Notes under the pieces: generated by a model | Database searches by the model: none | What the model was told of the DNA's origin: nothing | The model's input: only the letters and a program-made list of their open reading frames with translations | Program-made: the position numbers and the translations under genes | Assembly: GCA_000511875.1 (NCBI GenBank) | Contig: AZIN01000004.1 | Span: 310,001-374,000, forward strand | DNA: 64,000 bases | Reading direction: 5' to 3' | Origin: Gammaproteobacteria bacterium MOLA455 | Lineage (GTDB): Bacteria; Pseudomonadota; Gammaproteobacteria; Pseudomonadales; Porticoccaceae | In this document: positions 1 to 64,000 of the stretch, piece by piece | How positions within the stretch are numbered: position 1 is the first letter of the stretch | Layout: the number at the start of each line of letters is the position of its first letter

Positions 1-898
1 CCTTGTGGCTATCGCCCGAGCTGCAGGTATTATCCTCAATTGGGATGATATCTCTGAGCTGTCTGCGGCAGTGCCATTGTTAGCCAAGGTCTATCCCAAC
101 GGTCATGCCGACGTGAACCATTTTCACGCGGCCGGCGGCACTAGCTGCATGTTCCGTCAGCTTTTGGCCGGTGGCTTCATGCACGCCGATGCCAAGACCT
201 CTTGGGGTACCGATTTTGGTGACTTTACCCAGCAAGCGTTCTTGGATAACGACAAAGTTGTGTGGCGTGAATCACCCCTAACACCTCTGGATCTCGAAGT
301 ACTGACCACAGTGGACAAGGCTTTTTCCGCTGAGGGCGGTTTGCGGCTGTTAAAGGGTAATCTCGGTCGCGGTGTGATCAAGGTCTCTGCGGTTGCCGCG
401 GAGCATCAGATTGTCGAAGCACCTGCTGTAGTGATTGAAGCCCAGGATGATTTGGCAGCGCTGTTCGAGTCCGGTCAGTTAAATCGCGACTGTGTTGTCG
501 TTGTGCGTTTTCAGGGCCCCAAGGCACTGGGTATGCCAGAGCTGCACAAGTTGACGCCTATGCTCGGTATTCTGCAAGACAAAGGCTACCAGGTTGCACT
601 GGTGACTGATGGTCGCATGTCCGGCGCATCGGGCAAAGTGCCCGCAGCAATTCATTTGGTGCCTGAAGCGGCCAATGGCGGTCTTTTAGCCAAGGTCATA
701 GATGGCGATGTGATTCGTGTTAATGCGGTGACCGGTGAATTACAGTTTATCGGCGATATCGCCGTGCTGGAAGCCCGTGATGCATCACCCCAGCCGGACG
801 CAGGTCAGCGCGGCTGCGGACGTGAATACTTTGCTGTCAATCGCGGCAATATCAGCAATGCGGAACAGGGTGCTTCCTTCTTGTTTGGAGGCGTCTAG
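1..898 (+). CDS. edd: 6-phosphogluconate dehydratase, 3' part (cut by window start)
   Basis: Entner-Doudoroff dehydratase converting 6-phosphogluconate to 2-keto-3-deoxy-6-phosphogluconate (KDPG) in the cytoplasm. Only the C-terminal half (about 298 residues of a family that is near 600) is visible. The reading frame is open to the first bases, so the GTG at position 5 is internal and not a start. The IlvD/Edd family signature VTDGRMSGASGK is present, as is GGTSCMF, which carries a cysteine typical of the Fe-S dehydratases. The C-terminus GRGYF-like block and the sugar-pathway neighbours favour Edd over the paralogue IlvD. It ends 2 bp before glk, with eda, zwf and pgl next, so it is the first visible gene of an ED gene set. 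Identity is well supported; the N-terminal cysteines cannot be checked. Confidence 0.95.
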   Translation, partial: LVAIARAAGIILNWDDISELSAAVPLLAKVYPNGHADVNHFHAAGGTSCMFRQLLAGGFMHADAKTSWGTDFGDFTQQAFLDNDKVVWRESPLTPLDLEVLTTVDKAFSAEGGLRLLKGNLGRGVIKVSAVAAEHQIVEAPAVVIEAQDDLAALFESGQLNRDCVVVVRFQGPKALGMPELHKLTPMLGILQDKGYQVALVTDGRMSGASGKVPAAIHLVPEAANGGLLAKVIDGDVIRVNAVTGELQFIGDIAVLEARDASPQPDAGQRGCGREYFAVNRGNISNAEQGASFLFGGV

Positions 899-900
899 TT

Positions 901-1875
901 ATGACTGAGCAACGTTGGAATTTAGTCGCCGATATAGGTGGCACCAATGCACGCTTTGCGGCGCTGCGTGAAGGTCAGCTGGAGAGCGAATTCGAGTTTT
1001 ATCACTCGGTTGAAGAGTATCCCCAGTTTAGTGATTTGATTATTAAATTAAGAGATGAAATTGCTCTGGCTACCGGTTTTGTTGGCGCGCCACACAGTGT
1101 TTGTCTGGCCGTGGCCTGTCCCGCAGATGTGGAGCATATCTCTTTTACCAATAGCCACTGGGAGTTTACTAAAACTCATCTGCTAGCGTGGTTTGGTTGC
1201 CAACAGTTGGTGGTGATCAATGATTTTGAAGCCGTGGCTCACGGTATTACTGAGCTGGGAGCGGATGACCATATTAAAATCGGCGGTGGTGAGCCTCAAG
1301 TACATAAGCCAGTGGGTATTTTGGGCGCTGGCACTGGTCTAGGTATGGCGGCATTGATCTCCCATAGCGATGGCTATCATGTACTGGATACTGAAGGCGG
1401 TCATGCTGATTTTGCCCCTGTGGGCCAGCGCCAGATGGATGTCTTGACCTGTTTGCGGCAGAGTTTTAAACGCGTATCTCTAGAGCGTGTGCTGTCCGGT
1501 AAAGGCATAGTCAATATTTACAACGCTATCTGTCAGATGGAGGCTATTGATCCAAGCTTAACTACGCCTCCGGATGTCGTGGCAGCAGCGCTGGCTAACA
1601 GCGACCCTCAGGCGCTTACCGCGCTGGATACTTTTTGTGAATCCATGGGCGCAGCAGCGGGCAATCTGGCCCTGACCCTGGGTGCCAAGGGCGGCATTTA
1701 TATTGCCGGTGGTGTGGTTCCGCGATTCAGTGAATTTTTTGTGAACAGCGGATTCCGTGAAAAGTTTGAGGATAAGGGCCGTTTTGCCTCTTATTTAGAA
1801 CCTATCCCGGTCTATCTAGTCACGCGCAATAACCTCGGTTTATTAGGCGCGGCGAAAAAACTACAGAACACATAA
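901..1875 (+). CDS. glk: glucokinase
   Basis: Phosphorylates glucose with ATP to glucose-6-phosphate and so feeds zwf in the same cluster. The protein has 324 residues, close to the 321 of E. coli Glk. The N-terminal phosphate-binding loop ADIGGTNARFA is at about residues 9-19, the second loop GAGTGLGMA is near residue 140, and IAGGVVPR near 273 is typical of the proteobacterial Glk family. It starts 2 bp after the edd stop and a GGAG lies upstream inside edd, which suggests translational coupling. The intracellular kinase implies that free glucose enters without a PTS, but no transporter is visible here. Confidence 0.95.
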   Translation: MTEQRWNLVADIGGTNARFAALREGQLESEFEFYHSVEEYPQFSDLIIKLRDEIALATGFVGAPHSVCLAVACPADVEHISFTNSHWEFTKTHLLAWFGCQQLVVINDFEAVAHGITELGADDHIKIGGGEPQVHKPVGILGAGTGLGMAALISHSDGYHVLDTEGGHADFAPVGQRQMDVLTCLRQSFKRVSLERVLSGKGIVNIYNAICQMEAIDPSLTTPPDVVAAALANSDPQALTALDTFCESMGAAAGNLALTLGAKGGIYIAGGVVPRFSEFFVNSGFREKFEDKGRFASYLEPIPVYLVTRNNLGLLGAAKKLQNT

Positions 1876-1942
1876 TTGACCAACACTTAATGACAGAACA
1901 TTTAAATACAGAGCATTATTAAAAACACTTAAGGAGTGATCA

Positions 1943-2560
1943 GTGCGAGATCTTTTGGCCGGTAATACGGTAATCCCAGTAATTGTTATCGATCGTGTAG
2001 AAGATGCAGTGCCGTTGGCAAAAGCGCTTATTGCAGGCGGTTTGAATGTGCTTGAAGTGACTCTGAGAACTGCAGCAGCTGTAGAGGGCATTCGCCAAAT
2101 CGTAGAACATGTTCCCGGCGCTATTGTGGGTACCGGAACCGTTTGTAGCGCTGATCAGGTCAAGCTCTCAGAAGATCTGGGCTGCCAGTTTATGGTCTCT
2201 CCAGGTAGCACCGACAAGCTCTTAGCTGCAGCCGCTGATTCGTCCATCGGTCTGCTGCCAGGCATCTCTTCGGCCAGCGAAATGATGCGTTGCATGGAGC
2301 AGGGCTATCGCGACTTTAAATTTTTTCCTGCTGAAGCTGCAGGGGGTTCAGCGATGATCAAATCTCTGTACGGTCCCTTTAGCGACGCGCGAATTTGCCC
2401 CACTGGCGGCATTGGCCTGCATAATGTCATGGAATATCTTAACCTGCCAAATGTACTATGTGTCGGTGGCTCTTGGATCTGTCCTGCACAGTTAGTGCGC
2501 GATCATCGCTGGGACGAAATTGAGCAGTTGGCCCGAGAGGCCAGCCTGCTGGGTCAGTGA
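1943..2560 (+). CDS. eda: KDPG aldolase (2-keto-3-deoxy-6-phosphogluconate aldolase)
   Basis: Class I aldolase that splits KDPG into pyruvate and glyceraldehyde-3-phosphate, the last ED step. The protein is 205 aa (E. coli 213). The catalytic residues are visible: Glu38 and Arg42 in LEVTLRT, and Schiff-base Lys126 in FKFFPAE. The start is a GTG placed 7-8 bases after AAGGAG, which is clearly the best start; no in-frame ATG precedes the conserved N-terminus. It lies 67 bp after glk and 72 bp before zwf. The product glyceraldehyde-3-phosphate is used by gap further along the window. Confidence 0.96.
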   Translation: MRDLLAGNTVIPVIVIDRVEDAVPLAKALIAGGLNVLEVTLRTAAAVEGIRQIVEHVPGAIVGTGTVCSADQVKLSEDLGCQFMVSPGSTDKLLAAAADSSIGLLPGISSASEMMRCMEQGYRDFKFFPAEAAGGSAMIKSLYGPFSDARICPTGGIGLHNVMEYLNLPNVLCVGGSWICPAQLVRDHRWDEIEQLAREASLLGQ

Positions 2561-2575
2561 TTAAAAAAATAATAA

Positions 2576-2606
2576 TTGACAGCATTTTGGCTTAGCTTTT
2601 TGTTAT
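2576..2606 (+). promoter_or_regulatory. possible zwf promoter
   Basis: A perfect -35 TTGACA (2576-2581) is followed 19 bp later by TGTTAT (2601-2606), and the overlapping TATAAA (2604-2609) carries an extended TG. Neither pairing has ideal spacing, so this is tentative. It lies in the 72-bp eda-zwf gap and could give zwf-pgl their own transcript. I saw no HexR-like palindrome here. Confidence 0.35.
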
Positions 2607-2632
2607 AAAGAGATGCTGCAAATGGGAGATTA

Positions 2633-4093
2633 ATGATGAATAACAATATTGACTTGGTACTCTTTGGTGCAAAGGGCGACCTCTCTGAGCGCAAGTTATT
2701 TCCTGCGCTCTATCAGTTGGATCGTGCTGGTTTGCTGGGCGATAGTGTGCGTATTGCCGGCCTGGCTCGCCAGGATATTAGCAGTAAAGAATTTATTGCT
2801 GAGGTTGAAGAAAACCTCAAAAAGCATATTGCTGAATCCGATTGGGAGGCTGCTACATGGCGCAAATTTAGTCGCCGGCTGAACTATATTAAAGTCGATT
2901 TCTCCCATAAAAAAGATTTCCTGACACTTAAAGAGTGGCTGGTTGAAAAGCGCACCGCGATCTATTATCTGGCCACGCCACCGAGCCTGTATGGTTCTAT
3001 CTGCAATCATTTGGATGCTGCCGGTTGTGTCGATAAGTTGGCGCGCATTGTCTTGGAAAAGCCCATCGGTAAAGATCTCGAAAGCTCGCGTGCAGTTAAT
3101 GCCACCGTTGGTGAATATTTTGATGAGCGCAATATCTATCGCATTGATCACTACCTGGGTAAAGAGACAGTTCAGAATTTGCTGGCCCTGCGCTTTGCCA
3201 ATCGTATGATCAACTCCCAGTGGGACAATACCTGTGTCGATAACGTGCAGATTACTGTTGCTGAAACTGTCGGTATCGAAGGCCGCTGGGGCTACTATGA
3301 TAATGTAGGTCAGCTGCGGGATATGATTCAGAATCACCTCCTGCAGCTGCTTTGTATGGTCGCAATGGAGCCGCCAAATTCACTCCAGGCAGATGAGATT
3401 CGCGCCGAGAAAGTTAAGATCCTGCGCGCACTAAAACCCATTGACAGCGAAAACGTTCTCGAGCAATCGGTGCGCGGACAATACTCCGCTGGCTGGATTG
3501 CTGGTGAGCCAGTAGTTGGTTATAAGGAAGAAGAGGGCAGCCAAGACAGTAGCAATGACACTGAAACCTTTGTTGCGCTAAAAGCCTATATCGACAACTG
3601 GCGTTGGGCTGGCGTGCCGTTTTATTTGCGTACCGGCAAGCGTATGCAGGACAAGGTGACTCAGGTGGTCATTACCTACAAAGAAATTCCCCATGCGATT
3701 TTTCCGGATAAAGGCGGTGATGCACAAAATCGCCTGATTATTCGCCTGCAGCCAAATGAAGGTATTGAGCTGGAGATGTTCTCCAAGAAGCAGAGCCTCA
3801 AAGAGCGCCTCAGCCTTGAGAAGCGCACCTTGAATCTGGACTTCTTTGATTCCTCTGGTGAGTCGCGAATTGCCGATGCCTACGAGCGCCTCTTTTTAGA
3901 AGTGATCAAAGGTGATCAGTGGCTATTCGTTAGTCGAGATGAAATTGAAGCCTCCTGGCGCTGGTGTGATCAGCTGTTGGATTCGTGGGCTGATAAGAAC
4001 GTAGGTACTAAGACCTACAGCGCTGGTACCTGGGGTCCCTCCAAGGCCGACATGTTGATGGAAAAAGATCAGCGTAGCTGGTACGAAGCCTAA
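2633..4093 (+). CDS. zwf: glucose-6-phosphate 1-dehydrogenase
   Basis: Oxidises glucose-6-phosphate to 6-phosphogluconolactone with NAD(P)+. The 486 residues match the usual family length. The nucleotide-binding loop FGAKGDLSERK lies at about residues 11-21. The active-site signature RIDHYLGKE near residue 170 carries the catalytic and substrate-binding His and Lys residues. GGGAG sits 5-6 bases before tandem ATG codons, so either may start. It is followed 27 bp later by pgl, which hydrolyses its product, so the two are almost certainly cotranscribed. Confidence 0.97.
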   Translation: MMNNNIDLVLFGAKGDLSERKLFPALYQLDRAGLLGDSVRIAGLARQDISSKEFIAEVEENLKKHIAESDWEAATWRKFSRRLNYIKVDFSHKKDFLTLKEWLVEKRTAIYYLATPPSLYGSICNHLDAAGCVDKLARIVLEKPIGKDLESSRAVNATVGEYFDERNIYRIDHYLGKETVQNLLALRFANRMINSQWDNTCVDNVQITVAETVGIEGRWGYYDNVGQLRDMIQNHLLQLLCMVAMEPPNSLQADEIRAEKVKILRALKPIDSENVLEQSVRGQYSAGWIAGEPVVGYKEEEGSQDSSNDTETFVALKAYIDNWRWAGVPFYLRTGKRMQDKVTQVVITYKEIPHAIFPDKGGDAQNRLIIRLQPNEGIELEMFSKKQSLKERLSLEKRTLNLDFFDSSGESRIADAYERLFLEVIKGDQWLFVSRDEIEASWRWCDQLLDSWADKNVGTKTYSAGTWGPSKADMLMEKDQRSWYEA

Positions 4094-4120
4094 GTCAGGC
4101 AAGGGAAAAGGATAAATAGT

Positions 4121-4810
4121 ATGACGATGCATAAATTTGAAAATACCTCTGCACTGGATGCCGCGCTTTCGGCTAAGGTCAGCGATCTGTTGAATTCTGC
4201 TATAGCGACTGAAGGCAAAGCCTCTCTTGTTGTCTCTGGGGGGCGCACGCCAGTGGGTTTTTTTCATCTGTTGTCTCAGTGTCAACTGGATTGGTCAAAG
4301 GTCACCGTTGCGCTGGCTGATGAGCGCTGGGTCAATGCCGATCACGCGGCGAGCAATGAAAAGCTGGTGCGCGAAAACTTGCTGATCAATGAGGCTCATA
4401 AAGCTCAGTATCTGGCCCTTAAAACCGATGCTGAACATGCCCTCGACGGCGAAGCTGAATGTCAGCGGCGCTTGAATGCGATGGGTCGCTTTACCGTGGT
4501 TATCTTAGGTATGGGTGACGACGGCCATACCGCCTCATTGTTCCCTGGCTCCGAGGCTTTAGCACGCGGTCTAGATATGCATTCCGGGGCAGACTGTATT
4601 GCGGTTACGCCACTGGATGCTCCTCATCAGCGCATGAGCATGACTTTACCGCGACTATTGAATACTGAGTCTTTGGTGATTCATATCAGTGGTGCCAGCA
4701 AGCAAGAGGTACTGACTCAGGCCTCTGCTGGTGATGATGTAATGGAACTGCCGATTCGGGCGATCTTGCAACAGCAGCACACCCCGGTATCGATCTACTG
4801 GGCTCAGTAA
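4121..4810 (+). CDS. pgl: 6-phosphogluconolactonase (DevB type)
   Basis: Hydrolyses 6-phosphogluconolactone to 6-phosphogluconate, linking zwf to edd. The 229 residues are typical of the SOL/DevB family, unlike the seven-bladed Pgl of E. coli. Family motifs are visible in order: SGGRTP near residue 44, ADERWV near 68 and GMGDDGHTASLFPG near 128. An AAAAGGA precedes the ATG. It is the last gene of the + strand ED set and is followed by a 420-bp gap that holds a terminator. Confidence 0.95.
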   Translation: MTMHKFENTSALDAALSAKVSDLLNSAIATEGKASLVVSGGRTPVGFFHLLSQCQLDWSKVTVALADERWVNADHAASNEKLVRENLLINEAHKAQYLALKTDAEHALDGEAECQRRLNAMGRFTVVILGMGDDGHTASLFPGSEALARGLDMHSGADCIAVTPLDAPHQRMSMTLPRLLNTESLVIHISGASKQEVLTQASAGDDVMELPIRAILQQQHTPVSIYWAQ

Positions 4811-5072
4811 GTTTCTTTAAATTTCTAGCTGCAATACTCTCTGCTAGGTCAGAGCCTGATAGGGAAATCAGGTTCTGTGGCGAGCAAAAAAGCGGAATAC
4901 AAATTCCAGCCTGGGTTTAAATTTCACACTCAAATACGAAGTACCTCACGTCCTCCTCAGCCTCTCTTTACAATCAGCTTAAGAAAAAGCTAAAGCTACA
5001 GCTACAGTCACGACAGAAGCTATGGCCTAATCAGTGGAATTGTTTTCGAAGAGAAGCATTAAAGAGTGCCGA
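4811..5072. other. intergenic stretch without a gene
   Basis: No plausible gene on either strand. There is a short inverted repeat CCTGA/TCAGG (4856-4873) and a low-complexity AAGCT-rich run near 4978-5005. The stretch ends at the terminator that separates pgl from the convergent pyk. Confidence 0.5.
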
Positions 5073-5099
5073 AAAGGGCCGGGAGACTGGCCCTTTTTT
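5073..5099 (+). terminator. Rho-independent terminator after pgl, probably bidirectional
   Basis: The stem AAAGGGCC / GGCCCTTT with an 8-nt loop is followed by a T-run on the + strand. Read on the - strand the same stem ends in TTTT, so it may also end the pyk transcript that stops at 5231. It is placed as expected between two convergent operons. Confidence 0.8.
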
Positions 5100-5230
5100 A
5101 TTCGCTGTCCGGCACCGAAAAGATGTTGCTAGATGTCTATTGAGCAGAGCAAAGCAGAGTATTGAGTATAGGAGCGGAATTTACATTAAGTGGCCATCCA
5201 TGGCCTGGAAGAGACGGTTTTTCTTGCTGG

Positions 5231-6676
5231 CTACTGAATAACGTCGCCAACTCGAACAATTTTCAAGGTGTTTGTGCCGCCGTGCACATTGACAAAGTCC
5301 CCTTTGGTAATTAGCACTAGATCGCCATCAGTAACAGCGTTGTGCTCGCGCAATGTTTCAACTGCACGGTGATTAACCTCTGATGGATCTAGCGCTGAAG
5401 CGTGAAAGGGCACTGGTATGACACCTTTGTAGAGTGCCGTGATTTCGCAGGTACCGAGCTTTTCTGCCATTGCATAAATTGGCAGCGAAGAGGTAATACG
5501 CGACATGATCAGTGGCGCAAAGCCCGTTGCTGTCATGCAGATAACCGCTTTAACGCCTTCAAGGTGATTGGCTACATACATGGCTGCCAGAGCCAGAGAC
5601 TCATCTATGCTGGCAAAGGTCTGATCAATTCTGTGCTTGGAACGCTGTGCTAGGGGATGCAGTTCAGCACCCTCAATGATTCGCACCATGGCTTTTACGG
5701 TTTCAATCGGGTACATGCCCACTGCAGTTTCTGCCGAGAGCATTACGGCATCGGTGCCGTCGAGTACAGCATTGGCCACATCGAACACTTCCGCGCGGGT
5801 AGGGGTCGAAGCGGTAATCATTGACTCCATCATCTGAGTGGCAGTGATAACAACTTTGTTAGCAGCATTGGCGGCTTCAATAAGTTGTTTCTGCACAGCC
5901 ACTAGATTGGCATCGCCAATCTCAACGCCGAGATCGCCGCGGGCCACCATCACGCCATCAGCGCTGGCAATAATGCCGGGCAAAAACTCGTCGGTGATAG
6001 CTTCTGCACGTTCGATCTTGGCGATAATGTGAGCACCGCTGCCCGCTGCAACCAGCAGCTCGCGAGTCTCTTCAATATCGTCTTTCGAACGCACAAAGGA
6101 GATGGCCAGATAATCGGTTTTCAATGACGCAGCGGTTTTAATATCCGCCTTATCTTTCTCGGTGAGTGCCGGAGCGGAGAGACCGCCACCGAATTTGTTC
6201 ACACCTTTTTTACTTGATAGCACACCACCTTGAACTACCCGACAGGTGACTGAGTGAGGGTTGCGTGATTCGACCAAAAAGGTCATGCGGCCGTCATCTA
6301 ACAGTAGGGTGTCACCAGCATTGATATCGTTAAGCAGGTCGCTGTCTATATGCACGCCATCCTGGTTCCCTGAATCAACATCGATCTGGCTGTTGAGTAC
6401 AAAGCTATCATTTTCTGCCAAGTTGATTTTCATATCGTTGAGAAAGCTGCCGATACGAATTTTCGGACCCTGCATATCGCAGAGAATACCAACGGGAGTT
6501 TTCAGCTCGAGCGCGATTTCGCGAATCATGGCGGCGCGCATGGAATGCTCTTCGGCGCTGCCATGTGAGAAGTTCAGGCGGAAGACATTAACACCGGCAA
6601 GAATTAGCCCGCGAATACCCTGTTCATGGTGTGTGGCGGGGCCGAGTGTGGCGAGAATCTTAGTTCTACGCGGCAT
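5231..6676 (-). CDS. pyk: pyruvate kinase
   Basis: Converts phosphoenolpyruvate and ADP to pyruvate and ATP. I start it at 6676 (481 aa), at the ATG that opens [14 protein letters not shown], the conserved N-terminus. A GGAG lies 7 bases upstream inside gap. The longer frame to 6694 adds residues with no family match. Motifs seen: RLNFSHGS near residue 32, [12 protein letters not shown] in the catalytic barrel and ATQMMESMI. The start overlaps the end of gap by 11 bp, so both are cotranscribed and probably coupled. Pyruvate kinase beside gap under HexR is the usual arrangement in gammaproteobacteria that use the ED route. Confidence 0.96.
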
Positions 6677-7694
6677 CTTTTTTCTCCGCAGCACTAGCTA
6701 ATAGTGCTAGGGAGTTGTCGAGCATGCGGTTGGAGAAGCCCCACTCATTGTCATACCAGGCCATTACCTTAACCAGCGAACCATTGACCCGTGTTTGGGT
6801 GGCGTCAAAGTTACAGGAGAAGGGGGTGTGATTAAAGTCCACAGATACCAGTGGCTTGTCGTTGTAGCAGAGCACGGATTTGAGCGCGCCCTGAGATGCT
6901 TTTAGCAGCAGTTCGTTGACTTCTTCAACTGTAGTCTCGCGGCCAGCATTAAATGTGAGATCAACCAGTGACACATTAATAGTGGGTACACGCACGGCTA
7001 AGCCATCTAGCTTGCCGGCCAGCTCTGGCAGCACCAAGCCAATCGCTACTGCGGCACCAGTCTTGGTTGGGATCATTGATTGAGTGGCGGATCTAGAGCG
7101 GTAGACATCTGAATGACAGACGTCACTGAGCTGCTGGTCGTTGGTATAGGCGTGCACTGTAGTCATGTAACCGCTTAGGATACCAATGCTCTCCTGAAGA
7201 GGCTGAACCATAGGTGCCAAGCAGTTAGTGGTACAAGAGGCGTTTGAAATAATCTCTTGAGAGCCGTCCAGAACATGATCGTTGACGCCAAACACTATGG
7301 TTGCATCGGCATTTGTGCCAGGTGCTGAAATAATGACTTTCTTAGCGCCGGCTTCCAAGTGCAGTGCAGCTTTGTCGCGGCTAGTGAATACGCCGGTGCA
7401 CTCGCAAACCAGATCAACATTTAAGTCAGACCAAGGCAGGTCAGTTGGATTGCGTTCGCTCGACCAGCTGATTATGTCGCCATTAATAACGATGGCATTT
7501 TCTGTGACTTCAACCTGCTGGTTAAAGCGACCGTGAACTGTATCGAACTGAAGCAGATGCGCGTTAATTTCGAGGCTGCCGAGATCATTGATCGCGACGA
7601 TTTGGATTTTTTCGCGAAGCTCTGGGCGCTCATAAAGAGCGCGGACAATATTGCGGCCGATGCGACCAAAACCGTTAATGGCGATTCTATACAT
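6666..7694 (-). CDS. gap: glyceraldehyde-3-phosphate dehydrogenase, type I
   Basis: Oxidises and phosphorylates glyceraldehyde-3-phosphate, taking the C3 product of KDPG aldolase into lower glycolysis. The protein has 342 aa. The Rossmann start is [10 protein letters not shown]. The active-site block [12 protein letters not shown] carries the catalytic Cys near residue 155, and the His is in [19 protein letters not shown] is near the C-terminus. The text [16 protein letters not shown] resembles the gap copy in the hex regulon of Pseudomonas more than E4P dehydrogenase, though I cannot exclude some Epd activity. It is the first gene of the gap-pyk operon, with AGAGG before the ATG. Confidence 0.95.
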
Positions 7695-7711
7695 AATGGA
7701 GCCTCTTTAAG

Positions 7712-7726
7712 TGTAGTAAACTTACG
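7712..7726 (-). promoter_or_regulatory. candidate HexR operator at the gap-pyk start site
   Basis: The 15-mer TGTAGTAAACTTACG matches 13 of 15 positions of the palindromic HexR consensus I recall for gammaproteobacteria (TGTARTWWWWYTACA). It lies 3 bp downstream of the gap -10 box, covering the expected transcription start, which is a classic repressor position. hexR itself is divergent, 240 bp away. Known biology: HexR releases DNA when it binds KDPG, made by the edd product upstream. Confidence 0.7.
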
Positions 7727-7729
7727 TAA

Positions 7730-7758
7730 ATTATAGGCTTTAATAAAAATTTAGGCAA
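7730..7758 (-). promoter_or_regulatory. sigma-70 promoter of gap-pyk
   Basis: On the - strand a -35 TTGCCT (7758-7753) is separated by exactly 17 bp from a perfect -10 TATAAT (7735-7730). The start site would fall inside the HexR operator. The inverted repeat TAGGCTT/AAGCCTA (7734-7740 and 7763-7769) brackets the -35. Confidence 0.8.
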
Positions 7759-7934
7759 TGATAAGCCTATTTTAGTAGGTAAAAGAACGTATTATGGTGA
7801 TTCTGTTTGTCTCGGTCATGGTTCCGGTGAAATATTCTTACCAACTTTGGGGTGAAAGCGGACATTGGCGCTTAAAAACCTTAAACTGACGGGCTCTATT
7901 ACGGAACAAGACGAAAAGCTAAAGGGTTATAGCT

Positions 7935-8792
7935 ATGCATTCACAAAATCTGATCAATATTATTTCTGATCAATTACCCAATCTAAACAAGTCTGAGAGC
8001 AAAGTGGCGCGAGTGATTCTCGCGGACCCCGATAGCGCAACCAGATCTAGTATTGCGACCTTGGCTAAAGCTGCTGCGGTCAGCGAGCCCAGTGTCAATA
8101 GGTTTTGCAAGCGCTTCGATGCCGCGGGATTTCCCGATTTCAAACTCAAGCTGGCAAAAGCTCTAGTAAGCGGTGTGCGTTTCGTTAACCGCAATGTCGA
8201 CCCTGATGATGAGGTTAGTAGCTACACGCCGAAGATCTTTGATGGCACTATTAATAATCTCGCTATGGTGCGCGACAAAATCAGCCATAGCCGCGTCAAT
8301 CAGGTGGTGGATAAGCTAATTCAAGCCAAGCGTATCTATTTTTTTGGTGTCGGCGCTTCGGGATCGGTGGCCAGAGATGCTGAAAATAAGTTCTTCCGCT
8401 TTAATCTACCTGTGTCTTTTCACGATGATGTGTTGATGCAGCGCATGCTGGCCTCCACTGGCAGTACTGGCGACGTATTCTTTTTTATTTCCCACACCGG
8501 CCGCACTAAAGAAGTGGTGGAAATCGCAGAGATTGCCAGAGCCAGTGGCTCAACGGTGATTGGCCTAACTGCACCGGATTCGCCGCTGGCGCAGGTCAGC
8601 AGTGTGACCCTGGATGTTGAGGTGCCGGAAAATACCGATGAGTACATGCCCATGACCTCGCGTATTGTTCATCTGGTGATCCTTGATGTGCTGGCCACCG
8701 GTGTAACTCTGCGTCGCGGACCGGACTTTTTGCCCCATTTAGAGAAAATCAAGAATAGTCTTAAACCAACTCGATATCCGCGCACTAGCTAA
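7935..8792 (+). CDS. hexR: RpiR-family regulator HexR
   Basis: Transcription regulator of central carbon genes. The 285 residues show an N-terminal RpiR helix-turn-helix (about 1-77, with AAAVSEPSVNRFCKRFD in the HTH) and a C-terminal SIS sugar-phosphate domain (about 120-260, with FGVGASGSVA and SHTGRTKEVVEIA). Length, sequence style and position divergent from gap-pyk identify HexR; the effector is known in pseudomonads to be KDPG. AGGG precedes the ATG. A stem-loop (8780-8806) covers its stop codon. The edd-glk-eda-zwf-pgl genes on the other side of gap-pyk are its expected targets, although I found an operator only at gap. Confidence 0.92.
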   Translation: MHSQNLINIISDQLPNLNKSESKVARVILADPDSATRSSIATLAKAAAVSEPSVNRFCKRFDAAGFPDFKLKLAKALVSGVRFVNRNVDPDDEVSSYTPKIFDGTINNLAMVRDKISHSRVNQVVDKLIQAKRIYFFGVGASGSVARDAENKFFRFNLPVSFHDDVLMQRMLASTGSTGDVFFFISHTGRTKEVVEIAEIARASGSTVIGLTAPDSPLAQVSSVTLDVEVPENTDEYMPMTSRIVHLVILDVLATGVTLRRGPDFLPHLEKIKNSLKPTRYPRTS

Positions 8793-8842
8793 TCGACTAG
8801 GTGCGCTGATTTCAGTGCCTTTCTGATGTCGATTATCGGATT

Positions 8843-8871
8843 TTGCAAATGATCGTCATTCGCTATATAAA
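8843..8871 (+). promoter_or_regulatory. sigma-70 promoter of acs
   Basis: TTGCAA (8843-8848), 17 bp spacer, TATAAA (8866-8871). This predicts a leader of about 70 nt before the acs ATG at 8947. Confidence 0.65.
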
Positions 8872-8946
8872 CTTGAGCACAGCTGCTGCTTTCCACTAGA
8901 CTATTCTCACTCCGCAATCTATTTAACTATGTGAGGCTGTCGCTCA

Positions 8947-10884
8947 ATGTCAGATTCCCGAACCCATCCAATTCCCCAGCAATGGTCCGATTCAGCTTGG
9001 ATTGATGAAGTTACTTATGAGGCTATGTACCGTCAGTCGGTGGATAATCCCGAGCAGTTTTGGGGCGATCAGGCGGCGCAGTTTTTAACGTGGGAAAAAC
9101 CTTGGGAAACCGTTTGCCGCAGTGATATTGAACAGGGTCAGGCAGCCTGGTTTGAGGGCGGCAAGCTCAATGTGGCCGTTAATTGTATTGATCGTCACCT
9201 AGTTGACCGGGCAGATCAAACCGCGATTATCTGGGAGGGGGACGATCCCTCGGACCATGCCCATATCAGCTACGCTCAACTCCACGAGTTAGTCTCTCGA
9301 TTAGGCAATGTATTGCGTCAGCGGGGTGTCAAAAAAGGTGATCGGGTGTGTATCTACATGCCAATGATTCCTGAGGCAGCCTATGCCATGCTCGCCTGCG
9401 CCCGCATTGGTGCCGTGCACTCAGTGGTATTCGGAGGTTTTTCTCCGGAGGCGTTAAAAGACCGTATTCTCGATTCCGATTGCCAGGTTGTGATTACAGC
9501 GGATGAGGGCTTGCGTGCAGGCAAGGCGATTCCTCTTAAGGCCAACACTGACAGGGCCTTGGCAAACTGCCCCGATGTTCATACCTGCCTGGTTGTCCGT
9601 CGTACCGGCGGCACTATAGATTGGCAGCAGAGCCGAGATATCTGGTACCAAGAATCCATGGACTCTGTTGCTCAAGACTGTGTGCCAGAAACTATGGATG
9701 CCGAAGATCCGCTGTTTATTCTTTACACCTCGGGCTCAACGGGTAAGCCCAAAGGCGTTGTCCATAGCACTGGCGGTTATCTGTTGATGGCTGCGATGAC
9801 CCACAAATACACTTTCGACTATAAAGATGGCGATGTATTTTGGTGTACTGCCGATGTTGGTTGGGTCACTGGCCACAGTTATATTTTGTATGGTCCGCTG
9901 TGTAATGGCGCTATCACGTTGATGTTTGAAGGCGTGCCAACCTATCCGGATGCCTCACGATTCTGGCAGGTTATCGACAAGCATCAGGTCAATCAGTTTT
10001 ACACTGCGCCAACCGCGATTAGATCTTTGATGGCCTGTGGCGATCGTTTTGTTAATAGCAGTTCACGCGGCTCACTTAAGCTGCTCGGCACTGTGGGTGA
10101 GCCAATCAATCCTGAAGCTTGGGACTGGTATCACCGCGTGGTGGGAGAGTCGCGCTGTCCCATCGTCGACACCTGGTGGCAAACTGAGACCGGCGCCCAT
10201 ATGTTGACGCCGCTCCCCGGTGCTACAGCTCTAAAGCCCGGCTCTGCAACAAAGCCATTTTTTGGTGTGCAACCAGTATTGCTGGATGCCGAGAGTCAGG
10301 AAATTGATGGGCCAGGTGAAGGGTTGTTGATGATTAAAGCATCTTGGCCGAGTCAGATTCGCACTATCTATGGTGATCATCAGCGCTTTGTCGAGACCTA
10401 CTTTAGGCCCTATGCCGGCTATTATTTTACCGGCGACGGTGCACGGCGGGATGAGGATGGTTACTACTGGATTACCGGGCGAGTTGATGATGTGCTAAAT
10501 ATTTCAGGCCATCGCATGGGTACTGCTGAGGTGGAGAGTGCTCTAGTGCTCCATGAAAAAATCGCAGAGGCTGCAGTCGTAGGCTATCCCCATGATGTTA
10601 AAGGGCAGGGCATTTACTGTTACGTCACGCCAATGAATGGCGTCGAGCCTGACGAGGAGTTGCGTCTAGAGTTGATCGCTCTCTGTGTTAAAGAAATTGG
10701 TCCGATCGCCAAGCCAGATATTATTCAGTGGGCTCCGGGATTGCCCAAGACCCGTTCGGGTAAAATAATGCGACGCATCTTGCGCAAAGTCGCTGCCAGT
10801 GAGTTGGATAGTTTGGGTGATACCTCGACGCTGGCAGATCCTGCGGTAGTTGATGAGCTGATTGCCAACCGAAGAAATAGATAA
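8947..10884 (+). CDS. acs: acetyl-CoA synthetase (AMP-forming)
   Basis: Activates acetate to acetyl-CoA through acetyl-AMP. The 645 residues match Acs of E. coli (652). Domain order is the ACAS N-terminal segment (about 30-90), the AMP-binding core with [15 protein letters not shown] near residue 260, the acetate-pocket block TWWQTETG near 408, and the C-terminal domain with RSGKIMRR near 603. The lysine in RSGKIMRR is the one acetylated by Pat-type enzymes in known Acs proteins. It is probably monocistronic: its own promoter lies upstream and a different promoter follows. Propionyl-CoA synthetase is a weaker alternative. Confidence 0.93.
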
Positions 10885-10929
10885 GGCCTGACGGCTTAAG
10901 CTGCAAGCTTCTGGTTGGTATAGGATATA

Positions 10930-10959
10930 TTGGTATACCTTTAGCTGTGTAGCTATAAT
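10930..10959 (+). promoter_or_regulatory. probable promoter of the GDPD-like gene
   Basis: TTGGTA (10930-10935), 18 bp, perfect TATAAT (10954-10959). The leader to the ATG at 11044 would be near 80 nt. The -35 is only a partial match. Confidence 0.5.
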
Positions 10960-11043
10960 ACCGCGATCATTTGTTTGGGTCGTTCGGTCGGATGAACTAT
11001 TGTTAGCGCACTACGCTAGTGCCTTAAGAGTGCGATTAGCCTT

Positions 11044-11904
11044 ATGCGTAAATTTTTCATTGTATTGCTCTGCCTGTCTCTGGTGTACGGAATACTACTT
11101 ATTCTGCCCGGCTACAGCCGCGTGCACTCTATTCCGTTCTACCAAAGTCAAAGCTTCAATAACATTGCCCATGGCACCGGTCGCGAACTGGTCCCGGGTA
11201 ATACGCTAGAGGGTGCTATCAATGCTGTGGCCGTAGGCGCAGATATTGTTGAACTCGATGTCCATTTGACGCTGGATAAAATAGTTGTGCTCAGACATGA
11301 CGCGAGCATTGATTCGACGACCAATGGCAGTGGTTATATTGCTGAAATGACATTGTCAGAACTGAAAACGTTTGATGTAGGGTTTCATGAAGATGACTAC
11401 CCAGCAAAGCCGGCTGTCGAAGGTATACGCATAACCTCTCTGGAATCGGTGTTTAAAGCCCTTCCGGACACGCGGTTTCTAATTGAATTAAAACCCGATG
11501 ACAGGGAGACCGGTGTTCAGTTATGTCGGTTGGTGCTGTCTTATGGCTTACAGAATCAGGTGCTAGTGGGGTCTTTTTACTCCTCGGTACTTGAAAATTT
11601 TCGTCAAATTTGTCCTGAGGTGCCGACTTCTCTTGGAGAAGAGGAGGCGCGGGTGATGGTTTTGTTGAGCTGGATAGGCCTGGGACATCTGTATAAGTCG
11701 CCTGGCTACTCAGTGCAATTGCCATTTGAATACCTCGGCGTGCCACTGGTTTCCAAATCGTTAATTAGAGCCGCAGACGAACTCAATTTGGCAGTCGATG
11801 TTTGGACGGTCAACGATCCACAAAAAATGCTAAAACTGATTGAACTCGGTGTTGACGGTATTATTACCGATAGGCCAGATATTTTGCAGGCTATTGATCT
11901 CTAA
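11044..11904 (+). CDS. membrane-anchored glycerophosphodiester phosphodiesterase-like protein
   Basis: GDPD-fold protein of 286 aa. Residues 4-22 form one hydrophobic N-terminal segment, a signal anchor or uncleaved signal, so the domain is probably periplasmic. The family normally hydrolyses glycerophosphodiesters to glycerol-3-phosphate and an alcohol. Most catalytic residues are present: His43, Glu70 and Asp72 in VELDVHLT, His85 in LRHDAS, plus ELKP and the C-terminal VWTVND and GVDGIITDRP blocks. The usual His-Arg pair after the first strand is changed: Arg is replaced by Gly44 (AHGTGRELVPGNT). Arg47 three residues later might compensate. Activity or substrate may therefore differ. It stands alone between acs and an XRE gene. 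Confidence 0.8.
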   Translation: MRKFFIVLLCLSLVYGILLILPGYSRVHSIPFYQSQSFNNIAHGTGRELVPGNTLEGAINAVAVGADIVELDVHLTLDKIVVLRHDASIDSTTNGSGYIAEMTLSELKTFDVGFHEDDYPAKPAVEGIRITSLESVFKALPDTRFLIELKPDDRETGVQLCRLVLSYGLQNQVLVGSFYSSVLENFRQICPEVPTSLGEEEARVMVLLSWIGLGHLYKSPGYSVQLPFEYLGVPLVSKSLIRAADELNLAVDVWTVNDPQKMLKLIELGVDGIITDRPDILQAIDL

Positions 11905-11976
11905 ATGGAAAAATAATATTAAGTGCAATTAATGAACTGGAAAAACTCATAGAAATTGACTAAAAATAATACATAA

Positions 11977-12342
11977 ATGGATAGAAAGGAAGTCCATAAT
12001 TGGGCCATGAAAAGATCTATGAGTACAGAATTAGCAAAATTAATGCAGCGAGAGGGCATTTCTCAGAGTGCGCTTTCGCGAGCTACTAGAGTTCCTCAGC
12101 CGACGATTAATCGCATCCTTAGTCAGGTCACCCAAGATCCACGGCGCGACTCAATGATTAGTATCGCCAACTATTTTGGTGTGCCCGTAGAATCGCTCTA
12201 TGGCAGCTCAGCTGCTCAGAAATCGACAAAAAAAGACCCGAAAGCCGTTGAGGATGTGTTCAATAGAATATTGGCGCTATCTAAAGCAGACCGAAAAGCC
12301 TTATTTTCTCAGGTCGCTGATAAATTTAATGGCGATGAATAG
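11977..12342 (+). CDS. small XRE-family DNA-binding protein
   Basis: The protein has 121 aa. An HTH_3 domain covers about residues 18-72, with ISQSALSRATRVPQPTINRIL as the helix-turn-helix region and MISIANYFGVPVESLYG closing the fold. A lysine-rich linker leads to a short acidic C-terminus (LSKADRKALFSQVADKF). It resembles the single-domain repressors related to phage CI heads, but there is no S24 peptidase part and no phage gene nearby. The start is uncertain: ATG codons at 11977, 12007 and 12019 all precede the HTH, and AAGGAAG at 11985-11991 could serve 12007 only at a long spacing. Target genes are unknown. Confidence 0.8.
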   Translation: MDRKEVHNWAMKRSMSTELAKLMQREGISQSALSRATRVPQPTINRILSQVTQDPRRDSMISIANYFGVPVESLYGSSAAQKSTKKDPKAVEDVFNRILALSKADRKALFSQVADKFNGDE

Positions 12343-12374
12343 GCGCTACGTAGGCAATGTTTTTAATCATTCAG

Positions 12375-12409
12375 GTCTAATCGGGCCGGAGGTTTTTGCC
12401 TCATTAGAC
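12375..12409. repeat. stem-loop between convergent genes
   Basis: Perfect 7-bp arms GTCTAAT / ATTAGAC enclose a GC-rich loop that contains a second small stem (AGG/GCCT). It lies between the XRE gene and the small - strand gene. No T-run follows on either strand, so I do not call it an intrinsic terminator. Confidence 0.4.
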
Positions 12410-12431
12410 TAATCGCTCAAGCTGTCTTGGG

Positions 12432-12617
12432 CTATTTTTTTTCTGCGCCGATCTCTTTAAGTGCTGTCTCTAGTATGTCAAGCAGTTGTTCTCGCTTAGT
12501 GCTATCAACTTTGTTTAACAGCACTTTAAAGTACTCGAGCCCGGCGTCAAACTGTTTTTCAAGTTCCACTTCGCTAATAACCACTCTGTTGATCGACTCC
12601 AAATCTTTACGTTGCAT
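12432..12617 (-). CDS. small hypothetical protein (61 aa)
   Basis: No family recognised. I start it at 12617 because an AGGA lies 8 bases upstream of that ATG; an upstream ATG at 12674 has no such site. The peptide is charged and predicted helical (RKDLESINRVV, LLDILETALKEIG, ending EKK), with no signal or membrane segment. It looks like a small cytosolic helical protein. It is convergent with the XRE gene and divergent from the LysE-type exporter. The good ribosome site and protein-like composition support it, but it could still be a chance ORF. Confidence 0.45.
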   Translation of the reverse strand: MQRKDLESINRVVISEVELEKQFDAGLEYFKVLLNKVDSTKREQLLDILETALKEIGAEKK

Positions 12618-12834
12618 AAGCGATCCTGCTTTTATTTGAGCATCTCTGCATGGGTCTCCGTTATCGGATGACATATCTCACGCTTTCTATCTTATTCACT
12701 TTTTAATAAAGTTTAAAGGGGGTGCTCGCAAGAGGCATGTCTTTAACCTTAGCTGGGTTAAGGTTGTTTTTAGGTGTTCTTTATTCTCGCAAGCCTGTAT
12801 AAGAGAGTGTTTAGTCGATGGTATAAGGGTAGTT

Positions 12835-13491
12835 ATGGATACGGTATTTTGGTTGTCGGTGACAATGGCATGTTTGTTGGGAGCCATGTCCCCGGGCCCT
12901 AGTTTGGCAGTGATCGGCAGTCTGACCCTGAATCAGGGACGCCTCTCAGGGATGATTGGGGCGGTAGCCCATGGGTTAGCCATAACGGCTTTTGCACTGC
13001 TCACGGCACTTGGCTTAGTCGGTCTAGTGAGTCGTTATGAAAGCGCTTTCAATCTACTGCAATTAGCTGGTTGTCTCTATTTAGTCTGGATGGCGACGAA
13101 GTTGCTTTTTGCTGCCCCCAATAAAGCTCCTAACAGAGCCTTTGATCAAGATCCCGGCCAAAGCGCTGACACATCAAATTCAGTAGTTGGTCCAAAATGG
13201 GCCGCTGCCCGCGATGGGTTTTTGATCGCTTTGATCAATCCTAAAATCATGCTTTTTTTTAGCGCGTTATTTAGTCAGTTTGTCAGCGTTGATAGCGCCT
13301 TTTGGGTGAAGTTGGTTATGGCAGCGATTGCCGGAACTGTCGATGCGCTGTGGTATATGCTTGTGGCAGTGGTTATCTCTCGGCCGGGTAACCTACTTCG
13401 ATATCAGCAGACTGGTCCTTGGCTGAATAAGCTTTTTGCTCTGTTGCTGTTGTTTATTGTAGCCGGATTTTTTGTTGATTTGACTGCTTAA
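12835..13491 (+). CDS. LysE/RhtB-family exporter
   Basis: Inner-membrane exporter of amino acids or related small metabolites. The 218 residues have about six hydrophobic segments. The family N-terminal block MSPGPSLAVIG lies near residues 18-28. LINPKIMLFFSALF near residue 130 matches the conserved NPK motif of LysE/RhtB proteins. The central loop (about 90-120) is hydrophilic. The substrate cannot be told from sequence (homoserine, threonine, lysine and others are known). It appears monocistronic, with a short divergent spacer to the 61-aa gene. Confidence 0.88.
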   Translation: MDTVFWLSVTMACLLGAMSPGPSLAVIGSLTLNQGRLSGMIGAVAHGLAITAFALLTALGLVGLVSRYESAFNLLQLAGCLYLVWMATKLLFAAPNKAPNRAFDQDPGQSADTSNSVVGPKWAAARDGFLIALINPKIMLFFSALFSQFVSVDSAFWVKLVMAAIAGTVDALWYMLVAVVISRPGNLLRYQQTGPWLNKLFALLLLFIVAGFFVDLTA

Positions 13492-13679
13492 GTTTCTCTT
13501 CAACTAATCTCGCGACCAGCCAAGCTAATCTCGAGTCTGATACTTCGCGTAATGGCTCTAAGAGCGCAAAAATGGCGCAGCTGAGGGATTTGCTTTAGGG
13601 TAGAATCGCTGTTCGCTAAAGAATCGACCAAAGAGAAAGTCAAATAGCCCGTCAATATTGAATCCCGCAGGTAATTCGA

Positions 13680-14351
13680 GTGAAAACAACCTACAAAAAT
13701 ATCTATAAATTGGCGGCTAAAAACCGCGGTGGTTTCGAGCAACTGGAAGCCAGTTTACCCCGTCCAAGAAGTTCACAGCAGCTGGCGGCCCAAGGAGATG
13801 ATCGCTATTTGTCGATGATGACTCGCTGTGTGTTCCGCGCCGGCTTCGTGTGGCGAGTGATCGACAACAAATGGCCTGGCTTTGAGGAGGCTTTCTGCAA
13901 GTTTAATCCCCTAGCTATCGCCCATTTTAGTGATGAAAAGCTTGAAGAGCTGGGTCAAGATACGCGCATAGTGCGTAATTTCACGAAGATTGTTTCTGTG
14001 CGCCACAATGCGATGTATGTACTGGATAAGCAGCATAGTCACGGTAGCTTCGGCAAATTTATTGCCGACTGGCCAGAGAATGACATTGTCGGTTTGTGGT
14101 TAGAGCTGAAAAAAAATGGCTCGCGAATGGGTGGTAACTCTGGCCCGGGAATGTTGCGCAGCATGGGTAAGGATACCTTTCTACTGACCCAAGATGTCAG
14201 CGATGCGCTGGTCAGACAAGGTCTGATGAAAAAATTCAGTCCCACGGCCCAGCGAGATTTGCGCCTGGTGGAGCAGGTGTTTGCCGATCTCCGCGAGCAG
14301 TCGGGTCGCTCGCTGTGTGAGCTGAGCCGGATGCTTGCCTTTACCGTTTAG
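13680..14351 (+). CDS. DNA-3-methyladenine glycosylase I family protein
   Basis: Base-excision repair protein of the Tag family, 223 aa (E. coli Tag 187). The family block DDRYLSMMTRCVFRAGFVW near residues 41-59 and WPGFEEAF near 65 match the Tag fold, and GNSGPGMLRSMGKDTFLL occurs where Tag carries its helix-hairpin region. The N-terminal Cys and C-terminal His/Cys zinc ligands of E. coli Tag are not evident. It therefore belongs to the divergent Tag-like branch, and its substrate may differ from 3-methyladenine. The start is a GTG with only a weak AGGT upstream; the first ATG is too far inside. Confidence 0.8.
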   Translation: MKTTYKNIYKLAAKNRGGFEQLEASLPRPRSSQQLAAQGDDRYLSMMTRCVFRAGFVWRVIDNKWPGFEEAFCKFNPLAIAHFSDEKLEELGQDTRIVRNFTKIVSVRHNAMYVLDKQHSHGSFGKFIADWPENDIVGLWLELKKNGSRMGGNSGPGMLRSMGKDTFLLTQDVSDALVRQGLMKKFSPTAQRDLRLVEQVFADLREQSGRSLCELSRMLAFTV

Positions 14352-14474
14352 TGTTCTTGATAGCTCATCCAGTGGCCTTCTGGACGCCAAGGGATGACAT
14401 ACCTCAAGTTTAAGTAGGTTTTACTGCTAGCTGAGGAAAAGATTCTGCAGGGAATGTATCTTGCTCGAACGCGA

Positions 14475-14483
14475 TGCTATCAT
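14475..14483 (+). promoter_or_regulatory. extended -10 promoter of the thiamin operon
   Basis: TGC followed by TATCAT (14478-14483) forms an extended -10, without a clear -35. Transcription would start near 14490, exactly at the 5' end of the riboswitch, which supports it. Confidence 0.5.
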
Positions 14484-14490
14484 GGACTCG

Positions 14491-14570
14491 CTATCCTAAG
14501 GGGCGGCCGTCTGCATCGGCCTGAGAAGTACCCTTTGAACCTGATCCGGATTATGCCGGCGTAGGAATAG
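14491..14570 (+). ncRNA. TPP riboswitch (THI element)
   Basis: The conserved core is clear: CTGAGA at 14521-14526, then ACCCTTTGAACCTGATC and GGATTATGCCGGCGTAGG. The outer stem P1 pairs CTATCCT (14491-14497) with AGGAATAG (14563-14570), with one bulge. The P3 arm is GGCCG/CGGCC, about 14504-14520. Known function: binds thiamin pyrophosphate and lowers expression of thiamin synthesis or uptake genes. Here it precedes a TBDR-PnuT operon. About 77 nt separate it from the ATG, and no clear intrinsic terminator is visible there, so control of translation initiation is more likely. Confidence 0.96.
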
Positions 14571-14647
14571 GAATTTTTGACTGTTACCTTTCTTCGTCTT
14601 TTGTCTCCGGGTCTCCTTAACTTTTCATACTGTTACTGAGGCTCTAC

Positions 14648-16777
14648 ATGAACCGCTATAAAATAATTACTCCAATCCTCACTTTGCTTGCTTCCGCTTT
14701 GCTTGTCCTGTCGACACCTGTGATATCCGATTCAGTACTACCAGAGAGCGCCATTGAAGAGATTGTTGTCACCTCTGATTTTCGTGACACCACCCTGTTG
14801 CAAACTCCCGCCAGTGTCAGCGTTTTCGATAGTGAAGCCATAGCTCAGCGCCAGGCAAGACATCTAGAGCAGGTGCTCAATTTAGCGCCCAATGTTAATT
14901 TTTCCAGCGGTGCTTCGCGCGGGCGCTTTATTCAGATTCGCGGTATTGGCGAGCGCAGTCAGTTTATCGAGCCGTTAAACCCCTCTGTGGGAACCTTGGT
15001 CGACGGCATTGATTTTACGGGTATTGCCGGTGCGGCAACGACCATGGATATAGCTCAAATCGAGATACTAAGGGGTCCTCAGGGTACGCTCTACGGCGCC
15101 AATGCACTGGCGGGTCTGATCAATCTTAGATCCAATCAGCCCAGCGAACAGCTAGAGGGCAGTGTGCAAGTCTCTGCCGGCGATTACGACACGCGCACTG
15201 TCAGTGCAGCAGTGGGTGGGCCGATTAGCGAATCTCTGGGTTACCGAATTGCCGTTCAACAGCACAGTAGCGACGGTTATATAGAGAATGATTTTCTCAA
15301 GCGCGATGACACCAACAATATTGATGAACTCAGTTTTCGTAGTATTTTAGATTGGCAGGCCAGTGATGATCTGGATCTAAAATTGACCCTGTTCCATGTT
15401 GATGCGGACAATGGTTACGATGCTTTTTCACTGGATAACACCCGTAATACACTCTCAGATATGCCTGGGCATGATCGCCATCAAGCTACGGCTGCGGCAG
15501 TCGAGAGTCGCTGGCAGGGCGCAGATAGTTTCGACGTCATTAGTTTACTGAGTTTTGCCGACAATGATCTCGAATACGGTTATGACGAGGACTGGGCATT
15601 TCCCGATATATGTACTGGTCAGCCCTGTGCAGGGTGGGAGTACAACTCCACTGATCACTATAGCCGTCAGCGCGACAATGCCACTGTTGATATCAAGCTG
15701 GTGTCCGAGCCCGAAGCGCGAATCTTGAATGATAGTTCAGACTGGGTGATAGGAGTTTACTGGCGCGATCAGGATGAGCAGTTATTGCGTCAACAAACCG
15801 ATCAAGATAATTTCACCAGCGACTTTGATACAACAAATAAAGCCCTTTATGCTCAACTGGATACCCAGTTGTCTGAATCCCTGACGCTGATAAGTGGTCT
15901 TCGAATTGAGAGCCGCGATGCAACTTACAGTGACAATGATTTCGTTGCCCATAGTGTCGATGAAAGCCTCTGGGGTGGACGCCTTGCTCTGCAATACCAG
16001 ATCACGGCAAGTCAAATGATGTATGGCTTGGTCTCGCGAGGCTATAAAGCCGGCGGTGTGAATAGTGATCCCGCAATAGCATCGCAAGACCGTGAGTTTG
16101 ATACTGAGTTGATGTGGAATTTTGAGGCTGGTATCAAAGGGCGATGGTTAGATGATCGTCTGCAGGCGCAAGTGGCTGCCTTTTATCAAAAGCGCGATGA
16201 TATTCAGATTAAACAATCGTTGGTTCAGTCGCGAGACGACAGCAATGCAGTGGATTTCACCGACTATTTTGGCAACGCTGCGAGCGGTGCGAACTATGGT
16301 GTTGAGGTGGAATTTAACTGGATGGCGACGGACTCTGTGGTCTTGTTTGGCACGCTTGGTCTGTTGTCTGCTGATTATGACATCCCACTTTCGGATGACC
16401 TTAACAATCGCCAACAGGCTCAAGCGCCGGACTATCAGTTTGCTCTGGGTGGCAGCTATCAGGTTAATAACAGTCTTTCTCTGGGCCTTGATATTGAAGG
16501 CAATGATAAGTTTTACCTTTCCTCGAACCACAATGAGCAGACTCAGTCTTATGCGCTTGTTAATGCTCGGATAAACTATACCCTGGGCGGCTGGGAGTTG
16601 TCTCTCTGGGGCCGTAATCTTGCCGATAAAGAAGTGATTGTTCGGGGCTTTAATTTCGCTGGTTTCACGGGCAATGAGTTTTATGGAAATGACCCACGTA
16701 AATTTTATTCCACAGAGGGTTACTATCAACTGGGCGAGCCTCGCATGTTCGGCATCAGCGGCCAATACGATTTTTAA
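14648..16777 (+). CDS. TonB-dependent receptor for thiamin or a thiamin precursor
   Basis: Outer-membrane receptor of 709 aa. A signal peptide covers about residues 1-27. The TonB-box-like IEEIVVTS is followed by the plug domain (about 50-160, with IQIRGIGERSQF and VDGIDFTGIAG, then EILRGPQGTLYGANALAG) and a 22-strand-type barrel ending in GQYDF. The last residue is the aromatic Phe used for barrel assembly. Substrate assignment rests on context: the TPP riboswitch directly upstream and pnuT and a thiamin-binding protein downstream. Its strands are generic, so uptake of thiamin, TPP or a pyrimidine precursor cannot be separated. SD CTGAGG precedes the ATG. Confidence 0.92.
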   Translation: MNRYKIITPILTLLASALLVLSTPVISDSVLPESAIEEIVVTSDFRDTTLLQTPASVSVFDSEAIAQRQARHLEQVLNLAPNVNFSSGASRGRFIQIRGIGERSQFIEPLNPSVGTLVDGIDFTGIAGAATTMDIAQIEILRGPQGTLYGANALAGLINLRSNQPSEQLEGSVQVSAGDYDTRTVSAAVGGPISESLGYRIAVQQHSSDGYIENDFLKRDDTNNIDELSFRSILDWQASDDLDLKLTLFHVDADNGYDAFSLDNTRNTLSDMPGHDRHQATAAAVESRWQGADSFDVISLLSFADNDLEYGYDEDWAFPDICTGQPCAGWEYNSTDHYSRQRDNATVDIKLVSEPEARILNDSSDWVIGVYWRDQDEQLLRQQTDQDNFTSDFDTTNKALYAQLDTQLSESLTLISGLRIESRDATYSDNDFVAHSVDESLWGGRLALQYQITASQMMYGLVSRGYKAGGVNSDPAIASQDREFDTELMWNFEAGIKGRWLDDRLQAQVAAFYQKRDDIQIKQSLVQSRDDSNAVDFTDYFGNAASGANYGVEVEFNWMATDSVVLFGTLGLLSADYDIPLSDDLNNRQQAQAPDYQFALGGSYQVNNSLSLGLDIEGNDKFYLSSNHNEQTQSYALVNARINYTLGGWELSLWGRNLADKEVIVRGFNFAGFTGNEFYGNDPRKFYSTEGYYQLGEPRMFGISGQYDF

Positions 16778-16802
16778 CTTAGCAGAGTAAAAGGAGCTTT
16801 AT

Positions 16803-17051
16803 ATGCAGGTTACGATTGATATCAGCATGTACCCCAACCGGGAGGAATTTATTCCTCCCATTGATGGATTCATTGAAAGAATTAATCAGTTTGATGATTT
16901 AAAGGTCACAACGTTTCCAACCAGTACAGTGGTGCAGGGTGAATATAAGCACGCCATGAACGCTGTGCAGGAGACTATAGCCGACTGTTATATGGAGTTT
17001 AGCATGGCGGTCTATGTGGCAAAAATTATCCCTGGTTACGAGGCGCTATAA
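16803..17051 (+). CDS. YkoF/MTH1187-type thiamin-binding protein
   Basis: The 82-aa single-domain protein begins VTIDISMYP and has PIDGFIERINQ, ending in a MEFSMAVYVAKI strand. This is the ferredoxin-like layout of the MTH1187/YkoF thiamine-binding family; members of this superfamily bind thiamin or its hydroxymethylpyrimidine part. It lies 25 bp after the receptor and 3 bp before pnuT, inside the riboswitch operon, which strongly supports a thiamin role. There is no signal peptide, so it acts in the cytosol, perhaps passing substrate to the kinase. AAAGGAG precedes the ATG. Confidence 0.8.
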   Translation: MQVTIDISMYPNREEFIPPIDGFIERINQFDDLKVTTFPTSTVVQGEYKHAMNAVQETIADCYMEFSMAVYVAKIIPGYEAL

Positions 17052-17054
17052 GCC

Positions 17055-17696
17055 ATGTTTGATTGGGTAAATCTTGAGACTCTGGCGGTAGCCTTGGCTA
17101 TTGCTTATCTGCTTCTCGCCATCAAAGAGAGTAGCCTCTGTTGGTACTGCGCATTCTTTAGCACCGCAATCTATGTATGGATTTTTGGCGATGTCAGCCT
17201 CTATATGGAGTCGGCACTGAATATCTTTTATATGGCTATGGCAGTCTATGGCTGGTATCAGTGGCAGAGAGGCGGTGAGCAAAATAGCGGTCTGAGTATT
17301 TCACGTTGGAATCCCAGGCAACATATCAATGCCATTTTTCTGATTGCTGTTGCCACTGCTGTCTCAGGATATTTACTGACTAACAATAGCGATTCGCGAC
17401 TGCCCTATCTGGATTCGTTTACCACCTGGGGGGCGGTTTTGACCACGGTGATGGTGGCGCGCAAAGTGATCGACAATTGGCTCTACTGGATTGTCATCAA
17501 CAGCGCCTCAATCTATCTCTACTGGGATCGTGAACTCTATCAAACCGTGGCGCTCCTAGTGTTGTACATGGTGCTGTCGGTAATAGGGTACCGTTTTTGG
17601 CTCAAGAGTTTGCAGCAGCAAAGTCTTGTCGCAAATTCACTTGTCGATGAGATTGAGCCCTCTGTCTATGCAACTGCTTCAGCAAACTCTCGCTAA
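17055..17696 (+). CDS. pnuT: PnuC-family thiamin permease PnuT
   Basis: Inner-membrane facilitator of 213 aa with about seven to eight hydrophobic segments. PnuC family features: the N-terminal LAIAYLLLAIKES, the WYQW motif near residue 73 and NWLYWIVINSASIYLYW near residue 142, which matches the PnuC substrate-binding helix. Position in the TPP riboswitch operon separates PnuT (thiamin) from PnuC (nicotinamide riboside). PnuC-type carriers work by diffusion with metabolic trapping, so the kinase that follows is the likely trapping enzyme. Its 3' end overlaps the kinase gene. Confidence 0.9.
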   Translation: MFDWVNLETLAVALAIAYLLLAIKESSLCWYCAFFSTAIYVWIFGDVSLYMESALNIFYMAMAVYGWYQWQRGGEQNSGLSISRWNPRQHINAIFLIAVATAVSGYLLTNNSDSRLPYLDSFTTWGAVLTTVMVARKVIDNWLYWIVINSASIYLYWDRELYQTVALLVLYMVLSVIGYRFWLKSLQQQSLVANSLVDEIEPSVYATASANSR

Positions 17697-18468
17697 CTGG
17701 CGCCAGTGGAATACTGGCTGCGGTGAATTAACTGCGCAGCCGACGCTAGTGCGAGAATTGGTTGGTGGTCGCACCAATCGTTCTTTTTTGGTCGCTCAGG
17801 ATGACTTTAAAGCGGTGGTGAGAATTAATACTCTGAATGGCGTTAGTTTGGGCATTGATCGTAAGCGGGAAGGATTAATTCTCGAACTGTTACAGCCAAC
17901 TGGCGCTGTACCAAAAGTACTTTTCCGCACCGATGAAGTATTGGTGAGTGTTTTCCATGAAGGTCGCCAATGGAGTGAAGAGGACAGTCGTAGCACGCAG
18001 CAAATGGCTGCATTGAATCAGCTATTGCAGAGTATTCAGAATGTGGAAATTACTCAGTTACAGCGGCGTAATTATGTTCAGTACTGCCAGGCTTATATTG
18101 ATCAGTTAGGCAGTGCCTTCGCCATCGAGGGGCTGCAGCAAACCATACTCACCGCGGCTGCGGCGATTGATGCTGCAGACTGGCCAGCAGTTATTTGCCA
18201 TCATGATCTGGTGCCGGAAAATATTTTGGTTACCGCGGATGGGCTGATTGTTCTCGACTGGGAATATGCAGCATTGGGTCATCCGGCCTTGGATGCATTG
18301 CGATTTCATAAAACCAATCTGCCCTCTAGCTGCGTAGACACCGAGATGAGGTCGGTAAGCTTGAATGAGAGCTTAAGGCAGCTGGCAATTTTACTCTGCG
18401 GCATGGATGATCTCTGGTCATTAGTACAAAATGAACTTTCTGAGGAAGAATATGAGCAAAGCACTTGA
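17647..18468 (+). CDS. APH/choline-kinase-fold phosphotransferase, probable thiamin kinase
   Basis: Kinase of the aminoglycoside/choline phosphotransferase fold. The catalytic loop [11 protein letters not shown] (Brenner motif HxDxxxxN) and the metal-binding [11 protein letters not shown] are clear in the C-terminal half, and [12 protein letters not shown] is the N-terminal nucleotide-binding turn. The fold is shared with ThiK of E. coli, which makes thiamin monophosphate. Linkage to pnuT and the TPP riboswitch makes thiamin the likely substrate. I take the first ATG (17647); ATG 17668 and TTG 17626 are alternatives, and none has a strong ribosome site, which suggests coupling to pnuT. A separate ThiL would still be needed to reach TPP. 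Confidence 0.8.
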
Positions 18469-18835
18469 TCCGCCGAAGACACTTAATCCGCTAACGGCAG
18501 AAGAAAAGTATGTTATCCAAGACAAGGGCACCGAGCGACCCTTTGTTGGCGAGTACACTGACACTGCGGATTGCGGCCTGTATATTTGCAAGCAGTGCGA
18601 TGCCCCGCTGTATCATTCGGAAGACAAGTTTCCCTCACATTGCGGTTGGCCGAGTTTTGATGATGAAATTGAAGGTGCAGTGCGTCGTGAAGTCGACCGC
18701 GACGGTATGCGTACAGAAATTCTCTGCGCTGTCTGTGATGGGCACTTAGGTCATGTGTTTGCCGGTGAAGGTTATACAGAAAAGAACATTCGCCACTGTG
18801 TGAATTCTATTTCGATGAAGTTTATTGCCCGCTGA
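18452..18835 (+). CDS. msrB: peptide methionine-R-sulfoxide reductase
   Basis: Reduces methionine-R-sulfoxide in proteins. The 127-aa form starting at 18452 has GAGGAAG 4 bases upstream; an ATG at 18431 lacks a site. Zinc ligands are two CxxC pairs, CKQC near residue 43 and CAVC near residue 91. The catalytic Cys is in [11 protein letters not shown] near the end, and HCGWPSFD is the family signature. It overlaps the end of the thiamin kinase by 17 bp, so it is translated with the riboswitch operon or from an internal promoter. A functional link to thiamin is not expected. Confidence 0.95.
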
Positions 18836-19055
18836 TTTCCGTCTTTTAGTCTAACTCAAACAGGGCATTTTATGAGCTTCATTAATAACCCTGTATTGAG
18901 CACCATCCGGTGTATCTTCTAGTACTGATGCCGCCTTCCCCTTACCATAGCCTAGCCCAGAGGCATAGCATTTATAGGCGTTTTCCTGTAGCATGCGCGC
19001 CACTCAAAAGGGGCCACTCAATTTCGAGCTACGCCCATTCGCAGAAAGACACCTT

Positions 19056-20645
19056 ATGATCACCTTTAAAGACCTGGGCCTATCGGCCCCGATTCTCAAA
19101 GCCGTTAACGCGCAGGGCTACGACACACCTTCACCGATTCAGGAAAAAGCTATACCTGCAGTCCTTGATGGCCGCGATGTGATGGCTGCTGCCCAAACCG
19201 GCACCGGAAAAACTGCAGGTTTTACCCTGCCGATACTGCAAATTCTCAGTGCCGGTAAGCGCGCTCAACCAAACCAGGCGCGCACTCTGATCCTGACTCC
19301 CACGCGCGAGCTAGCGGCTCAGGTTGGTGAGAGCGTTGCCACCTACGGCAAGCATATGTCGCTCTCTTCAGCGGTGGTTTTTGGTGGCGTAAAAATTAAT
19401 CCGCAGATGATGAAATTGCGTCGCGGTGTGGATGTATTAATCGCCACTCCCGGTCGGCTGATGGATCTCTACAGTCAGGGTGCGGTAAAGTTTACTCACC
19501 TAGAAGTACTGGTTTTAGATGAAGCTGATCGCATGTTGGATATGGGTTTTATCCACGATATTAAGCGTATTATCAATCTGTTACCAAGACGTCGTCAGAA
19601 CCTGATGTTCTCGGCAACCTTCTCCGACGATATTCGCAAGCTGGCCAAAGGGCTGGTGCACAATCCACTGGAAATTTCGGTCACGCCGCGCAATGCCACT
19701 GCGCCAACAGTCACCCAGTCGGTTTACACCGTCGACAAAAAACAAAAAGCCGCTGTGCTGACGCGTTTGATTCACGATAATAGCTGGGGTCAGGCACTGG
19801 TTTTCACCAAGACCAAGCACGGCGCCAACAAGCTGACCAAACATTTAGAGTCCGAGGGCATTGTCGCTGCAGCGATTCACGGCAATAAAAGCCAGGGTGC
19901 GCGCACCAAAGCACTGGCTGGTTTTAAGGCTGGTGAAATTCGCATTCTGGTGGCCACTGATATCGCCGCTCGCGGTTTGGATATCGAACAGCTGCCACAG
20001 GTGGTCAACTTTGATCTGCCCAATGTTGCTGAAGACTATGTTCACCGCATTGGCCGCACCGGCCGCGCCGGTGCTACGGGTAAAGCTATCTCATTGGTCA
20101 GTGCCGATGAAGTGGATCTGCTCTCGGATATCGAGCGCCTGACTCAGAAATTATTGCCGCGTGAAGTGATGGACGGCTTTGAGCCGGTTCATGATGTACC
20201 GGAAACTAACCTTGATCGTCCGGTTAGGTCCAACAAACAGCGCAAGGCGCTGAACAGTGAAACTAATAGCCGCGGCAAGAGTAAGCCGGATCCAAGAGTT
20301 AAGCGTACCAGCACCTTTTCGCACGGCCCTAAACCCGGCGCCAAGCACAAAACGGGCGGTGGTTCTCATGCTGGACAACGCGAAGGCGCTCGAGATGGCA
20401 ATCGCGCTCGCAGTGAAGGGCGTCCAGTTGCTCAGGGCGAAGCCCGTCATGCAGCATCGCCACAGGGCGGTCGCGCTAGTGGCCCCTACGCAAAAAGCCC
20501 CGGTGCTAATGGTAACGGTGGCGGTGCAGGAAATCGCGGCGGCGGTACTGAAAATCGCAGCGGCAATCGCAGTGCCAGACCTGCACCACGGAGTGATGCA
20601 CCTCGAGGCAACAGTCGTCCGCAACACCGCAGCCCGCGGGGCTAA
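19056..20645 (+). CDS. rhlE: DEAD-box RNA helicase RhlE
   Basis: ATP-dependent RNA helicase for RNA remodelling and ribosome or mRNA turnover. I start it at 19056 because [10 protein letters not shown] is the conserved N-terminus; an in-frame ATG at 18993 adds 21 unconserved residues. Helicase motifs in order: GYDTPSPIQ (Q motif), AQTGTGKT (I), PTRELA (Ia), TPGR, DEAD (II), SAT (III), then [10 protein letters not shown] (V) and [10 protein letters not shown] (VI). The last 160 or so residues are a basic, glycine- and arginine-rich tail with no fixed fold, a usual RNA-binding extension in RhlE. Total 529 aa. Confidence 0.95.
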
Positions 20646-20711
20646 GTTTTTTGGACTAGAAAATCTCCATCTTATCCGCAACGATTAATAAGCAATTATT
20701 AGGCGCTGCGG

Positions 20712-22307
20712 ATGTATTTGTCACAGCAATCGAGTATTAAAATGTTTGAGCTTCGTCCCAGTCGAGTTATCTCTTATAGAAACGATCTATTGTCCGGTCT
20801 CACCGTTGCCTTGGCATTGGTACCAGAGGCAGTGGCCTTTGCCTTTGTCGCCGGTGTTGAACCTCTAGTCGGTCTTTACGCTGCCTTTATGGTTGGTCTG
20901 ATCACTGCCTGTATTGGTGGTCGTCCCGGTATGATCTCAGGTGCCACTGGTGCACTTGCAGTGGTGATGGTGACATTGGTTGCTGACCACGGTGTTGAGT
21001 ATCTGTTTATGACTGTGGTGCTGATGGGCTTTTTGCAAATTCTCGCCGGCCTGTTCAAACTGGGCAAGTTTATTCGCATGGTGCCGCACCCAGTCATGCT
21101 GGGTTTTGTCAACGGCTTGGCAATTGTTATTTTCCTCGCCCAGCTGAGTCAGTTTGGCGTTGCCGGCGAGCCAGGTTGGCTTGAAGGCACTCGCATGCAG
21201 GGCTCGATTATAGATGTCGCCTGGATGACAGGCGAAGCGCTCTATACCTTGCTCGGTTTAGTGTTTCTGACCATGGCGATTATTCACTTGCTGCCACGCT
21301 TCACCAAAGCACTGCCCTCATCTCTAGTGGCGATTGTCACTGTGACGCTGGTCGTGATGTATTTTGATGTGGACACCAAAGTGGTTGGCGACGTCGCCTC
21401 TATTGCCGGTGGTCTGCCAAGTTTCCATATTCCAATGGTGCCGTTTACCTTTGAAACCCTGTTTATTATTTTGCCTTACGCGATTATTTTGGCCGCTATT
21501 GGTCTGATCGAATCACTGCTGACATTGCGCCTAATCGACGAAATCACTGAGACCCGCGGGCAGGGTAATCGGGAATGTATCGGCCAGGGCGTTGCCAATA
21601 CAGTGACTGGTTTATTTGGTGGCATGGGTGGTTGCGCGATGATTGGCCAGAGCATGATTAATGTGAACTCTGGTGGACGTGGTCGTCTGTCGGGTATTAC
21701 TGCAGCTGTTTCTCTGTTGCTGTTTATTCTGGTGGGCTCTGCACTTATTGAAATTATTCCATTGGCCGCTCTGATCGGCGTGATGTTTATCGTTGTGATT
21801 GGCACCTTTGAGTGGAGTAGTTTCCGCATTATGGGCAAGGTGCCACGCAGTGATGCACTGATTTTAGTGTTGGTCTCTGGGGTTACTGTGGCGACGGATT
21901 TGGCTGTTGCAGTAGTGGTGGGCGTAATTGTTTCGGCATTGGTGTTTGCCTGGGAACATGCGAAATTTATTCGTATCGAAGCCCGCGAAGATCATAAAGG
22001 GTCGACGGTTTATGCCGTTACTGGCCCGCTGTTTTTTGGTTCCGTGACCTCATTTCTCGATCGCTTTGATCCGAAGCAAGACAATGACGATGTGGTAATT
22101 GATTTTGCTCGCTCGCGAGTAGCTGACCACTCTGGTCTCGAAGCCATTGATACATTAGCTGATCGCTATTTGAGTGCAGGCAAAACATTGCACCTGGTTC
22201 ACCTTAGCGATGAGTGCCGCAAGCTGTTGAAGAAAGCGGGCAATATGGTTGAGGTCAATGTTATCGAAGATCCCAAGTATTTTGTTGCCGAAGATTCTCT
22301 GGGCTAA
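20712..22307 (+). CDS. SulP-family anion transporter with STAS domain
   Basis: Inner-membrane transporter of 531 aa. The SulP membrane part (about 20-410) begins with [20 protein letters not shown], the family signature. It contains [16 protein letters not shown] and [13 protein letters not shown], found in the branch that includes many sulfate- and bicarbonate-type carriers. The C-terminal STAS domain (about 430-520) carries [19 protein letters not shown]. The substrate cannot be told; no carbonic anhydrase or sulfur gene is adjacent. ATG codons at 20712 and 20742 are both possible starts; the first is chosen. Confidence 0.92.
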
Positions 22308-22340
22308 GGTTTTTTTAGGTAAAGACTGTAAATTAGAGTC

Positions 22341-22374
22341 TCTTTTGAGCGTCAGATATAAGTCAAAAGACGCT
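22341..22374 (+). repeat. overlapping inverted repeats with pseudoknot-like order
   Basis: TCTTTTGA (22341-22348) is complementary to TCAAAAGA (22363-22370), and AGCGTC (22348-22353) is complementary to GACGCT (22369-22374). The second 5' arm lies in the loop of the first, so the pairs interleave. It lies in the 144-bp gap after the SulP gene. Confidence 0.45.
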
Positions 22375-22451
22375 TACCTAAGTGGTAGCTGATACAAATT
22401 TTCAAAGTAATTATGCTAACCTCTAGCTAATAAAGGCTAGAGGAGAGCGTT

Positions 22452-22820
22452 GTGAATACTGTCTTATCCATCATCTTTTTATTGGTTTCCCTCGGGCTTC
22501 TGTGCCGGCCACTGGTCAACCGTTTCGCTCGACGTTTATTATCCATGCCATCCTGGCGCCCCTTTGTCTGGCTTAATCTGGCCATAGGAATCGGTCTTGT
22601 CATCTGGACTAGTTCGGTTCCCGGTTGGGGACAGGAAATTGAGTGGATAGTGGTTTTTATTATTGGTGCTAGTGCCATAATCAAAGGCCTCGGTCTCTGG
22701 GTCTTCCCTGAGTGGTCGAGATCCCTCATGGAAAATTTCCTCGCCCGCTACTGGCTCTTTGTCCTGCCTCTGTCACTTTTCTATTTTGCCCTGGCGATAT
22801 TTCTTTTTTGTCTTGGCTAA
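22452..22820 (+). CDS. small inner-membrane protein, unknown function
   Basis: The 122-aa protein has about four hydrophobic segments (near 1-20, 42-60, 66-85 and 98-120) joined by short basic or aromatic loops. No known family is recognised with confidence. The start is a GTG with AGAGGAGAG upstream, a strong ribosome site. It stands between the SulP gene and the convergent XRE-cupin regulator, apparently alone. Membrane location is well supported; function is not. Confidence 0.75.
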   Translation: MNTVLSIIFLLVSLGLLCRPLVNRFARRLLSMPSWRPFVWLNLAIGIGLVIWTSSVPGWGQEIEWIVVFIIGASAIIKGLGLWVFPEWSRSLMENFLARYWLFVLPLSLFYFALAIFLFCLG

Positions 22821-22845
22821 CCGGCGTTTCTAACCAGTTAGGCGC

Positions 22846-23424
22846 TTATGGGCTGGTGACCACCAGGTAGCAGATCAGCTCCTTTTTGCCGCTGTTCTCT
22901 ATGGCATGGGATAGATCGGCGCGATAGTGCGCTGAATCACCTTCACTCAATTCGGTGCAGTTTCCCCCGGACATTAATTTCCCCTGGCCACTGGTAATAG
23001 TAAGTAGTTCTTTGGTGCCTTCATAATGGGGTGCGCTGGCTAAACTTGCCCCTGGGGCTATACGCAATTCATAGAATTCAATACTTCTTTCCATATGCAG
23101 GGGCGACAGAGTACGGATCTGACATTCTTTGTCATTGCGGAACAGGTTGCTCTTGTCCTCACCGTGAACCACCTCAATAGTTGATGATTGCCAGGCCTGG
23201 TCAACTAGTTCGCCTATGCTCATGCCAAATGCTTGGGCGATTCTAAAGGTGACAGTCAAAGTGGGATTAGCCTGTCCGCGCTCAATCTGGCTCAACATGG
23301 AACGGCTCACACCGGAGGCGGAGGCAAGCTGATCCAGCGTCAGTTTATTTTTTTTGCGCAGTGCCGTGACTCTGCCGGAAAGTGCCTGACTGGTGGGATC
23401 GTTGTCTTGATTGGCTGTGCTCAT
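22846..23424 (-). CDS. XRE-cupin transcription regulator
   Basis: The 192-aa regulator has an HTH_3 domain at about residues 16-72 (LTLDQLASASGVSRSMLSQIERG) and a C-terminal cupin_2 domain at about 110-190 (APGASLASAPHYEGTKELLTI, then the small-barrel GDSAHYRADLSHAIEN). This architecture is common in regulators of amino-acid catabolism. It is divergent from tdh-kbl across 158 bp, so local control of threonine breakdown is the simplest role. The inverted repeat at 23506-23525 is a candidate operator. The ligand is unknown. Confidence 0.9.
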   Translation of the reverse strand: MSTANQDNDPTSQALSGRVTALRKKNKLTLDQLASASGVSRSMLSQIERGQANPTLTVTFRIAQAFGMSIGELVDQAWQSSTIEVVHGEDKSNLFRNDKECQIRTLSPLHMERSIEFYELRIAPGASLASAPHYEGTKELLTITSGQGKLMSGGNCTELSEGDSAHYRADLSHAIENSGKKELICYLVVTSP

Positions 23425-23505
23425 AGGCTACCTCTATACGAACTCGATAATAGCAAATTACTATACAGGATTTAAATCTTGCATAAAGGAATTATTGATT
23501 CTACG

Positions 23506-23525
23506 ATAAGAGAATAATTTCTTAT
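23506..23525. promoter_or_regulatory. candidate operator between the XRE-cupin gene and tdh
   Basis: Perfect 6-bp arms ATAAGA / TCTTAT are spaced by 8 bp in the AT-rich divergent intergenic region. The position suits control of both genes, but no consensus for this regulator is known to me. Confidence 0.35.
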
Positions 23526-23582
23526 ATATTGTCAGATATATTTAAAGGGACAGCAAAGCGGCAGGACGTTAGGGGAAGCACT

Positions 23583-24608
23583 ATGCAAGCATTAGTCAAG
23601 AGGAATGCCACCGTCGGACTCTGGTTAGAAGATGTGCCGGAACCAGAAATGGGCATCAACGACGTCCTGATCAAAATCAAACGCAGTGCCATCTGTGGCA
23701 CCGATATGCATATCTACAACTGGGACAATTGGGCTCAGGAAACCATCCCGGTCCCTATGGTGGTGGGTCATGAGTTTGTTGGCGAGATCGTCGATGTGGG
23801 TTCCAACGTCAATGACTTTCATCCCGGGCAAATTGTCTCGGGGGAGGGCCATGTGGTCTGCGGTCGCTGCCGCAACTGCCTCGCCGGCCGCCGTCATCTT
23901 TGTGCCCATACCAGTGGGATAGGGGTGGATCGCCCCGGTGCCTTTGCCGAATATCTGGCCCTGCCCATGTCCAATGTCTGGGAGCACCGCTCCGATATAG
24001 ACCTGGATGTGGCCGCATTATTTGATCCCCTGGGCAACGCGGTGCATACCGCACTGCAATACGATCTGCTCGGGGAAGATGTGCTGATTACCGGTGCCGG
24101 ACCCATTGGTGCTATGGCTACGGCAGTCTGCCGTCATGCTGGTGCGCGCAATGTAGTGGTTACCGATATCAATCCCCAGCGCCTGGAGCTGGCGCAAAAA
24201 CTCGGCGCCACCTGCACCGTCGACGTGCGCACCGAAAAGCTTGCCGATGTGCAGCGCTCTCTGGGTATGTCTGAAGGCTTTGATGTGGGTCTGGAAATGT
24301 CGGGTAACCCGGCTGGATTTCGCGATCTGCTGAGCAATATGTGTCACGGCGGTAAGGTGGCGATGCTCGGTATTCCCGCCGAAGAAGTGGCCATCGATTG
24401 GAGCCTGGTGATTTTTAATATGCTCACCCTGAAAGGCATCTATGGCCGCGAGATGTATGAGACCTGGTACAAAATGTCGGTGATGATCGAGAGCGGGTTG
24501 GATATCTCCTCGGTGATCACCCACCGCATGGACTATACCGATTTTCAGAAGGGTTTTGACGCCATGAACGCCGGTGAGGCGAGCAAGGTGATTTTGAATT
24601 GGGAGTAA
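23583..24608 (+). CDS. tdh: L-threonine 3-dehydrogenase
   Basis: Zinc- and NAD-dependent oxidation of threonine to 2-amino-3-ketobutyrate. Starting at 23583 gives 341 aa, equal to E. coli Tdh, and AGGGGAAG lies just upstream; an ATG 54 bp earlier adds an unconserved head. The catalytic zinc motif is ICGTDMHIY with GHEFVGE; the structural zinc cysteines are in CGRCRNC...HLC (about residues 93-107). The NAD loop is [10 protein letters not shown]. It is followed 37 bp later by kbl, its pathway partner, in the usual operon. Confidence 0.97.
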
Positions 24609-24645
24609 TGGATATCAAGACTGACTAAGCATTTAAGGAGTCATT

Positions 24646-25836
24646 ATGTACGGTAAATTTCAACACCATCTGCAGGCCGAGTTACGGCAGATTGAAGACA
24701 GTGGCTTAACCAAAAATGAGCGGCAAATTACCTCGCCTCAGGGCGCCAGAGTCTCAGTGAACAGGGGCGCACCTGTGCTTAACCTCTGCGCTAACAATTA
24801 TCTGGGACTGGCCCAGCACCCGGAAGTACAGGCCGCCGCCATCCGTGGATTGGAGGAATGGGGCTATGGCATGGCCTCGGTGCGCTTTATCTGTGGCACC
24901 CAAACCATTCACAAGCAGCTGGAAAGTGATCTCAGTACTTTTGTCGGCAGTGAGGCGACTATTCTCTATCCCTCCTGCTTCGACGCCAATGCCGGGCTGT
25001 TTGAGACCTTGCTCGGCTCCGAGGATGCGGTAATCTCCGATCAGTTGAATCACGCTAGCATTATCGACGGTATACGCCTCTCTAAGGCCAAACGTTATCG
25101 CTACCTCAACTCTGATATGGCAGACCTGGAACGCCAGTTACAGGCAGCGGACGGGACTGGAGCGCGCTTTAAGCTGATCACCACAGACGGTGTTTTCTCT
25201 ATGGATGGCACCATCGCTAAATTAGATGAAATTTGCGATCTGGCGGATAGGTATAACGCCCTAGTGCACGTTGATGACTGTCATGCCAGCGGCTTTGTCG
25301 GCGCCAATGGTCGCGGTACGCATGAACACCACGGCTGTATGAATCAGGTGGATATTATTACCGGCACTCTGGGTAAGGCTTTGGGCGGCGGCAGTGGTGG
25401 CTTTACCAGTGCCCGACAGGAGGTGGTGGATCTATTGCGTCAGCGTTCACGGCCTTATCTGTTCTCTAATACAGTTGCGCCGCCAGTCGTTGCCGGGGCC
25501 ATAAAGGCATTGCAACTGGTAACTGAGTCCAATCAGCTGCAACAGCACCTTATGGACAATACCGCATTTTTCCGTAATGGCATGGAAACATTGGGGTTCC
25601 GGTTATTGCCTGGTGAGCACCCGATTGTGCCGGTGATGTTGGACGATGCGGCACTAGCGGCTAAGTTTGCGGAGAGAATGCTCGCTCAGGGCGTTTATGT
25701 GGTGGCGTTCTCTTATCCGGTAGTGGCTCATGGCAAGGCGCGTATTCGCACCCAGATGTCCGCTGCTCACAGCCGAGATGATCTTGAGTTGGCTCTGGAG
25801 GCTTTTGCCACAGTGAAAAATGAGTTGGGTATCTAA
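24646..25836 (+). CDS. kbl: 2-amino-3-ketobutyrate coenzyme A ligase (glycine C-acetyltransferase)
   Basis: PLP enzyme that splits 2-amino-3-ketobutyrate with CoA to glycine and acetyl-CoA, completing threonine degradation. The protein is 396 aa (E. coli 398). The PLP lysine lies in [10 protein letters not shown] near residue 244. [11 protein letters not shown] and SNTVAPPV are family blocks of the alpha-oxoamine synthases. TAAGGAG precedes the ATG. The terminator at 25882-25913 follows. Confidence 0.97.
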
Positions 25837-25881
25837 CGTATTTTAGGACGGAGCACTTTTTTCGGGGCCGGGCAGAGGAAT

Positions 25882-25913
25882 AAAAAAAGGACGGGCAAGC
25901 CCGTCCTTTTTTA
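25882..25913. terminator. bidirectional Rho-independent terminator
   Basis: The stem is AAAAAGGACGGGC / GCCCGTCCTTTTT with a 3-nt loop, flanked by an A-run and a T-run. It serves both kbl (+) and the TBDR gene (-). Confidence 0.9.
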
Positions 25914-25961
25914 TAACTACATAGCCCAAATCTGGGCTGTGCATAAGACAACTTCTAAAAA

Positions 25962-28328
25962 CTAGAAGCTTTTTCGTGCAGTGATACCAAACGTGCGGGG
26001 CTGGTTTGGATAAATATTAAAGCTTCCTTCTTGAGCTGGCGTTGGGAAACCACTGGTCATATATTCATCATTAGTCACATTGCGCGCCCAGATAGACAGG
26101 TTTAAGCCGCTTTGTGTGTTCATACCCGCACTTAAGTTAAGAGAGCCGACTTCACGCGTAGCTATAGCTGCAACAGCTGGCGGGAGATTATCGACGATTG
26201 TTACTTCGTCTGCATACTGGTAATCAGCACGAGCGTAAGCATCATTGTTGCCTAAACGGAAATTATAGAGAGCCGAGAGGGACAGGCTTACTTCATGAAT
26301 CCCCGCAGGCTTAGTGCCTGATAGATCTGCGCCTTGAAAGCCTCCACCAACGAATTCATCATAGAGTGGATCCAACAATGTGCCTGCCAAGCCTAACCTG
26401 AGTGATTCTACTGGGTAGTAGACTAGGTCGAATTCAACTCCCTTGGTAGATTGCCGTCCTGCATTGCGGAGCTCAAAACCGGTGCCGTTAAAAATAGACG
26501 ACTGGAAGCCTTTAATTGTTTGATCAAATAGCGCCATATTGAACGAACCGCGCTCAAACACTGCCTTTAAACCCAACTCATAGACTTCTGATTCTTCAGG
26601 GCTTGCAAAGCGTGAACCCGCTGAAAGATTGGGAGCGTTGGTAGTCAACCCTGCGGCTACTAGTGCTGCTAAGTCAGCGGCATTAGGACCTGAGTCCCGT
26701 GACAGATTCCAAGAACTGGCCTTGAAACCGGTGGCGTAGCTTCCATAGATATTGATGCTATCGGTTAAGTCATAAGCTAGGCGAAGAGTATAGGTGGTGT
26801 CACTGTCATCACTGGTATTGCCTTCAATTGCGTTTGGAAGGTTGACCACTGGTGGCAGCGAAGATTGAAGGGCAGATAATGCTCCTACGAAAGCTGCTGG
26901 CAGAGAGGCAAAGACGTTGTTGTTAACTTGACTGACCGTCACTTCTTTTTTAGCCTCGGTGTAGTTAAAGCCGGCGGTTAAAGTTAGTTGCTCGTTTAAC
27001 TGCAGATCAAACTGACCAAATAACGAAGTTGATTTATCGTCTTGAGTAAAGCTATCTTGAGCACCAGTACCATTGGCAAAGAACGTCCCTGCAGGGAATC
27101 CAAATCCAGCTTCAACGGCACCAAGAGCACCAGGAGCGCCCAAGCCGGCAACTAAAAGATCAAAATAGTTTCGTGCCTGTGGTCCCCATAACACCTCAGA
27201 GTCATATTTCACTTCCTCATCGAAGTAAAAGGCGCCGACCATCCAGCTTAAATCACCATCACCGGTTGAGGTAAGACGGATTTCCTGACTGAATGTGTCG
27301 ACATTTAAGTCGTTGGGACTAGTTTGGGTTAATGGAGCGCTGGTAAAGTCGATATCGAGGGCCTCATAGGTGTCACTGAAGCGCTGAGAGGTAATCGATG
27401 TTAAGACAAAACTGCCATAGTCGACATCGATTTGAGCCGAAATACCACCGTTTTCAACCTCATTAAAGGGGTCAATGTCTGTCGCTATGCGATAGGCGAA
27501 GGGTTGATCGGGCACCAGTTCACCACCAAGAAGTCCGATTGCTCCGCCAGTAGGGCCGTTAATCAAGTTTGATACACCACAGCAGACTTCATCGATCTCG
27601 TCGTAATCGGCAATTATACGCACTTCAGTGTTGTCAGTTGGCGTCCATGACACCTGACCGCGCACACCCCAGCGCTCTCTTTCATTCATGGCAGCGCCGC
27701 CAGCTATGTTGGTAAAGTAGCCGTCGCGTTGAGTCATGTTGCCAGATATGTCGAAGCTCAGATCTTCAGAAATTGCGCTTTCAAATAACGCCTTGGTATT
27801 CTTATACCCAATGTTGCCGATACTAGCTTCAATATAGCCACCAGTCTCCCCAGAAGGCTTAGGTGTAACTATACTGATAACGCCGGCTGAGGCGTTCTTG
27901 CCAAACAGAATGCTCTGTGGGCCGCTAAGTACTTCGACGCGTTCTAAACGTGGTAGGTCAGAAATTGCTGAGCCAGCGCGTGAACGGTATACACCGTCGA
28001 TAAACACACCAACAGAAGGCTCTATACCTTCGTTATTTGAGCCGTTACCAAACCCACGAATTGCAAACGAGGTGTTAGTTGATGACTGCAATTGAGATAC
28101 CCGCAGGGTAGGCACAACACTTTGCAGATCAATAATGTCTTGGATTGCGGCTTTTGAAATAGTATCGCCAGTAGTCACTGTGACCGACACTGGGATATCT
28201 TGCAGGGTTTGCTCGCGTTTGTTGGCGGTTACAATTACTTCTTCAATTGCTGCTTGCGCCATGCCGCCGGCAAAAATACTCGCCACTGCAAGAGCCAAAC
28301 AGGATTTCTGTGCACGTATAAGATTCAT
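25962..28328 (-). CDS. TonB-dependent receptor, substrate unknown
   Basis: Outer-membrane receptor of 788 aa. The signal peptide is residues 1-26 (ends GMAQA). The N-terminal IEEVIVTANKREQTLQDIPVSVT is the style shared by many TBDRs of marine and sphingomonad-type bacteria. The plug includes RGFGNGSNNEGIEPSVGVF and RVEVLSGPQSILFGKNASAG; the barrel ends in ITARKSF with a terminal Phe. It stands between tdh-kbl and sdaA, so an amino-acid- or peptide-related substrate is possible but unproven. No riboswitch or Fur-like box is seen upstream. A small palindrome (28355-28370) lies 27 bp before the ATG. Confidence 0.92.
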   Translation of the reverse strand: MNLIRAQKSCLALAVASIFAGGMAQAAIEEVIVTANKREQTLQDIPVSVTVTTGDTISKAAIQDIIDLQSVVPTLRVSQLQSSTNTSFAIRGFGNGSNNEGIEPSVGVFIDGVYRSRAGSAISDLPRLERVEVLSGPQSILFGKNASAGVISIVTPKPSGETGGYIEASIGNIGYKNTKALFESAISEDLSFDISGNMTQRDGYFTNIAGGAAMNERERWGVRGQVSWTPTDNTEVRIIADYDEIDEVCCGVSNLINGPTGGAIGLLGGELVPDQPFAYRIATDIDPFNEVENGGISAQIDVDYGSFVLTSITSQRFSDTYEALDIDFTSAPLTQTSPNDLNVDTFSQEIRLTSTGDGDLSWMVGAFYFDEEVKYDSEVLWGPQARNYFDLLVAGLGAPGALGAVEAGFGFPAGTFFANGTGAQDSFTQDDKSTSLFGQFDLQLNEQLTLTAGFNYTEAKKEVTVSQVNNNVFASLPAAFVGALSALQSSLPPVVNLPNAIEGNTSDDSDTTYTLRLAYDLTDSINIYGSYATGFKASSWNLSRDSGPNAADLAALVAAGLTTNAPNLSAGSRFASPEESEVYELGLKAVFERGSFNMALFDQTIKGFQSSIFNGTGFELRNAGRQSTKGVEFDLVYYPVESLRLGLAGTLLDPLYDEFVGGGFQGADLSGTKPAGIHEVSLSLSALYNFRLGNNDAYARADYQYADEVTIVDNLPPAVAAIATREVGSLNLSAGMNTQSGLNLSIWARNVTNDEYMTSGFPTPAQEGSFNIYPNQPRTFGITARKSF

Positions 28329-28795
28329 GATGTCCCCTTTTTATTGAATAATAGTCACAGTTAAATGTGATCTTATTGTGTAATTTTTATTCTTTGAATA
28401 GCGCTGCTGTTTTGCATTTGAACTATTAGCGCTAAATACTCTAAAAGCAATAAGCTTAGATAGCAACTTGTTTTGTCGGTAAATGCTTTTTGGTCCACAA
28501 AACGGTGAGAGGCTTCTATGCTGGCCTCTAAGCAGGCAGACGCCAGTTTGTCTGTGGATTTATTTTCTGCACTTTTTTGTTCCATGACTATGCCCATCGG
28601 AGGCAGTTAGTTAAGCAGCCTATCTCAGTTGATGGTGCTATGGTGGGCGCGGTTAAGTCTTCCTTGCAGTGGATATAAGCAGTTGATAAAACCGCGCCTG
28701 CCAACAAATAGCGATCTGCGGAATCGGGTCTATAATTGTAGATCTCTGCTGTGCGCCGGTAGCGCACTTTTAGGTAATAAAGGATATTAGTTACC
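28329..28795. other. 467-bp stretch without a supported gene
   Basis: It holds the upstream region of the TBDR, including the palindrome TCACA-N6-TGTGA (28355-28370), and that of sdaA. A - strand frame of 74 codons (28597-28373) encodes a mixed peptide with one hydrophobic stretch and no good ribosome site; I leave it as a weak candidate only. Confidence 0.4.
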
Positions 28796-30208
28796 ATGGC
28801 AATTAGCACCTTTGATTTATTCACCGTTGGTATAGGGCCATCCAGCTCTCATACCGTGGGTCCCATGCGCGCGGCGTTGCAATTTGTTGAGGCCCTTGCG
28901 AAAACTGGTCGAATGACCGAGGTCACCCGAGTACAGGCGGAGATGTACGGCTCTCTGGGTGCCACCGGTAAGGGCCATGGTACTGCCAAGGCAGTGTTGC
29001 TGGGCCTCGAAGGTGATCAGCCGGAATCTGTTGATGTGCCAACAATCGCCGAGCGCGTGGCGGCGATTCGAGAGGGGGGCTCAATTACACTCCTAGGTAA
29101 TCGAGCCGACGGTCATCGTATCGGTTTTAATGATAAAACTGATGTCCTCTTACATCGCAAGAAAACCTTATCGTTTCACTCTAATGGCATGATCTTTACC
29201 GCCTTTAATAGCAGTGCCGAGGTGGTTGCTCGCAAGACTTATTTTTCAGTGGGTGGTGGCTTTGTGGTCGACGAGAACGCCTCCGAGCAGGATTATTTGG
29301 TAGAAGATACCAGCACTATTCCCTACCCTTTTGACTCTGGAGAACAGCTGCTGGCACTCTGTAAAGAGCACAGCATGAGTATTTCTCAGTTGATGATGGA
29401 GAATGAAAAGACCTGGCGCAGCGAACAGCAGGTACGCGACGGATTGTTAAATCTCTGGTCGGTGATGCAATCCTGTGTCGCTAATGGCATGAACAATGGC
29501 GGTATTTTACCCGGCGGCCTCCAGGTGCGACGGCGTGCCAAAGAGCTGCATCAGCAGTTGCTCAGTCGCCCTGAGGCAGCCATGTCAGATCCGCTCTCGG
29601 TGCTGGATTGGGTCACTCTTTATGCCCTGGCAGTGAATGAAGAAAACGCCGCCGGTGGTCGAGTGGTTACTGCGCCGACCAATGGCGCGGCAGGTATTAT
29701 CCCAGCTGTGCTGCACTACTACATGCGCTTCGTTCCTACAGCCACTGCCGAGGGCGTGGTGAGATTTTTACTCACGGCCGCGGCCATTGGTGTGCTGTAT
29801 AAATTGAATGCGTCGATTAGCGGCGCGGAAGTCGGCTGTCAGGGGGAGGTGGGTTCGGCCTGTTCCATGGCCGCTGGAGCTCTGACCGAAGTGATGGGTG
29901 GCACCCCAGCTCAGGTGGAAAATGCCGCGGAAATTGGTATGGAACACAATCTAGGCCTGACCTGCGATCCCATTGGTGGTCTGGTGCAAGTGCCCTGTAT
30001 TGAGCGCAATGCGATGGGTTCGGTAAAGGCGATTCACGCTGCACGAATTGCCCTGCGCGGAGACGGAGCTCACTTTGTATCACTGGATAAGGTAATTGAA
30101 ACCATGCGTAAAACCGGTAAGGACATGCATGTGCGCTATAAGGAAACGTCTAGAGGTGGATTGGCAACCAATGTGCTTGAGGTGCCCGTTAATATTGTTG
30201 AATGTTAA
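28796..30208 (+). CDS. sdaA: L-serine ammonia-lyase (iron-sulfur, single chain)
   Basis: Deaminates L-serine to pyruvate using an oxygen-labile 4Fe-4S cluster. The protein is 470 aa (E. coli SdaA 454). The N-terminal beta domain begins [17 protein letters not shown]. The C-terminal alpha domain holds the cluster cysteines in [12 protein letters not shown] and [30 protein letters not shown] is the family block near residue 300. The nearby Tdh/Kbl pair yields glycine, which can become serine through GlyA, so the genes could form one route from threonine to pyruvate. The gene is followed by a perfect hairpin. Confidence 0.95.
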
Positions 30209-30216
30209 GGCTGATC

Positions 30217-30250
30217 TAACTCAACCTGAGGTGGCCCTCAGGTTGAGTTA
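30217..30250. repeat. perfect 15-bp hairpin between sdaA and purC
   Basis: TAACTCAACCTGAGG (30217-30231) and CCTCAGGTTGAGTTA (30236-30250) are exact complements around a TGGC loop. There is no T-run on either side. It probably stabilises or ends the convergent transcripts. Confidence 0.7.
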
Positions 30251-30302
30251 AACAGGCTTTGGAATTTGAATCCCGAACACTGAAACCTTGTTCAGTACTA
30301 GC

Positions 30303-31406
30303 TTAGTCAATCAAACCATACTGCTCAGAAAGGATCGCAATAATCTCTGCTTTCGGATCTTCCGGTAGGGTGATTTTCTCACCAGTGATTTTTTCCGCAA
30401 TACCAGTGTAAGTATCAGATACCGACATCAGCACTGATTCAGGTAACAGATTATCTTCCGCGAGAGCAGTGCGCTCAGGCATACGGTTCTTATTCAGCAG
30501 AATATCGGGATCGGGGAAATGGTTGAGCAGCAGCTGGCGAAAACCCTCTTTCGAGTTCTCCACAATCTTGCCGTCGGCATAGCTGGCGCTATCCCATATG
30601 CGCGATGAATCAGGAGTGCCCACCTCATCCATATAAATCAGCTTTTCGTTGTTCTGTTTGTCGCGCACATAGCCAAATTCAAATTTGGTGTCGACAAAGG
30701 TCTGGCCAATTGCTGCCAGTGAATCGCTGATCAAGTTAAAGCCTTCGCCGAGAAGCTTTTCATAGACATTGATGTCTTCGACGTTACGGAACTTAAAGCT
30801 GGAATAATTATTTTCGATATCGGCACGGGAGACATTCACGTCGTCCGCTTCCGGAACACCGGGAATACCGGTCAAAATACCTTTGGTAGAAGGGGTAATC
30901 AGTAATTCTGGCAGACGCTGATCTTTCTGCAAACCATCTGGCAGTTCGATACCACAGAAGTTGCGCTCACCTTTGCTATAGGCACGCCACATAGAGCCAG
31001 TGATATATTGGCGACAGATCGCTTCGATCATGACCGGCTTAGCTTTTTGTACAATCCATACCAGGGGGTGTGGAACATCCAAAATATGACTGTCGGCCAG
31101 TCCCTGTTCGCGGAACAGTTTAAACCAGTGATTAGAAATGGCATTCAGCGCTGCGCCTTTACCCGGCACACCGTTCATACCGCCTTCACCCTTCCAGATA
31201 CATTCAAAAGCAGAGATTCGATCGCTGATCACCATAATCGCCAGAGGCGCATCTGCGGCTACATCATAGCCTTTGTCGGCAATCAAACGACGGCTGTCAG
31301 CGTCGGTGAGCCAGTAAACTGAGCGCACTTTACCGCTGTGTACCGGCTGGTCGCTGCGAATGGGGAGATCGTTGTTGGAGGCTAATACTTTATTAGCAAG
31401 ACTCAT
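30303..31406 (-). CDS. purC: phosphoribosylaminoimidazole-succinocarboxamide synthase
   Basis: SAICAR synthetase of purine biosynthesis, joining CAIR and aspartate with ATP. The protein is 367 aa, the long form found in some gammaproteobacteria such as Vibrio and Shewanella, rather than the 237-aa E. coli form. Motifs: [10 protein letters not shown] (ATP loop, near residues 23-32), [11 protein letters not shown] near 60 and [15 protein letters not shown] near 262 (the SAICAR signature). It appears monocistronic and is divergent from yfcH. A 9-bp inverted repeat sits in its leader. Confidence 0.94.
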
Positions 31407-31444
31407 AATTATGCCTTGAAGGTGGGTAGTTGTTAGGGTGTTTC

Positions 31445-31468
31445 GATGTCGCTTGATTTAGCGACATC
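31445..31468. repeat. perfect 9-bp inverted repeat in the purC leader
   Basis: GATGTCGCT and AGCGACATC are exact complements around a 6-nt spacer, 39 bp upstream of the purC ATG. It does not match the PurR box I know. It may be an operator or a leader hairpin. Confidence 0.5.
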
Positions 31469-31621
31469 AACGAAGACGCAGATCTTAGCAACTGAACAGG
31501 CCCTGAGCAAAGGAAAGATTGCGGCTGTTGGTGGGATTTTGTAGGCTGGCCTGCCTAACCTTACGTATTTCTTAAAAGACTTTCGATCTGCGCAAACTTT
31601 AACAGCTATGGCCTTTTATCT

Positions 31622-32533
31622 ATGAGCTCAATCTTAATTACCGGTGGCAGTGGTTTTATTGGTAGGCACTTTTGCAATCAGGCCGAACAGCTGGGTCATC
31701 AGCTCTCTGTCCTGACACGAAATCGAGAGGCGACGGCAGCGCGGCTGCCGGCATCGGTGCGTCTGATACAGGGACTTGAGGAACTGGACGCAGACTATGT
31801 TCCCGAAGTAATTGTCAATCTGGCTGGAGAACCCCTGGCCGCGGGGCGCTGGACTCAGCGTCGCAAGCAGCGCTTCTATGACAGCCGGATTAATCTCACA
31901 GATCGTCTCTATGAGTTTTTTGCCGAGCGCAATCGCACGCACAATCGCAAACCCAGCCTAGTGATCAGCGGTTCGGCTATTGGCTATTATGGGCCTAGCC
32001 ACAAACCGGTGCATGAACATTCCAGCGCCGTGGATGGCTTCTCACACCAGCTGTGTAAAACCTGGGAGCAGAGCGCCAAACGTTTTGAAACTCTGGGCAG
32101 TCGTGTGTGCTATCTGCGCACTGGCATTGTGCTGGGGGAAGAGGGTGCTCTGGCGCGGATGCTTCCGCCCTTTAAGGTGGCTCTTGGAGGCCCAATCGGC
32201 AGTGGCGAGCAGGGTATGTCGTGGATTCATATCGACGATATGGTCGGTGCGATTATGCACTGCATGAATAACCCGCAGGTTTCTGGTCCGGTTAATGCCA
32301 CCGCCCCAAAACCGGTCTCCAACGCGCAATTTAGTGCCAGCTTAGGTGCAGTACTCAATCGACCTGCTGTGCTGCCAATGCCAGGATTTATGGTCAAGCT
32401 GCTGTTTGGTGAAATGGGCGAGGAGTTGTTATTGCAGGGGCAATACGTACTGCCGAACAAGTTGCTGGCCAGCGGCTACCTATTCCAATATAGCGATCTC
32501 GAAAAAGCCCTACAGCAGATTATTGCTGTCTAG
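31622..32533 (+). CDS. yfcH: TIGR01777-type epimerase-like protein (YfcH family)
   Basis: Extended SDR-fold protein of 303 aa. The NAD(P) loop is ITGGSGFIGRHF (residues 5-16). Family blocks: VNLAGEPLAAGRW near residue 66, SGSAIGYYG near 117, RTGIVLG and WIHIDDMVGAI. The C-terminal DUF1731 segment ends in YSDLEKALQQI. Biochemical function of YfcH-type proteins is not settled. Its last 4 bases overlap the end of the convergent FGGY kinase gene. Confidence 0.88.
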   Translation: MSSILITGGSGFIGRHFCNQAEQLGHQLSVLTRNREATAARLPASVRLIQGLEELDADYVPEVIVNLAGEPLAAGRWTQRRKQRFYDSRINLTDRLYEFFAERNRTHNRKPSLVISGSAIGYYGPSHKPVHEHSSAVDGFSHQLCKTWEQSAKRFETLGSRVCYLRTGIVLGEEGALARMLPPFKVALGGPIGSGEQGMSWIHIDDMVGAIMHCMNNPQVSGPVNATAPKPVSNAQFSASLGAVLNRPAVLPMPGFMVKLLFGEMGEELLLQGQYVLPNKLLASGYLFQYSDLEKALQQIIAV

Positions 32534-34104
32534 TTGGGATAACCGGTAATTTTGCGGATCGCTTCATAGCTGGGTTTCAGGCTCTGATACATTTTGCAAT
32601 AGACCTGAGTGTAGAGTTGATTGTAGATTTCATGATTGGCCGCTATAGGCTCAAAACGATCACCAGGATAAGTCATTTTGGCCGCGGCGCTGGCAAAGTC
32701 GGTATAGAGTCCACAGCCTACTGCGGCCGCCATGGCGGCACCCAGGGCCGAGGTCTCAAAGGTATGAGGTCGCTGCACCGGCATGCCGAATATATCCGCG
32801 GTAATCTGCATTATCTGATCACTCTGAGAACCGCCACCGGAGACCAATAGTTTGGTGATGGTCTCCCCGCTGCGCTTCTCCACGCGCTCTTTACCGGCGC
32901 GCAGAGCATAGGTGAGTCCCTCGATAATTGCTCTGTAGAGATGTGCTCTAGTGTGTACGTCGCCAAAGCCAATAATGGCACCCTTGGCTTCTGGGCCTTC
33001 GTTGTCTGCACCTGCGCCCCAGTAGGGTTGCAAGGTCAGGCCCGCAGAGCCGGCGGGAACCTGCTGCAACAAATTATCAAACAGTGACTCCACCGTGACG
33101 CCCTGTTGCTCAGCGGCGGACTGTTCTTCGAGGCCAAACTGCTGTTTAAACCAGCTCACCATCCAATAGCCTCGTGGCACCATCATCTCAATATTAAAGC
33201 TCCCGGGAATCACGCCTGGATAGGCGGGGTGAAAGGGAATGACTTCAAGGTACTTGTCGCTGGTGATATTAAAAGTGGCCGTGGTGCCATAGCTGAGACT
33301 GCCGGTATTGCTATCCAGACAGCCGCTGCCGAGCACTTCGCAGGCTTTGTCTGAGCCGCAGGCAATAAGCGCTAGTCCCTGGGGAATACCCGTCTCAGCT
33401 GCGGCTGCGCTGCTGATGTGACCCAGTACGCCGCCAGCCTCAACCAGCTCCGGCAGCATCTCTCGCTTAATGGAGGGAATTGCACGCCATTTCCAATCTT
33501 TGGCCTCAGCCCACTTTAGCTGTTTAAAATCAAAGGGAACGAAACCCACCTGGCTGGCAACAGAATCTCTGTAATCACCGGTGAGTTTGTAGTTGTGATA
33601 GCCAGAGAGCAGCAACAGTTTGTCTACTTGCCGCCAAAGCTCTGGTTCATGCTCAGCAATCCAGTTGACCTCGGCCTGGGTGTGAAAAGTATCCACCGCT
33701 GCTTTGGCACCCACGGCACGCATCAATAGTGACTCCACTGCCCCCAACTCTGGCTTGCTGTGGATCTGCCGTTGATCGAGCCAACTAATGGCGGCGCGCA
33801 ATGGCTGGCCGTCGGCACCCATGGCCACTACAGTGGCGCGCTGGGTGGTAACGGCAATGGCTTTGATTGATTCTCGGGGAATCTCGAGCTGATCCCAGAG
33901 TTGATGGCACGCCTGGCAGAGGGCTTGCCAGAAATAGTCGGCATGCTGTTCGGCCCATCCTGGCTCGGTGGAAAAATAGGGCTCGATCTCGATTTTACTT
34001 TTTGCTATCAGCTGGCCATTTCGATCAAAGACCATAGCGCGGACACTCTGGGTGCCGTTATCTATAGAGAGTAAATACTCTTGTTTGTCAGTTGCTATTT
34101 CCAT
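32530..34104 (-). CDS. FGGY-family carbohydrate kinase, atypical glycerol-kinase relative
   Basis: ATP-dependent kinase of 524 aa with both FGGY halves: LSIDNGTQSVRAMVFD at residues 12-27 and the C-terminal LVSGGGSQSDQIMQITAD with GAAMAAAVG. In glycerol kinase an Arg-Glu pair binds glycerol; here the aligned text TTQRATV has Arg89-Ala90, so the Glu is lost. WLDQR replaces the following block, as in xylulokinase-like members. The general-base Asp is kept (ACGSDKACEVLG). Substrate is therefore not plain glycerol. It is the third gene of the AGPS-GlpD-kinase operon, 26 bp after the GlpD gene. I infer a substituted glycerol such as an alkylglycerol. Confidence 0.82.
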   Translation of the reverse strand: MEIATDKQEYLLSIDNGTQSVRAMVFDRNGQLIAKSKIEIEPYFSTEPGWAEQHADYFWQALCQACHQLWDQLEIPRESIKAIAVTTQRATVVAMGADGQPLRAAISWLDQRQIHSKPELGAVESLLMRAVGAKAAVDTFHTQAEVNWIAEHEPELWRQVDKLLLLSGYHNYKLTGDYRDSVASQVGFVPFDFKQLKWAEAKDWKWRAIPSIKREMLPELVEAGGVLGHISSAAAAETGIPQGLALIACGSDKACEVLGSGCLDSNTGSLSYGTTATFNITSDKYLEVIPFHPAYPGVIPGSFNIEMMVPRGYWMVSWFKQQFGLEEQSAAEQQGVTVESLFDNLLQQVPAGSAGLTLQPYWGAGADNEGPEAKGAIIGFGDVHTRAHLYRAIIEGLTYALRAGKERVEKRSGETITKLLVSGGGSQSDQIMQITADIFGMPVQRPHTFETSALGAAMAAAVGCGLYTDFASAAAKMTYPGDRFEPIAANHEIYNQLYTQVYCKMYQSLKPSYEAIRKITGYPN

Positions 34105-34130
34105 GGCAATCGGGCTCTATTATTTTTACT

Positions 34131-35771
34131 TTATGTGCCATCGTTGTCTTGCGGAAGGCTGTAAAAACGCTTCCAGATACTCAGGTAGCGTTTAACTTCA
34201 ACTTGCCAATGGTCTTGGTTCCAGCCCAGTTCAGCGCTACAAATAGCTTCCAGGGCGGGGAGTAATTCCGCGGCCCCATGAACCATGACCATGCCTAACC
34301 TAGTGCGTCGCAACAGTAGATCATCGAGATGAGTAACCGCCTCATGGCGTGCTGCCCAGCGACATTCAGCGAGGCAGAAGTCGGTGCCGGCAATGCGCTG
34401 GCGCTCTGCTTTTGGTGCACTGTCGAGCATTACTTTGGCTTGGGTTCCGTAACGACCCAGCAGGCGCTGCGCCCAGATTGGGTCATCGGCAACTAGATCT
34501 TCAGGTGTGAGGTCGGGGGTGATAAATACCCGGTCGTCGCTGAAAGATTTGGCTTTGGGTAGCTGAGGCAGAGCAGCGTTCAGGGCATCCAGCGCAATCA
34601 GCCTGAAGGTGGTGAGCTTGCCGCCACTAACTGTGATCAAGCCATTATCTGACCAGACTGCGTGATCCCTACGCTCCTTTGAAGGATCTTTGGAGCTTTC
34701 CGAGCCAATAACTGGGCGCACCCCAGCCCAACTGGAAATAATGTCGGCGCGGCTAATTGTTTGCTTGGGAAACTGCACATTAAAGGCCCGAAGCAGATAG
34801 TCCACTTCGGCCTTATTGATACTGGCTTCAATATCTAGATCTTCACTGTGGTCGAGATCAGTGGTGCCAATAACCGTGGTGCCTTCCCAGGGGTAGACAT
34901 AGACTCCGCGCTTATCGTCAGGGTGCAGTGATGTGAGTACATCAGTGACTGGCATCAGCTCACGGGCAATAATCAGGTGGCTGCCGCGCAGTGGGCGGAT
35001 GCGTTTCTCTGCATTGACTTGGTTGCGCAGACGATCGGCCCAGGCACCGGTTGCATTAATGACCGCAGCAGCGCGCAGGCGAATATCCTCGCTGCTCTCA
35101 GAATCATTCAGCATGACGCCTTGAACCTGACCCTCTTGCAACAGCAGCTGGTTGACTTTGCTGTAGTTGATGGCGGTACCACCAGTTTCTATGCTCTCCT
35201 GCAAGACCCGCAGCACCAATCTTGAATCATCCACCATGGCGTCGCTGTAGGAGGCCGCACCATTGAGGTGGCCCTGCGCGAGGTCGGGGAATCGCTCTCC
35301 GAGGCGGCGATTATTGTGGTAGCGGTGGTCGTAGATACCGGCAATAAAATCATAGATGGTCAAAATAACAGCCATCGCCCAGCGGCCGGGGAACAGACCT
35401 TTGCTGAGGGCGAAATAAAAGTTAATCCGATGGACTAGTCCCGGCGCTTCTGCAAGCAGACGTTCGCGCTCTATAAGGCTCTCTTTGGTCAGCTTCAGGT
35501 CACCGGCGGCCAGATAGCGCAAACCGCCGTGAACCATTTTCGATGAGCGGCTCGAGGTGCCGGAGGAGAAATCGCCCTGTTCAAGCAGTAGGGCACGGTA
35601 GCCCCGGCGCACCGCTTCACGCAAAATACCGGCACCGGTTATGCCGCCACCAATAATAATGATGTCCCAATCCAGAGACTCGCCACTGCGCATTTCGGCG
35701 AGCAGTTTGTCTCTGGAGGTGAAGCAGCGATCAGATAAAGGACGTACTTCAATCATTTTAGTTGAGCTCAT
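34131..35771 (-). CDS. GlpD-family FAD-dependent glycerol-3-phosphate dehydrogenase
   Basis: Membrane-associated flavoprotein of 546 aa. The FAD-binding DIIIIGGGITGAGILREA lies near residue 33, with GTSSRSSKMVHGGLRYL and YSDAMVDDSRLV as GlpD substrate and flavin blocks; VSGGKLTTFR closes the FAD site. The C-terminal DAO_C domain follows. Family reaction: sn-glycerol-3-phosphate to dihydroxyacetone phosphate with electrons to quinone. Its ATG lies 14 bp before the end of the AGPS-like gene, so the two are coupled. Within this operon the substrate may be a 1-alkyl glycerol phosphate; a plain GlpD role is the conservative alternative. Confidence 0.88.
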   Translation of the reverse strand: MSSTKMIEVRPLSDRCFTSRDKLLAEMRSGESLDWDIIIIGGGITGAGILREAVRRGYRALLLEQGDFSSGTSSRSSKMVHGGLRYLAAGDLKLTKESLIERERLLAEAPGLVHRINFYFALSKGLFPGRWAMAVILTIYDFIAGIYDHRYHNNRRLGERFPDLAQGHLNGAASYSDAMVDDSRLVLRVLQESIETGGTAINYSKVNQLLLQEGQVQGVMLNDSESSEDIRLRAAAVINATGAWADRLRNQVNAEKRIRPLRGSHLIIARELMPVTDVLTSLHPDDKRGVYVYPWEGTTVIGTTDLDHSEDLDIEASINKAEVDYLLRAFNVQFPKQTISRADIISSWAGVRPVIGSESSKDPSKERRDHAVWSDNGLITVSGGKLTTFRLIALDALNAALPQLPKAKSFSDDRVFITPDLTPEDLVADDPIWAQRLLGRYGTQAKVMLDSAPKAERQRIAGTDFCLAECRWAARHEAVTHLDDLLLRRTRLGMVMVHGAAELLPALEAICSAELGWNQDHWQVEVKRYLSIWKRFYSLPQDNDGT

Positions 35772-37374
35772 CAGGTAGTAGTTTGCCCGGGTTCATCTGG
35801 CTCCGTGGATCAAATAGTCGGCACAGTGAATTGATCGCCGCCAAACCCAGGTTGCCTTTCTCGGCTGCCAGATAGTCCCGGTGATCTCGTCCCACACCGT
35901 GCTGGTGACTAATAGTGCCGCCACTGACAACGATTTGATTGGCACCTGCAGCCTTGAGTTTGTGCCAGCGGTCCATTGCTTGCCCGTAGCTGTCCCCGAG
36001 TCGGAATAGATAGGTAGTGTAGATACTCGAACCCTGACCATAGACATGGCTGAGGTGGGTGTAGGTATAAACCTGTTCCCCTTCATCGGTCAATCCATTG
36101 CGGATCGCCGATTCGATATTCTCCACAGTCTGTGGCACCTTTGACCAATCGACCGCAGTCTCCATAGTGTCAACCGCATAGCCGGCACGGCCCAGAGGAT
36201 CCCTCAGGTAGGGCGCACGAAAGCGGCCATGGGCCCATCTATCACCCAAGCCAGCTTGATCGGCCAAACCCCCGAGATTAGTGCAGTGATCCAGTGCCAT
36301 TTCTTTGGCTGTCGTACAGTGGCGAGCGGAGCCGGTGACACCGAAGGTCATCATTACTTTGCCGGCTCCAATGCCTTTTTCTGCCAGCGCAGCTTCCAGA
36401 GCGACCACGCCGCTGCTGTCATCACCGGCACCCATATAGAGCAAGCTGGTGGTTTCCAATGGATTGCTTAGGCGCACCATAGACAGAGCAATGCGCTGTT
36501 GGATTAATTCTCTAGCGGCCTGCAGACCCACTTCCCAGGAGGGGAAAAATACGACCTGAAAAGATTCCTCTTCGGGCAGTTTGGTCACTCTCACCACCAC
36601 CTCGGTAATAATGCCTATGCGTCCTTCAGAGCCAAGAATCATTTCACGAATATCGGGACCCGCAGAGGAGGCGGGAATAGTGGGTATCTCAAGAGTGCCT
36701 GCGAGGGTCTCAATAGAGCCGCCAGCAAACATATTTTCAATGCGGCCGTAGTGCAGAGACTGCTGTCCGCTGGAGCGACTGGCAACCCAGCCACCCACTG
36801 TGGAAAGCTCCCAAGATTGGGGGAAATGGCCTAGGGTATAACCTTCTTTTTGTAGTTGGGCTTCCAATTCGGGGCCCGCTGTGCCGGCTCCAAAGGTGGC
36901 TAATTGACTCTCGTGATCAAACTTAATGAGCTTGTTCATGGCGCTCATGTTGATGGTCAGTATCGGGCGCGCACTGTTCTCTGGATTGATATGACCCACT
37001 ACTGAGGTACCGCCGCCATAGGGAATCACATCGATGTCGTTGTCTTTGGCATAGCAGAGTAATTCACGTACCTCTGCGCTAGTCTCGGGCACTGCCACAG
37101 CGTCGGGAAAATTGTCTACATCACCGCTGTGCATGTCTAGCCAGTCTGGTAGGCTTTGGCCCCGGGCATGACGCACTCGGGTCTCTGAGTCTGTACTGAT
37201 AAGCGGGTGGGCTGGGGCTTTGGAGGCCGGCACTTTAGCCATAACCTGTTCCAGTGTTGCTTCACCTAAGGGGGTGGCTGGTCCCACTAGGGCCTGCAGC
37301 AGATTGCGCAAACCACCATTGAGCTCCATCAGCAAGTCGCTATTTTCATTTCCCCAGCCATTCCATAGACGCAT
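35758..37374 (-). CDS. alkyldihydroxyacetonephosphate synthase-like FAD oxidoreductase
   Basis: VAO/PCMH-type flavoprotein of 538 aa. The N-terminus opens MRLWNGWGNE, like the KWNGWGYND start of the human AGPS core. FAD-binding blocks PYGGGTSVVGHI, STVGGWVASRSSGQQS and GPDIREMILGSEGRIGIITE match AGPS closely. Near the C-terminus ISHQHGVGR (His490-Gln491-His492) occupies the place of the AGPS His triplet, with the middle His changed. AGPS exchanges the acyl group of acyl-DHAP for a fatty alcohol. There is no peroxisomal-type leader or signal peptide. It is the first gene of the three-gene operon, divergent from an AraC gene. A glycolate- or lactate-oxidase role is less likely given the AGPS-specific blocks. 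Confidence 0.85.
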   Translation of the reverse strand: MRLWNGWGNENSDLLMELNGGLRNLLQALVGPATPLGEATLEQVMAKVPASKAPAHPLISTDSETRVRHARGQSLPDWLDMHSGDVDNFPDAVAVPETSAEVRELLCYAKDNDIDVIPYGGGTSVVGHINPENSARPILTINMSAMNKLIKFDHESQLATFGAGTAGPELEAQLQKEGYTLGHFPQSWELSTVGGWVASRSSGQQSLHYGRIENMFAGGSIETLAGTLEIPTIPASSAGPDIREMILGSEGRIGIITEVVVRVTKLPEEESFQVVFFPSWEVGLQAARELIQQRIALSMVRLSNPLETTSLLYMGAGDDSSGVVALEAALAEKGIGAGKVMMTFGVTGSARHCTTAKEMALDHCTNLGGLADQAGLGDRWAHGRFRAPYLRDPLGRAGYAVDTMETAVDWSKVPQTVENIESAIRNGLTDEGEQVYTYTHLSHVYGQGSSIYTTYLFRLGDSYGQAMDRWHKLKAAGANQIVVSGGTISHQHGVGRDHRDYLAAEKGNLGLAAINSLCRLFDPRSQMNPGKLLPDELN

Positions 37375-37512
37375 AGCGAATACCTTTATTGTTAGAGTTT
37401 ATTGTTGAGACGATACATAGTTACGTATGATAGTCTGCAGGAAAAACTGGTCACTGTCAGGTGACGACAGCGGTGTGACGATTTCGGTCAGCTGTTTACT
37501 CAGGGGGCAAAG

Positions 37513-38553
37513 ATGATTCAAGTGGTCAGCAATGGACTGGCGTCGGCACCTGCGATTAAGCAGTATTTAAACGCTGCCGAAGCCTGTGGTCTAGATGTTC
37601 AACCTCTGCTGGCCGAGGCCGGAATAGATCCGAAGATACTGGAAGACAATAACCGCCATCTGCCCAATTCCTGTATGGAGCGGTTGTTGGCGCTGTTGAT
37701 TCCGGCGAGTAAAGATCCCTGTTTTGGTTTGCATGCGGCGCGTCTTGTTGAACCTGCGTCTTTTAGTGTGCTCGGTTATATCTCCATGAACTGTTCCACA
37801 TTGCGGATGGTTCAGGCAAAAATCCCGATCTATGAAAAAATCGTTGGCGACATGGGTGTAACCTCTTTTGAGACCGCTCATGGTGTGGTTCTACAGCGCT
37901 GGCAATGTCTGTTTACCGATCCCGAGGTAAAGCGCCACGAGGTAGAAAATGTTTTAGGGTCCTGGGTCTGTTATGCGCGTCAGTTTCTTAACTTTGACCA
38001 CTGGGACAGTATCTGGTTTGAGCACTCGGCGCCGGAGGACCCAGCACTGCTGGCAGATTATCAGGAGGTGTTTAACTGTGAGGTGCTGTTTGATCAGCCT
38101 TTCAGTGGTGTGCGTGTTCGCGAGAGCCTGCTTGATGAAGTGTTACCCCAAGCCAACGCCGAGCTGCTGGAAATGCTGCTGGCCCATGCCACTAAATTAT
38201 TGGCCGGGCTCGATCAAAGTCAGCGCACTACTGACCAAGTAAAAAATATTTTGCGCCTGATGATTAATCAGCAACCGCCTTCCAGTGAAATGATCGCCGA
38301 AAAGCTCGGTATCAGCAGTCGTACCCTGCAGCGAAAGCTGAGCGAAGAGGGCACCCACTACAAAGATGTGCTCAATGAACTGCGCTATGAACTGGCGACT
38401 TACTTTTTGAAAAATACCGAGCTGACACTGGACAATATTGCTCATGAGCTGGGTTATGCTGAGGCCCGCTCTTTTTATCGCAGCTTTAAGCAGTGGACCG
38501 GCGAGACCGCTGGGTCCTATCGCACAGCACACGCCGTTAATTTAAAAGATTGA
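37513..38553 (+). CDS. AraC-family transcription regulator (OruR/ArgR-like architecture)
   Basis: The 346-aa regulator has an N-terminal Arabinose_bd-type ligand domain (about residues 25-210) and a C-terminal pair of HTH motifs: SSEMIAEKLGISSRTLQRKL near 258 and LTLDNIAHELGYAEARSFYRSFKQWTG near 305. It is divergent from the AGPS-GlpD-kinase operon over 138 bp, so it is the likely activator. This branch often senses a hydrophobic or amino-acid-type ligand. GGGGGC lies just before the ATG. Its end abuts the convergent epimerase gene without overlap. Confidence 0.88.
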   Translation: MIQVVSNGLASAPAIKQYLNAAEACGLDVQPLLAEAGIDPKILEDNNRHLPNSCMERLLALLIPASKDPCFGLHAARLVEPASFSVLGYISMNCSTLRMVQAKIPIYEKIVGDMGVTSFETAHGVVLQRWQCLFTDPEVKRHEVENVLGSWVCYARQFLNFDHWDSIWFEHSAPEDPALLADYQEVFNCEVLFDQPFSGVRVRESLLDEVLPQANAELLEMLLAHATKLLAGLDQSQRTTDQVKNILRLMINQQPPSSEMIAEKLGISSRTLQRKLSEEGTHYKDVLNELRYELATYFLKNTELTLDNIAHELGYAEARSFYRSFKQWTGETAGSYRTAHAVNLKD

Positions 38554-39534
38554 TTACTTCTTTAACAGGCCCTCGTCAGTTGCCCATTGCTTTGAGCGCG
38601 CCATCCCCTCTTCAAACGACACTTCAGGTGCCCAGCCGAGAATTCGCTGGGCTTTCTCTATGCTGAACCAGCTTTTGGTCGATAACTGAGCCACTGTGGC
38701 AGTGGAGGCTTCATTCACACCGCCGGTTAGATAGGCAAGTTTGGTGGCTAAGCTGGCGGCTGTCAGTGCCAGTCGAGTAGATACCAACATTGGACCTTTC
38801 TTGTTGAGCCAGCTGTAGTGGTGAGTGAAAAACTCTTTACTGCTGATATAACCCTGGCATGAGAGATTAAATATTTCGCCATTGGCCTCGGGGCTGGCAG
38901 CTGCCAGTACAATTCCACGGATCAGATCATCGACATAGGTGGGGCGAAAAAATCCTTCGCCTTTTTCCGGGAGCATAAACTGACCTTTGTGAATGGCTTC
39001 TAAAGGCAAGATTAACCAGGGTCGGCTGCCGGGACCATAGACATCACCTGGTCGTATAATCACGATCTCTATATTGCCCTTGGCATGCGCCGCTAACACT
39101 GCGTGCTCAGACGCAAGTTTGGTTAAGACATAGCTGCCTCCATCTGCATGTACCGGGTGATCTTCATGGAGCTCACCGGCAGCTGAATTACCGTAGGCAA
39201 CAATGGATGAAAGCTGCACAAAACGGCGAACCTTATATTTCTCAGCCGCGGCAATCAGGTTGGCCGTGGCCTGCACATTGACCCGCCACATAGCCGCGTC
39301 ACTGAGAGCGTTGGAGACCAGTGCAGCAGTGTGAATAATGACATCGCATTGATCGAGCAGTTCGGCAATAGTTTCGGGATTGCCAATATCACCTTCCACA
39401 ATAGCCCCGCCATCACCGCGCAAGTCGACGCCCACAACTTCAATGCCCTGCTGTTGATAGTGGCGCATCAAGCTGTTGCCAATAAAACCATTGGCGCCAG
39501 TGATCATTACTTTGCTCGGTGTTTGCTCGTTCAT
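38554..39534 (-). CDS. NAD-dependent epimerase/dehydratase family protein
   Basis: Extended SDR of 326 aa. The NAD loop ITGANGFIGNSL is at about residues 11-22, the catalytic SS-IVAYG and YVLTK (YxxxK) follow, and RPGDVYGPGSRPW is the substrate-side block. The text resembles 3-beta-hydroxysteroid dehydrogenase-like and NAD-epimerase members more than sugar epimerases of cell-wall synthesis. It lies 54 bp downstream of an SDR gene on the same strand and may be cotranscribed with it. A link to the ether-lipid-like operon on the other side of the AraC gene is possible. Substrate unknown. Confidence 0.82.
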   Translation of the reverse strand: MNEQTPSKVMITGANGFIGNSLMRHYQQQGIEVVGVDLRGDGGAIVEGDIGNPETIAELLDQCDVIIHTAALVSNALSDAAMWRVNVQATANLIAAAEKYKVRRFVQLSSIVAYGNSAAGELHEDHPVHADGGSYVLTKLASEHAVLAAHAKGNIEIVIIRPGDVYGPGSRPWLILPLEAIHKGQFMLPEKGEGFFRPTYVDDLIRGIVLAAASPEANGEIFNLSCQGYISSKEFFTHHYSWLNKKGPMLVSTRLALTAASLATKLAYLTGGVNEASTATVAQLSTKSWFSIEKAQRILGWAPEVSFEEGMARSKQWATDEGLLKK

Positions 39535-39588
39535 ATTGGTCTCTTTTAACTTTTATAAAAGGTGTTTTATCTGCAGACTCTGAGATGA

Positions 39589-40386
39589 CTACTGCATATT
39601 GCTGCGGTAATAGCGCCCGGCAATTTTTGCCAGCGCCATTCGCGAGAACAGGCGAGTAATGGCTACGGTAATGCGATTGGCCAGTCCGGTGACAATGGTC
39701 GGTCGACCAGCGAGGCAGGCTTCAATACCCTGTTCGGCAACTTCTCGCGGCGACTGCAGCATGCCATCTGGAACCAGTAGCTTACCCCCCTGGTCTGGGT
39801 TATCCATCATTTTGGTGGCTGTGTAGCCTGGGCAGAGAGCGGAGACTGTGACCCCTGACTTGCTCGCATTGAGCTCGTCGTGCAGCGCCTGAGTAAACGA
39901 CAGCACATAGGCCTTAGTGGCAGCATAGACATTCTGATTGGGGATCGGCGTCCAGGCGGCGAGTGAGGCAACATTTAAAATATGCCCGCCACTGCGACTG
40001 GCCATATTGTTTGCAAACAGATGGGTCAAGGAGGTCAGAGCGAGAACATTGACGTTAATCATGTTTTCCTGAGCGGCCAAATCAAGCTCGGTAAAAAAGC
40101 CATTTTGCAGCAGCCCGGCATTGTTAATGAGAAAATCCACTTCCAGCCCCTGTTCCTGAACTTGCTGGAACAGCGTTTGAGCCGCCTGTGGTGCAGCAAG
40201 ATCTGCGGTGATCACAGTGCAGCTAATTGTTGGATATTGCGTTTTAAGACTCTCGGCTATCTCGTCCAACAGCGATTGGCGGCGGGATACTAGGATTAAG
40301 TTAGAGCCCTTGGCGGCGAGAATTTTACAGCATTCGAGGCCGATGCCATCTGAGGCGCCGGTTACTAAGGTAGTTTTATTGTGCAT
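39589..40386 (-). CDS. short-chain dehydrogenase/reductase
   Basis: Classical SDR of 265 aa. The nucleotide loop is VTGASDGIGLECC (residues 7-19), NNAG is near residue 90, and the catalytic tetrad has Ser in NVASLAAW, then YAATK (Tyr and Lys). Arginines after the third strand (SRRQ) favour NADP(H). The C-terminal PREVAEQGIEACLAGRPTIV is typical of the DltE/YdfG-like group that reduces acyl or keto groups. It probably starts the transcript that continues to the 38554-39534 epimerase. Substrate unknown. Confidence 0.85.
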   Translation of the reverse strand: MHNKTTLVTGASDGIGLECCKILAAKGSNLILVSRRQSLLDEIAESLKTQYPTISCTVITADLAAPQAAQTLFQQVQEQGLEVDFLINNAGLLQNGFFTELDLAAQENMINVNVLALTSLTHLFANNMASRSGGHILNVASLAAWTPIPNQNVYAATKAYVLSFTQALHDELNASKSGVTVSALCPGYTATKMMDNPDQGGKLLVPDGMLQSPREVAEQGIEACLAGRPTIVTGLANRITVAITRLFSRMALAKIAGRYYRSNMQ

Positions 40387-40518
40387 AGTCTGGTCCGCAG
40401 AGTTAAGTGGGGCGAGATTTTGGTTACAGAGGATTCTCAGTGAGGCCTTATATTAGCGGAAAAACTATGCCGTTCACTGTCATCAACAGTCACTGCGGTG
40501 GTAATTTCGGACACAAAA

Positions 40519-40540
40519 AATGACGGGGGCAACCCGTTAT
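40519..40540 (-). terminator. terminator after the TBDR remnant
   Basis: On the - strand AACGGG-TTGCC-CCCGT is followed by CATTTTTTG. It lies about 20 bp after the final stop of the pseudogene, as in an intact TBDR gene. Confidence 0.6.
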
Positions 40541-40557
40541 TTTAGTTCTAGCTGTGA

Positions 40558-40914
40558 CTACTTTTTCTCAAACAAAGCTGAGAAGCTGTGGCTGAAGCGA
40601 CCATTCCACGTTTTGCCAGCGCCCCTATATCTCAAGTGAAAACCGGGTGCCAATGGCACATAGGCAGTGCCTTATGCAGTCATTTCATCAGTTATATTGC
40701 GGCCATAGAGCATAAAGGCTCAGTTTTCACCGTGCAGTCCTGTGCCGAGATTCATTTTCTCGAATCCTTCCTGGTAATCAATAGAATCGGGATCGTCGGC
40801 CAAGTAGTAAATGTTGGTGAAGTTGACGTCGAGACCCGTGGCGGTAAAACCAATGTCAGCCGTTTTACAGTAGTTAGAGACTGGTTTATGACCGCTGTCT
40901 AATTCAGCTTTGAA
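40558..40914 (-). pseudogene. remnant of a TonB-dependent receptor C-terminus
   Basis: Reading the - strand in one frame gives about 115 codons with the end of a TBDR barrel: TATGLDVNFTNIYYL, then DYQEGFEKMNLGTGLHGEN, a TGA, AFMLYGRNITDE, a TAA, then APGFHLRYRGAGKTWNGRF and a final stop. LYGRNITDE is the typical penultimate-strand text of these receptors (compare LWGRNLADKE in the receptor at 14648-16777). The in-frame stops lie at 40722-40720 and 40674-40672. The N-terminal 600 or so residues are missing; the stretch upstream is the udg leader. This is a decayed, 5'-deleted gene. A + strand frame over the same bases is a shadow. Confidence 0.75.
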
Positions 40915-40922
40915 TCAGATTC

Positions 40923-41011
40923 TATGGCCTATATTTACAGGGTGTAAATAATTGAACAGAGATCTGTTATGGTCTATATTCGCAAGCCTTAAATATTGAA
41001 CAGGGATCCGT
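40923..41011 (+). repeat. imperfect tandem duplication (45 + 44 bp) in the udg leader
   Basis: Unit 1 (40923-40967) and unit 2 (40968-41011) both begin TATGGYCTATATTY and end ATTGAACAGRGATCYGT. The second ends at the TTG start of udg. The end blocks (40951-40968 and 40995-41012) match at 16 of 18 positions, and the first is a near-palindrome, AACAGA-GA-TCTGTT. Confidence 0.8.
40969..40992 (+). other. possible 7-codon upstream ORF before udg
   Basis: ATG GTC TAT ATT CGC AAG CCT TAA encodes MVYIRKP and stops 20 bp before udg. It is made by unit 1 of the tandem repeat, which carries to this ATG the same upstream bases that unit 2 carries to the udg start. A leader peptide role is speculative. 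Confidence 0.3.
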
Positions 41012-41012
41012 T

Positions 41013-42434
41013 TTGAAGATAACAATTTTTGGAAGTGGGTACGTAGGGCTTGTCACGGGCGCCTGTTTCGCCAATGTCGGCAATCAGGTGGTCTGCGTCG
41101 ATATAGACCAGGCCAAAGTCGACGCCCTCAACGCTGGTCAGGTGCCGATTTATGAACCTGGTCTGGAAAGCTATCTCAGCGGCTCACTGGCGGATGGCAA
41201 TATCAAATTTACCACTGACGCAGCAGCGGCAGTGCAACATGCTGAGATGATTTTTATCGGCGTGGGCACCCCAGCCAATGAAGATGGCTCTGCTGACCTG
41301 CAGTATGTGCTCAATGTGGCCAGTACTATTGGCGAGCATATGGACGGCTTTAAGGTGGTGGTAAACAAGTCTACGGTTCCTGTGGGCAGCGCCGACTCAG
41401 TTGCACAGCACATTCAGAGAGCTCTAGACAAGCGCAATGTTGACTGGGACTTCAGCGTGGCATCGAATCCGGAATTTCTAAAAGAGGGTGCGGCACTGGC
41501 TGACTTTACTCGCCCTGATCGGATTATTGTTGGCACCGACAGTGCCCGAGTCGAAGAGATGATGCATGAGCTCTATGCCCCTTATAACCGTCAGCGGGAC
41601 AAGCTCATTTTTATGGATGTGCGTTCCGCGGAACTGACCAAGTATGCGGCTAACTCCATGCTGGCGACAAAAATCAGCTTTATCAACGAAATCGCCAATA
41701 TAGCCGAGCTTGTGGGAGCGGATATTGAGCAGGTTAGAATTGGTGTGGGTTCAGATGCGCGCATAGGCTACAGCTTTATTTACCCAGGCTGCGGTTTTGG
41801 CGGTTCCTGCTTTCCCAAGGATCTGCGGGCCATGGAGGCTACTGCTATCAATGCTGGGTACCAGCCCAAGTTATTAAGCGCAGTGACAGCGGTGAATGAT
41901 GAGCAAAAGCACCGTCTGTTCGACAAACTGTCGAATTATTTTAACGGTGACTTGCGTGGTAAAACTGTGGCGCTGTGGGGCTTGGCATTTAAGCCCGGTA
42001 CCGATGATATGCGTGAGGCACCCAGTCGACTGTTAATGGAGGCGCTGTGGCGCCAGGGAGGATCAGTGCGTGCCTTTGACCCCCATGCAATGGAAGCCAC
42101 TCAGTCTATCTATGGGGTGCGCGATGATTTAGTGCTCTGTGGCACTAAAGAGGCGGCGCTCCGCGGGGCCGATGTGCTGGTAGTATGTACCGAGTGGAAG
42201 CCGTTTTGGTCGCCAAACTTTAGTGAGATTAAAGCCGCGTTAACCTATCCGGTTATTTTCGATGGTCGCAACCTCTATGACCCAAAACGCTTGCAAGAAC
42301 ATGGCCTGCAGTACTTTGCCATTGGTCGTCAGAACCATCTTCAACGTGGCGAAACTGCCGCAGGGGATCAGTTGGCGAATGCTTCAGACACGCCCGTAGA
42401 GATCCCCAAAGCGGACAATATCGTCCTCTCCTAA
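41013..42434 (+). CDS. udg: UDP-glucose 6-dehydrogenase
   Basis: Oxidises UDP-glucose to UDP-glucuronate with two NAD+, for polysaccharides. The 473 residues contain the NAD loop [11 protein letters not shown] (residues 5-15), [17 protein letters not shown] and the catalytic Cys in [11 protein letters not shown] near residue 262. [16 protein letters not shown] marks the C-terminal UDP-binding domain. The start is a TTG directly after the duplicated block, with CAGGGATCC as a weak ribosome site; MKITIFG-like text follows at once, which fixes it. The final 17 residues extend beyond the family core and overlap manC on the opposite strand. Confidence 0.95.
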
Positions 42435-43793
42435 ATAGGTCCCAGACTGTATCTCGATAAGCTCAATCGGGATTTTTCCTGGGTTTTCGAGGCTGTGCAC
42501 TGCGCCGATTGGGATATAGACCGACTCGTTTTCGCAGATTAGACGCTCGACATTATCTACGCTGACCTTGGCTGTGCCGCTGACCACTACCCAGTGCTCG
42601 GCGCGATGATGATGCATCTGTACGGACAGCTTGGCATTGGGTTTAACGGTGATGCGCTTCACTTGAAAGCGAAGTCCCTGATCCATTGAGTCGTATTTCC
42701 CCCAGGGGCGATAGACCTCGCGATGATGGATATATTCCGAGCGCTGCTCGGCCTTGAGAATATCCACCAGCTGTTTAACCTTTTCCACATGATCTTTGTG
42801 GGCTACTAGCAGCGCGTCTTTGGTGTCGACTATCACCAAATCATTGATGCCGAGCGTAGCCACTAGCTTATTTTCGGCATGTACATAGTTGTTGCTGCTT
42901 TCAATTCCTATGCTATCGCCGATCTCAACATTGCCCTGATTGTTCTTAGGTAGCAGGTCTAGCAGTGATGACCAGCTGCCTAGGTCGTTCCACTGAGGGT
43001 CCATCGGCATAACCATGGCATTGGTGGTTTTTTCCATTACTGCATAGTCAATTGATTCGGCGGGGCAGGCAGAAAAGAGATTGCTATCTGGACGCACAAA
43101 CTCCATATCTGCTGAGCTGGACTGCCATGACTGGCGACATGCAGTGACAATGTCGGGGCGCAGTGTTTCTAGCTCATTGAGAAACCCATTGCCGCGAAAC
43201 ATAAATATGCCGCTATTCCAGAGATAATCGCCACTGGCTATTAAATTCTCGGCCTGCTCAAGATTTGGCTTTTCAATAAATTCGCCGATCTTTTGTGGTT
43301 GATCACCGATCAGCGGCTCGGCGCTTCTAATATAACCATAACCGGTAGCCGCACCGCTGGGTTGAATACCAAAGGTGATTAGCGTTCCTTTGGCAGCTGA
43401 TTCTTGTGCGCATTTAACCGCGGTGAGAAACGCTTGGGGATTGTCCATATGATGATCTGCTGGCAGCACCAGCAGAGTGGCATCCGGATCTATATCTTTG
43501 GCCAACAGCGCGGCCAAACAGATGGCGGGCGCGGTATTGCGGCCACAGGGTTCTAATATAATTCCGTTGTGCTCAGCGCCTGCAAGTCGCAACTGCTCTG
43601 CGGCGATGAAGCGATGATCTTCATTGCAGACAATAATCGGCGGCGCAGAGTCCAAGCCTTGAAGGCGCTCTAGGGTCACCTGGAACATAGTTTTGTCACC
43701 AACAAGAGGTAAGAACTGCTTGGGGTAGAGTTGCCGCGACAGAGGCCAGAGTCGAGTGCCGGAGCCACCGGCAATGATTACAGGTTGAAGCAT
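42384..43793 (-). CDS. manC: mannose-1-phosphate guanylyltransferase / mannose-6-phosphate isomerase
   Basis: Bifunctional AlgA/CpsB-type enzyme of 469 aa making GDP-mannose for exopolysaccharide or LPS. The N-terminal nucleotidyltransferase carries [13 protein letters not shown] (residues 8-20) and the PKQF motif. The C-terminal type II phosphomannose isomerase cupin carries [16 protein letters not shown] near residue 400 and ends [15 protein letters not shown]. The conserved C-terminus is complete, so the 51-bp overlap with udg comes from the longer udg tail. Together udg and manC suggest an acidic, mannose-containing exopolymer; no glycosyltransferase is in the window. Confidence 0.95.
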
Positions 43794-43892
43794 GTGAAAT
43801 CCTTTTTGATAGATGAAAATCCGTTTTTAAACATCTTATTCGTCGATAAGTTGTTACCTCTTTAACTGTAGTTCGAATTGTCTTGAATTTCC

Positions 43893-43921
43893 TTGGCAGA
43901 GTTGTAGGGCTTGTGTAGAAT
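43893..43921 (+). promoter_or_regulatory. promoter of tRNA-Val
   Basis: TTGGCA (43893-43898), 17 bp, TAGAAT (43916-43921), then a GC-rich discriminator GCGACTCG. This is typical of stable-RNA promoters under growth-rate control. The start would be about 13 bp before the tRNA. Confidence 0.75.
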
Positions 43922-43940
43922 GCGACTCGTTGGAAGAAAT

Positions 43941-44017
43941 AGGAGCATAGCTCAGTTGGTTAGAGCACTTGCATGACATGCAAGGGGTCCGCAGTTCAAG
44001 TCTGCGTGTTCCTACCA
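43941..44017 (+). tRNA. tRNA-Val (anticodon GAC)
   Basis: This is a 77-nt cloverleaf. Acceptor AGGAGCA pairs with TGTTCCT, the D arm is AGCTCAGTTGGTTAGAGC, the anticodon stem CTTGC/GCAAG has loop ATGACAT with anticodon GAC, and the T arm contains GTTCAAG. The genomic CCA end is encoded. It reads GUC and GUU valine codons. It is single, not in a tRNA cluster. Confidence 0.95.
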
Positions 44018-44050
44018 CTTCTCTGGATTAAGCAAAGCGCAGCTTTAAGA

Positions 44051-44080
44051 CTTCTTAGTGTATGAACATCTAGTAAGAAG
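44051..44080 (+). repeat. stem-loop downstream of tRNA-Val
   Basis: CTTCTTA (44051-44057) and TAAGAAG (44074-44080) are exact complements, lying between the tRNA and its terminator. It may be part of the 3' trailer removed during tRNA processing. Confidence 0.45.
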
Positions 44081-44102
44081 CATTAGACTGCGACGATTTT
44101 TT

Positions 44103-44137
44103 AACCCTTGCAAGCATTAGCCTGCAAGGGTTTTTTC
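44103..44137 (+). terminator. Rho-independent terminator of the tRNA-Val transcript
   Basis: The 10-bp stem AACCCTTGCA / TGCAAGGGTT has a 10-nt loop and is followed by TTTTTT-CG on the + strand. Confidence 0.9.
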
Positions 44138-44139
44138 GT

Positions 44140-44604
44140 TTCAGGGCCTCAGGCTTGGCAACCCATACTACCGAGACCTAGCTTAAGTTGGTGTTGCGCT
44201 ATCACTGCTGCGGCGATTCCTATACTGCGTCACCAAGTACTTCCACTATTTTCCCAATAACCGCTTCAGAGATTTATCTAAGCATGAAAACAGACCCACA
44301 AATAGTGGTGATTCTGGCCTCCACTGGTCCAGTATCTGATCATATTGACCATATTAAAACTCAGTGTCCCTACTCAATGGTGGTGGGTGTCATCAGTATG
44401 GTCGCCTATTTGTAGCTGCTCATGAGTCTATGATTTTGGTGGCCCTCATAGCCACACTGGAAGTAGTTCTGCTAGCTGATTAACATCGATTCAATCGCAA
44501 TTTTCCGAGACTAATAAGTCAGGCTCTGATTAGCTGCTATCCTCTAATGACAAGTTAAAAGCAGGTTGAGATTTTACAGTTGCTGTCATGTTAGGAGTTT
44601 AGGG
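44140..44604. other. 465-bp stretch without a recognised gene
   Basis: It lies between the tRNA terminator and fimT. A 75-codon + frame (44188-44415) has no ribosome site or family match. No repeat of the tRNA 3' end, integrase or sigma-54 (GG-N10-GC) box was seen. It presumably contains the promoter of the pilin operon, which I could not place. Confidence 0.5.
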
Positions 44605-45168
44605 ATGAACCGCTTCGCTTTCTCGCGCGGATTTACCGTGGTCGAACTAATGGTCACCTTGGCCATCGCCGCTATTTTATTAGCCGTGGCGGTGCCATCT
44701 TTTACCACGTTTGCGCAAAAGCGCGCGATCAGCCAAAAAACGGTGCAAGTGCGCAATGCTTTGGACTTGGCGCGGGGTCTTGCCTTATCCCAGCGCCAGG
44801 TGTGGACTGTGTGCACCGTGGATGCCTCTAATAGCTGTGTAAACAGCGAAGGTCTGCGCCTGTTAGTGTTTCGCGACGACAATGCTAATAACGATTTTGA
44901 TGGTGGGGAAATGCTTCAGCAGGAAATCGATATAAACGCCATTGCCCTGCAGATGTCAGCCTCCTTTGGGGTCCCTTATATGCGCTTTGCACGCAACGGT
45001 GAGGCTCTGGAGTCAGGCAACCTTGAAGTCTGTTCAACAAATCAAACTGTTGATTACGGGCGTCAGGTAATCGTCTTTCGCAGTGGCCGCATTCGCCTGT
45101 CGAGCGATTCCGATGGCGATGGTTACGATGATACTGGCGGAACAAAAATAGAGTGCCCAAGCAGCTAG
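44605..45168 (+). CDS. fimT: type IV minor pilin, FimT/GspH family
   Basis: Pseudopilin of 187 aa that helps prime or cap type IV pili. I start it at 44605, where TAGGAG stands at suitable distance; an upstream ATG (44566) would give too long a leader. The prepilin peptidase site is SRG^FTVVELMVTLAIAAIL, with the Glu at mature position 5. The C-terminal domain contains cysteines (VCTVD, SCVN and a C-terminal EC pair) that could form disulfides. It heads the minor pilin cluster. FimU is an equally good name for the first gene of such clusters. Confidence 0.88.
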   Translation: MNRFAFSRGFTVVELMVTLAIAAILLAVAVPSFTTFAQKRAISQKTVQVRNALDLARGLALSQRQVWTVCTVDASNSCVNSEGLRLLVFRDDNANNDFDGGEMLQQEIDINAIALQMSASFGVPYMRFARNGEALESGNLEVCSTNQTVDYGRQVIVFRSGRIRLSSDSDGDGYDDTGGTKIECPSS

Positions 45169-45262
45169 AGAATAAATAGAGACCGGTTGAATAGCGCAAA
45201 TAGAATGACTAGCGCGACGCCAATCTGATATTTATTACCGTTAATCTGCGAGAGCTGTTGTT

Positions 45263-45298
45263 TTGTATTATTTGTATTATTTATATTATTTGTAATTA
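45263..45298 (+). repeat. 9-bp AT-rich tandem array (4 units)
   Basis: The units are TTGTATTAT, TTGTATTAT, TTATATTAT and TTGTAATTA; two are identical and the others carry one or two changes. AT-rich upstream arrays can act as UP elements or phase-variable spacers. Confidence 0.7.
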
Positions 45299-45340
45299 GA
45301 GTACTAAAGTTGCAAACCGGATATTAGCAGAGCGCTAGAA

Positions 45341-45376
45341 ACAGGGAGCTGCACAGGGAGCTAAACAAGGAGCTTG
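45341..45376 (+). repeat. 12-bp tandem array with three SD-like cores
   Basis: The units are ACAGGGAGCTGC, ACAGGGAGCTAA and ACAAGGAGCTTG, the last just before the start codons at 45377 and 45384. Each unit has a GGGAG or AGGAG core, so three Shine-Dalgarno-like sites are stacked in front of one pilin gene. Confidence 0.8.
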
Positions 45377-45383
45377 ATGGATC

Positions 45384-45785
45384 ATGAAGAGCCAACCAAA
45401 AACCGCAGGATTTTCACTGCTTGAATTAATGATCGTAGTCGCTATTGTGGCGATATTGGCTGCAGTCGCCTATCCCAGTTATCAGCAGCACATAGTGCGT
45501 AACAATCGCGCCGTCGCCCAGCAATACCTCCTTGAAGTATCCAGCCTCCAGCATCAATTTATTCTCGACACTCGTACCTATTCCACCACTCTCGCAGCGC
45601 TTGGCACCACGCCCGTGGCGCGGGTCAGCGACAACTATACAGTGACCATAGGTGCAGTCGACAACAGCGCTTCGCCGCCAACGTTTACGCTCCAAGCCAC
45701 ACCTATAGCGGGCACACCACAGGAGGGCAGTGACACCTTAACGGTAAATCACCTGGGACAAAAAAATGCCAGCTGGTATGACTAA
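45384..45785 (+). CDS. pilE: type IV minor pilin, PilE family
   Basis: Small pilin of 133 aa. The cleavage site is KTAG^FSLLELMIVVAIVAILAAVAYP, with Glu5 and the usual Pro22 kink, then a short globular domain. In Pseudomonas PilE is the last gene of the minor pilin cluster, after pilY1/pilY2; here it is second. The ribosome site AAGGAGC belongs to the third unit of the 12-bp array. It ends overlapping the pilV frame (ATGACTAA), which suggests coupling. Confidence 0.88.
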   Translation: MKSQPKTAGFSLLELMIVVAIVAILAAVAYPSYQQHIVRNNRAVAQQYLLEVSSLQHQFILDTRTYSTTLAALGTTPVARVSDNYTVTIGAVDNSASPPTFTLQATPIAGTPQEGSDTLTVNHLGQKNASWYD

Positions 45786-46395
45786 CAGCCAATTCAATCA
45801 GAGAGCATCGGGATCTATATCTCAGAGCGCTATGTCGCGAGAGAGCAGTCGCGGTTTTAGCATTATCGAGGTGCTTATTACGCTATTGGTATTTGCAGTG
45901 GGTTTACTGGGATACGCCTCCCTGCAAAATCGCGCGCAAAAAGCTCAGCTCGAGGTCTATCAACGAGTCTACGCACTAAATTTGGTGGACTATATGGTCG
46001 ATCAGATCCGCTCAAACCCTCTGGCGCAAGGTTGTTATGGATTGGCCTCAACCGAAGTGGGAACCGGATTTTCGGGTTCCTACACCTGCTCAAGTTATGG
46101 CACCACTGAGACCCAGGCTCAAGTAGTGGATGCAGTTAATGAGTGGAGTGATTTATTAAAGGGCGCTGGTGAAGTGATGGATGGTGCCAGCGTTGGCGGG
46201 CTGTTGAATGCACGGGGCTGTATTGTCTATGACAGTGTCAATGAGAGCTACAGTATTTCTGTCGTCTGGCAGGGTTTGGTGGAAACCATTGCCCCAACAA
46301 GTACTAACTGCGGTGCCACAGGCTACGGTGGCGCCAGTAGCAAATTGCGCCGGGCAGTGACCTATGTAGTGCGTACCCCAACTCTGGACAGTTAA
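45778..46395 (+). CDS. pilV: type IV minor pilin PilV
   Basis: Minor pilin of about 205 aa. The prepilin site is SSRG^FSIIEVLITLLVFAVGLLGYASLQ, matching the PilV style VLxxLLxxxVGLLGxA. The start is uncertain: ATG 45778 overlaps the pilE stop (chosen for coupling), ATG 45766 is a few codons earlier and ATG 45832 gives a short 8-residue leader. The globular part has several cysteines (GCYG, TCSSYG, RGCIV, NCGATG). It is followed 2 bp later by pilW. Confidence 0.87.
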   Translation: MTNSQFNQRASGSISQSAMSRESSRGFSIIEVLITLLVFAVGLLGYASLQNRAQKAQLEVYQRVYALNLVDYMVDQIRSNPLAQGCYGLASTEVGTGFSGSYTCSSYGTTETQAQVVDAVNEWSDLLKGAGEVMDGASVGGLLNARGCIVYDSVNESYSISVVWQGLVETIAPTSTNCGATGYGGASSKLRRAVTYVVRTPTLDS

Positions 46396-46397
46396 CG

Positions 46398-47375
46398 ATG
46401 AACAGAAACGCCGCCTATTACGGCCACAGAGCCAGCCAGCAGCAGTCGGGATTTTCCATGGTCGAACTGTTGATTGCGGTGGCCCTAGGCATAGTATTGT
46501 CCTGGGCAATTCTCGATGTCACTCTAAACTCCTCGCGCACCGCTAGAGAGCTCGAGCTCACCAGCGAGATGGTGGAAAACGGTCGTTACCTGACCAATCT
46601 GTTAAGCCGTGAGCTGCAATTGGCTGGGTTCTATGGTCGTCTAGAAAACTATTTTGATGACTCCGTGACAGCGCAGCCCGATTACTGCACAGGAGTATCT
46701 TCGGCCAGCCTGCGCGATGGCATGAACTACCCAGTATTCGGATTAGATGGCGTTGCCGCCGGCACCACAACCTGTAACGGCGATGTTTTACTCAGCGGCT
46801 CGGATGTTCTGTTAATTCGTCGTGCGGATACCACCTCGGTTAATAGCACTGCCGGGCTGGATACTAACCAACATTATCTGCAAGAGACGGTCACCGCTGC
46901 AATATTGGATGCCGGCGTCAATAGTGGCAACTTTACCCTGCGGGAAAAAGATGACGTTACTGTGGCTGCCATTCGTGAGTATCACCAAGATATTTACTTC
47001 GTTGACACTGACAATGTGTTTAACCGCCTAAGTCTTATTAACGGAGCCTACGTCCCGGAACCCTTAGTTGAGGGGGTGGACGATTTTCAGCTGGTCTACG
47101 GCATTGATCGCTCTGGAGATGGGGTTGCCAATGCAGATGGGAGCAACCCCGCTTTTGTGGAGCTGCCCGCCTCAGCCAGCGAGTGGGAAGATGTGGTATC
47201 GGTAAAAGTTTTCTTGCTGCTCAGTAGCACCAGCAATGCACCGGGACTGGCTGACGGCAAAACCTACTCTTACGCAGACAAGGCGGGGATTACTTTTAGT
47301 GACAGTAAAAAACGCCGGTTATTTAGCGCTGTTGCGCGGCTCACTAATGTCAGCATTAAGAGGAGCGGCGCATGA
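46398..47375 (+). CDS. pilW: type IV minor pilin PilW
   Basis: Minor pilin of 325 aa. The prepilin site is QQSG^FSMVELLIAVALGIVLSWAIL; the long GlyIVL helix and the text NGRYLTNLLSRELQLAGFYG near residue 65 are typical of PilW. Known role: part of the PilV-PilW-PilX-FimU-PilE priming complex with PilY1 in the inner membrane and at the pilus tip. Its final 4 bases overlap the start of pilX. Confidence 0.9.
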   Translation: MNRNAAYYGHRASQQQSGFSMVELLIAVALGIVLSWAILDVTLNSSRTARELELTSEMVENGRYLTNLLSRELQLAGFYGRLENYFDDSVTAQPDYCTGVSSASLRDGMNYPVFGLDGVAAGTTTCNGDVLLSGSDVLLIRRADTTSVNSTAGLDTNQHYLQETVTAAILDAGVNSGNFTLREKDDVTVAAIREYHQDIYFVDTDNVFNRLSLINGAYVPEPLVEGVDDFQLVYGIDRSGDGVANADGSNPAFVELPASASEWEDVVSVKVFLLLSSTSNAPGLADGKTYSYADKAGITFSDSKKRRLFSAVARLTNVSIKRSGA

Positions 47376-47878
47376 AAAAACAATCTTTAGTGAGCATTTT
47401 TCACTTCAGAGCAGCACGACAGCGTGGCGCAGTTTTGATTGTCGCCCTTATCATGCTGCTGGTAATGACCACCCTCGGTGTCTCGACCATTACCTCGACT
47501 AATATCACTCTACAACTGGTGCAGAGTCAGCAGCGCCAGCAAGAAGCCAGCCAGGCGGCGCAAAACTCGATTAATTATCTGCTCAGCGATCTCGATTATT
47601 ACGTCAATAACAGCAGCTACCTAGATGGCAATGGCGATTTCACTCTCTCATTGCCAAATAATGTATCCAATGGCATGGCAGTCACCATCAACGGCCTGCA
47701 ATGTCTGTTACAGGCCACCCCTGCGGGTTGTTCTCTGCTCGAGGGCAGTTCGGCGCCCTGTCATCCAGAGTATTACTGGGAAGCTGATGTCAGCGTAACT
47801 GACCCGGTCTCGGGGGCATCATCGAATATTATTGAAGGATTCAAATTTAGGTATCTCGAGGGCTATTGCCCTGTTTGA
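47372..47878 (+). CDS. pilX: type IV pilus assembly protein PilX
   Basis: Minor pilin-like protein of 168 aa. The N-terminus RQRG^AVLIVALIMLLVMTTLGVS is the PilX pattern, in which the mature residue 1 is Ala and position 5 is not Glu. A short globular domain follows, with four cysteines in pairs. It starts inside the pilW stop region and is followed 19 bp later by pilY1. AGGAGCGG lies upstream of the ATG. Confidence 0.88.
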   Translation: MKKQSLVSIFHFRAARQRGAVLIVALIMLLVMTTLGVSTITSTNITLQLVQSQQRQQEASQAAQNSINYLLSDLDYYVNNSSYLDGNGDFTLSLPNNVSNGMAVTINGLQCLLQATPAGCSLLEGSSAPCHPEYYWEADVSVTDPVSGASSNIIEGFKFRYLEGYCPV

Positions 47879-47897
47879 TAAGCCAGGAGGCTGCACC

Positions 47898-50800
47898 ATG
47901 AAGCAAACACCTATATTGCATCGCAAGCTGTTAGTTCGAGGACCAGTAGTGGCATTGATACTACTTTTATCGCTCTGGTCTTCCGCCGCAGATATCGATA
48001 TTTTCCGCGCCAATTCAACCAATGTTGCGGTGCCCAATGTGCTACTTGTACTGGATAATTCGGCTAACTGGAACAGCAATTCCAATGGTGTGACTAAACA
48101 GCAGATTATGCATGAAGCGCTGTTTAAATTCCTCGACAGCCTCAGGAAGCGCTTTACTGATGATCCTGACTTCCAAGGTATCAATTTAGGTATATTGGTT
48201 TACTCCAGCGGCAACTCGCCGAAAGGGGGGAAAGCCATTCAGGCCTTCCTAAAAATTGAATCCGCAAGTGACGCTGATATCAATGCAATCAAGGCAAGGC
48301 TTTACTGCAATAAAGATGCATTTAAAGGCAATACTGCTGCGGCAAACGAGGCCGCCTGTCTCGCTCAACTGAGCATGGAATGGGGTGCAACAGGCTTTGA
48401 TGCGAGCCTGTTTTATGGCTCAGAAAATCTGCCAAAAACCAATAATGCGCCTATGGCTCTGGCGTTTAATGAAGCCTATTTGTGGTTTGCCGGGGAGGCT
48501 TATCAGTCGGGTCAGCAGGATGGCGTGCAGTCGTCGTCAAATATCGATGGCTTTGATCCCAGCGCCTTTAATGGCAGCAACTATATTAGCCCAATTGATG
48601 ATCAGGCCTGCGCCAATAACTATATGCTATTTATTTCCAATGGCGGCCCGGATAGTGGTGAGAATAATGTCGCTGAATCCAAGCTCGATGCTCTGGGTGG
48701 CGTCTTTGCCGGTGATCCATTATCCATTCAGTTTCACAGCGGTGAAGAGTCCAGCTGGCTGGATGAATATGCACGTTTTTTGAACACTAATGATATTAAT
48801 GATGACGTGGAGGGAAAACAGAATGTCTCGATCTATGCTGTTGATGTATTTGAGGCACTCAATTCCACCGGCAAACAATATGATCCCAGCACTGATGCAA
48901 AAAACTACAGACAATTTGGCCTGACTAAGCCTGAGGCTTCGAAGCATGCTTTGATGTATAACGCCTCCTCAGGTTTTGGTGGCGGCGACTATCTGATCGC
49001 TTCAGGGGCCGACGCACTGGCCGCGGCGTTAAACGATGTGGTCGATGATATTCTCGAGAAGAACAGTGTCTTTGCCGCGGTGAGTTTGCCTGTGTCGGTA
49101 AACATTAAGGGCACCAATGAAAATCAGATCTATATGGGCATCTTTCGCCCTTCACAACAGCCTCGTTGGGCTGGCAATCTCAAACTCTATCAAATTGGTC
49201 TCGACTCAATTACCGGCAAGCCGATATTAGTGGATGCCGAAGGGGATGCTGCGGAGGACACAGCTACCGGATTTATTGAAACACTGGCGCGAAGTTTTTG
49301 GACTGCCTCTAGCACCTATTGGACCAATATACCCACACTCTCGGTTAATCGTGGTTCCGAGACTACCAGTGTCAGCGACAATCCCGACGGCAAAGAAGTG
49401 GAGCGCGGCGGCGTGGCTCAGGGATTGCGTGAATATGTTGGTACCGGTCGCACTGTCTATACCTGCACCGGAACCTGCAGCAGTTTGGAAAACTTTGCGA
49501 CGTCCAACAATAATCTCAATTTCGGTGATTTTGGCGCTGCTGATAGCGCCGAGATGAATAACATTATCAACTGGTCAAAAGGCATTGATCTTGAAGATGC
49601 GGACAACGATGACCCCACAGATATCACCGATATTCGGCCCAATGTCCATGGTGATGTGATTCATTCTCAGCCAGTGGTGATCAATTACGGCGGTAGCACC
49701 GGACCCTATGTTTTTTATGGCTCTAACGACGGTATGTTCCACGGAGTCAAGGGCGGTATTGTTGAGAAGACCGTGGATGGAAGCTCTAAAGATGGCGAGG
49801 AGATCTGGGCATTTACGGCGCCGGAGCATTTCCCGCTACTTAAAGAACTCTACGACAACACTAGTTTGACTGGAGGCTTTGATAATAAGCCCTATTTTTT
49901 TGATGGCTCCGTAGGCAGCTATGTAGTCTACGACAGCAACAACGAAGTGAGCCGCGCTATCATCTACCTCACTGCGCGACGTGGTGGGGATCTGCTTTAT
50001 GCCCTCGACGTTACCGATCCTGAATCACCTCTGTTGAAATGGCGCAAAAGTAGTGCCGACGATGGCTTCAGTGAACTGGGGCAGACCTGGTCAAAGCCAG
50101 TTATTACCAAGTTAAAGATAGGAACTGAGGACAAAATCGTGCTTATTACGGGCTTGGGTTACGATCCCGATGTAGATGATGGAGATCTAGCAACCCGTAC
50201 CCAGGGTCGCGGTGTGATTGTTATTGATGCCTTAACTGGCGAGGATATTTGGCAGGTTACCTCAGCTTCAGTGTCTAGTCCCTCAGGCATAGTTCTCAGT
50301 GAAGCCAATATGACGTTTAGCGTGCCATCAGATCTCGCCGTGGTTGATCGCAATGGCAATGGTTACTCTGATCGAGTCTATTTTGGTGATACTGGGGGGC
50401 AGCTATGGCGCCTTGATATTGGCAGTTCCACTGTTGCCGATTGGAAAGCCACTCGTCTGTTTAAATTTTCCACTTCGCCACAGCGCTTCTTAAATGCACC
50501 CGATGTTGTTGAGAGTCCAGATGGCAACTACGACATGATTATTATTGGCTCTGGAAACCGGGAAAAACCCGTAGACACCTCAGTGCAAAATTATATGATT
50601 TTCTATCGTGACTACGACCAAACCAGCACTTCAACCTCGACAGTGACATTAACCCAAAATGACTTGGCGGCCGCCACTACCGCCGTCTCTGGTGACACGT
50701 CGGTCTTTGATCCTGACACTGACATCACCTCCAACAGCAAATTTTTAAAAGGCTGGTATCTGGCCCTTGAAAGCGGTGAGAAAGTAGTGACTTCAGTGCT

Positions 50801-51143
50801 AACAACTAATGAGGTCGCCACCTTTGCGACCAATCTTCCCGGGCAAAACGATGCTTGTACGGACTTAGGTGAAGCGCGAATTTATAAAATAAATCCCTTT
50901 GCCGTATTGGGTAAGGCACCTGGAGAGAAAAACTATGCCACCGTTGAAGGCGGTGGTTTCTTGCCGCAGCCTGTGGGCTTTACCGTTATGGTCGAAGAGG
51001 AAATCTGCGATGCCGATGGCAACTGCACCATTGAGGAAAAAGCAGTCAGTGGTGTCATGTTTGGATTTCACGCGGAGGACACTGAGGGAGACCCATTGGG
51101 CGTTAGGCGTAGAGTCTGGTGGTACAGTAAACAGGACAAGTAG
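47898..51143 (+). CDS. pilY1: type IV pilus tip adhesin / mechanosensor PilY1
   Basis: Secreted PilY1/PilC protein of 1081 aa. I start at 47898 where AGGAGG lies upstream; an in-frame ATG at 47832 inside pilX is less likely. A signal peptide covers about residues 1-31. The N-terminal von Willebrand A-like part begins VPNVLLVLDNSANWN: the metal motif DxSxS reads DNSAN (53-57), so the last Ser is Asn. The C-terminal seven-bladed propeller has YGSNDGMFHG, TARRGGDLLYALD and the calcium-loop region DRNGNGYSDRVYFGD followed by GGQLWRLD, all hallmarks of PilY1. Known role: surface sensing, adhesion and retraction control. It ends 40 bp from the convergent pilR. Confidence 0.95.
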   Translation: MKQTPILHRKLLVRGPVVALILLLSLWSSAADIDIFRANSTNVAVPNVLLVLDNSANWNSNSNGVTKQQIMHEALFKFLDSLRKRFTDDPDFQGINLGILVYSSGNSPKGGKAIQAFLKIESASDADINAIKARLYCNKDAFKGNTAAANEAACLAQLSMEWGATGFDASLFYGSENLPKTNNAPMALAFNEAYLWFAGEAYQSGQQDGVQSSSNIDGFDPSAFNGSNYISPIDDQACANNYMLFISNGGPDSGENNVAESKLDALGGVFAGDPLSIQFHSGEESSWLDEYARFLNTNDINDDVEGKQNVSIYAVDVFEALNSTGKQYDPSTDAKNYRQFGLTKPEASKHALMYNASSGFGGGDYLIASGADALAAALNDVVDDILEKNSVFAAVSLPVSVNIKGTNENQIYMGIFRPSQQPRWAGNLKLYQIGLDSITGKPILVDAEGDAAEDTATGFIETLARSFWTASSTYWTNIPTLSVNRGSETTSVSDNPDGKEVERGGVAQGLREYVGTGRTVYTCTGTCSSLENFATSNNNLNFGDFGAADSAEMNNIINWSKGIDLEDADNDDPTDITDIRPNVHGDVIHSQPVVINYGGSTGPYVFYGSNDGMFHGVKGGIVEKTVDGSSKDGEEIWAFTAPEHFPLLKELYDNTSLTGGFDNKPYFFDGSVGSYVVYDSNNEVSRAIIYLTARRGGDLLYALDVTDPESPLLKWRKSSADDGFSELGQTWSKPVITKLKIGTEDKIVLITGLGYDPDVDDGDLATRTQGRGVIVIDALTGEDIWQVTSASVSSPSGIVLSEANMTFSVPSDLAVVDRNGNGYSDRVYFGDTGGQLWRLDIGSSTVADWKATRLFKFSTSPQRFLNAPDVVESPDGNYDMIIIGSGNREKPVDTSVQNYMIFYRDYDQTSTSTSTVTLTQNDLAAATTAVSGDTSVFDPDTDITSNSKFLKGWYLALESGEKVVTSVLTTNEVATFATNLPGQNDACTDLGEARIYKINPFAVLGKAPGEKNYATVEGGGFLPQPVGFTVMVEEEICDADGNCTIEEKAVSGVMFGFHAEDTEGDPLGVRRRVWWYSKQDK

Positions 51144-51182
51144 TCTGGCTTTTTATTCCCTAGCGTTGACACTGCTGGTTAG

Positions 51183-52532
51183 CTAATCATCCAGCCCAAG
51201 CTTTTGCAGGCGATAGCGTATGGAACGAAAACTGATGCCGAGTTTTTTCGCGGCGGCAGTTTTGTTCCAGCGAGAGCGCTCTAAGGTATCCAATAAAATC
51301 TCTTTTTCTATTTCCTCAAGATGATCATCCAAGGAGTTAATCTCCGCGGGCTGGCGCTCGGGATGAGCAATCTTACTCTGTTCTTGGCCGCCACTGTCGC
51401 CGTAAAGCTTAAGGTCCGTAACCTCAATACGGTTTTCTTCACAAAGGGTAGCGGCTCGCTCAAGAATGTTTTCCAGCTCACGAACATTGCCTGGAAAGTT
51501 GTAACAACGCAGTGCATCCAGCGCCGAATTGGACAACTCAACGGCTTTGCCGTTGCTGCGGAGATGCTTGAGAAACTCCTTAGTAAGCGGTTCTATATCT
51601 TCAGGGCGCTGTCGCAGACTGGGCATATGAATATCTATCACATTGAGTCTGTAGAATAGGTCGCTGCGAAAGCAGCCCTCCATCACCGCATTCTGAAGGT
51701 TTTTGTGGGTGGCGCTAATCAGCCTTACATCTACCTCCACCTCGCTCTCTGAACCCACAGGTCGAACCCGTTTCTCCTGAATCGCACGGAGCAATTTAAC
51801 CTGCATATCTAGAGGTAGGTCAGCCACCTCATCGAGAAATAATGTGCCGCCCGATGCCGCCTGAAAAAGTCCCATCTTATCTTCAATAGCACCGGTAAAG
51901 CTGCCCTTGAGATGACCAAAAAACTCCGACTCCATTAGATTGCTCGGAATAGCGCCGCAGTTCACCGCGGCGAATAGATTTTTAGCTCGAGCACTCTGCT
52001 GATGTATTGACCGAGCCGCCAGTTCTTTACCAGTGCCCGACTCACCGCTGATATGCATAGGTGCCTGACTGCGTGCCACCTTGGTGATCTGCTGACGAAT
52101 ATTCTGCATATGCTGTGATTCGCCGAGTAGCAGAGGTTCATTGATCATGCTCGTTATATGGGCGGCGTCAGGCAGTGACAGGGCGTTGCTAATTAGATTG
52201 CGCAAACGCGATAGGTTGATCGGCTTGGAGAGAAAATCAAACGCCCCCAATTTAAGCGCCTCGACCGCAAGTTCCACATTGCCATAGGCGGTTAACACCG
52301 CGATCGGTAGCTGTGGATGGTGCTTCTGCACATAGGCGACTAGGTCGAGACCGCTGCCGTCTGGCAGGCGCATATCAGTTAGACAGAGATCGAAGGATTG
52401 CTGTTTGAGTTCGGCTTTGGCTTCCCTAACGGTTTCCACCGCTATGGCAGAAATACTCATTTTTGCCAGTGTCAGCTTGAGTAGTTCGCGTAAATCCAGT
52501 TCATCATCAATGATCAGAACGGTTTTCTTCAT
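51183..52532 (-). CDS. pilR: sigma-54-dependent response regulator PilR
   Basis: NtrC-type activator of about 449 aa. I start at 52532 (MKKTVLIIDDE) since AAGGA lies 8 bases upstream; an ATG 9 bases earlier has it too close. The receiver domain (about 1-115) has acidic DD near residue 9 and phosphate-acceptor Asp in CLTDMRLPDGSG. The AAA+ domain has Walker A GESGTGKE, the sigma-54 contact loop GSFTGA and Walker B FLDEVADLP. A Fis-type HTH ends the protein (KTAAAKKLGISFRSIRYRL). Known target in relatives: the pilA major pilin, which is not in this window. Confidence 0.93.
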   Translation of the reverse strand: MKKTVLIIDDELDLRELLKLTLAKMSISAIAVETVREAKAELKQQSFDLCLTDMRLPDGSGLDLVAYVQKHHPQLPIAVLTAYGNVELAVEALKLGAFDFLSKPINLSRLRNLISNALSLPDAAHITSMINEPLLLGESQHMQNIRQQITKVARSQAPMHISGESGTGKELAARSIHQQSARAKNLFAAVNCGAIPSNLMESEFFGHLKGSFTGAIEDKMGLFQAASGGTLFLDEVADLPLDMQVKLLRAIQEKRVRPVGSESEVEVDVRLISATHKNLQNAVMEGCFRSDLFYRLNVIDIHMPSLRQRPEDIEPLTKEFLKHLRSNGKAVELSNSALDALRCYNFPGNVRELENILERAATLCEENRIEVTDLKLYGDSGGQEQSKIAHPERQPAEINSLDDHLEEIEKEILLDTLERSRWNKTAAAKKLGISFRSIRYRLQKLGLDD

Positions 52533-54153
52533 TGTCTGCATTCCTTGGCAGGAGCTTGGCCGGATCAGAAAATACTATTTTAAAGTAGCCTTCTGATGCG
52601 CTTTTATACACATAGCTTAGTGTAGCGAAGTTTATTTCACAAAGTTCCCGAGCTATGTAGAGGCCGAGCCCCACACCCTGTTTTTCGGTGGTAAAAAAGG
52701 GTTCAAAGATTTTATGTTTGTTGGCGTCAGAAACGCCTTCGCCGCGATCGTAGATTTTTAGCATGGCCAGATTCATATCGGTCTGATAATCAAAGCGAAT
52801 GGCCACCCAAGGCTGGCCGGTTTTCTTCTCTGAGTGACGCAGTGCATTGCTGATTAAATTGACCAACACCTGTTGCAGTTGACTGCTATCAAATGGTGCA
52901 TTAACAGACTGTGCTGAAGTGTCAATTTCGATCTGGGGATTATTAAACAGATTACTCTCTTGCACCTGGGTTTTACTCAGCATGCAATTGGCAAATATAT
53001 TGGTGACACTAATTTGCGGTGCCTGCTGTCGTGACAGTTGCAGAACATCCTGCACCAAATTGTCCATTCGGTTACTGTGGCGCAGCATCACGTCTACCAG
53101 CTGCTGGTCCGCCTGATCCAACTGCGACTCCTGAAGCAACTGTGCGGCGTGGCTAATGGCACCGAGAGGATTGCGTATTTCATGGGCAATACTTGAGGTC
53201 AGTGCCCCCAGGGAGCTGTTTTTTAGCTGCTGAGCATGTTGCGAAAGAGTCCGTGCATCTTCGATAAATAAAATCGTATCTACAACACTGTTACTGTGAA
53301 TTTCACTAAAGCTGATTTGCAGCGGAATATCGGAGTTTTTACATATAAAGGTTGGCAGCTGTCGCTGTGGATTGGCCTTCCAGTCATGATAGTAAGTCAG
53401 TAGTTCGGCTACCTGATCGAGGGATTCGTGGCGTGCGAGTAGTTTCTGGCTATCACTTGGACCCAGTAAAAGGGACGCCCGCTCATTGAGTTGCTCTATA
53501 CAAAAATCACTGTCAAAGACAATAATGCCGGTGAGCATCTTATTAAAAACCAGGTCATTGATATGCTGCAACCTTGTCGCCGCTCTGGATTCACTTTCGG
53601 CCAAAGCCTGTACCAGAGTCAAACGTTTAGTCAGATAGATAAAGATTGCCGCAGTGGCAAACAGCAGAATGCCGAAGACACCACTGCGCACTGCTTCCGT
53701 TTGTCCGCCGTCGCTGAAAAGAAATTCCGACATGGCTATAGAGACAGGTATAAAGCTGGCAATCGCAGCAATGGATAGCGCTAACCTGGTCTTCAGGAAA
53801 GTGCCGGATGCGGCCACAGTAACCATTAGCAGATAGCCCATGGATCCGGCCATTGCACCAGAGCTGTAGAGCATTAGATTAATCGCCACCACATCCACCA
53901 GTAACATCGCAAATAGCAGAGTTTCGTTGGGCCTCCAACGCAATAATTGGAACAGTGGCAGATTGAGTAGGCTGGCTATTAGATATGCTGCAGCGGCTGT
54001 GGAAAAGAGGCCGCTGTCGCTGTCATCGAAAAAGATGGGAGAGGAATCTAAGTGGCCCAGCCACAGAAGCAGGGCGGAGAGAAATAGCCTGTAGCTGGAA
54101 TAGAGCTTGAGTAATCTAGGGGGGGCGTGATTGCGCCGCGATGCTTCCTGCAT
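52507..54153 (-). CDS. pilS: sensor histidine kinase PilS
   Basis: Membrane sensor kinase of about 548 aa. The start is set at 54153, where GGAGA precedes ATG by 7-8 bases; an earlier ATG at 54171 is possible. About six hydrophobic segments lie between residues 20 and 185, then a PAS-like region (FNKMLTGIIVFDSDFCIEQLN near 210). The HisKA box SSIAHEIRNPLGAISHAAQLL holds the phospho-accepting His. The ATPase part has N, G1 (KIYDRGEGV) and G2 (GLGLYIA) boxes. It overlaps pilR by 26 bp. PilS is known to read pilin level in the membrane. Confidence 0.92.
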   Translation of the reverse strand: MQEASRRNHAPPRLLKLYSSYRLFLSALLLWLGHLDSSPIFFDDSDSGLFSTAAAAYLIASLLNLPLFQLLRWRPNETLLFAMLLVDVVAINLMLYSSGAMAGSMGYLLMVTVAASGTFLKTRLALSIAAIASFIPVSIAMSEFLFSDGGQTEAVRSGVFGILLFATAAIFIYLTKRLTLVQALAESESRAATRLQHINDLVFNKMLTGIIVFDSDFCIEQLNERASLLLGPSDSQKLLARHESLDQVAELLTYYHDWKANPQRQLPTFICKNSDIPLQISFSEIHSNSVVDTILFIEDARTLSQHAQQLKNSSLGALTSSIAHEIRNPLGAISHAAQLLQESQLDQADQQLVDVMLRHSNRMDNLVQDVLQLSRQQAPQISVTNIFANCMLSKTQVQESNLFNNPQIEIDTSAQSVNAPFDSSQLQQVLVNLISNALRHSEKKTGQPWVAIRFDYQTDMNLAMLKIYDRGEGVSDANKHKIFEPFFTTEKQGVGLGLYIARELCEINFATLSYVYKSASEGYFKIVFSDPAKLLPRNADNEENRSDH

Positions 54154-54197
54154 ACTGATATCTCCATCCAAATTGGAGTTAACTCAACCAGCCTTTA

Positions 54198-55031
54198 TCA
54201 GTCGTAGATTGTGGCTATAGCCAAACGCTTGTGTTGAGTTTTATTGTAAATAGCAATCAGCCGATCCTCAATTTCCTGAGAGACAGCTTTGTTTTCAAGA
54301 AAATTATCAATTTCGTCATAACTGAGCCCGAGAACGTGCTCATCGGCTTTCTGTGGTGTCAGACATTCCAGATCCGCAGTCGGGGTCTTGATTACTAGGG
54401 AGTCTGGCGCACCCAGAGTCTTGGCCAGCATTCGCACTTGACGCTTGCTCAGTCCAAACAGCGGTGCCAGATCACAGGCGCCGTCACCAAATTTAGTATA
54501 GAAGCCAGTAATATTTTCTGCCGAGTGATCTGTCCCTAGAACCAACCCCCCAAGAATACCGGCGATCTCATACTGTGAAGCCATCCGTGCGCGCGCTTTG
54601 AGATTGCCCTTGGCAAAATCAATCACGCCTTTGTCTTGGGGATGCAAACCATTTTCGGTCAGGGCGCCGCAAACGCTGTCATGAATAGCATCAGCGCCTC
54701 CTTTGATATTAACGGTAAGACTTTTACTGGGCTGGATAAAGCTCAATGCCACTTGGGCATCCTCCTCATCCATCTGTACGTCATAGGGCAGACGCACAGC
54801 AATAAACTGATAGTCACCAGAGTTCTGCTCAGCATTTAACTGGTCTATCGAGAGTTGCGCGAGACGGCCACAGGTTGACGAGTCAACACCGCCGCTAATG
54901 CCCAGAACGAGAGTCTTACAACCAGCTGCTATGAGCTGGCCTTTGATAAATTGTATTCTGCGCTGGATTTCAAAATGCGGGTCGATCTCTGGAATAACGC
55001 GCATTTCTTGGATAATAGCTGCCTTGTTCAT
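54198..55031 (-). CDS. nadE: NH3-dependent NAD+ synthetase
   Basis: Last step of NAD synthesis, amidating deamido-NAD with ammonia and ATP. The protein is 277 aa (E. coli 275). The PP-loop [10 protein letters not shown] lies near residue 42, [15 protein letters not shown] follows, and LGTDHSAEN and [23 protein letters not shown] close the active site. There is no glutaminase domain, so ammonia is the donor. It lies between bamD (34 bp) and pilS (44 bp) on the same strand. Confidence 0.96.
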
Positions 55032-55065
55032 AAGCTCCGCAACACCCCTTTGGACAGTGGATAAA

Positions 55066-56058
55066 TTAGTCGACTAGACCAAAGGAAATACGATTCCAAA
55101 TCGAGCGCGGTTCTTCTTTCTTATCTTCATTGGTCTCAATAAGCTCAGCTTCGCGCACAGAACGATTATAGATAGCGCGGGAGTCAAAAGCTGGCGGTTG
55201 CAGCCGCTCGAGCAAACCAAAGGTTATTTTGCCGAGGAACGAATCGTCACTGCCCACCAGACGCTTGTCAAAATCGAACTCGCCTGACTGATTGAGCGAA
55301 GGGTGCTCGGGATAGTTTGCAGCCAAGACTTCAACCGCATGATCAGCTAGTTCCTGCATGCCCAACATCTGATAACCCTGAGCCATCACCGCAAGACCAT
55401 CTGGAACAGCTGGCGTTTGTTGGAAGTTCTCCACCACAAAGCGACCGCGATTAGCGGCAGCTAAATAAGCACCGCGAGAGAAGTAGTAGTTGGCCACATG
55501 TATTTCAGCGCGGCCTAACCGGTTGCGTAGGTTCACCAGGCGCTTGCGTGCATCGGCAGCATAAGGGCTTTTCGGGAAGCGATTGAGCAGTTCCGAAAAA
55601 GTGCCAAAGGCATTGCGCGCTGTGCCTATGTCTCGCATGCTGCTATCTGTGGGAAGAAAGTTATCAAAGACGCTAGAAGCCTGTGAGACCTCAGAGAGAC
55701 CTTTTACATAAAAGGCGTAATCGACATTGGGATGTTGAGGGTGCAAACGGATAAAACGGTCTGCGGCGGCAATGCTAGAGTCATGGTCACCGGACTTAAA
55801 CTGTGCGTACATAAGTTCAAGCTGAGCCTGCTCGGCGTACTTGCCAAAGGGAAACTGTGACTCCAGCAACTCCAGGTTGCTAATCGCTACCGACCAGTTG
55901 CTCGAGTTGAGGCTGCTTTGGATTTTTTCGTAAAAATCGACTTCGGTGTAGCCAGAGCTTTCGTCTTCAGTAGACTCATCCTCACCCCATCCCAACCAAG
56001 AGCATCCAGAGATAGCAGACAAACTCAATATGAGTAAAATAATTGACCTGATTTTCAT
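55066..56058 (-). CDS. bamD: outer membrane assembly lipoprotein BamD
   Basis: Lipoprotein of the BAM complex that inserts outer-membrane barrels such as the TBDRs found here. The protein is 330 aa, longer than E. coli (245) and close to Pseudomonas forms. The lipobox LSAISGC places the lipidated Cys at residue 19, with Ser next, which allows outer-membrane sorting. Five TPR-like repeats run from about 40 to 240 ([50 protein letters not shown]). The tail after 250 is charged and variable. It is divergent from rluD, as in many gammaproteobacteria. Confidence 0.94.
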
Positions 56059-56239
56059 GTAATATTCCCAGCCTGAGAAAGTGTCGACGCGCTAGCGATG
56101 TAGTCGTGCATTTAACCACACAGGCTGCGGTAAACCAATCTGTGTGGCTGATATAGCTATTGTAAAGGCGCTGGTACATCAAACCAGCACGGCCGCCCAT
56201 GTTGGCAGCCTCTTAAATTTAACGCTAGGACTACCTCGA

Positions 56240-57211
56240 TTGACTGATTTTATAGACGCTACAGACTCTAATGACCAGATTGAACAAACCGCGACTGTCT
56301 CTGCAAGTGACTGTGGCCGTCGTCTTGATCAAATTGCCGCGGAACTGTTTAGCGACTATTCCCGCTCGCGCCTGCAGCTGTGGATTAAATCCGGCGAGCT
56401 AACAGTGGACGGGCAACAGCAATCGCCAAAATTTAAACTGCTGGGTGGCGAAATCCTTGCGATCTCAGCCCAGTTAAAACCTGAGGGGGATTGGCAAGCC
56501 GAAGATATTCCATTGAATATCGTCTTCGAAGACGACAGTATTTTGGTAATCAACAAGCCGACTAATTTTGTTGTCCATCCCGCCGCAGGTAATCGCGAGG
56601 GCACTTTGCTCAACGCGCTATTATTTCACTGCCCGCAGTTAGAATCAGTGCCCCGTGCTGGCATTGTCCACCGTCTTGATAAAGACACCACCGGTCTTAT
56701 GGTCGTGGCGAAGACCCTCGCCGCCCACACCGATCTGGTGGCGCAGCTCCAGGCGCGCACCGTCAGCCGTGAATATGAAGCCGTAGTCAGTGGTGTCATG
56801 ACCGGAGGAGGGATGGTCGATCAGCCGATTGGCCGGCATCCCAAGCAGCGAGTCAAAATGGCTGTGGTCAGAGATGGCAAAGAGGCGCGCACTCACTATA
56901 AAGTGGTCAAGCGCTTTGACGGCCACACTCATATCCGCCTAAAGCTTGAAACCGGACGCACTCATCAGATTCGTGTGCATATGGCGAGCATTAAATACCC
57001 AATAGTTGGCGACTACACTTACGGAGGTCGCTTCCGTATTCATAAAGGCGTATCCGATCATCTTAGAGATACTCTGCAGCAGCTGGGTCGTCAGGCTCTC
57101 CATGCCCGAGCACTGGGTCTGGTGCATCCGGCCACTGGCGAGTACGTTAGCTGGGAGACAGAACTTCCCGACGATATGCTAAAACTCTTAGCCGCTCTGA
57201 AGGAAGGCTAG
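56240..57211 (+). CDS. rluD: 23S rRNA pseudouridine synthase RluD
   Basis: Makes pseudouridines 1911, 1915 and 1917 in helix 69 of 23S rRNA. I start at the TTG at 56240, which gives 323 aa (E. coli 326) and has AGGA about 10 bases upstream. An in-frame GTG at 56144 would add 32 residues that do not look like the family. The S4 domain covers about 20-80 (RRLDQIAAELF, SRSRLQLWIKSGEL). The catalytic Asp is in HRLDKDTTGLMVVAK. LETGRTHQIRVHM is the C-terminal signature. It is followed 47 bp later by pgeF, its usual neighbour. Confidence 0.94.
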   Translation: MTDFIDATDSNDQIEQTATVSASDCGRRLDQIAAELFSDYSRSRLQLWIKSGELTVDGQQQSPKFKLLGGEILAISAQLKPEGDWQAEDIPLNIVFEDDSILVINKPTNFVVHPAAGNREGTLLNALLFHCPQLESVPRAGIVHRLDKDTTGLMVVAKTLAAHTDLVAQLQARTVSREYEAVVSGVMTGGGMVDQPIGRHPKQRVKMAVVRDGKEARTHYKVVKRFDGHTHIRLKLETGRTHQIRVHMASIKYPIVGDYTYGGRFRIHKGVSDHLRDTLQQLGRQALHARALGLVHPATGEYVSWETELPDDMLKLLAALKEG

Positions 57212-57258
57212 CGTAAAAAGCCAGGCAATAAGACTAGAGAACCCCTGGGAGAAGACTT

Positions 57259-58035
57259 ATGCCAATAGACGTAATAACCCCTCAGTGGCCGGCCCCCGCC
57301 AATGTTGGTGCCGCCATAACAATGCGCAGCGGCGGTTGTAGCAGAGCACCTTTTTATCAGAGTAACCTTGCGCTACATGTGCAGGATGATCCGGAACATG
57401 TGTTTGCCAATCGCCGCAACCTAGTCGAGTCACTTAAATTGCCCGCAGAGCCGCTGTGGCTGGATCAGGTGCATGGCACAGACATTGTGTATGCGTCAGG
57501 CGCTTATCTACCAGAATCTAGCAATGCACCTCAAGCCGATGGCAGTTACAGCGATCAACCCGCTGCTGTCTGTGCAGTACTAACCGCAGACTGTCTGCCG
57601 GTCTTATTCTGTGATCGCGCTGGTACTCAGATTGCCGCAGTCCATGCCGGTTGGCGCGGACTCTGTGGTGGCATACTGCGCAAAACAGTCGCCACCTTTC
57701 ATCAGTCGCCGGACCAATTGTTAGTCTATCTTGGGCCCGCCATCGGCCCTCAGGTATTTGAAGTGGGTGGCGAAGTGCTGCAAGCCTTTCTCGATCAGGC
57801 GCAAAATCCACAGCATCAACAAGCCATAGTCGCCGCCTTTACGCCGCGTGATTCTGCTGGAGACAAATATCTCGCCGATCTCTATGCTCTGGCACGAGCC
57901 GAACTTCAGGCCTCAGGTGTCAGGCACATCTATGGCGGCGACTTCTGCAGCTACAGCGATTCAGAACGCTTTTACTCCTTTAGAAGGGAGCCAAAAACCG
58001 GTCGCAACGGGTCACTTATTTGGCTCCGCGGATAG
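57259..58035 (+). CDS. pgeF: purine nucleoside phosphorylase / laccase-domain protein YfiH (PgeF)
   Basis: Multicopper polyphenol-oxidase-fold protein of 258 aa, known as a peptidoglycan editing factor and as a zinc purine nucleosidase. The metal ligands are visible: WLDQVHGTD (His), TADCLPVLFCD (Cys) and AAVHAGWRGL (His). The C-terminus SFRREPKTGRNGSLIWLR is typical. GGGAGAAG precedes the ATG. In many gammaproteobacteria rluD-pgeF lead straight to clpB; here four other genes come between. Confidence 0.93.
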   Translation: MPIDVITPQWPAPANVGAAITMRSGGCSRAPFYQSNLALHVQDDPEHVFANRRNLVESLKLPAEPLWLDQVHGTDIVYASGAYLPESSNAPQADGSYSDQPAAVCAVLTADCLPVLFCDRAGTQIAAVHAGWRGLCGGILRKTVATFHQSPDQLLVYLGPAIGPQVFEVGGEVLQAFLDQAQNPQHQQAIVAAFTPRDSAGDKYLADLYALARAELQASGVRHIYGGDFCSYSDSERFYSFRREPKTGRNGSLIWLRG

Positions 58036-58082
58036 CCTCTGTGCAGAGCGTAAAATTCCTCTGTTTTTCAGTCGGATAAGAC

Positions 58083-58111
58083 TTGATAACAGGGGGGTGT
58101 TCCATTAGAAT
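58083..58111 (+). promoter_or_regulatory. promoter of rplU-rpmA
   Basis: TTGATA (58083-58088), 17 bp, TAGAAT (58106-58111), followed by a GC-rich discriminator. The leader to rplU would be about 90 nt, which is long enough for ribosomal-protein feedback control, though I cannot fold one. Confidence 0.75.
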
Positions 58112-58207
58112 TGCCGCCCTCTCGCAGAGGCTATTGGCTTCAAGAAAAAAAGCGACGGAATCTGGCTGCTAACTAACTGATGCGGCCACTATAAATTGGA
58201 GCAGAAC

Positions 58208-58522
58208 ATGTACGCAGTAATCAAAAGTGGCGGAAAGCAGCATCGCGTAGTTGAAGGAGAGACCCTTCGTCTTGAGAAGCTGGATCTAGCGACTGGTGAT
58301 AATATCGATTTTGAAGAAGTCTTGATGGTCGGCGAAGGTGCCGAAGTCAAGGTTGGTGCTCCTCTCGTAGAGGGCGGCAAAGTGACTGCTGAGATCGTTT
58401 CTCACGGTCGTGGCGACAAAGTGAATATTATTAAATTCCGTCGTCGCAAGCACTCGCGCACACAACAGGGCCACAGACAGTGGTATACAGAGGTTAAGAT
58501 TACTAGCATTAACGCTGGATAA
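58208..58522 (+). CDS. rplU: 50S ribosomal protein L21
   Basis: Component of the large ribosomal subunit, 104 aa (E. coli 103). [14 protein letters not shown] is the conserved N-terminus and GGAG lies 7 bases upstream of this ATG; an in-frame ATG at 58196 is less likely. [15 protein letters not shown] is the basic rRNA-binding block. It precedes rpmA by 18 bp in the universal rplU-rpmA order. Confidence 0.98.
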
Positions 58523-58540
58523 TCCAAAGAGGAAATAGCA

Positions 58541-58798
58541 ATGGCTCACAAAAAAGCTGGTGGTAGTACTCGTAACGGTCGCGATTCAGAAAGCAAACGC
58601 CTTGGTGTGAAAGTTTTCGGCGGCCAAGCAATAAATTCAGGCAGCATCATTGTTCGTCAGCGTGGTACCAAATTCCACCCAGGCAACAATGTCGGTATCG
58701 GCAAAGACCACACACTGTTTGCAACTGCCGAAGGCGTTGTACAGTTTGTGCAGAAAGGCCCGAAGAACCGTAAGTATGCAGAAGTGGTTTCCGCGTAG
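58541..58798 (+). CDS. rpmA: 50S ribosomal protein L27
   Basis: Large-subunit protein near the peptidyl transferase centre. The 85 residues equal the E. coli length. The N-terminus [21 protein letters not shown] is the flexible tail that reaches the tRNA ends. AGAGGAAA lies upstream. A terminator follows at 58821-58845, so obg is probably read in part from its own signal. Confidence 0.98.
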
Positions 58799-58820
58799 GT
58801 AACTACCACTTCATGTTAAA

Positions 58821-58845
58821 AAAGCCCCTACGTGGGGCTTTTTTT
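58821..58845 (+). terminator. Rho-independent terminator after rpmA
   Basis: AAAGCCCC / GGGGCTTT stem with a TACGT loop, followed by a T-run. Confidence 0.92.
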
Positions 58846-58903
58846 ATGCGCGCGATTTAGCACTGGTCGCCGACGCCATGACACACAGCAACAGCAACTG
58901 TAA

Positions 58904-60133
<1,230 letters not shown>

Positions 60134-60193
60134 CTGTAGCTTTAATTGTTGCCGCACCCAAGACTGAGCTTGGGGAATAGAGAGTAGCTAGGT

Positions 60194-61315
60194 ATGACAA
60201 GAGCAATTACCCGAGATGCACAGCGCTTAGTCGTTAAGATTGGCAGCGCGCTGTTGACCAACAATGGCGCTGGCCTTGATCGCCAGGCTATAGACGGCTG
60301 GGTCGAGCAAATCGCCCAGCTCTTGGCTCAGGGTAAAGAGATTGTCTTAGTGTCCTCCGGTTCAATTGCCGAAGGCATAGTGCGCCTTGGCTGGAAAACC
60401 CGCCCCGAGAGTATTCATGAGCTTCAGGCCGCTGCCGCAGTAGGTCAGATGGGCCTAATTCAGACCTATGAAAGCAGCTTTCAACGCTTTGATCGTCTCA
60501 CTGCACAGATACTATTAGATCACGACGATTTAGCCAATCGCCAGCGCTACCTCAATGCCCGCAGTGCCCTACAGACTTTAATTCAATTAAATGTGCTGCC
60601 CATAGTTAATGAGAACGACACCGTAGTCACCGATGAAATTCGCTTTGGTGATAACGACAGTCTCGCCGCACTGGTGGCCAATCTGATTGATGCTGACCTA
60701 CTAGTGATTCTCACCGATAAAGACGGCCTCTACAGCGCCAACCCCGATCTAGATCCAAATGCTCAGCTGATCAGTGAAGCCATGGCCAATGACAGCTCTC
60801 TCAATGCCTTAGCCGGCGGAAGCAATAGTGCCCTCGGTCGTGGCGGCATGATAACCAAACTACAGGCAGCTAGACTGGCAGCGCGCTCTGGTTGCAACAC
60901 TGTAATCGTAGGCGGACGCAACAGCGGCATATTGACTGCAGTGGCCCGAGGCGCCGAAGTGGGCACATTGCTCACCGCTTCACAGCAACCTCTGGCGGCA
61001 CGCAAGCAGTGGCTCGCAGGGCAGTTGCAGGTCAAAGGTCAGCTGGTACTCGATGCTGGTGCAGTTAAGGTCTTGCAGCAGCAGGGTCGCAGTTTATTGG
61101 CTGTTGGCGTGACTGAGGTCAAAGGGCAGTTTACCCGTGGTGAATTGGTCAGCTGTGTTGACGCCGTTGGGCAGGAAATCGCCCGTGGATTGGTCAATTA
61201 CCACTCCGACGAAGCAGATCGTATCAAAGGTCAAGGCACCGAACATATAGTCAAAATTCTCGGTTACCGTGAAGATGATGAACTTATTCATCGCGATAAC
61301 ATGATTGTCAGCTAA
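60194..61315 (+). CDS. proB: glutamate 5-kinase
   Basis: First step of proline synthesis, phosphorylating glutamate. The 373 residues match the two-domain form. The amino-acid kinase domain (about 8-255) has [21 protein letters not shown] and NENDTV. The C-terminal PUA domain (about 280-365) has [22 protein letters not shown]. Proline feedback normally acts through the kinase domain. obg-proB adjacency is common in pseudomonads and relatives. The start has a weak GAGTAG upstream. Confidence 0.95.
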
Positions 61316-61409
61316 GATCTTAGCGCCGTCACCTCAGAGCTAGAGCCGCTTTTTGTACTCTTAATTGATGCTTTGTTTTTATGACTTACATCAACCAATT
61401 GTTTTCAGC

Positions 61410-61438
61410 CGTTGAAAATTTACCGTCAGCCCCCACCT
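61410..61438 (+). promoter_or_regulatory. sigma-32 (heat shock) promoter of clpB
   Basis: CGTTGAAA (61410-61417) and CCCCACCT (61431-61438) are spaced by 13 bp. They resemble the RpoH consensus CTTGAAA and CCCCATNT at the expected distance. clpB is a classical RpoH target. Confidence 0.7.
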
Positions 61439-61479
61439 CAAGTACTAAGCAAGATTAAAAACCATTTTCGAGGTAGGCC

Positions 61480-64000
61480 ATGCGAATCGACAAGCTAACT
61501 AATCAATTGCAGAGTGCTCTGGCAGATGCTCAATCCATTGCCGTGGGCAACGACCATTCCGCTATAGAGCCACTGCATCTTTTACTGGCATTATTAAATC
61601 AGCAGGGTGGCAGTGTCCGCCCGATACTCAACCGTGCCGGCTTTGATGTGGTCGGCCTACAAGCTGAACTCAATAGTCAGCTCGACAAACTCGCCAAGAT
61701 CAGCTCGCCCACTGGCGAAGCCAATCTCTCCCAAGATCTCAGTCGTCTATTAAATATGGCTGATCGCAGCGCTCAGCAAAAAGGTGACCAATTTGTCTCC
61801 AGCGAAATTCTGCTGTTAGCCGCGCTTGAAGATAAAAATTTACTCGGTAAAAGCTTGGCCAAATTTGGTGATGTGAACAAAGCCAAAAGCGCTATTGAAT
61901 CGGTTCGCGGTGGCGAGCAGGTTAGCGATGCAGATGCCGAGAGCCAACGTGAAGCCCTAGACAAGTACACCATCGACCTCACCAAACAGGCAGAGTCTGG
62001 CAAGCTGGATCCGGTAATTGGTCGCGATGACGAGATTCGACGTACCATTCAGGTTTTGCAGCGTCGAACCAAAAACAACCCAGTCTTAATCGGCGAACCC
62101 GGTGTCGGTAAAACCGCTATAGTCGAAGGTCTGGCTCAGCGAATTATCAATGGTGAAGTGCCAGAGGGTCTAAAAAACAAACGCGTATTGACCCTTGATC
62201 TAGGCGCACTCTTAGCCGGAGCCAAATTTCGTGGCGACTTTGAAGAGCGTTTAAAAGCCGTACTCAAAGATCTGTCTAAGCAGGAAGGGCAAATTATCCT
62301 GTTTATCGATGAAATCCACGCCATGGTAGGTGCCGGCAAAGCCGAGGGCGCCATGGACGCAGGCAATATGCTGAAACCCGCTTTGGCCCGCGGTGAGCTC
62401 CACTGTGTCGGCGCCACCACTCTGGACGAATACCGCAAATTTATTGAAAAGGACGCCGCCCTCGAACGCCGCTTCCAAAAAGTCTTGGTGGAAGAACCGA
62501 GCGAAGAGGATACAGTGGCAATTTTGCGCGGCCTTAAAGAGCGCTATGAAGTGCATCACGGCGTTGAGATCACTGACAGCGCCATAGTGGCCGCCGCCAA
62601 GCTATCCCAGCGCTACATTACCGACCGTCAACTGCCTGATAAGGCAATTGATCTTATCGATGAAGCCGGCAGTCGTATCCGCATGGAAATTGATTCCAAG
62701 CCGGAAGAAATGGATCGTCTTGAACGTCGTTTAATCCAATTAAAAATCGAGCGCGAAGCGGTCAAAAAAGACAAAGACGAAGCCTCCCGCAAGCGCCAGC
62801 AAAAACTTGAAGATGATATAGCCGAACTGGGTGCAGACTATGCCGATCTAGAAGAGATTTGGAAATCTGAAAAAGCCTCAATGCAGGGTTCAACCCACAT
62901 TAAAGCTGAACTTGAGCAAGCCAAGGTCAATCTTGAAGCAGCCCACAGATCAGGCAATCTCGAGAAAATGGCGCAGATTCAATACAGCACTATTCCCGAC
63001 TTAGAAAAACAATTGGCCACTGCCAATAGTGAAGTCCAGGTTGAAAAACGCCTGCTGAGAAACAAAGTTACCGACGAAGAAGTGGCCGAGGTGGTTGCCA
63101 AGTGGACCGGCATCCCCGTGTCGAAGATGCTCGAAGGAGAGCGGGATAAACTGCTGCGTATGGAAGATTCCCTGCACCAGCGAGTGATGGGTCAGAGTGA
63201 AGCCGTAGTCGCGGTATCCAACGCTGTGCGCCGTTCACGGGCTGGTCTCTCTGATCCGAATAAACCCAATGGCTCTTTCCTGTTTTTGGGCCCCACTGGC
63301 GTGGGTAAAACCGAACTCTGTAAATCGCTCGCCGAATTTTTGTTTGATAGCGAAGAAGCCATGGTGCGTATCGACATGTCCGAGTTTATGGAAAAGCACT
63401 CCGTGGCACGATTGATTGGCGCGCCTCCCGGCTATGTTGGCTATGAAGAGGGCGGCTATCTCACCGAAGCTGTGCGTAGGCGACCCTACTCAGTATTGCT
63501 GCTCGATGAAATTGAAAAAGCGCACCCGGATGTCTTTAATATTTTACTCCAGGTCCTCGACGATGGACGCTTGACTGACGGTCAGGGCCGCACCGTGGAT
63601 TTTAAAAACACAGTGATTGTGATGACCTCAAATCTGGGTTCCGATGTTATTCAAATGCTGGCCGGTGAAGAGAACTACGATGTCATGAAATCTGCCGTTA
63701 TGGATGTAGTTAGCGGCCATTTCCGCCCTGAATTTATCAACCGAGTAGACGAGGTGGTGGTATTCCACCCTTTGGCCAAGGATCAACTCCGCGGTATAGC
63801 TTCTATCCAGCTCAACCTCTTACAGAAGCGCTTGGCCGATCATGAACTGCAGCTGAGTCTCAGTGACCAGGTCTTGGATAAACTACTCGAAGCGGGCTTT
63901 GACCCAGTCTATGGTGCCAGGCCCTTAAAGCGGGTCATTCAGCAGATGATTGAAAATCCTCTTGCCCAGAGCATTCTTTCCGGTCAATTCGCACCTGGGG
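61480..64000 (+). CDS. clpB: ATP-dependent disaggregase ClpB, missing its last residues
   Basis: Hexameric AAA+ protein disaggregase that works with DnaK on heat-damaged proteins. The frame is open to the window end after 840 codons; E. coli ClpB has 857, so about 20 residues are missing. ATG 61480 follows AGGTAGGC and gives the conserved [14 protein letters not shown]. The N domain covers 1-145. The first AAA+ has [14 protein letters not shown] near residue 205. The coiled-coil middle domain is near 400-525 and is rich in Lys, Glu and Gln. The second AAA+ has [10 protein letters not shown] near 605 and [13 protein letters not shown]. The last visible text [12 protein letters not shown] fits the usual end. 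Confidence 0.97.

Follow-up and report, generated by a model that had tools for sequence, protein, structure and literature searches.

We propose that three tightly linked genes of Gammaproteobacteria bacterium MOLA455, headed by a divergent regulator of the GliR family, encode a catabolic pathway for 1-O-alkylglycerols. The substrate and every reaction of this pathway are predictions from protein sequence and gene context, and we consider the proposal as a whole reasonably probable. The window, by which we mean the whole stretch of 64,000 nucleotides analysed, contains the following features of relevance:

32530..34104, minus strand: FGGY kinase, 524 aa (Pfam FGGY_N and FGGY_C)
34131..35771, minus strand: GlpD-like FAD dehydrogenase, 546 aa (Pfam DAO and DAO_C)
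35758..37374, minus strand: AGPS-like FAD enzyme, 538 aa (best PDB matches are AGPS entries)
37451..37487, minus strand: candidate GliR operator, CCGAAAT-N22-GACAGTGA, containing TGTC-N7-GACAGTGA, in the AGPS/AraC intergenic region
37513..38553, plus strand: AraC-family regulator, candidate GliR orthologue, 346 aa (NCBIfam GliR NF050186)
38554..39534, minus strand: extended SDR (EPI), NAD-dependent epimerase/3beta-HSD-like (Pfam Epimerase, 3Beta_HSD, NAD_binding_4)
39589..40386, minus strand: classical SDR (Pfam adh_short)
40474..40510, minus strand: second candidate operator copy, before the SDR gene, with the same CCGAAAT-N22 spacing

The preliminary description, made from the letters alone, had reported three linked minus-strand genes with a 14-bp overlap (AGPS/GlpD, 35758-35771) and a 26-bp gap (GlpD/kinase, 34105-34130), and the coordinates agree exactly; Pfam domains and PDB matches also agree with the gene identities it assigned, and the AraC gene (37513-38553, plus strand) does stand divergently at the operon head. 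The AraC protein scores 366 bits (E 2e-109) against NF050186, short of the cut-off of 570 bits, and its gene, divergent from AGPS-GlpD-kinase, reproduces the layout of a published operon. In Pseudomonas aeruginosa, PA3027 (GliR) is the activator of PA3026-PA3024, which comprise the same three gene kinds in the same order (PMC8151288). Gene kinds, order and divergent AraC activator all match, whereas the window differs from the GliR operon (PMC8151288) in having a seemingly co-regulated SDR-epimerase pair and, beyond the kinase, a gene for a TIGR01777 protein on the opposite strand rather than a YegS lipid kinase. The scheme given by the authors leads from glycerol to alkylglycerone phosphate, the synthesis direction, and the main text of that paper has no word starting with "ether" (PMC8151288). 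Deletion of the P. aeruginosa operon left growth unchanged in rich medium, on citrate, on glycerol and in nine Biolog plates (PMC8151288), a lack of phenotype that argues against breakdown. PA3023 (lipid kinase), PA3464 (phospholipase C) and PA3342 go up as well when GliR is overproduced, though in E. coli the PA3464 and PA3342 promoters respond only slightly to it (PMC8151288); the raised phospholipase C and lipid kinase speak for breakdown, and the slightness of the PA3464 promoter response speaks against it. This was the sole paper found for the gene numbers PA3024-PA3027, and no bacterial alkylglycerol breakdown route of this form was found in the literature searched, which was covered partially and mostly at abstract level. 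The operon is already known, and the published function is a guess toward synthesis; the earlier statement that no pathway of this form had been described holds for breakdown in those sources, but not for the operon and its regulator, which are published (PMC8151288).

A contig scan recovered at least 582 relatives, and the nearest 80 among the matches listed were examined as named loci (L numbers; G numbers denote comparison genomes, and G000 the genome of the window itself). Many marine and soil bacteria have the three-gene set: these 80 come from Porticoccaceae, SAR92, SAR86, Pseudomonas, Marinobacter, Endozoicomonas and others, and 73 of them show linked genes of all three kinds, in the order AGPS-GlpD-kinase. 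Five of the seven without a full triad stop at a contig edge; at the other two, L041 and L043, GlpD and kinase are missing beside AGPS despite ample contig, and each genome has a kinase above 900 bits elsewhere, adjoining a GlpD-like gene. Of 398 genomes drawn evenly from the phylum, 21 had an AGPS match at E 1e-60, in two groups, one of 16 genomes at 777-873 bits and one of six weaker matches at 218-335 bits; the triad is present in 16 of 16 strong-match genomes, that of the window counted in. A class sample of 369 genomes yielded 11 with an AGPS match, and the eight strong genomes besides that of the window comprised six triads, L020 (genome G347), whose AGPS gene lies at a contig end, and L022 (genome G038), an AGPS-GlpD pair with other genes past GlpD; in G037, of the same sample, the triad kinase lies 1.3 kb away. 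G038 carries an operon-type kinase elsewhere (853 bits), and in G347, a 92% complete draft, no operon-type kinase was found (best match 80 bits), so that an operon-type AGPS there lacks a detected operon-type kinase, a point against breakdown. The three sets overlap: at least one genome is shared by the named loci and the phylum sample, L049 and L144 having identical proteins, and G007 is in both phylum and class samples. The recurrent order is, on this comparison of sequences, more than chance, and the conserved co-occurrence for which a search had been suggested is evident both among the nearest 80 loci and among the strong phylum-sample genomes.

The window kinase lies below every NCBIfam cut-off, including the curated GlpK threshold (192 bits, cut-off 590), and XylB and autoinducer-2 kinase rank above GlpK among its scores. 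A separate GlpK (690 bits) is carried by G000 outside the window, and when 50 of the 73 triad genomes were tested, GlpK exceeded the cut-off in 47 (a survey in which genome completeness is not given); two SAR86 genomes fall slightly under it (579 and 586 bits), and the L092 MAG is the sole one to show no GlpK. Because 47 of 50 triad genomes also have GlpK over the cut-off, the operon kinase is something other than GlpK. When 93 of 94 operon kinases (the short row L039 being dropped) were aligned with E. coli GlpK, Arg83, Trp103 and Asp245 were kept in 93/93 and Glu84 in 0/93, where Gly (66), Ala (20), Tyr (5) or Ser (2) is found instead; the Tyr135 position is mainly Phe or Leu, and Phe270 is gone. 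The missing glycerol-binding Glu noticed at the outset is thus real, the QRET of GlpK reading QRAT in the window kinase. We take Glu84 to be the glycerol-binding and Asp245 the catalytic residue. This pattern would be expected, although it is not proof, if the phosphorylated end of glycerol were still held and the far hydroxyl carried something bulky. Other FGGY kinases also lack this Glu, and its loss alone fits other FGGY substrates as well, which, like the higher XylB and autoinducer-2 kinase scores, counts against breakdown.

The best PDB match of the GlpD-like protein is 3da1 (237 bits), and it scores 297 bits against NF008899, under the cut-off of 360. Residues R54, Y55, H233, R317, R332 and K354, which we take to be those of the GlpD substrate site, are kept in 97/97 operon-type proteins (97 of 100 rows; L034 and L047, which are cut, and L161, which is diverged, were dropped). 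An additional GlpD exceeds the NF008899 cut-off in 31 of 50 triad genomes, and two or more GlpD-family matches occur in 42 of 50. In G000 the second GlpD is a fragment, so that the window GlpD, the one intact copy found there, might also serve ordinary glycerol-3-phosphate, a point against strict specialisation. This circumstance and the fully kept residues would suit an auxiliary catabolism of glycerol or glycerol-3-phosphate, with the AGPS-like protein acting as a simple flavin oxidase. We consider this highly improbable: GlpK coexists with the operon in G000 and in nearly all triad genomes tested, growth on glycerol is unaffected by the P. aeruginosa deletion (PMC8151288), and the AGPS-like protein stands well apart from such oxidases, as follows.

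On DHAP phosphate, AGPS reversibly replaces an acyl by an alkyl group, and its tunnels hold long alkyl chains. The window protein has its best PDB matches in 2uuu (233 bits) and 4bby (204 bits), which we take to be Dictyostelium and guinea pig AGPS, no entry other than AGPS exceeding 77 bits; its profile score is 400 bits, its identity to these two eukaryotic enzymes 29% and 31% over aligned parts, and it has in common with both an N-terminal WNGWG motif. Equivalents of Y578, R515, R419, H300, T309, H615 and H617 are kept in 103/103 operon-type AGPS, in likeness to the eukaryotic family; by contrast, D303 is Gln in 103/103 and H616 is Gln in 101/103, the window protein having Gln at both. For Y578 (presumably the catalytic Tyr), R515, R419, H300, D303 and H615-H617 we assume the site list and roles familiar for AGPS. 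In a tree of 39 rows, including 24 of the 103, operon-type AGPS form one clade (97/99), separated (100/100, long branch) from the GlcD-like proteins that the same genome encodes, and the GlcD-like oxidases lack the AGPS residues that the operon type keeps. The clustering with D-lactate or glycolate oxidases that would have spoken against the breakdown proposal is thus not seen where GlcD-like oxidases from the same genome are compared. D303 and H616 are both kept in the two eukaryotic AGPS and, among the bacterial AGPS compared, in three, L025, L027 and L028. In the tree, L027 and L028 cluster with the mammalian enzyme (100/100) outside the operon clade, while L025 and Dictyostelium AGPS are unplaced. 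The AGPS gene adjoins a GPAT-like acyltransferase in L027, a fusion of reductase and acyltransferase in L028 and an acyltransferase in L025, and one genome, G112, has both AGPS kinds (L019 and L027). When the three acyltransferases were searched by tblastn (E 1e-4; distant acyltransferases could escape) against 104 stretches, 103 around operon-type AGPS, 94 with the whole triad, several short, and one of sister type (L147), none was convincing, the sole match being to the fusion at 22% (L019). Linkage of AGPS to a DHAP acyltransferase and/or fatty-acyl reductase is accordingly seen at L025, L027 and L028 and, within this search, not convincingly at operon-type loci, where, unlike for eukaryotic AGPS, the partners are a kinase and GlpD. 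Gln likewise occupies position 303 in a sister AGPS clade that lacks the triad (L026, L147, L157, L159, L160), which argues against a simple residue rule and, to that extent, against breakdown.

These observations bear on the published alternative, ether-lipid synthesis from glycerol, in which the kinase would form glycerol-3-phosphate, GlpD would form DHAP, an unlinked acyltransferase would form acyl-DHAP, and AGPS would add a fatty alcohol (PMC8151288). Kinship to AGPS, with its conserved catalytic Tyr, Arg and His, is in keeping with it, as is the seeming co-regulation of the SDR and the epimerase-like protein, since the SDR could be an alkyl-DHAP reductase and a NAD-epimerase gene also occurs in the myxobacterial ether-lipid operon MXAN_1676-1674 (PMC9131029). 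That operon resembles the window in its AGPS homologue and NAD-epimerase-like gene, but its AGPS is accompanied by a FAR1+GNPAT fusion (MXAN_1675), which that of the window is not; the gammaproteobacterial locus with the MXAN fusion layout is L028. In the myxobacterium, mutation of AGPS caused only a small loss of ether lipid (PMC9131029). We nevertheless think synthesis improbable. GlpK is already there in nearly all of the triad genomes tested, the operon kinase lacks Glu84, no convincing acyltransferase was found next to operon-type AGPS, two of the three acyltransferase-linked AGPS (L027 and L028) fall outside the operon clade, and G112 has both kinds. Moreover, GlpD runs oxidatively. Breakdown is favoured over synthesis because of the gene context, the presence of a GlpK of its own in almost every host tested, the active-site changes and a second triad that is linked to a transporter. 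The breakdown interpretation first put forward is in this respect upheld as to direction, while the substrate, the cleavage itself and what becomes of the fatty alcohol stay at the level of inference.

The second, diverged triad occurs in 3 of the 398 phylum-sample genomes at E 1e-60. L161, a weak match, carries an MFS transporter, an FGGY kinase, a GlpD-like and an AGPS-like gene, and L165 is alike; L166 has GlpD, AGPS and a kinase, with no match to the L161-type transporter. The L161 kinase scores 320 bits against the GlpK model, under the cut-off, and has Cys at the Glu84 place, where that of L166 has Thr. The AGPS proteins of L161, L165 and L166 lack R515 and D303 and lie apart from the window clade (94/74 in the 39-row tree, with a long-branch warning). 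A fusion of GlpD and AGPS in L161, suspected from a frame of 1290 aa, was rejected, the GlpD match sitting in another frame. A transporter adjacent to a kinase, a dehydrogenase and an AGPS-like enzyme suggests that a compound is taken up and broken down. The transporter looks sugar-type, a neighbouring gene reads like what we take to be GlpP, and this triad may take a hydrophilic substrate; an AGPS without R515 next to a sugar-type transporter, and the lack of a match to that transporter at L166, are points against the alkylglycerol breakdown proposed here. It would rather suit the same three steps on some other 1-O-substituted glycerol (an isoprenoid or branched glycerol ether, an aryl ether or a glycosylglycerol), any alcohol being freed from C1 of the oxidised glycerol phosphate, and the operon kinase residues likewise only hint at an opened sn-1 position without showing which group fills it. 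We regard another substituent in the window operon as unlikely, though the least unlikely of the alternatives, since GliR raises a phospholipase C and a lipid kinase in P. aeruginosa, which points to lipids (PMC8151288). AGPS tunnels, moreover, hold long alkyl chains.

The regulatory sequences extend the unit. With at most one mismatch, TGTC-N7-GACAGTGA occurs in 35 of 47 AGPS/AraC intergenic regions (those with an AraC gene within 700 bp of AGPS) and in 0 of 2350 mononucleotide shuffles of them. The exact site occurs once in G000, at the window AGPS promoter; when one mismatch is allowed there are five sites in total against 17 for a control, the short site alone being weak. One of the five (G000:C4:350474-350492, one mismatch) lies 88 bp before the SDR gene. 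Both promoters in the window carry the longer CCGAAAT-N22-GACAGTGA, as do the SDR promoters of L029 and L030 (one change in L030); before the SDR it is absent from L031, L032, L037 and the SAR86 loci L033, L034 and L035, and present in 3 of 9 SDR-bearing loci. In L033, L034, L035 and L018, SDR and EPI lie directly upstream of AGPS in the same direction, giving a codirectional run SDR-EPI-AGPS-GlpD-kinase in L033 and L035, which in L033 extends upstream with a DUF3604 gene. Because of the shared operator form and these codirectional runs, we count SDR and EPI, which the preliminary description had not included, as probable members of the operon unit or regulon in the window lineage. Their assignment to fatty alcohol or aldehyde oxidation is a guess, and an SDR acting as alkyl-DHAP reductase would favour synthesis. 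A wider GliR regulon was considered and rejected: exact operator matches in 19 genomes numbered 23 against 16 for a reversed-pattern control, 12 were AGPS promoters, and the other 11 were fewer than the control and showed by eye no correctly placed second half-site, the two with inspected surroundings preceding unrelated genes.

In the breakdown pathway that we favour, the substrates would be alcohols of the batyl or chimyl type, left once lipases or phospholipase C strip ether lipids. The FGGY kinase would phosphorylate the free sn-3 hydroxyl of the alkylglycerol, the loss of Glu84 leaving room at the alkyl-bearing hydroxyl, and the GlpD-like enzyme would oxidise C2 to give alkyl-DHAP, with electrons passing to quinone. 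The AGPS-like enzyme, through its reduced flavin, would then attack C1 of alkyl-DHAP and expel the fatty alcohol, yielding DHAP if water is the second nucleophile or acyl-DHAP if it is a fatty acid, and the Asp303Gln/His616Gln pair may have tuned it for release. Finally, the probably co-regulated SDR and epimerase-like dehydrogenase would oxidise the alcohol or aldehyde. Part of the route by which animals make ether lipids would in this way operate in reverse. Among 20 annotated neighbour proteins, a subset of all neighbours, there is one of acyl-CoA-ligase type and no aldehyde dehydrogenase, which counts against breakdown.

We lean, by a little, toward the view that Gammaproteobacteria including SAR86 and SAR92-type members cleave alkyl ethers by phosphorylation, oxidation and reversed AGPS chemistry, with no O2-dependent monooxygenase. 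AGMO uses O2, and we know of no gene assigned to alkylglycerol kinase activity. A 2021 review calls AGMO, a tetrahydrobiopterin-dependent monooxygenase, the only known alkylglycerol-cleaving enzyme (PMC7911779). AGMO and the alkylglycerol kinase EC 2.7.1.93 (PMC7911779) address the same substrate class as proposed here, whereas cleavage by the proposed route would need neither tetrahydrobiopterin nor O2. If the proposal is true, it would supply a gene for that kinase activity and, for the biological cleavage of alkylglycerols, a second class of enzyme. For the phenotype-less GliR operon of Pseudomonas it offers a function that can be tested concretely and cheaply. Corals contain a significant quantity of monoalkyldiacylglycerols (PMC10608786), and lipids of this type could be broken down through the triad of Endozoicomonas, SAR86 and Porticoccaceae. 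Asp303 and His616 of AGPS would provide a residue marker that may help to separate makers of ether lipids from breakers in genomes.

PADLOC gave no matches, and the neighbouring genes for MoeA, CheW, GGDEF-EAL, type II secretion and pirin proteins are apparently lineage background.

Three gammaproteobacterial loci around AGPS relatives are candidate ether-lipid makers, their AGPS retaining the residues equivalent to mammalian Asp303 and His616 and adjoining an acyltransferase gene, which in L028 encodes a reductase-acyltransferase fusion and in L025 is accompanied by an HMG-CoA reductase gene, also beside AGPS:

L027:452-4780, AGPS with acyltransferase
L028:2106-6570, AGPS with acyltransferase
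L025:2591-6975, AGPS with acyltransferase

A sister AGPS clade, spread over several families, is found without an adjoining kinase or GlpD of the operon type; in L147, a gene for a DAO-type FAD enzyme adjoins it on the opposite strand:

L147:8972-10549, sister-clade AGPS
L157-L160 and L026, further members

Diverged versions of the kinase-GlpD-AGPS triad also occur, accompanied in L161 and L165 by an MFS transporter and, downstream, by a gene that we take to be GlpP-like:

L161:3462-9760, diverged triad
L165:611-6881, diverged triad
L166:7847-12179, diverged triad

A triad is also present in a locus titled Actinomycetota (L050, AGPS about 58% identical to that of the window), possibly a mis-binned contig.

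Near the SDR gene of the window lies a remnant matching, at 62% identity, the last ~84 residues of an 883-aa protein, whose gene is intact directly before the SDR gene in L029 (4152-6803) and L030; the L029 protein resembles (27%) the window TonB-dependent receptor at 25962-28328. The second GlpD-family gene of the window genome is only a short fragment; the related genomes G369, G370 and G372 have a GlpD frame of ~400 aa:

Window 40582-40839, - strand, gene remnant
L119:5465-5974 (contig C1), GlpD-family fragment adjoining a GDPD gene
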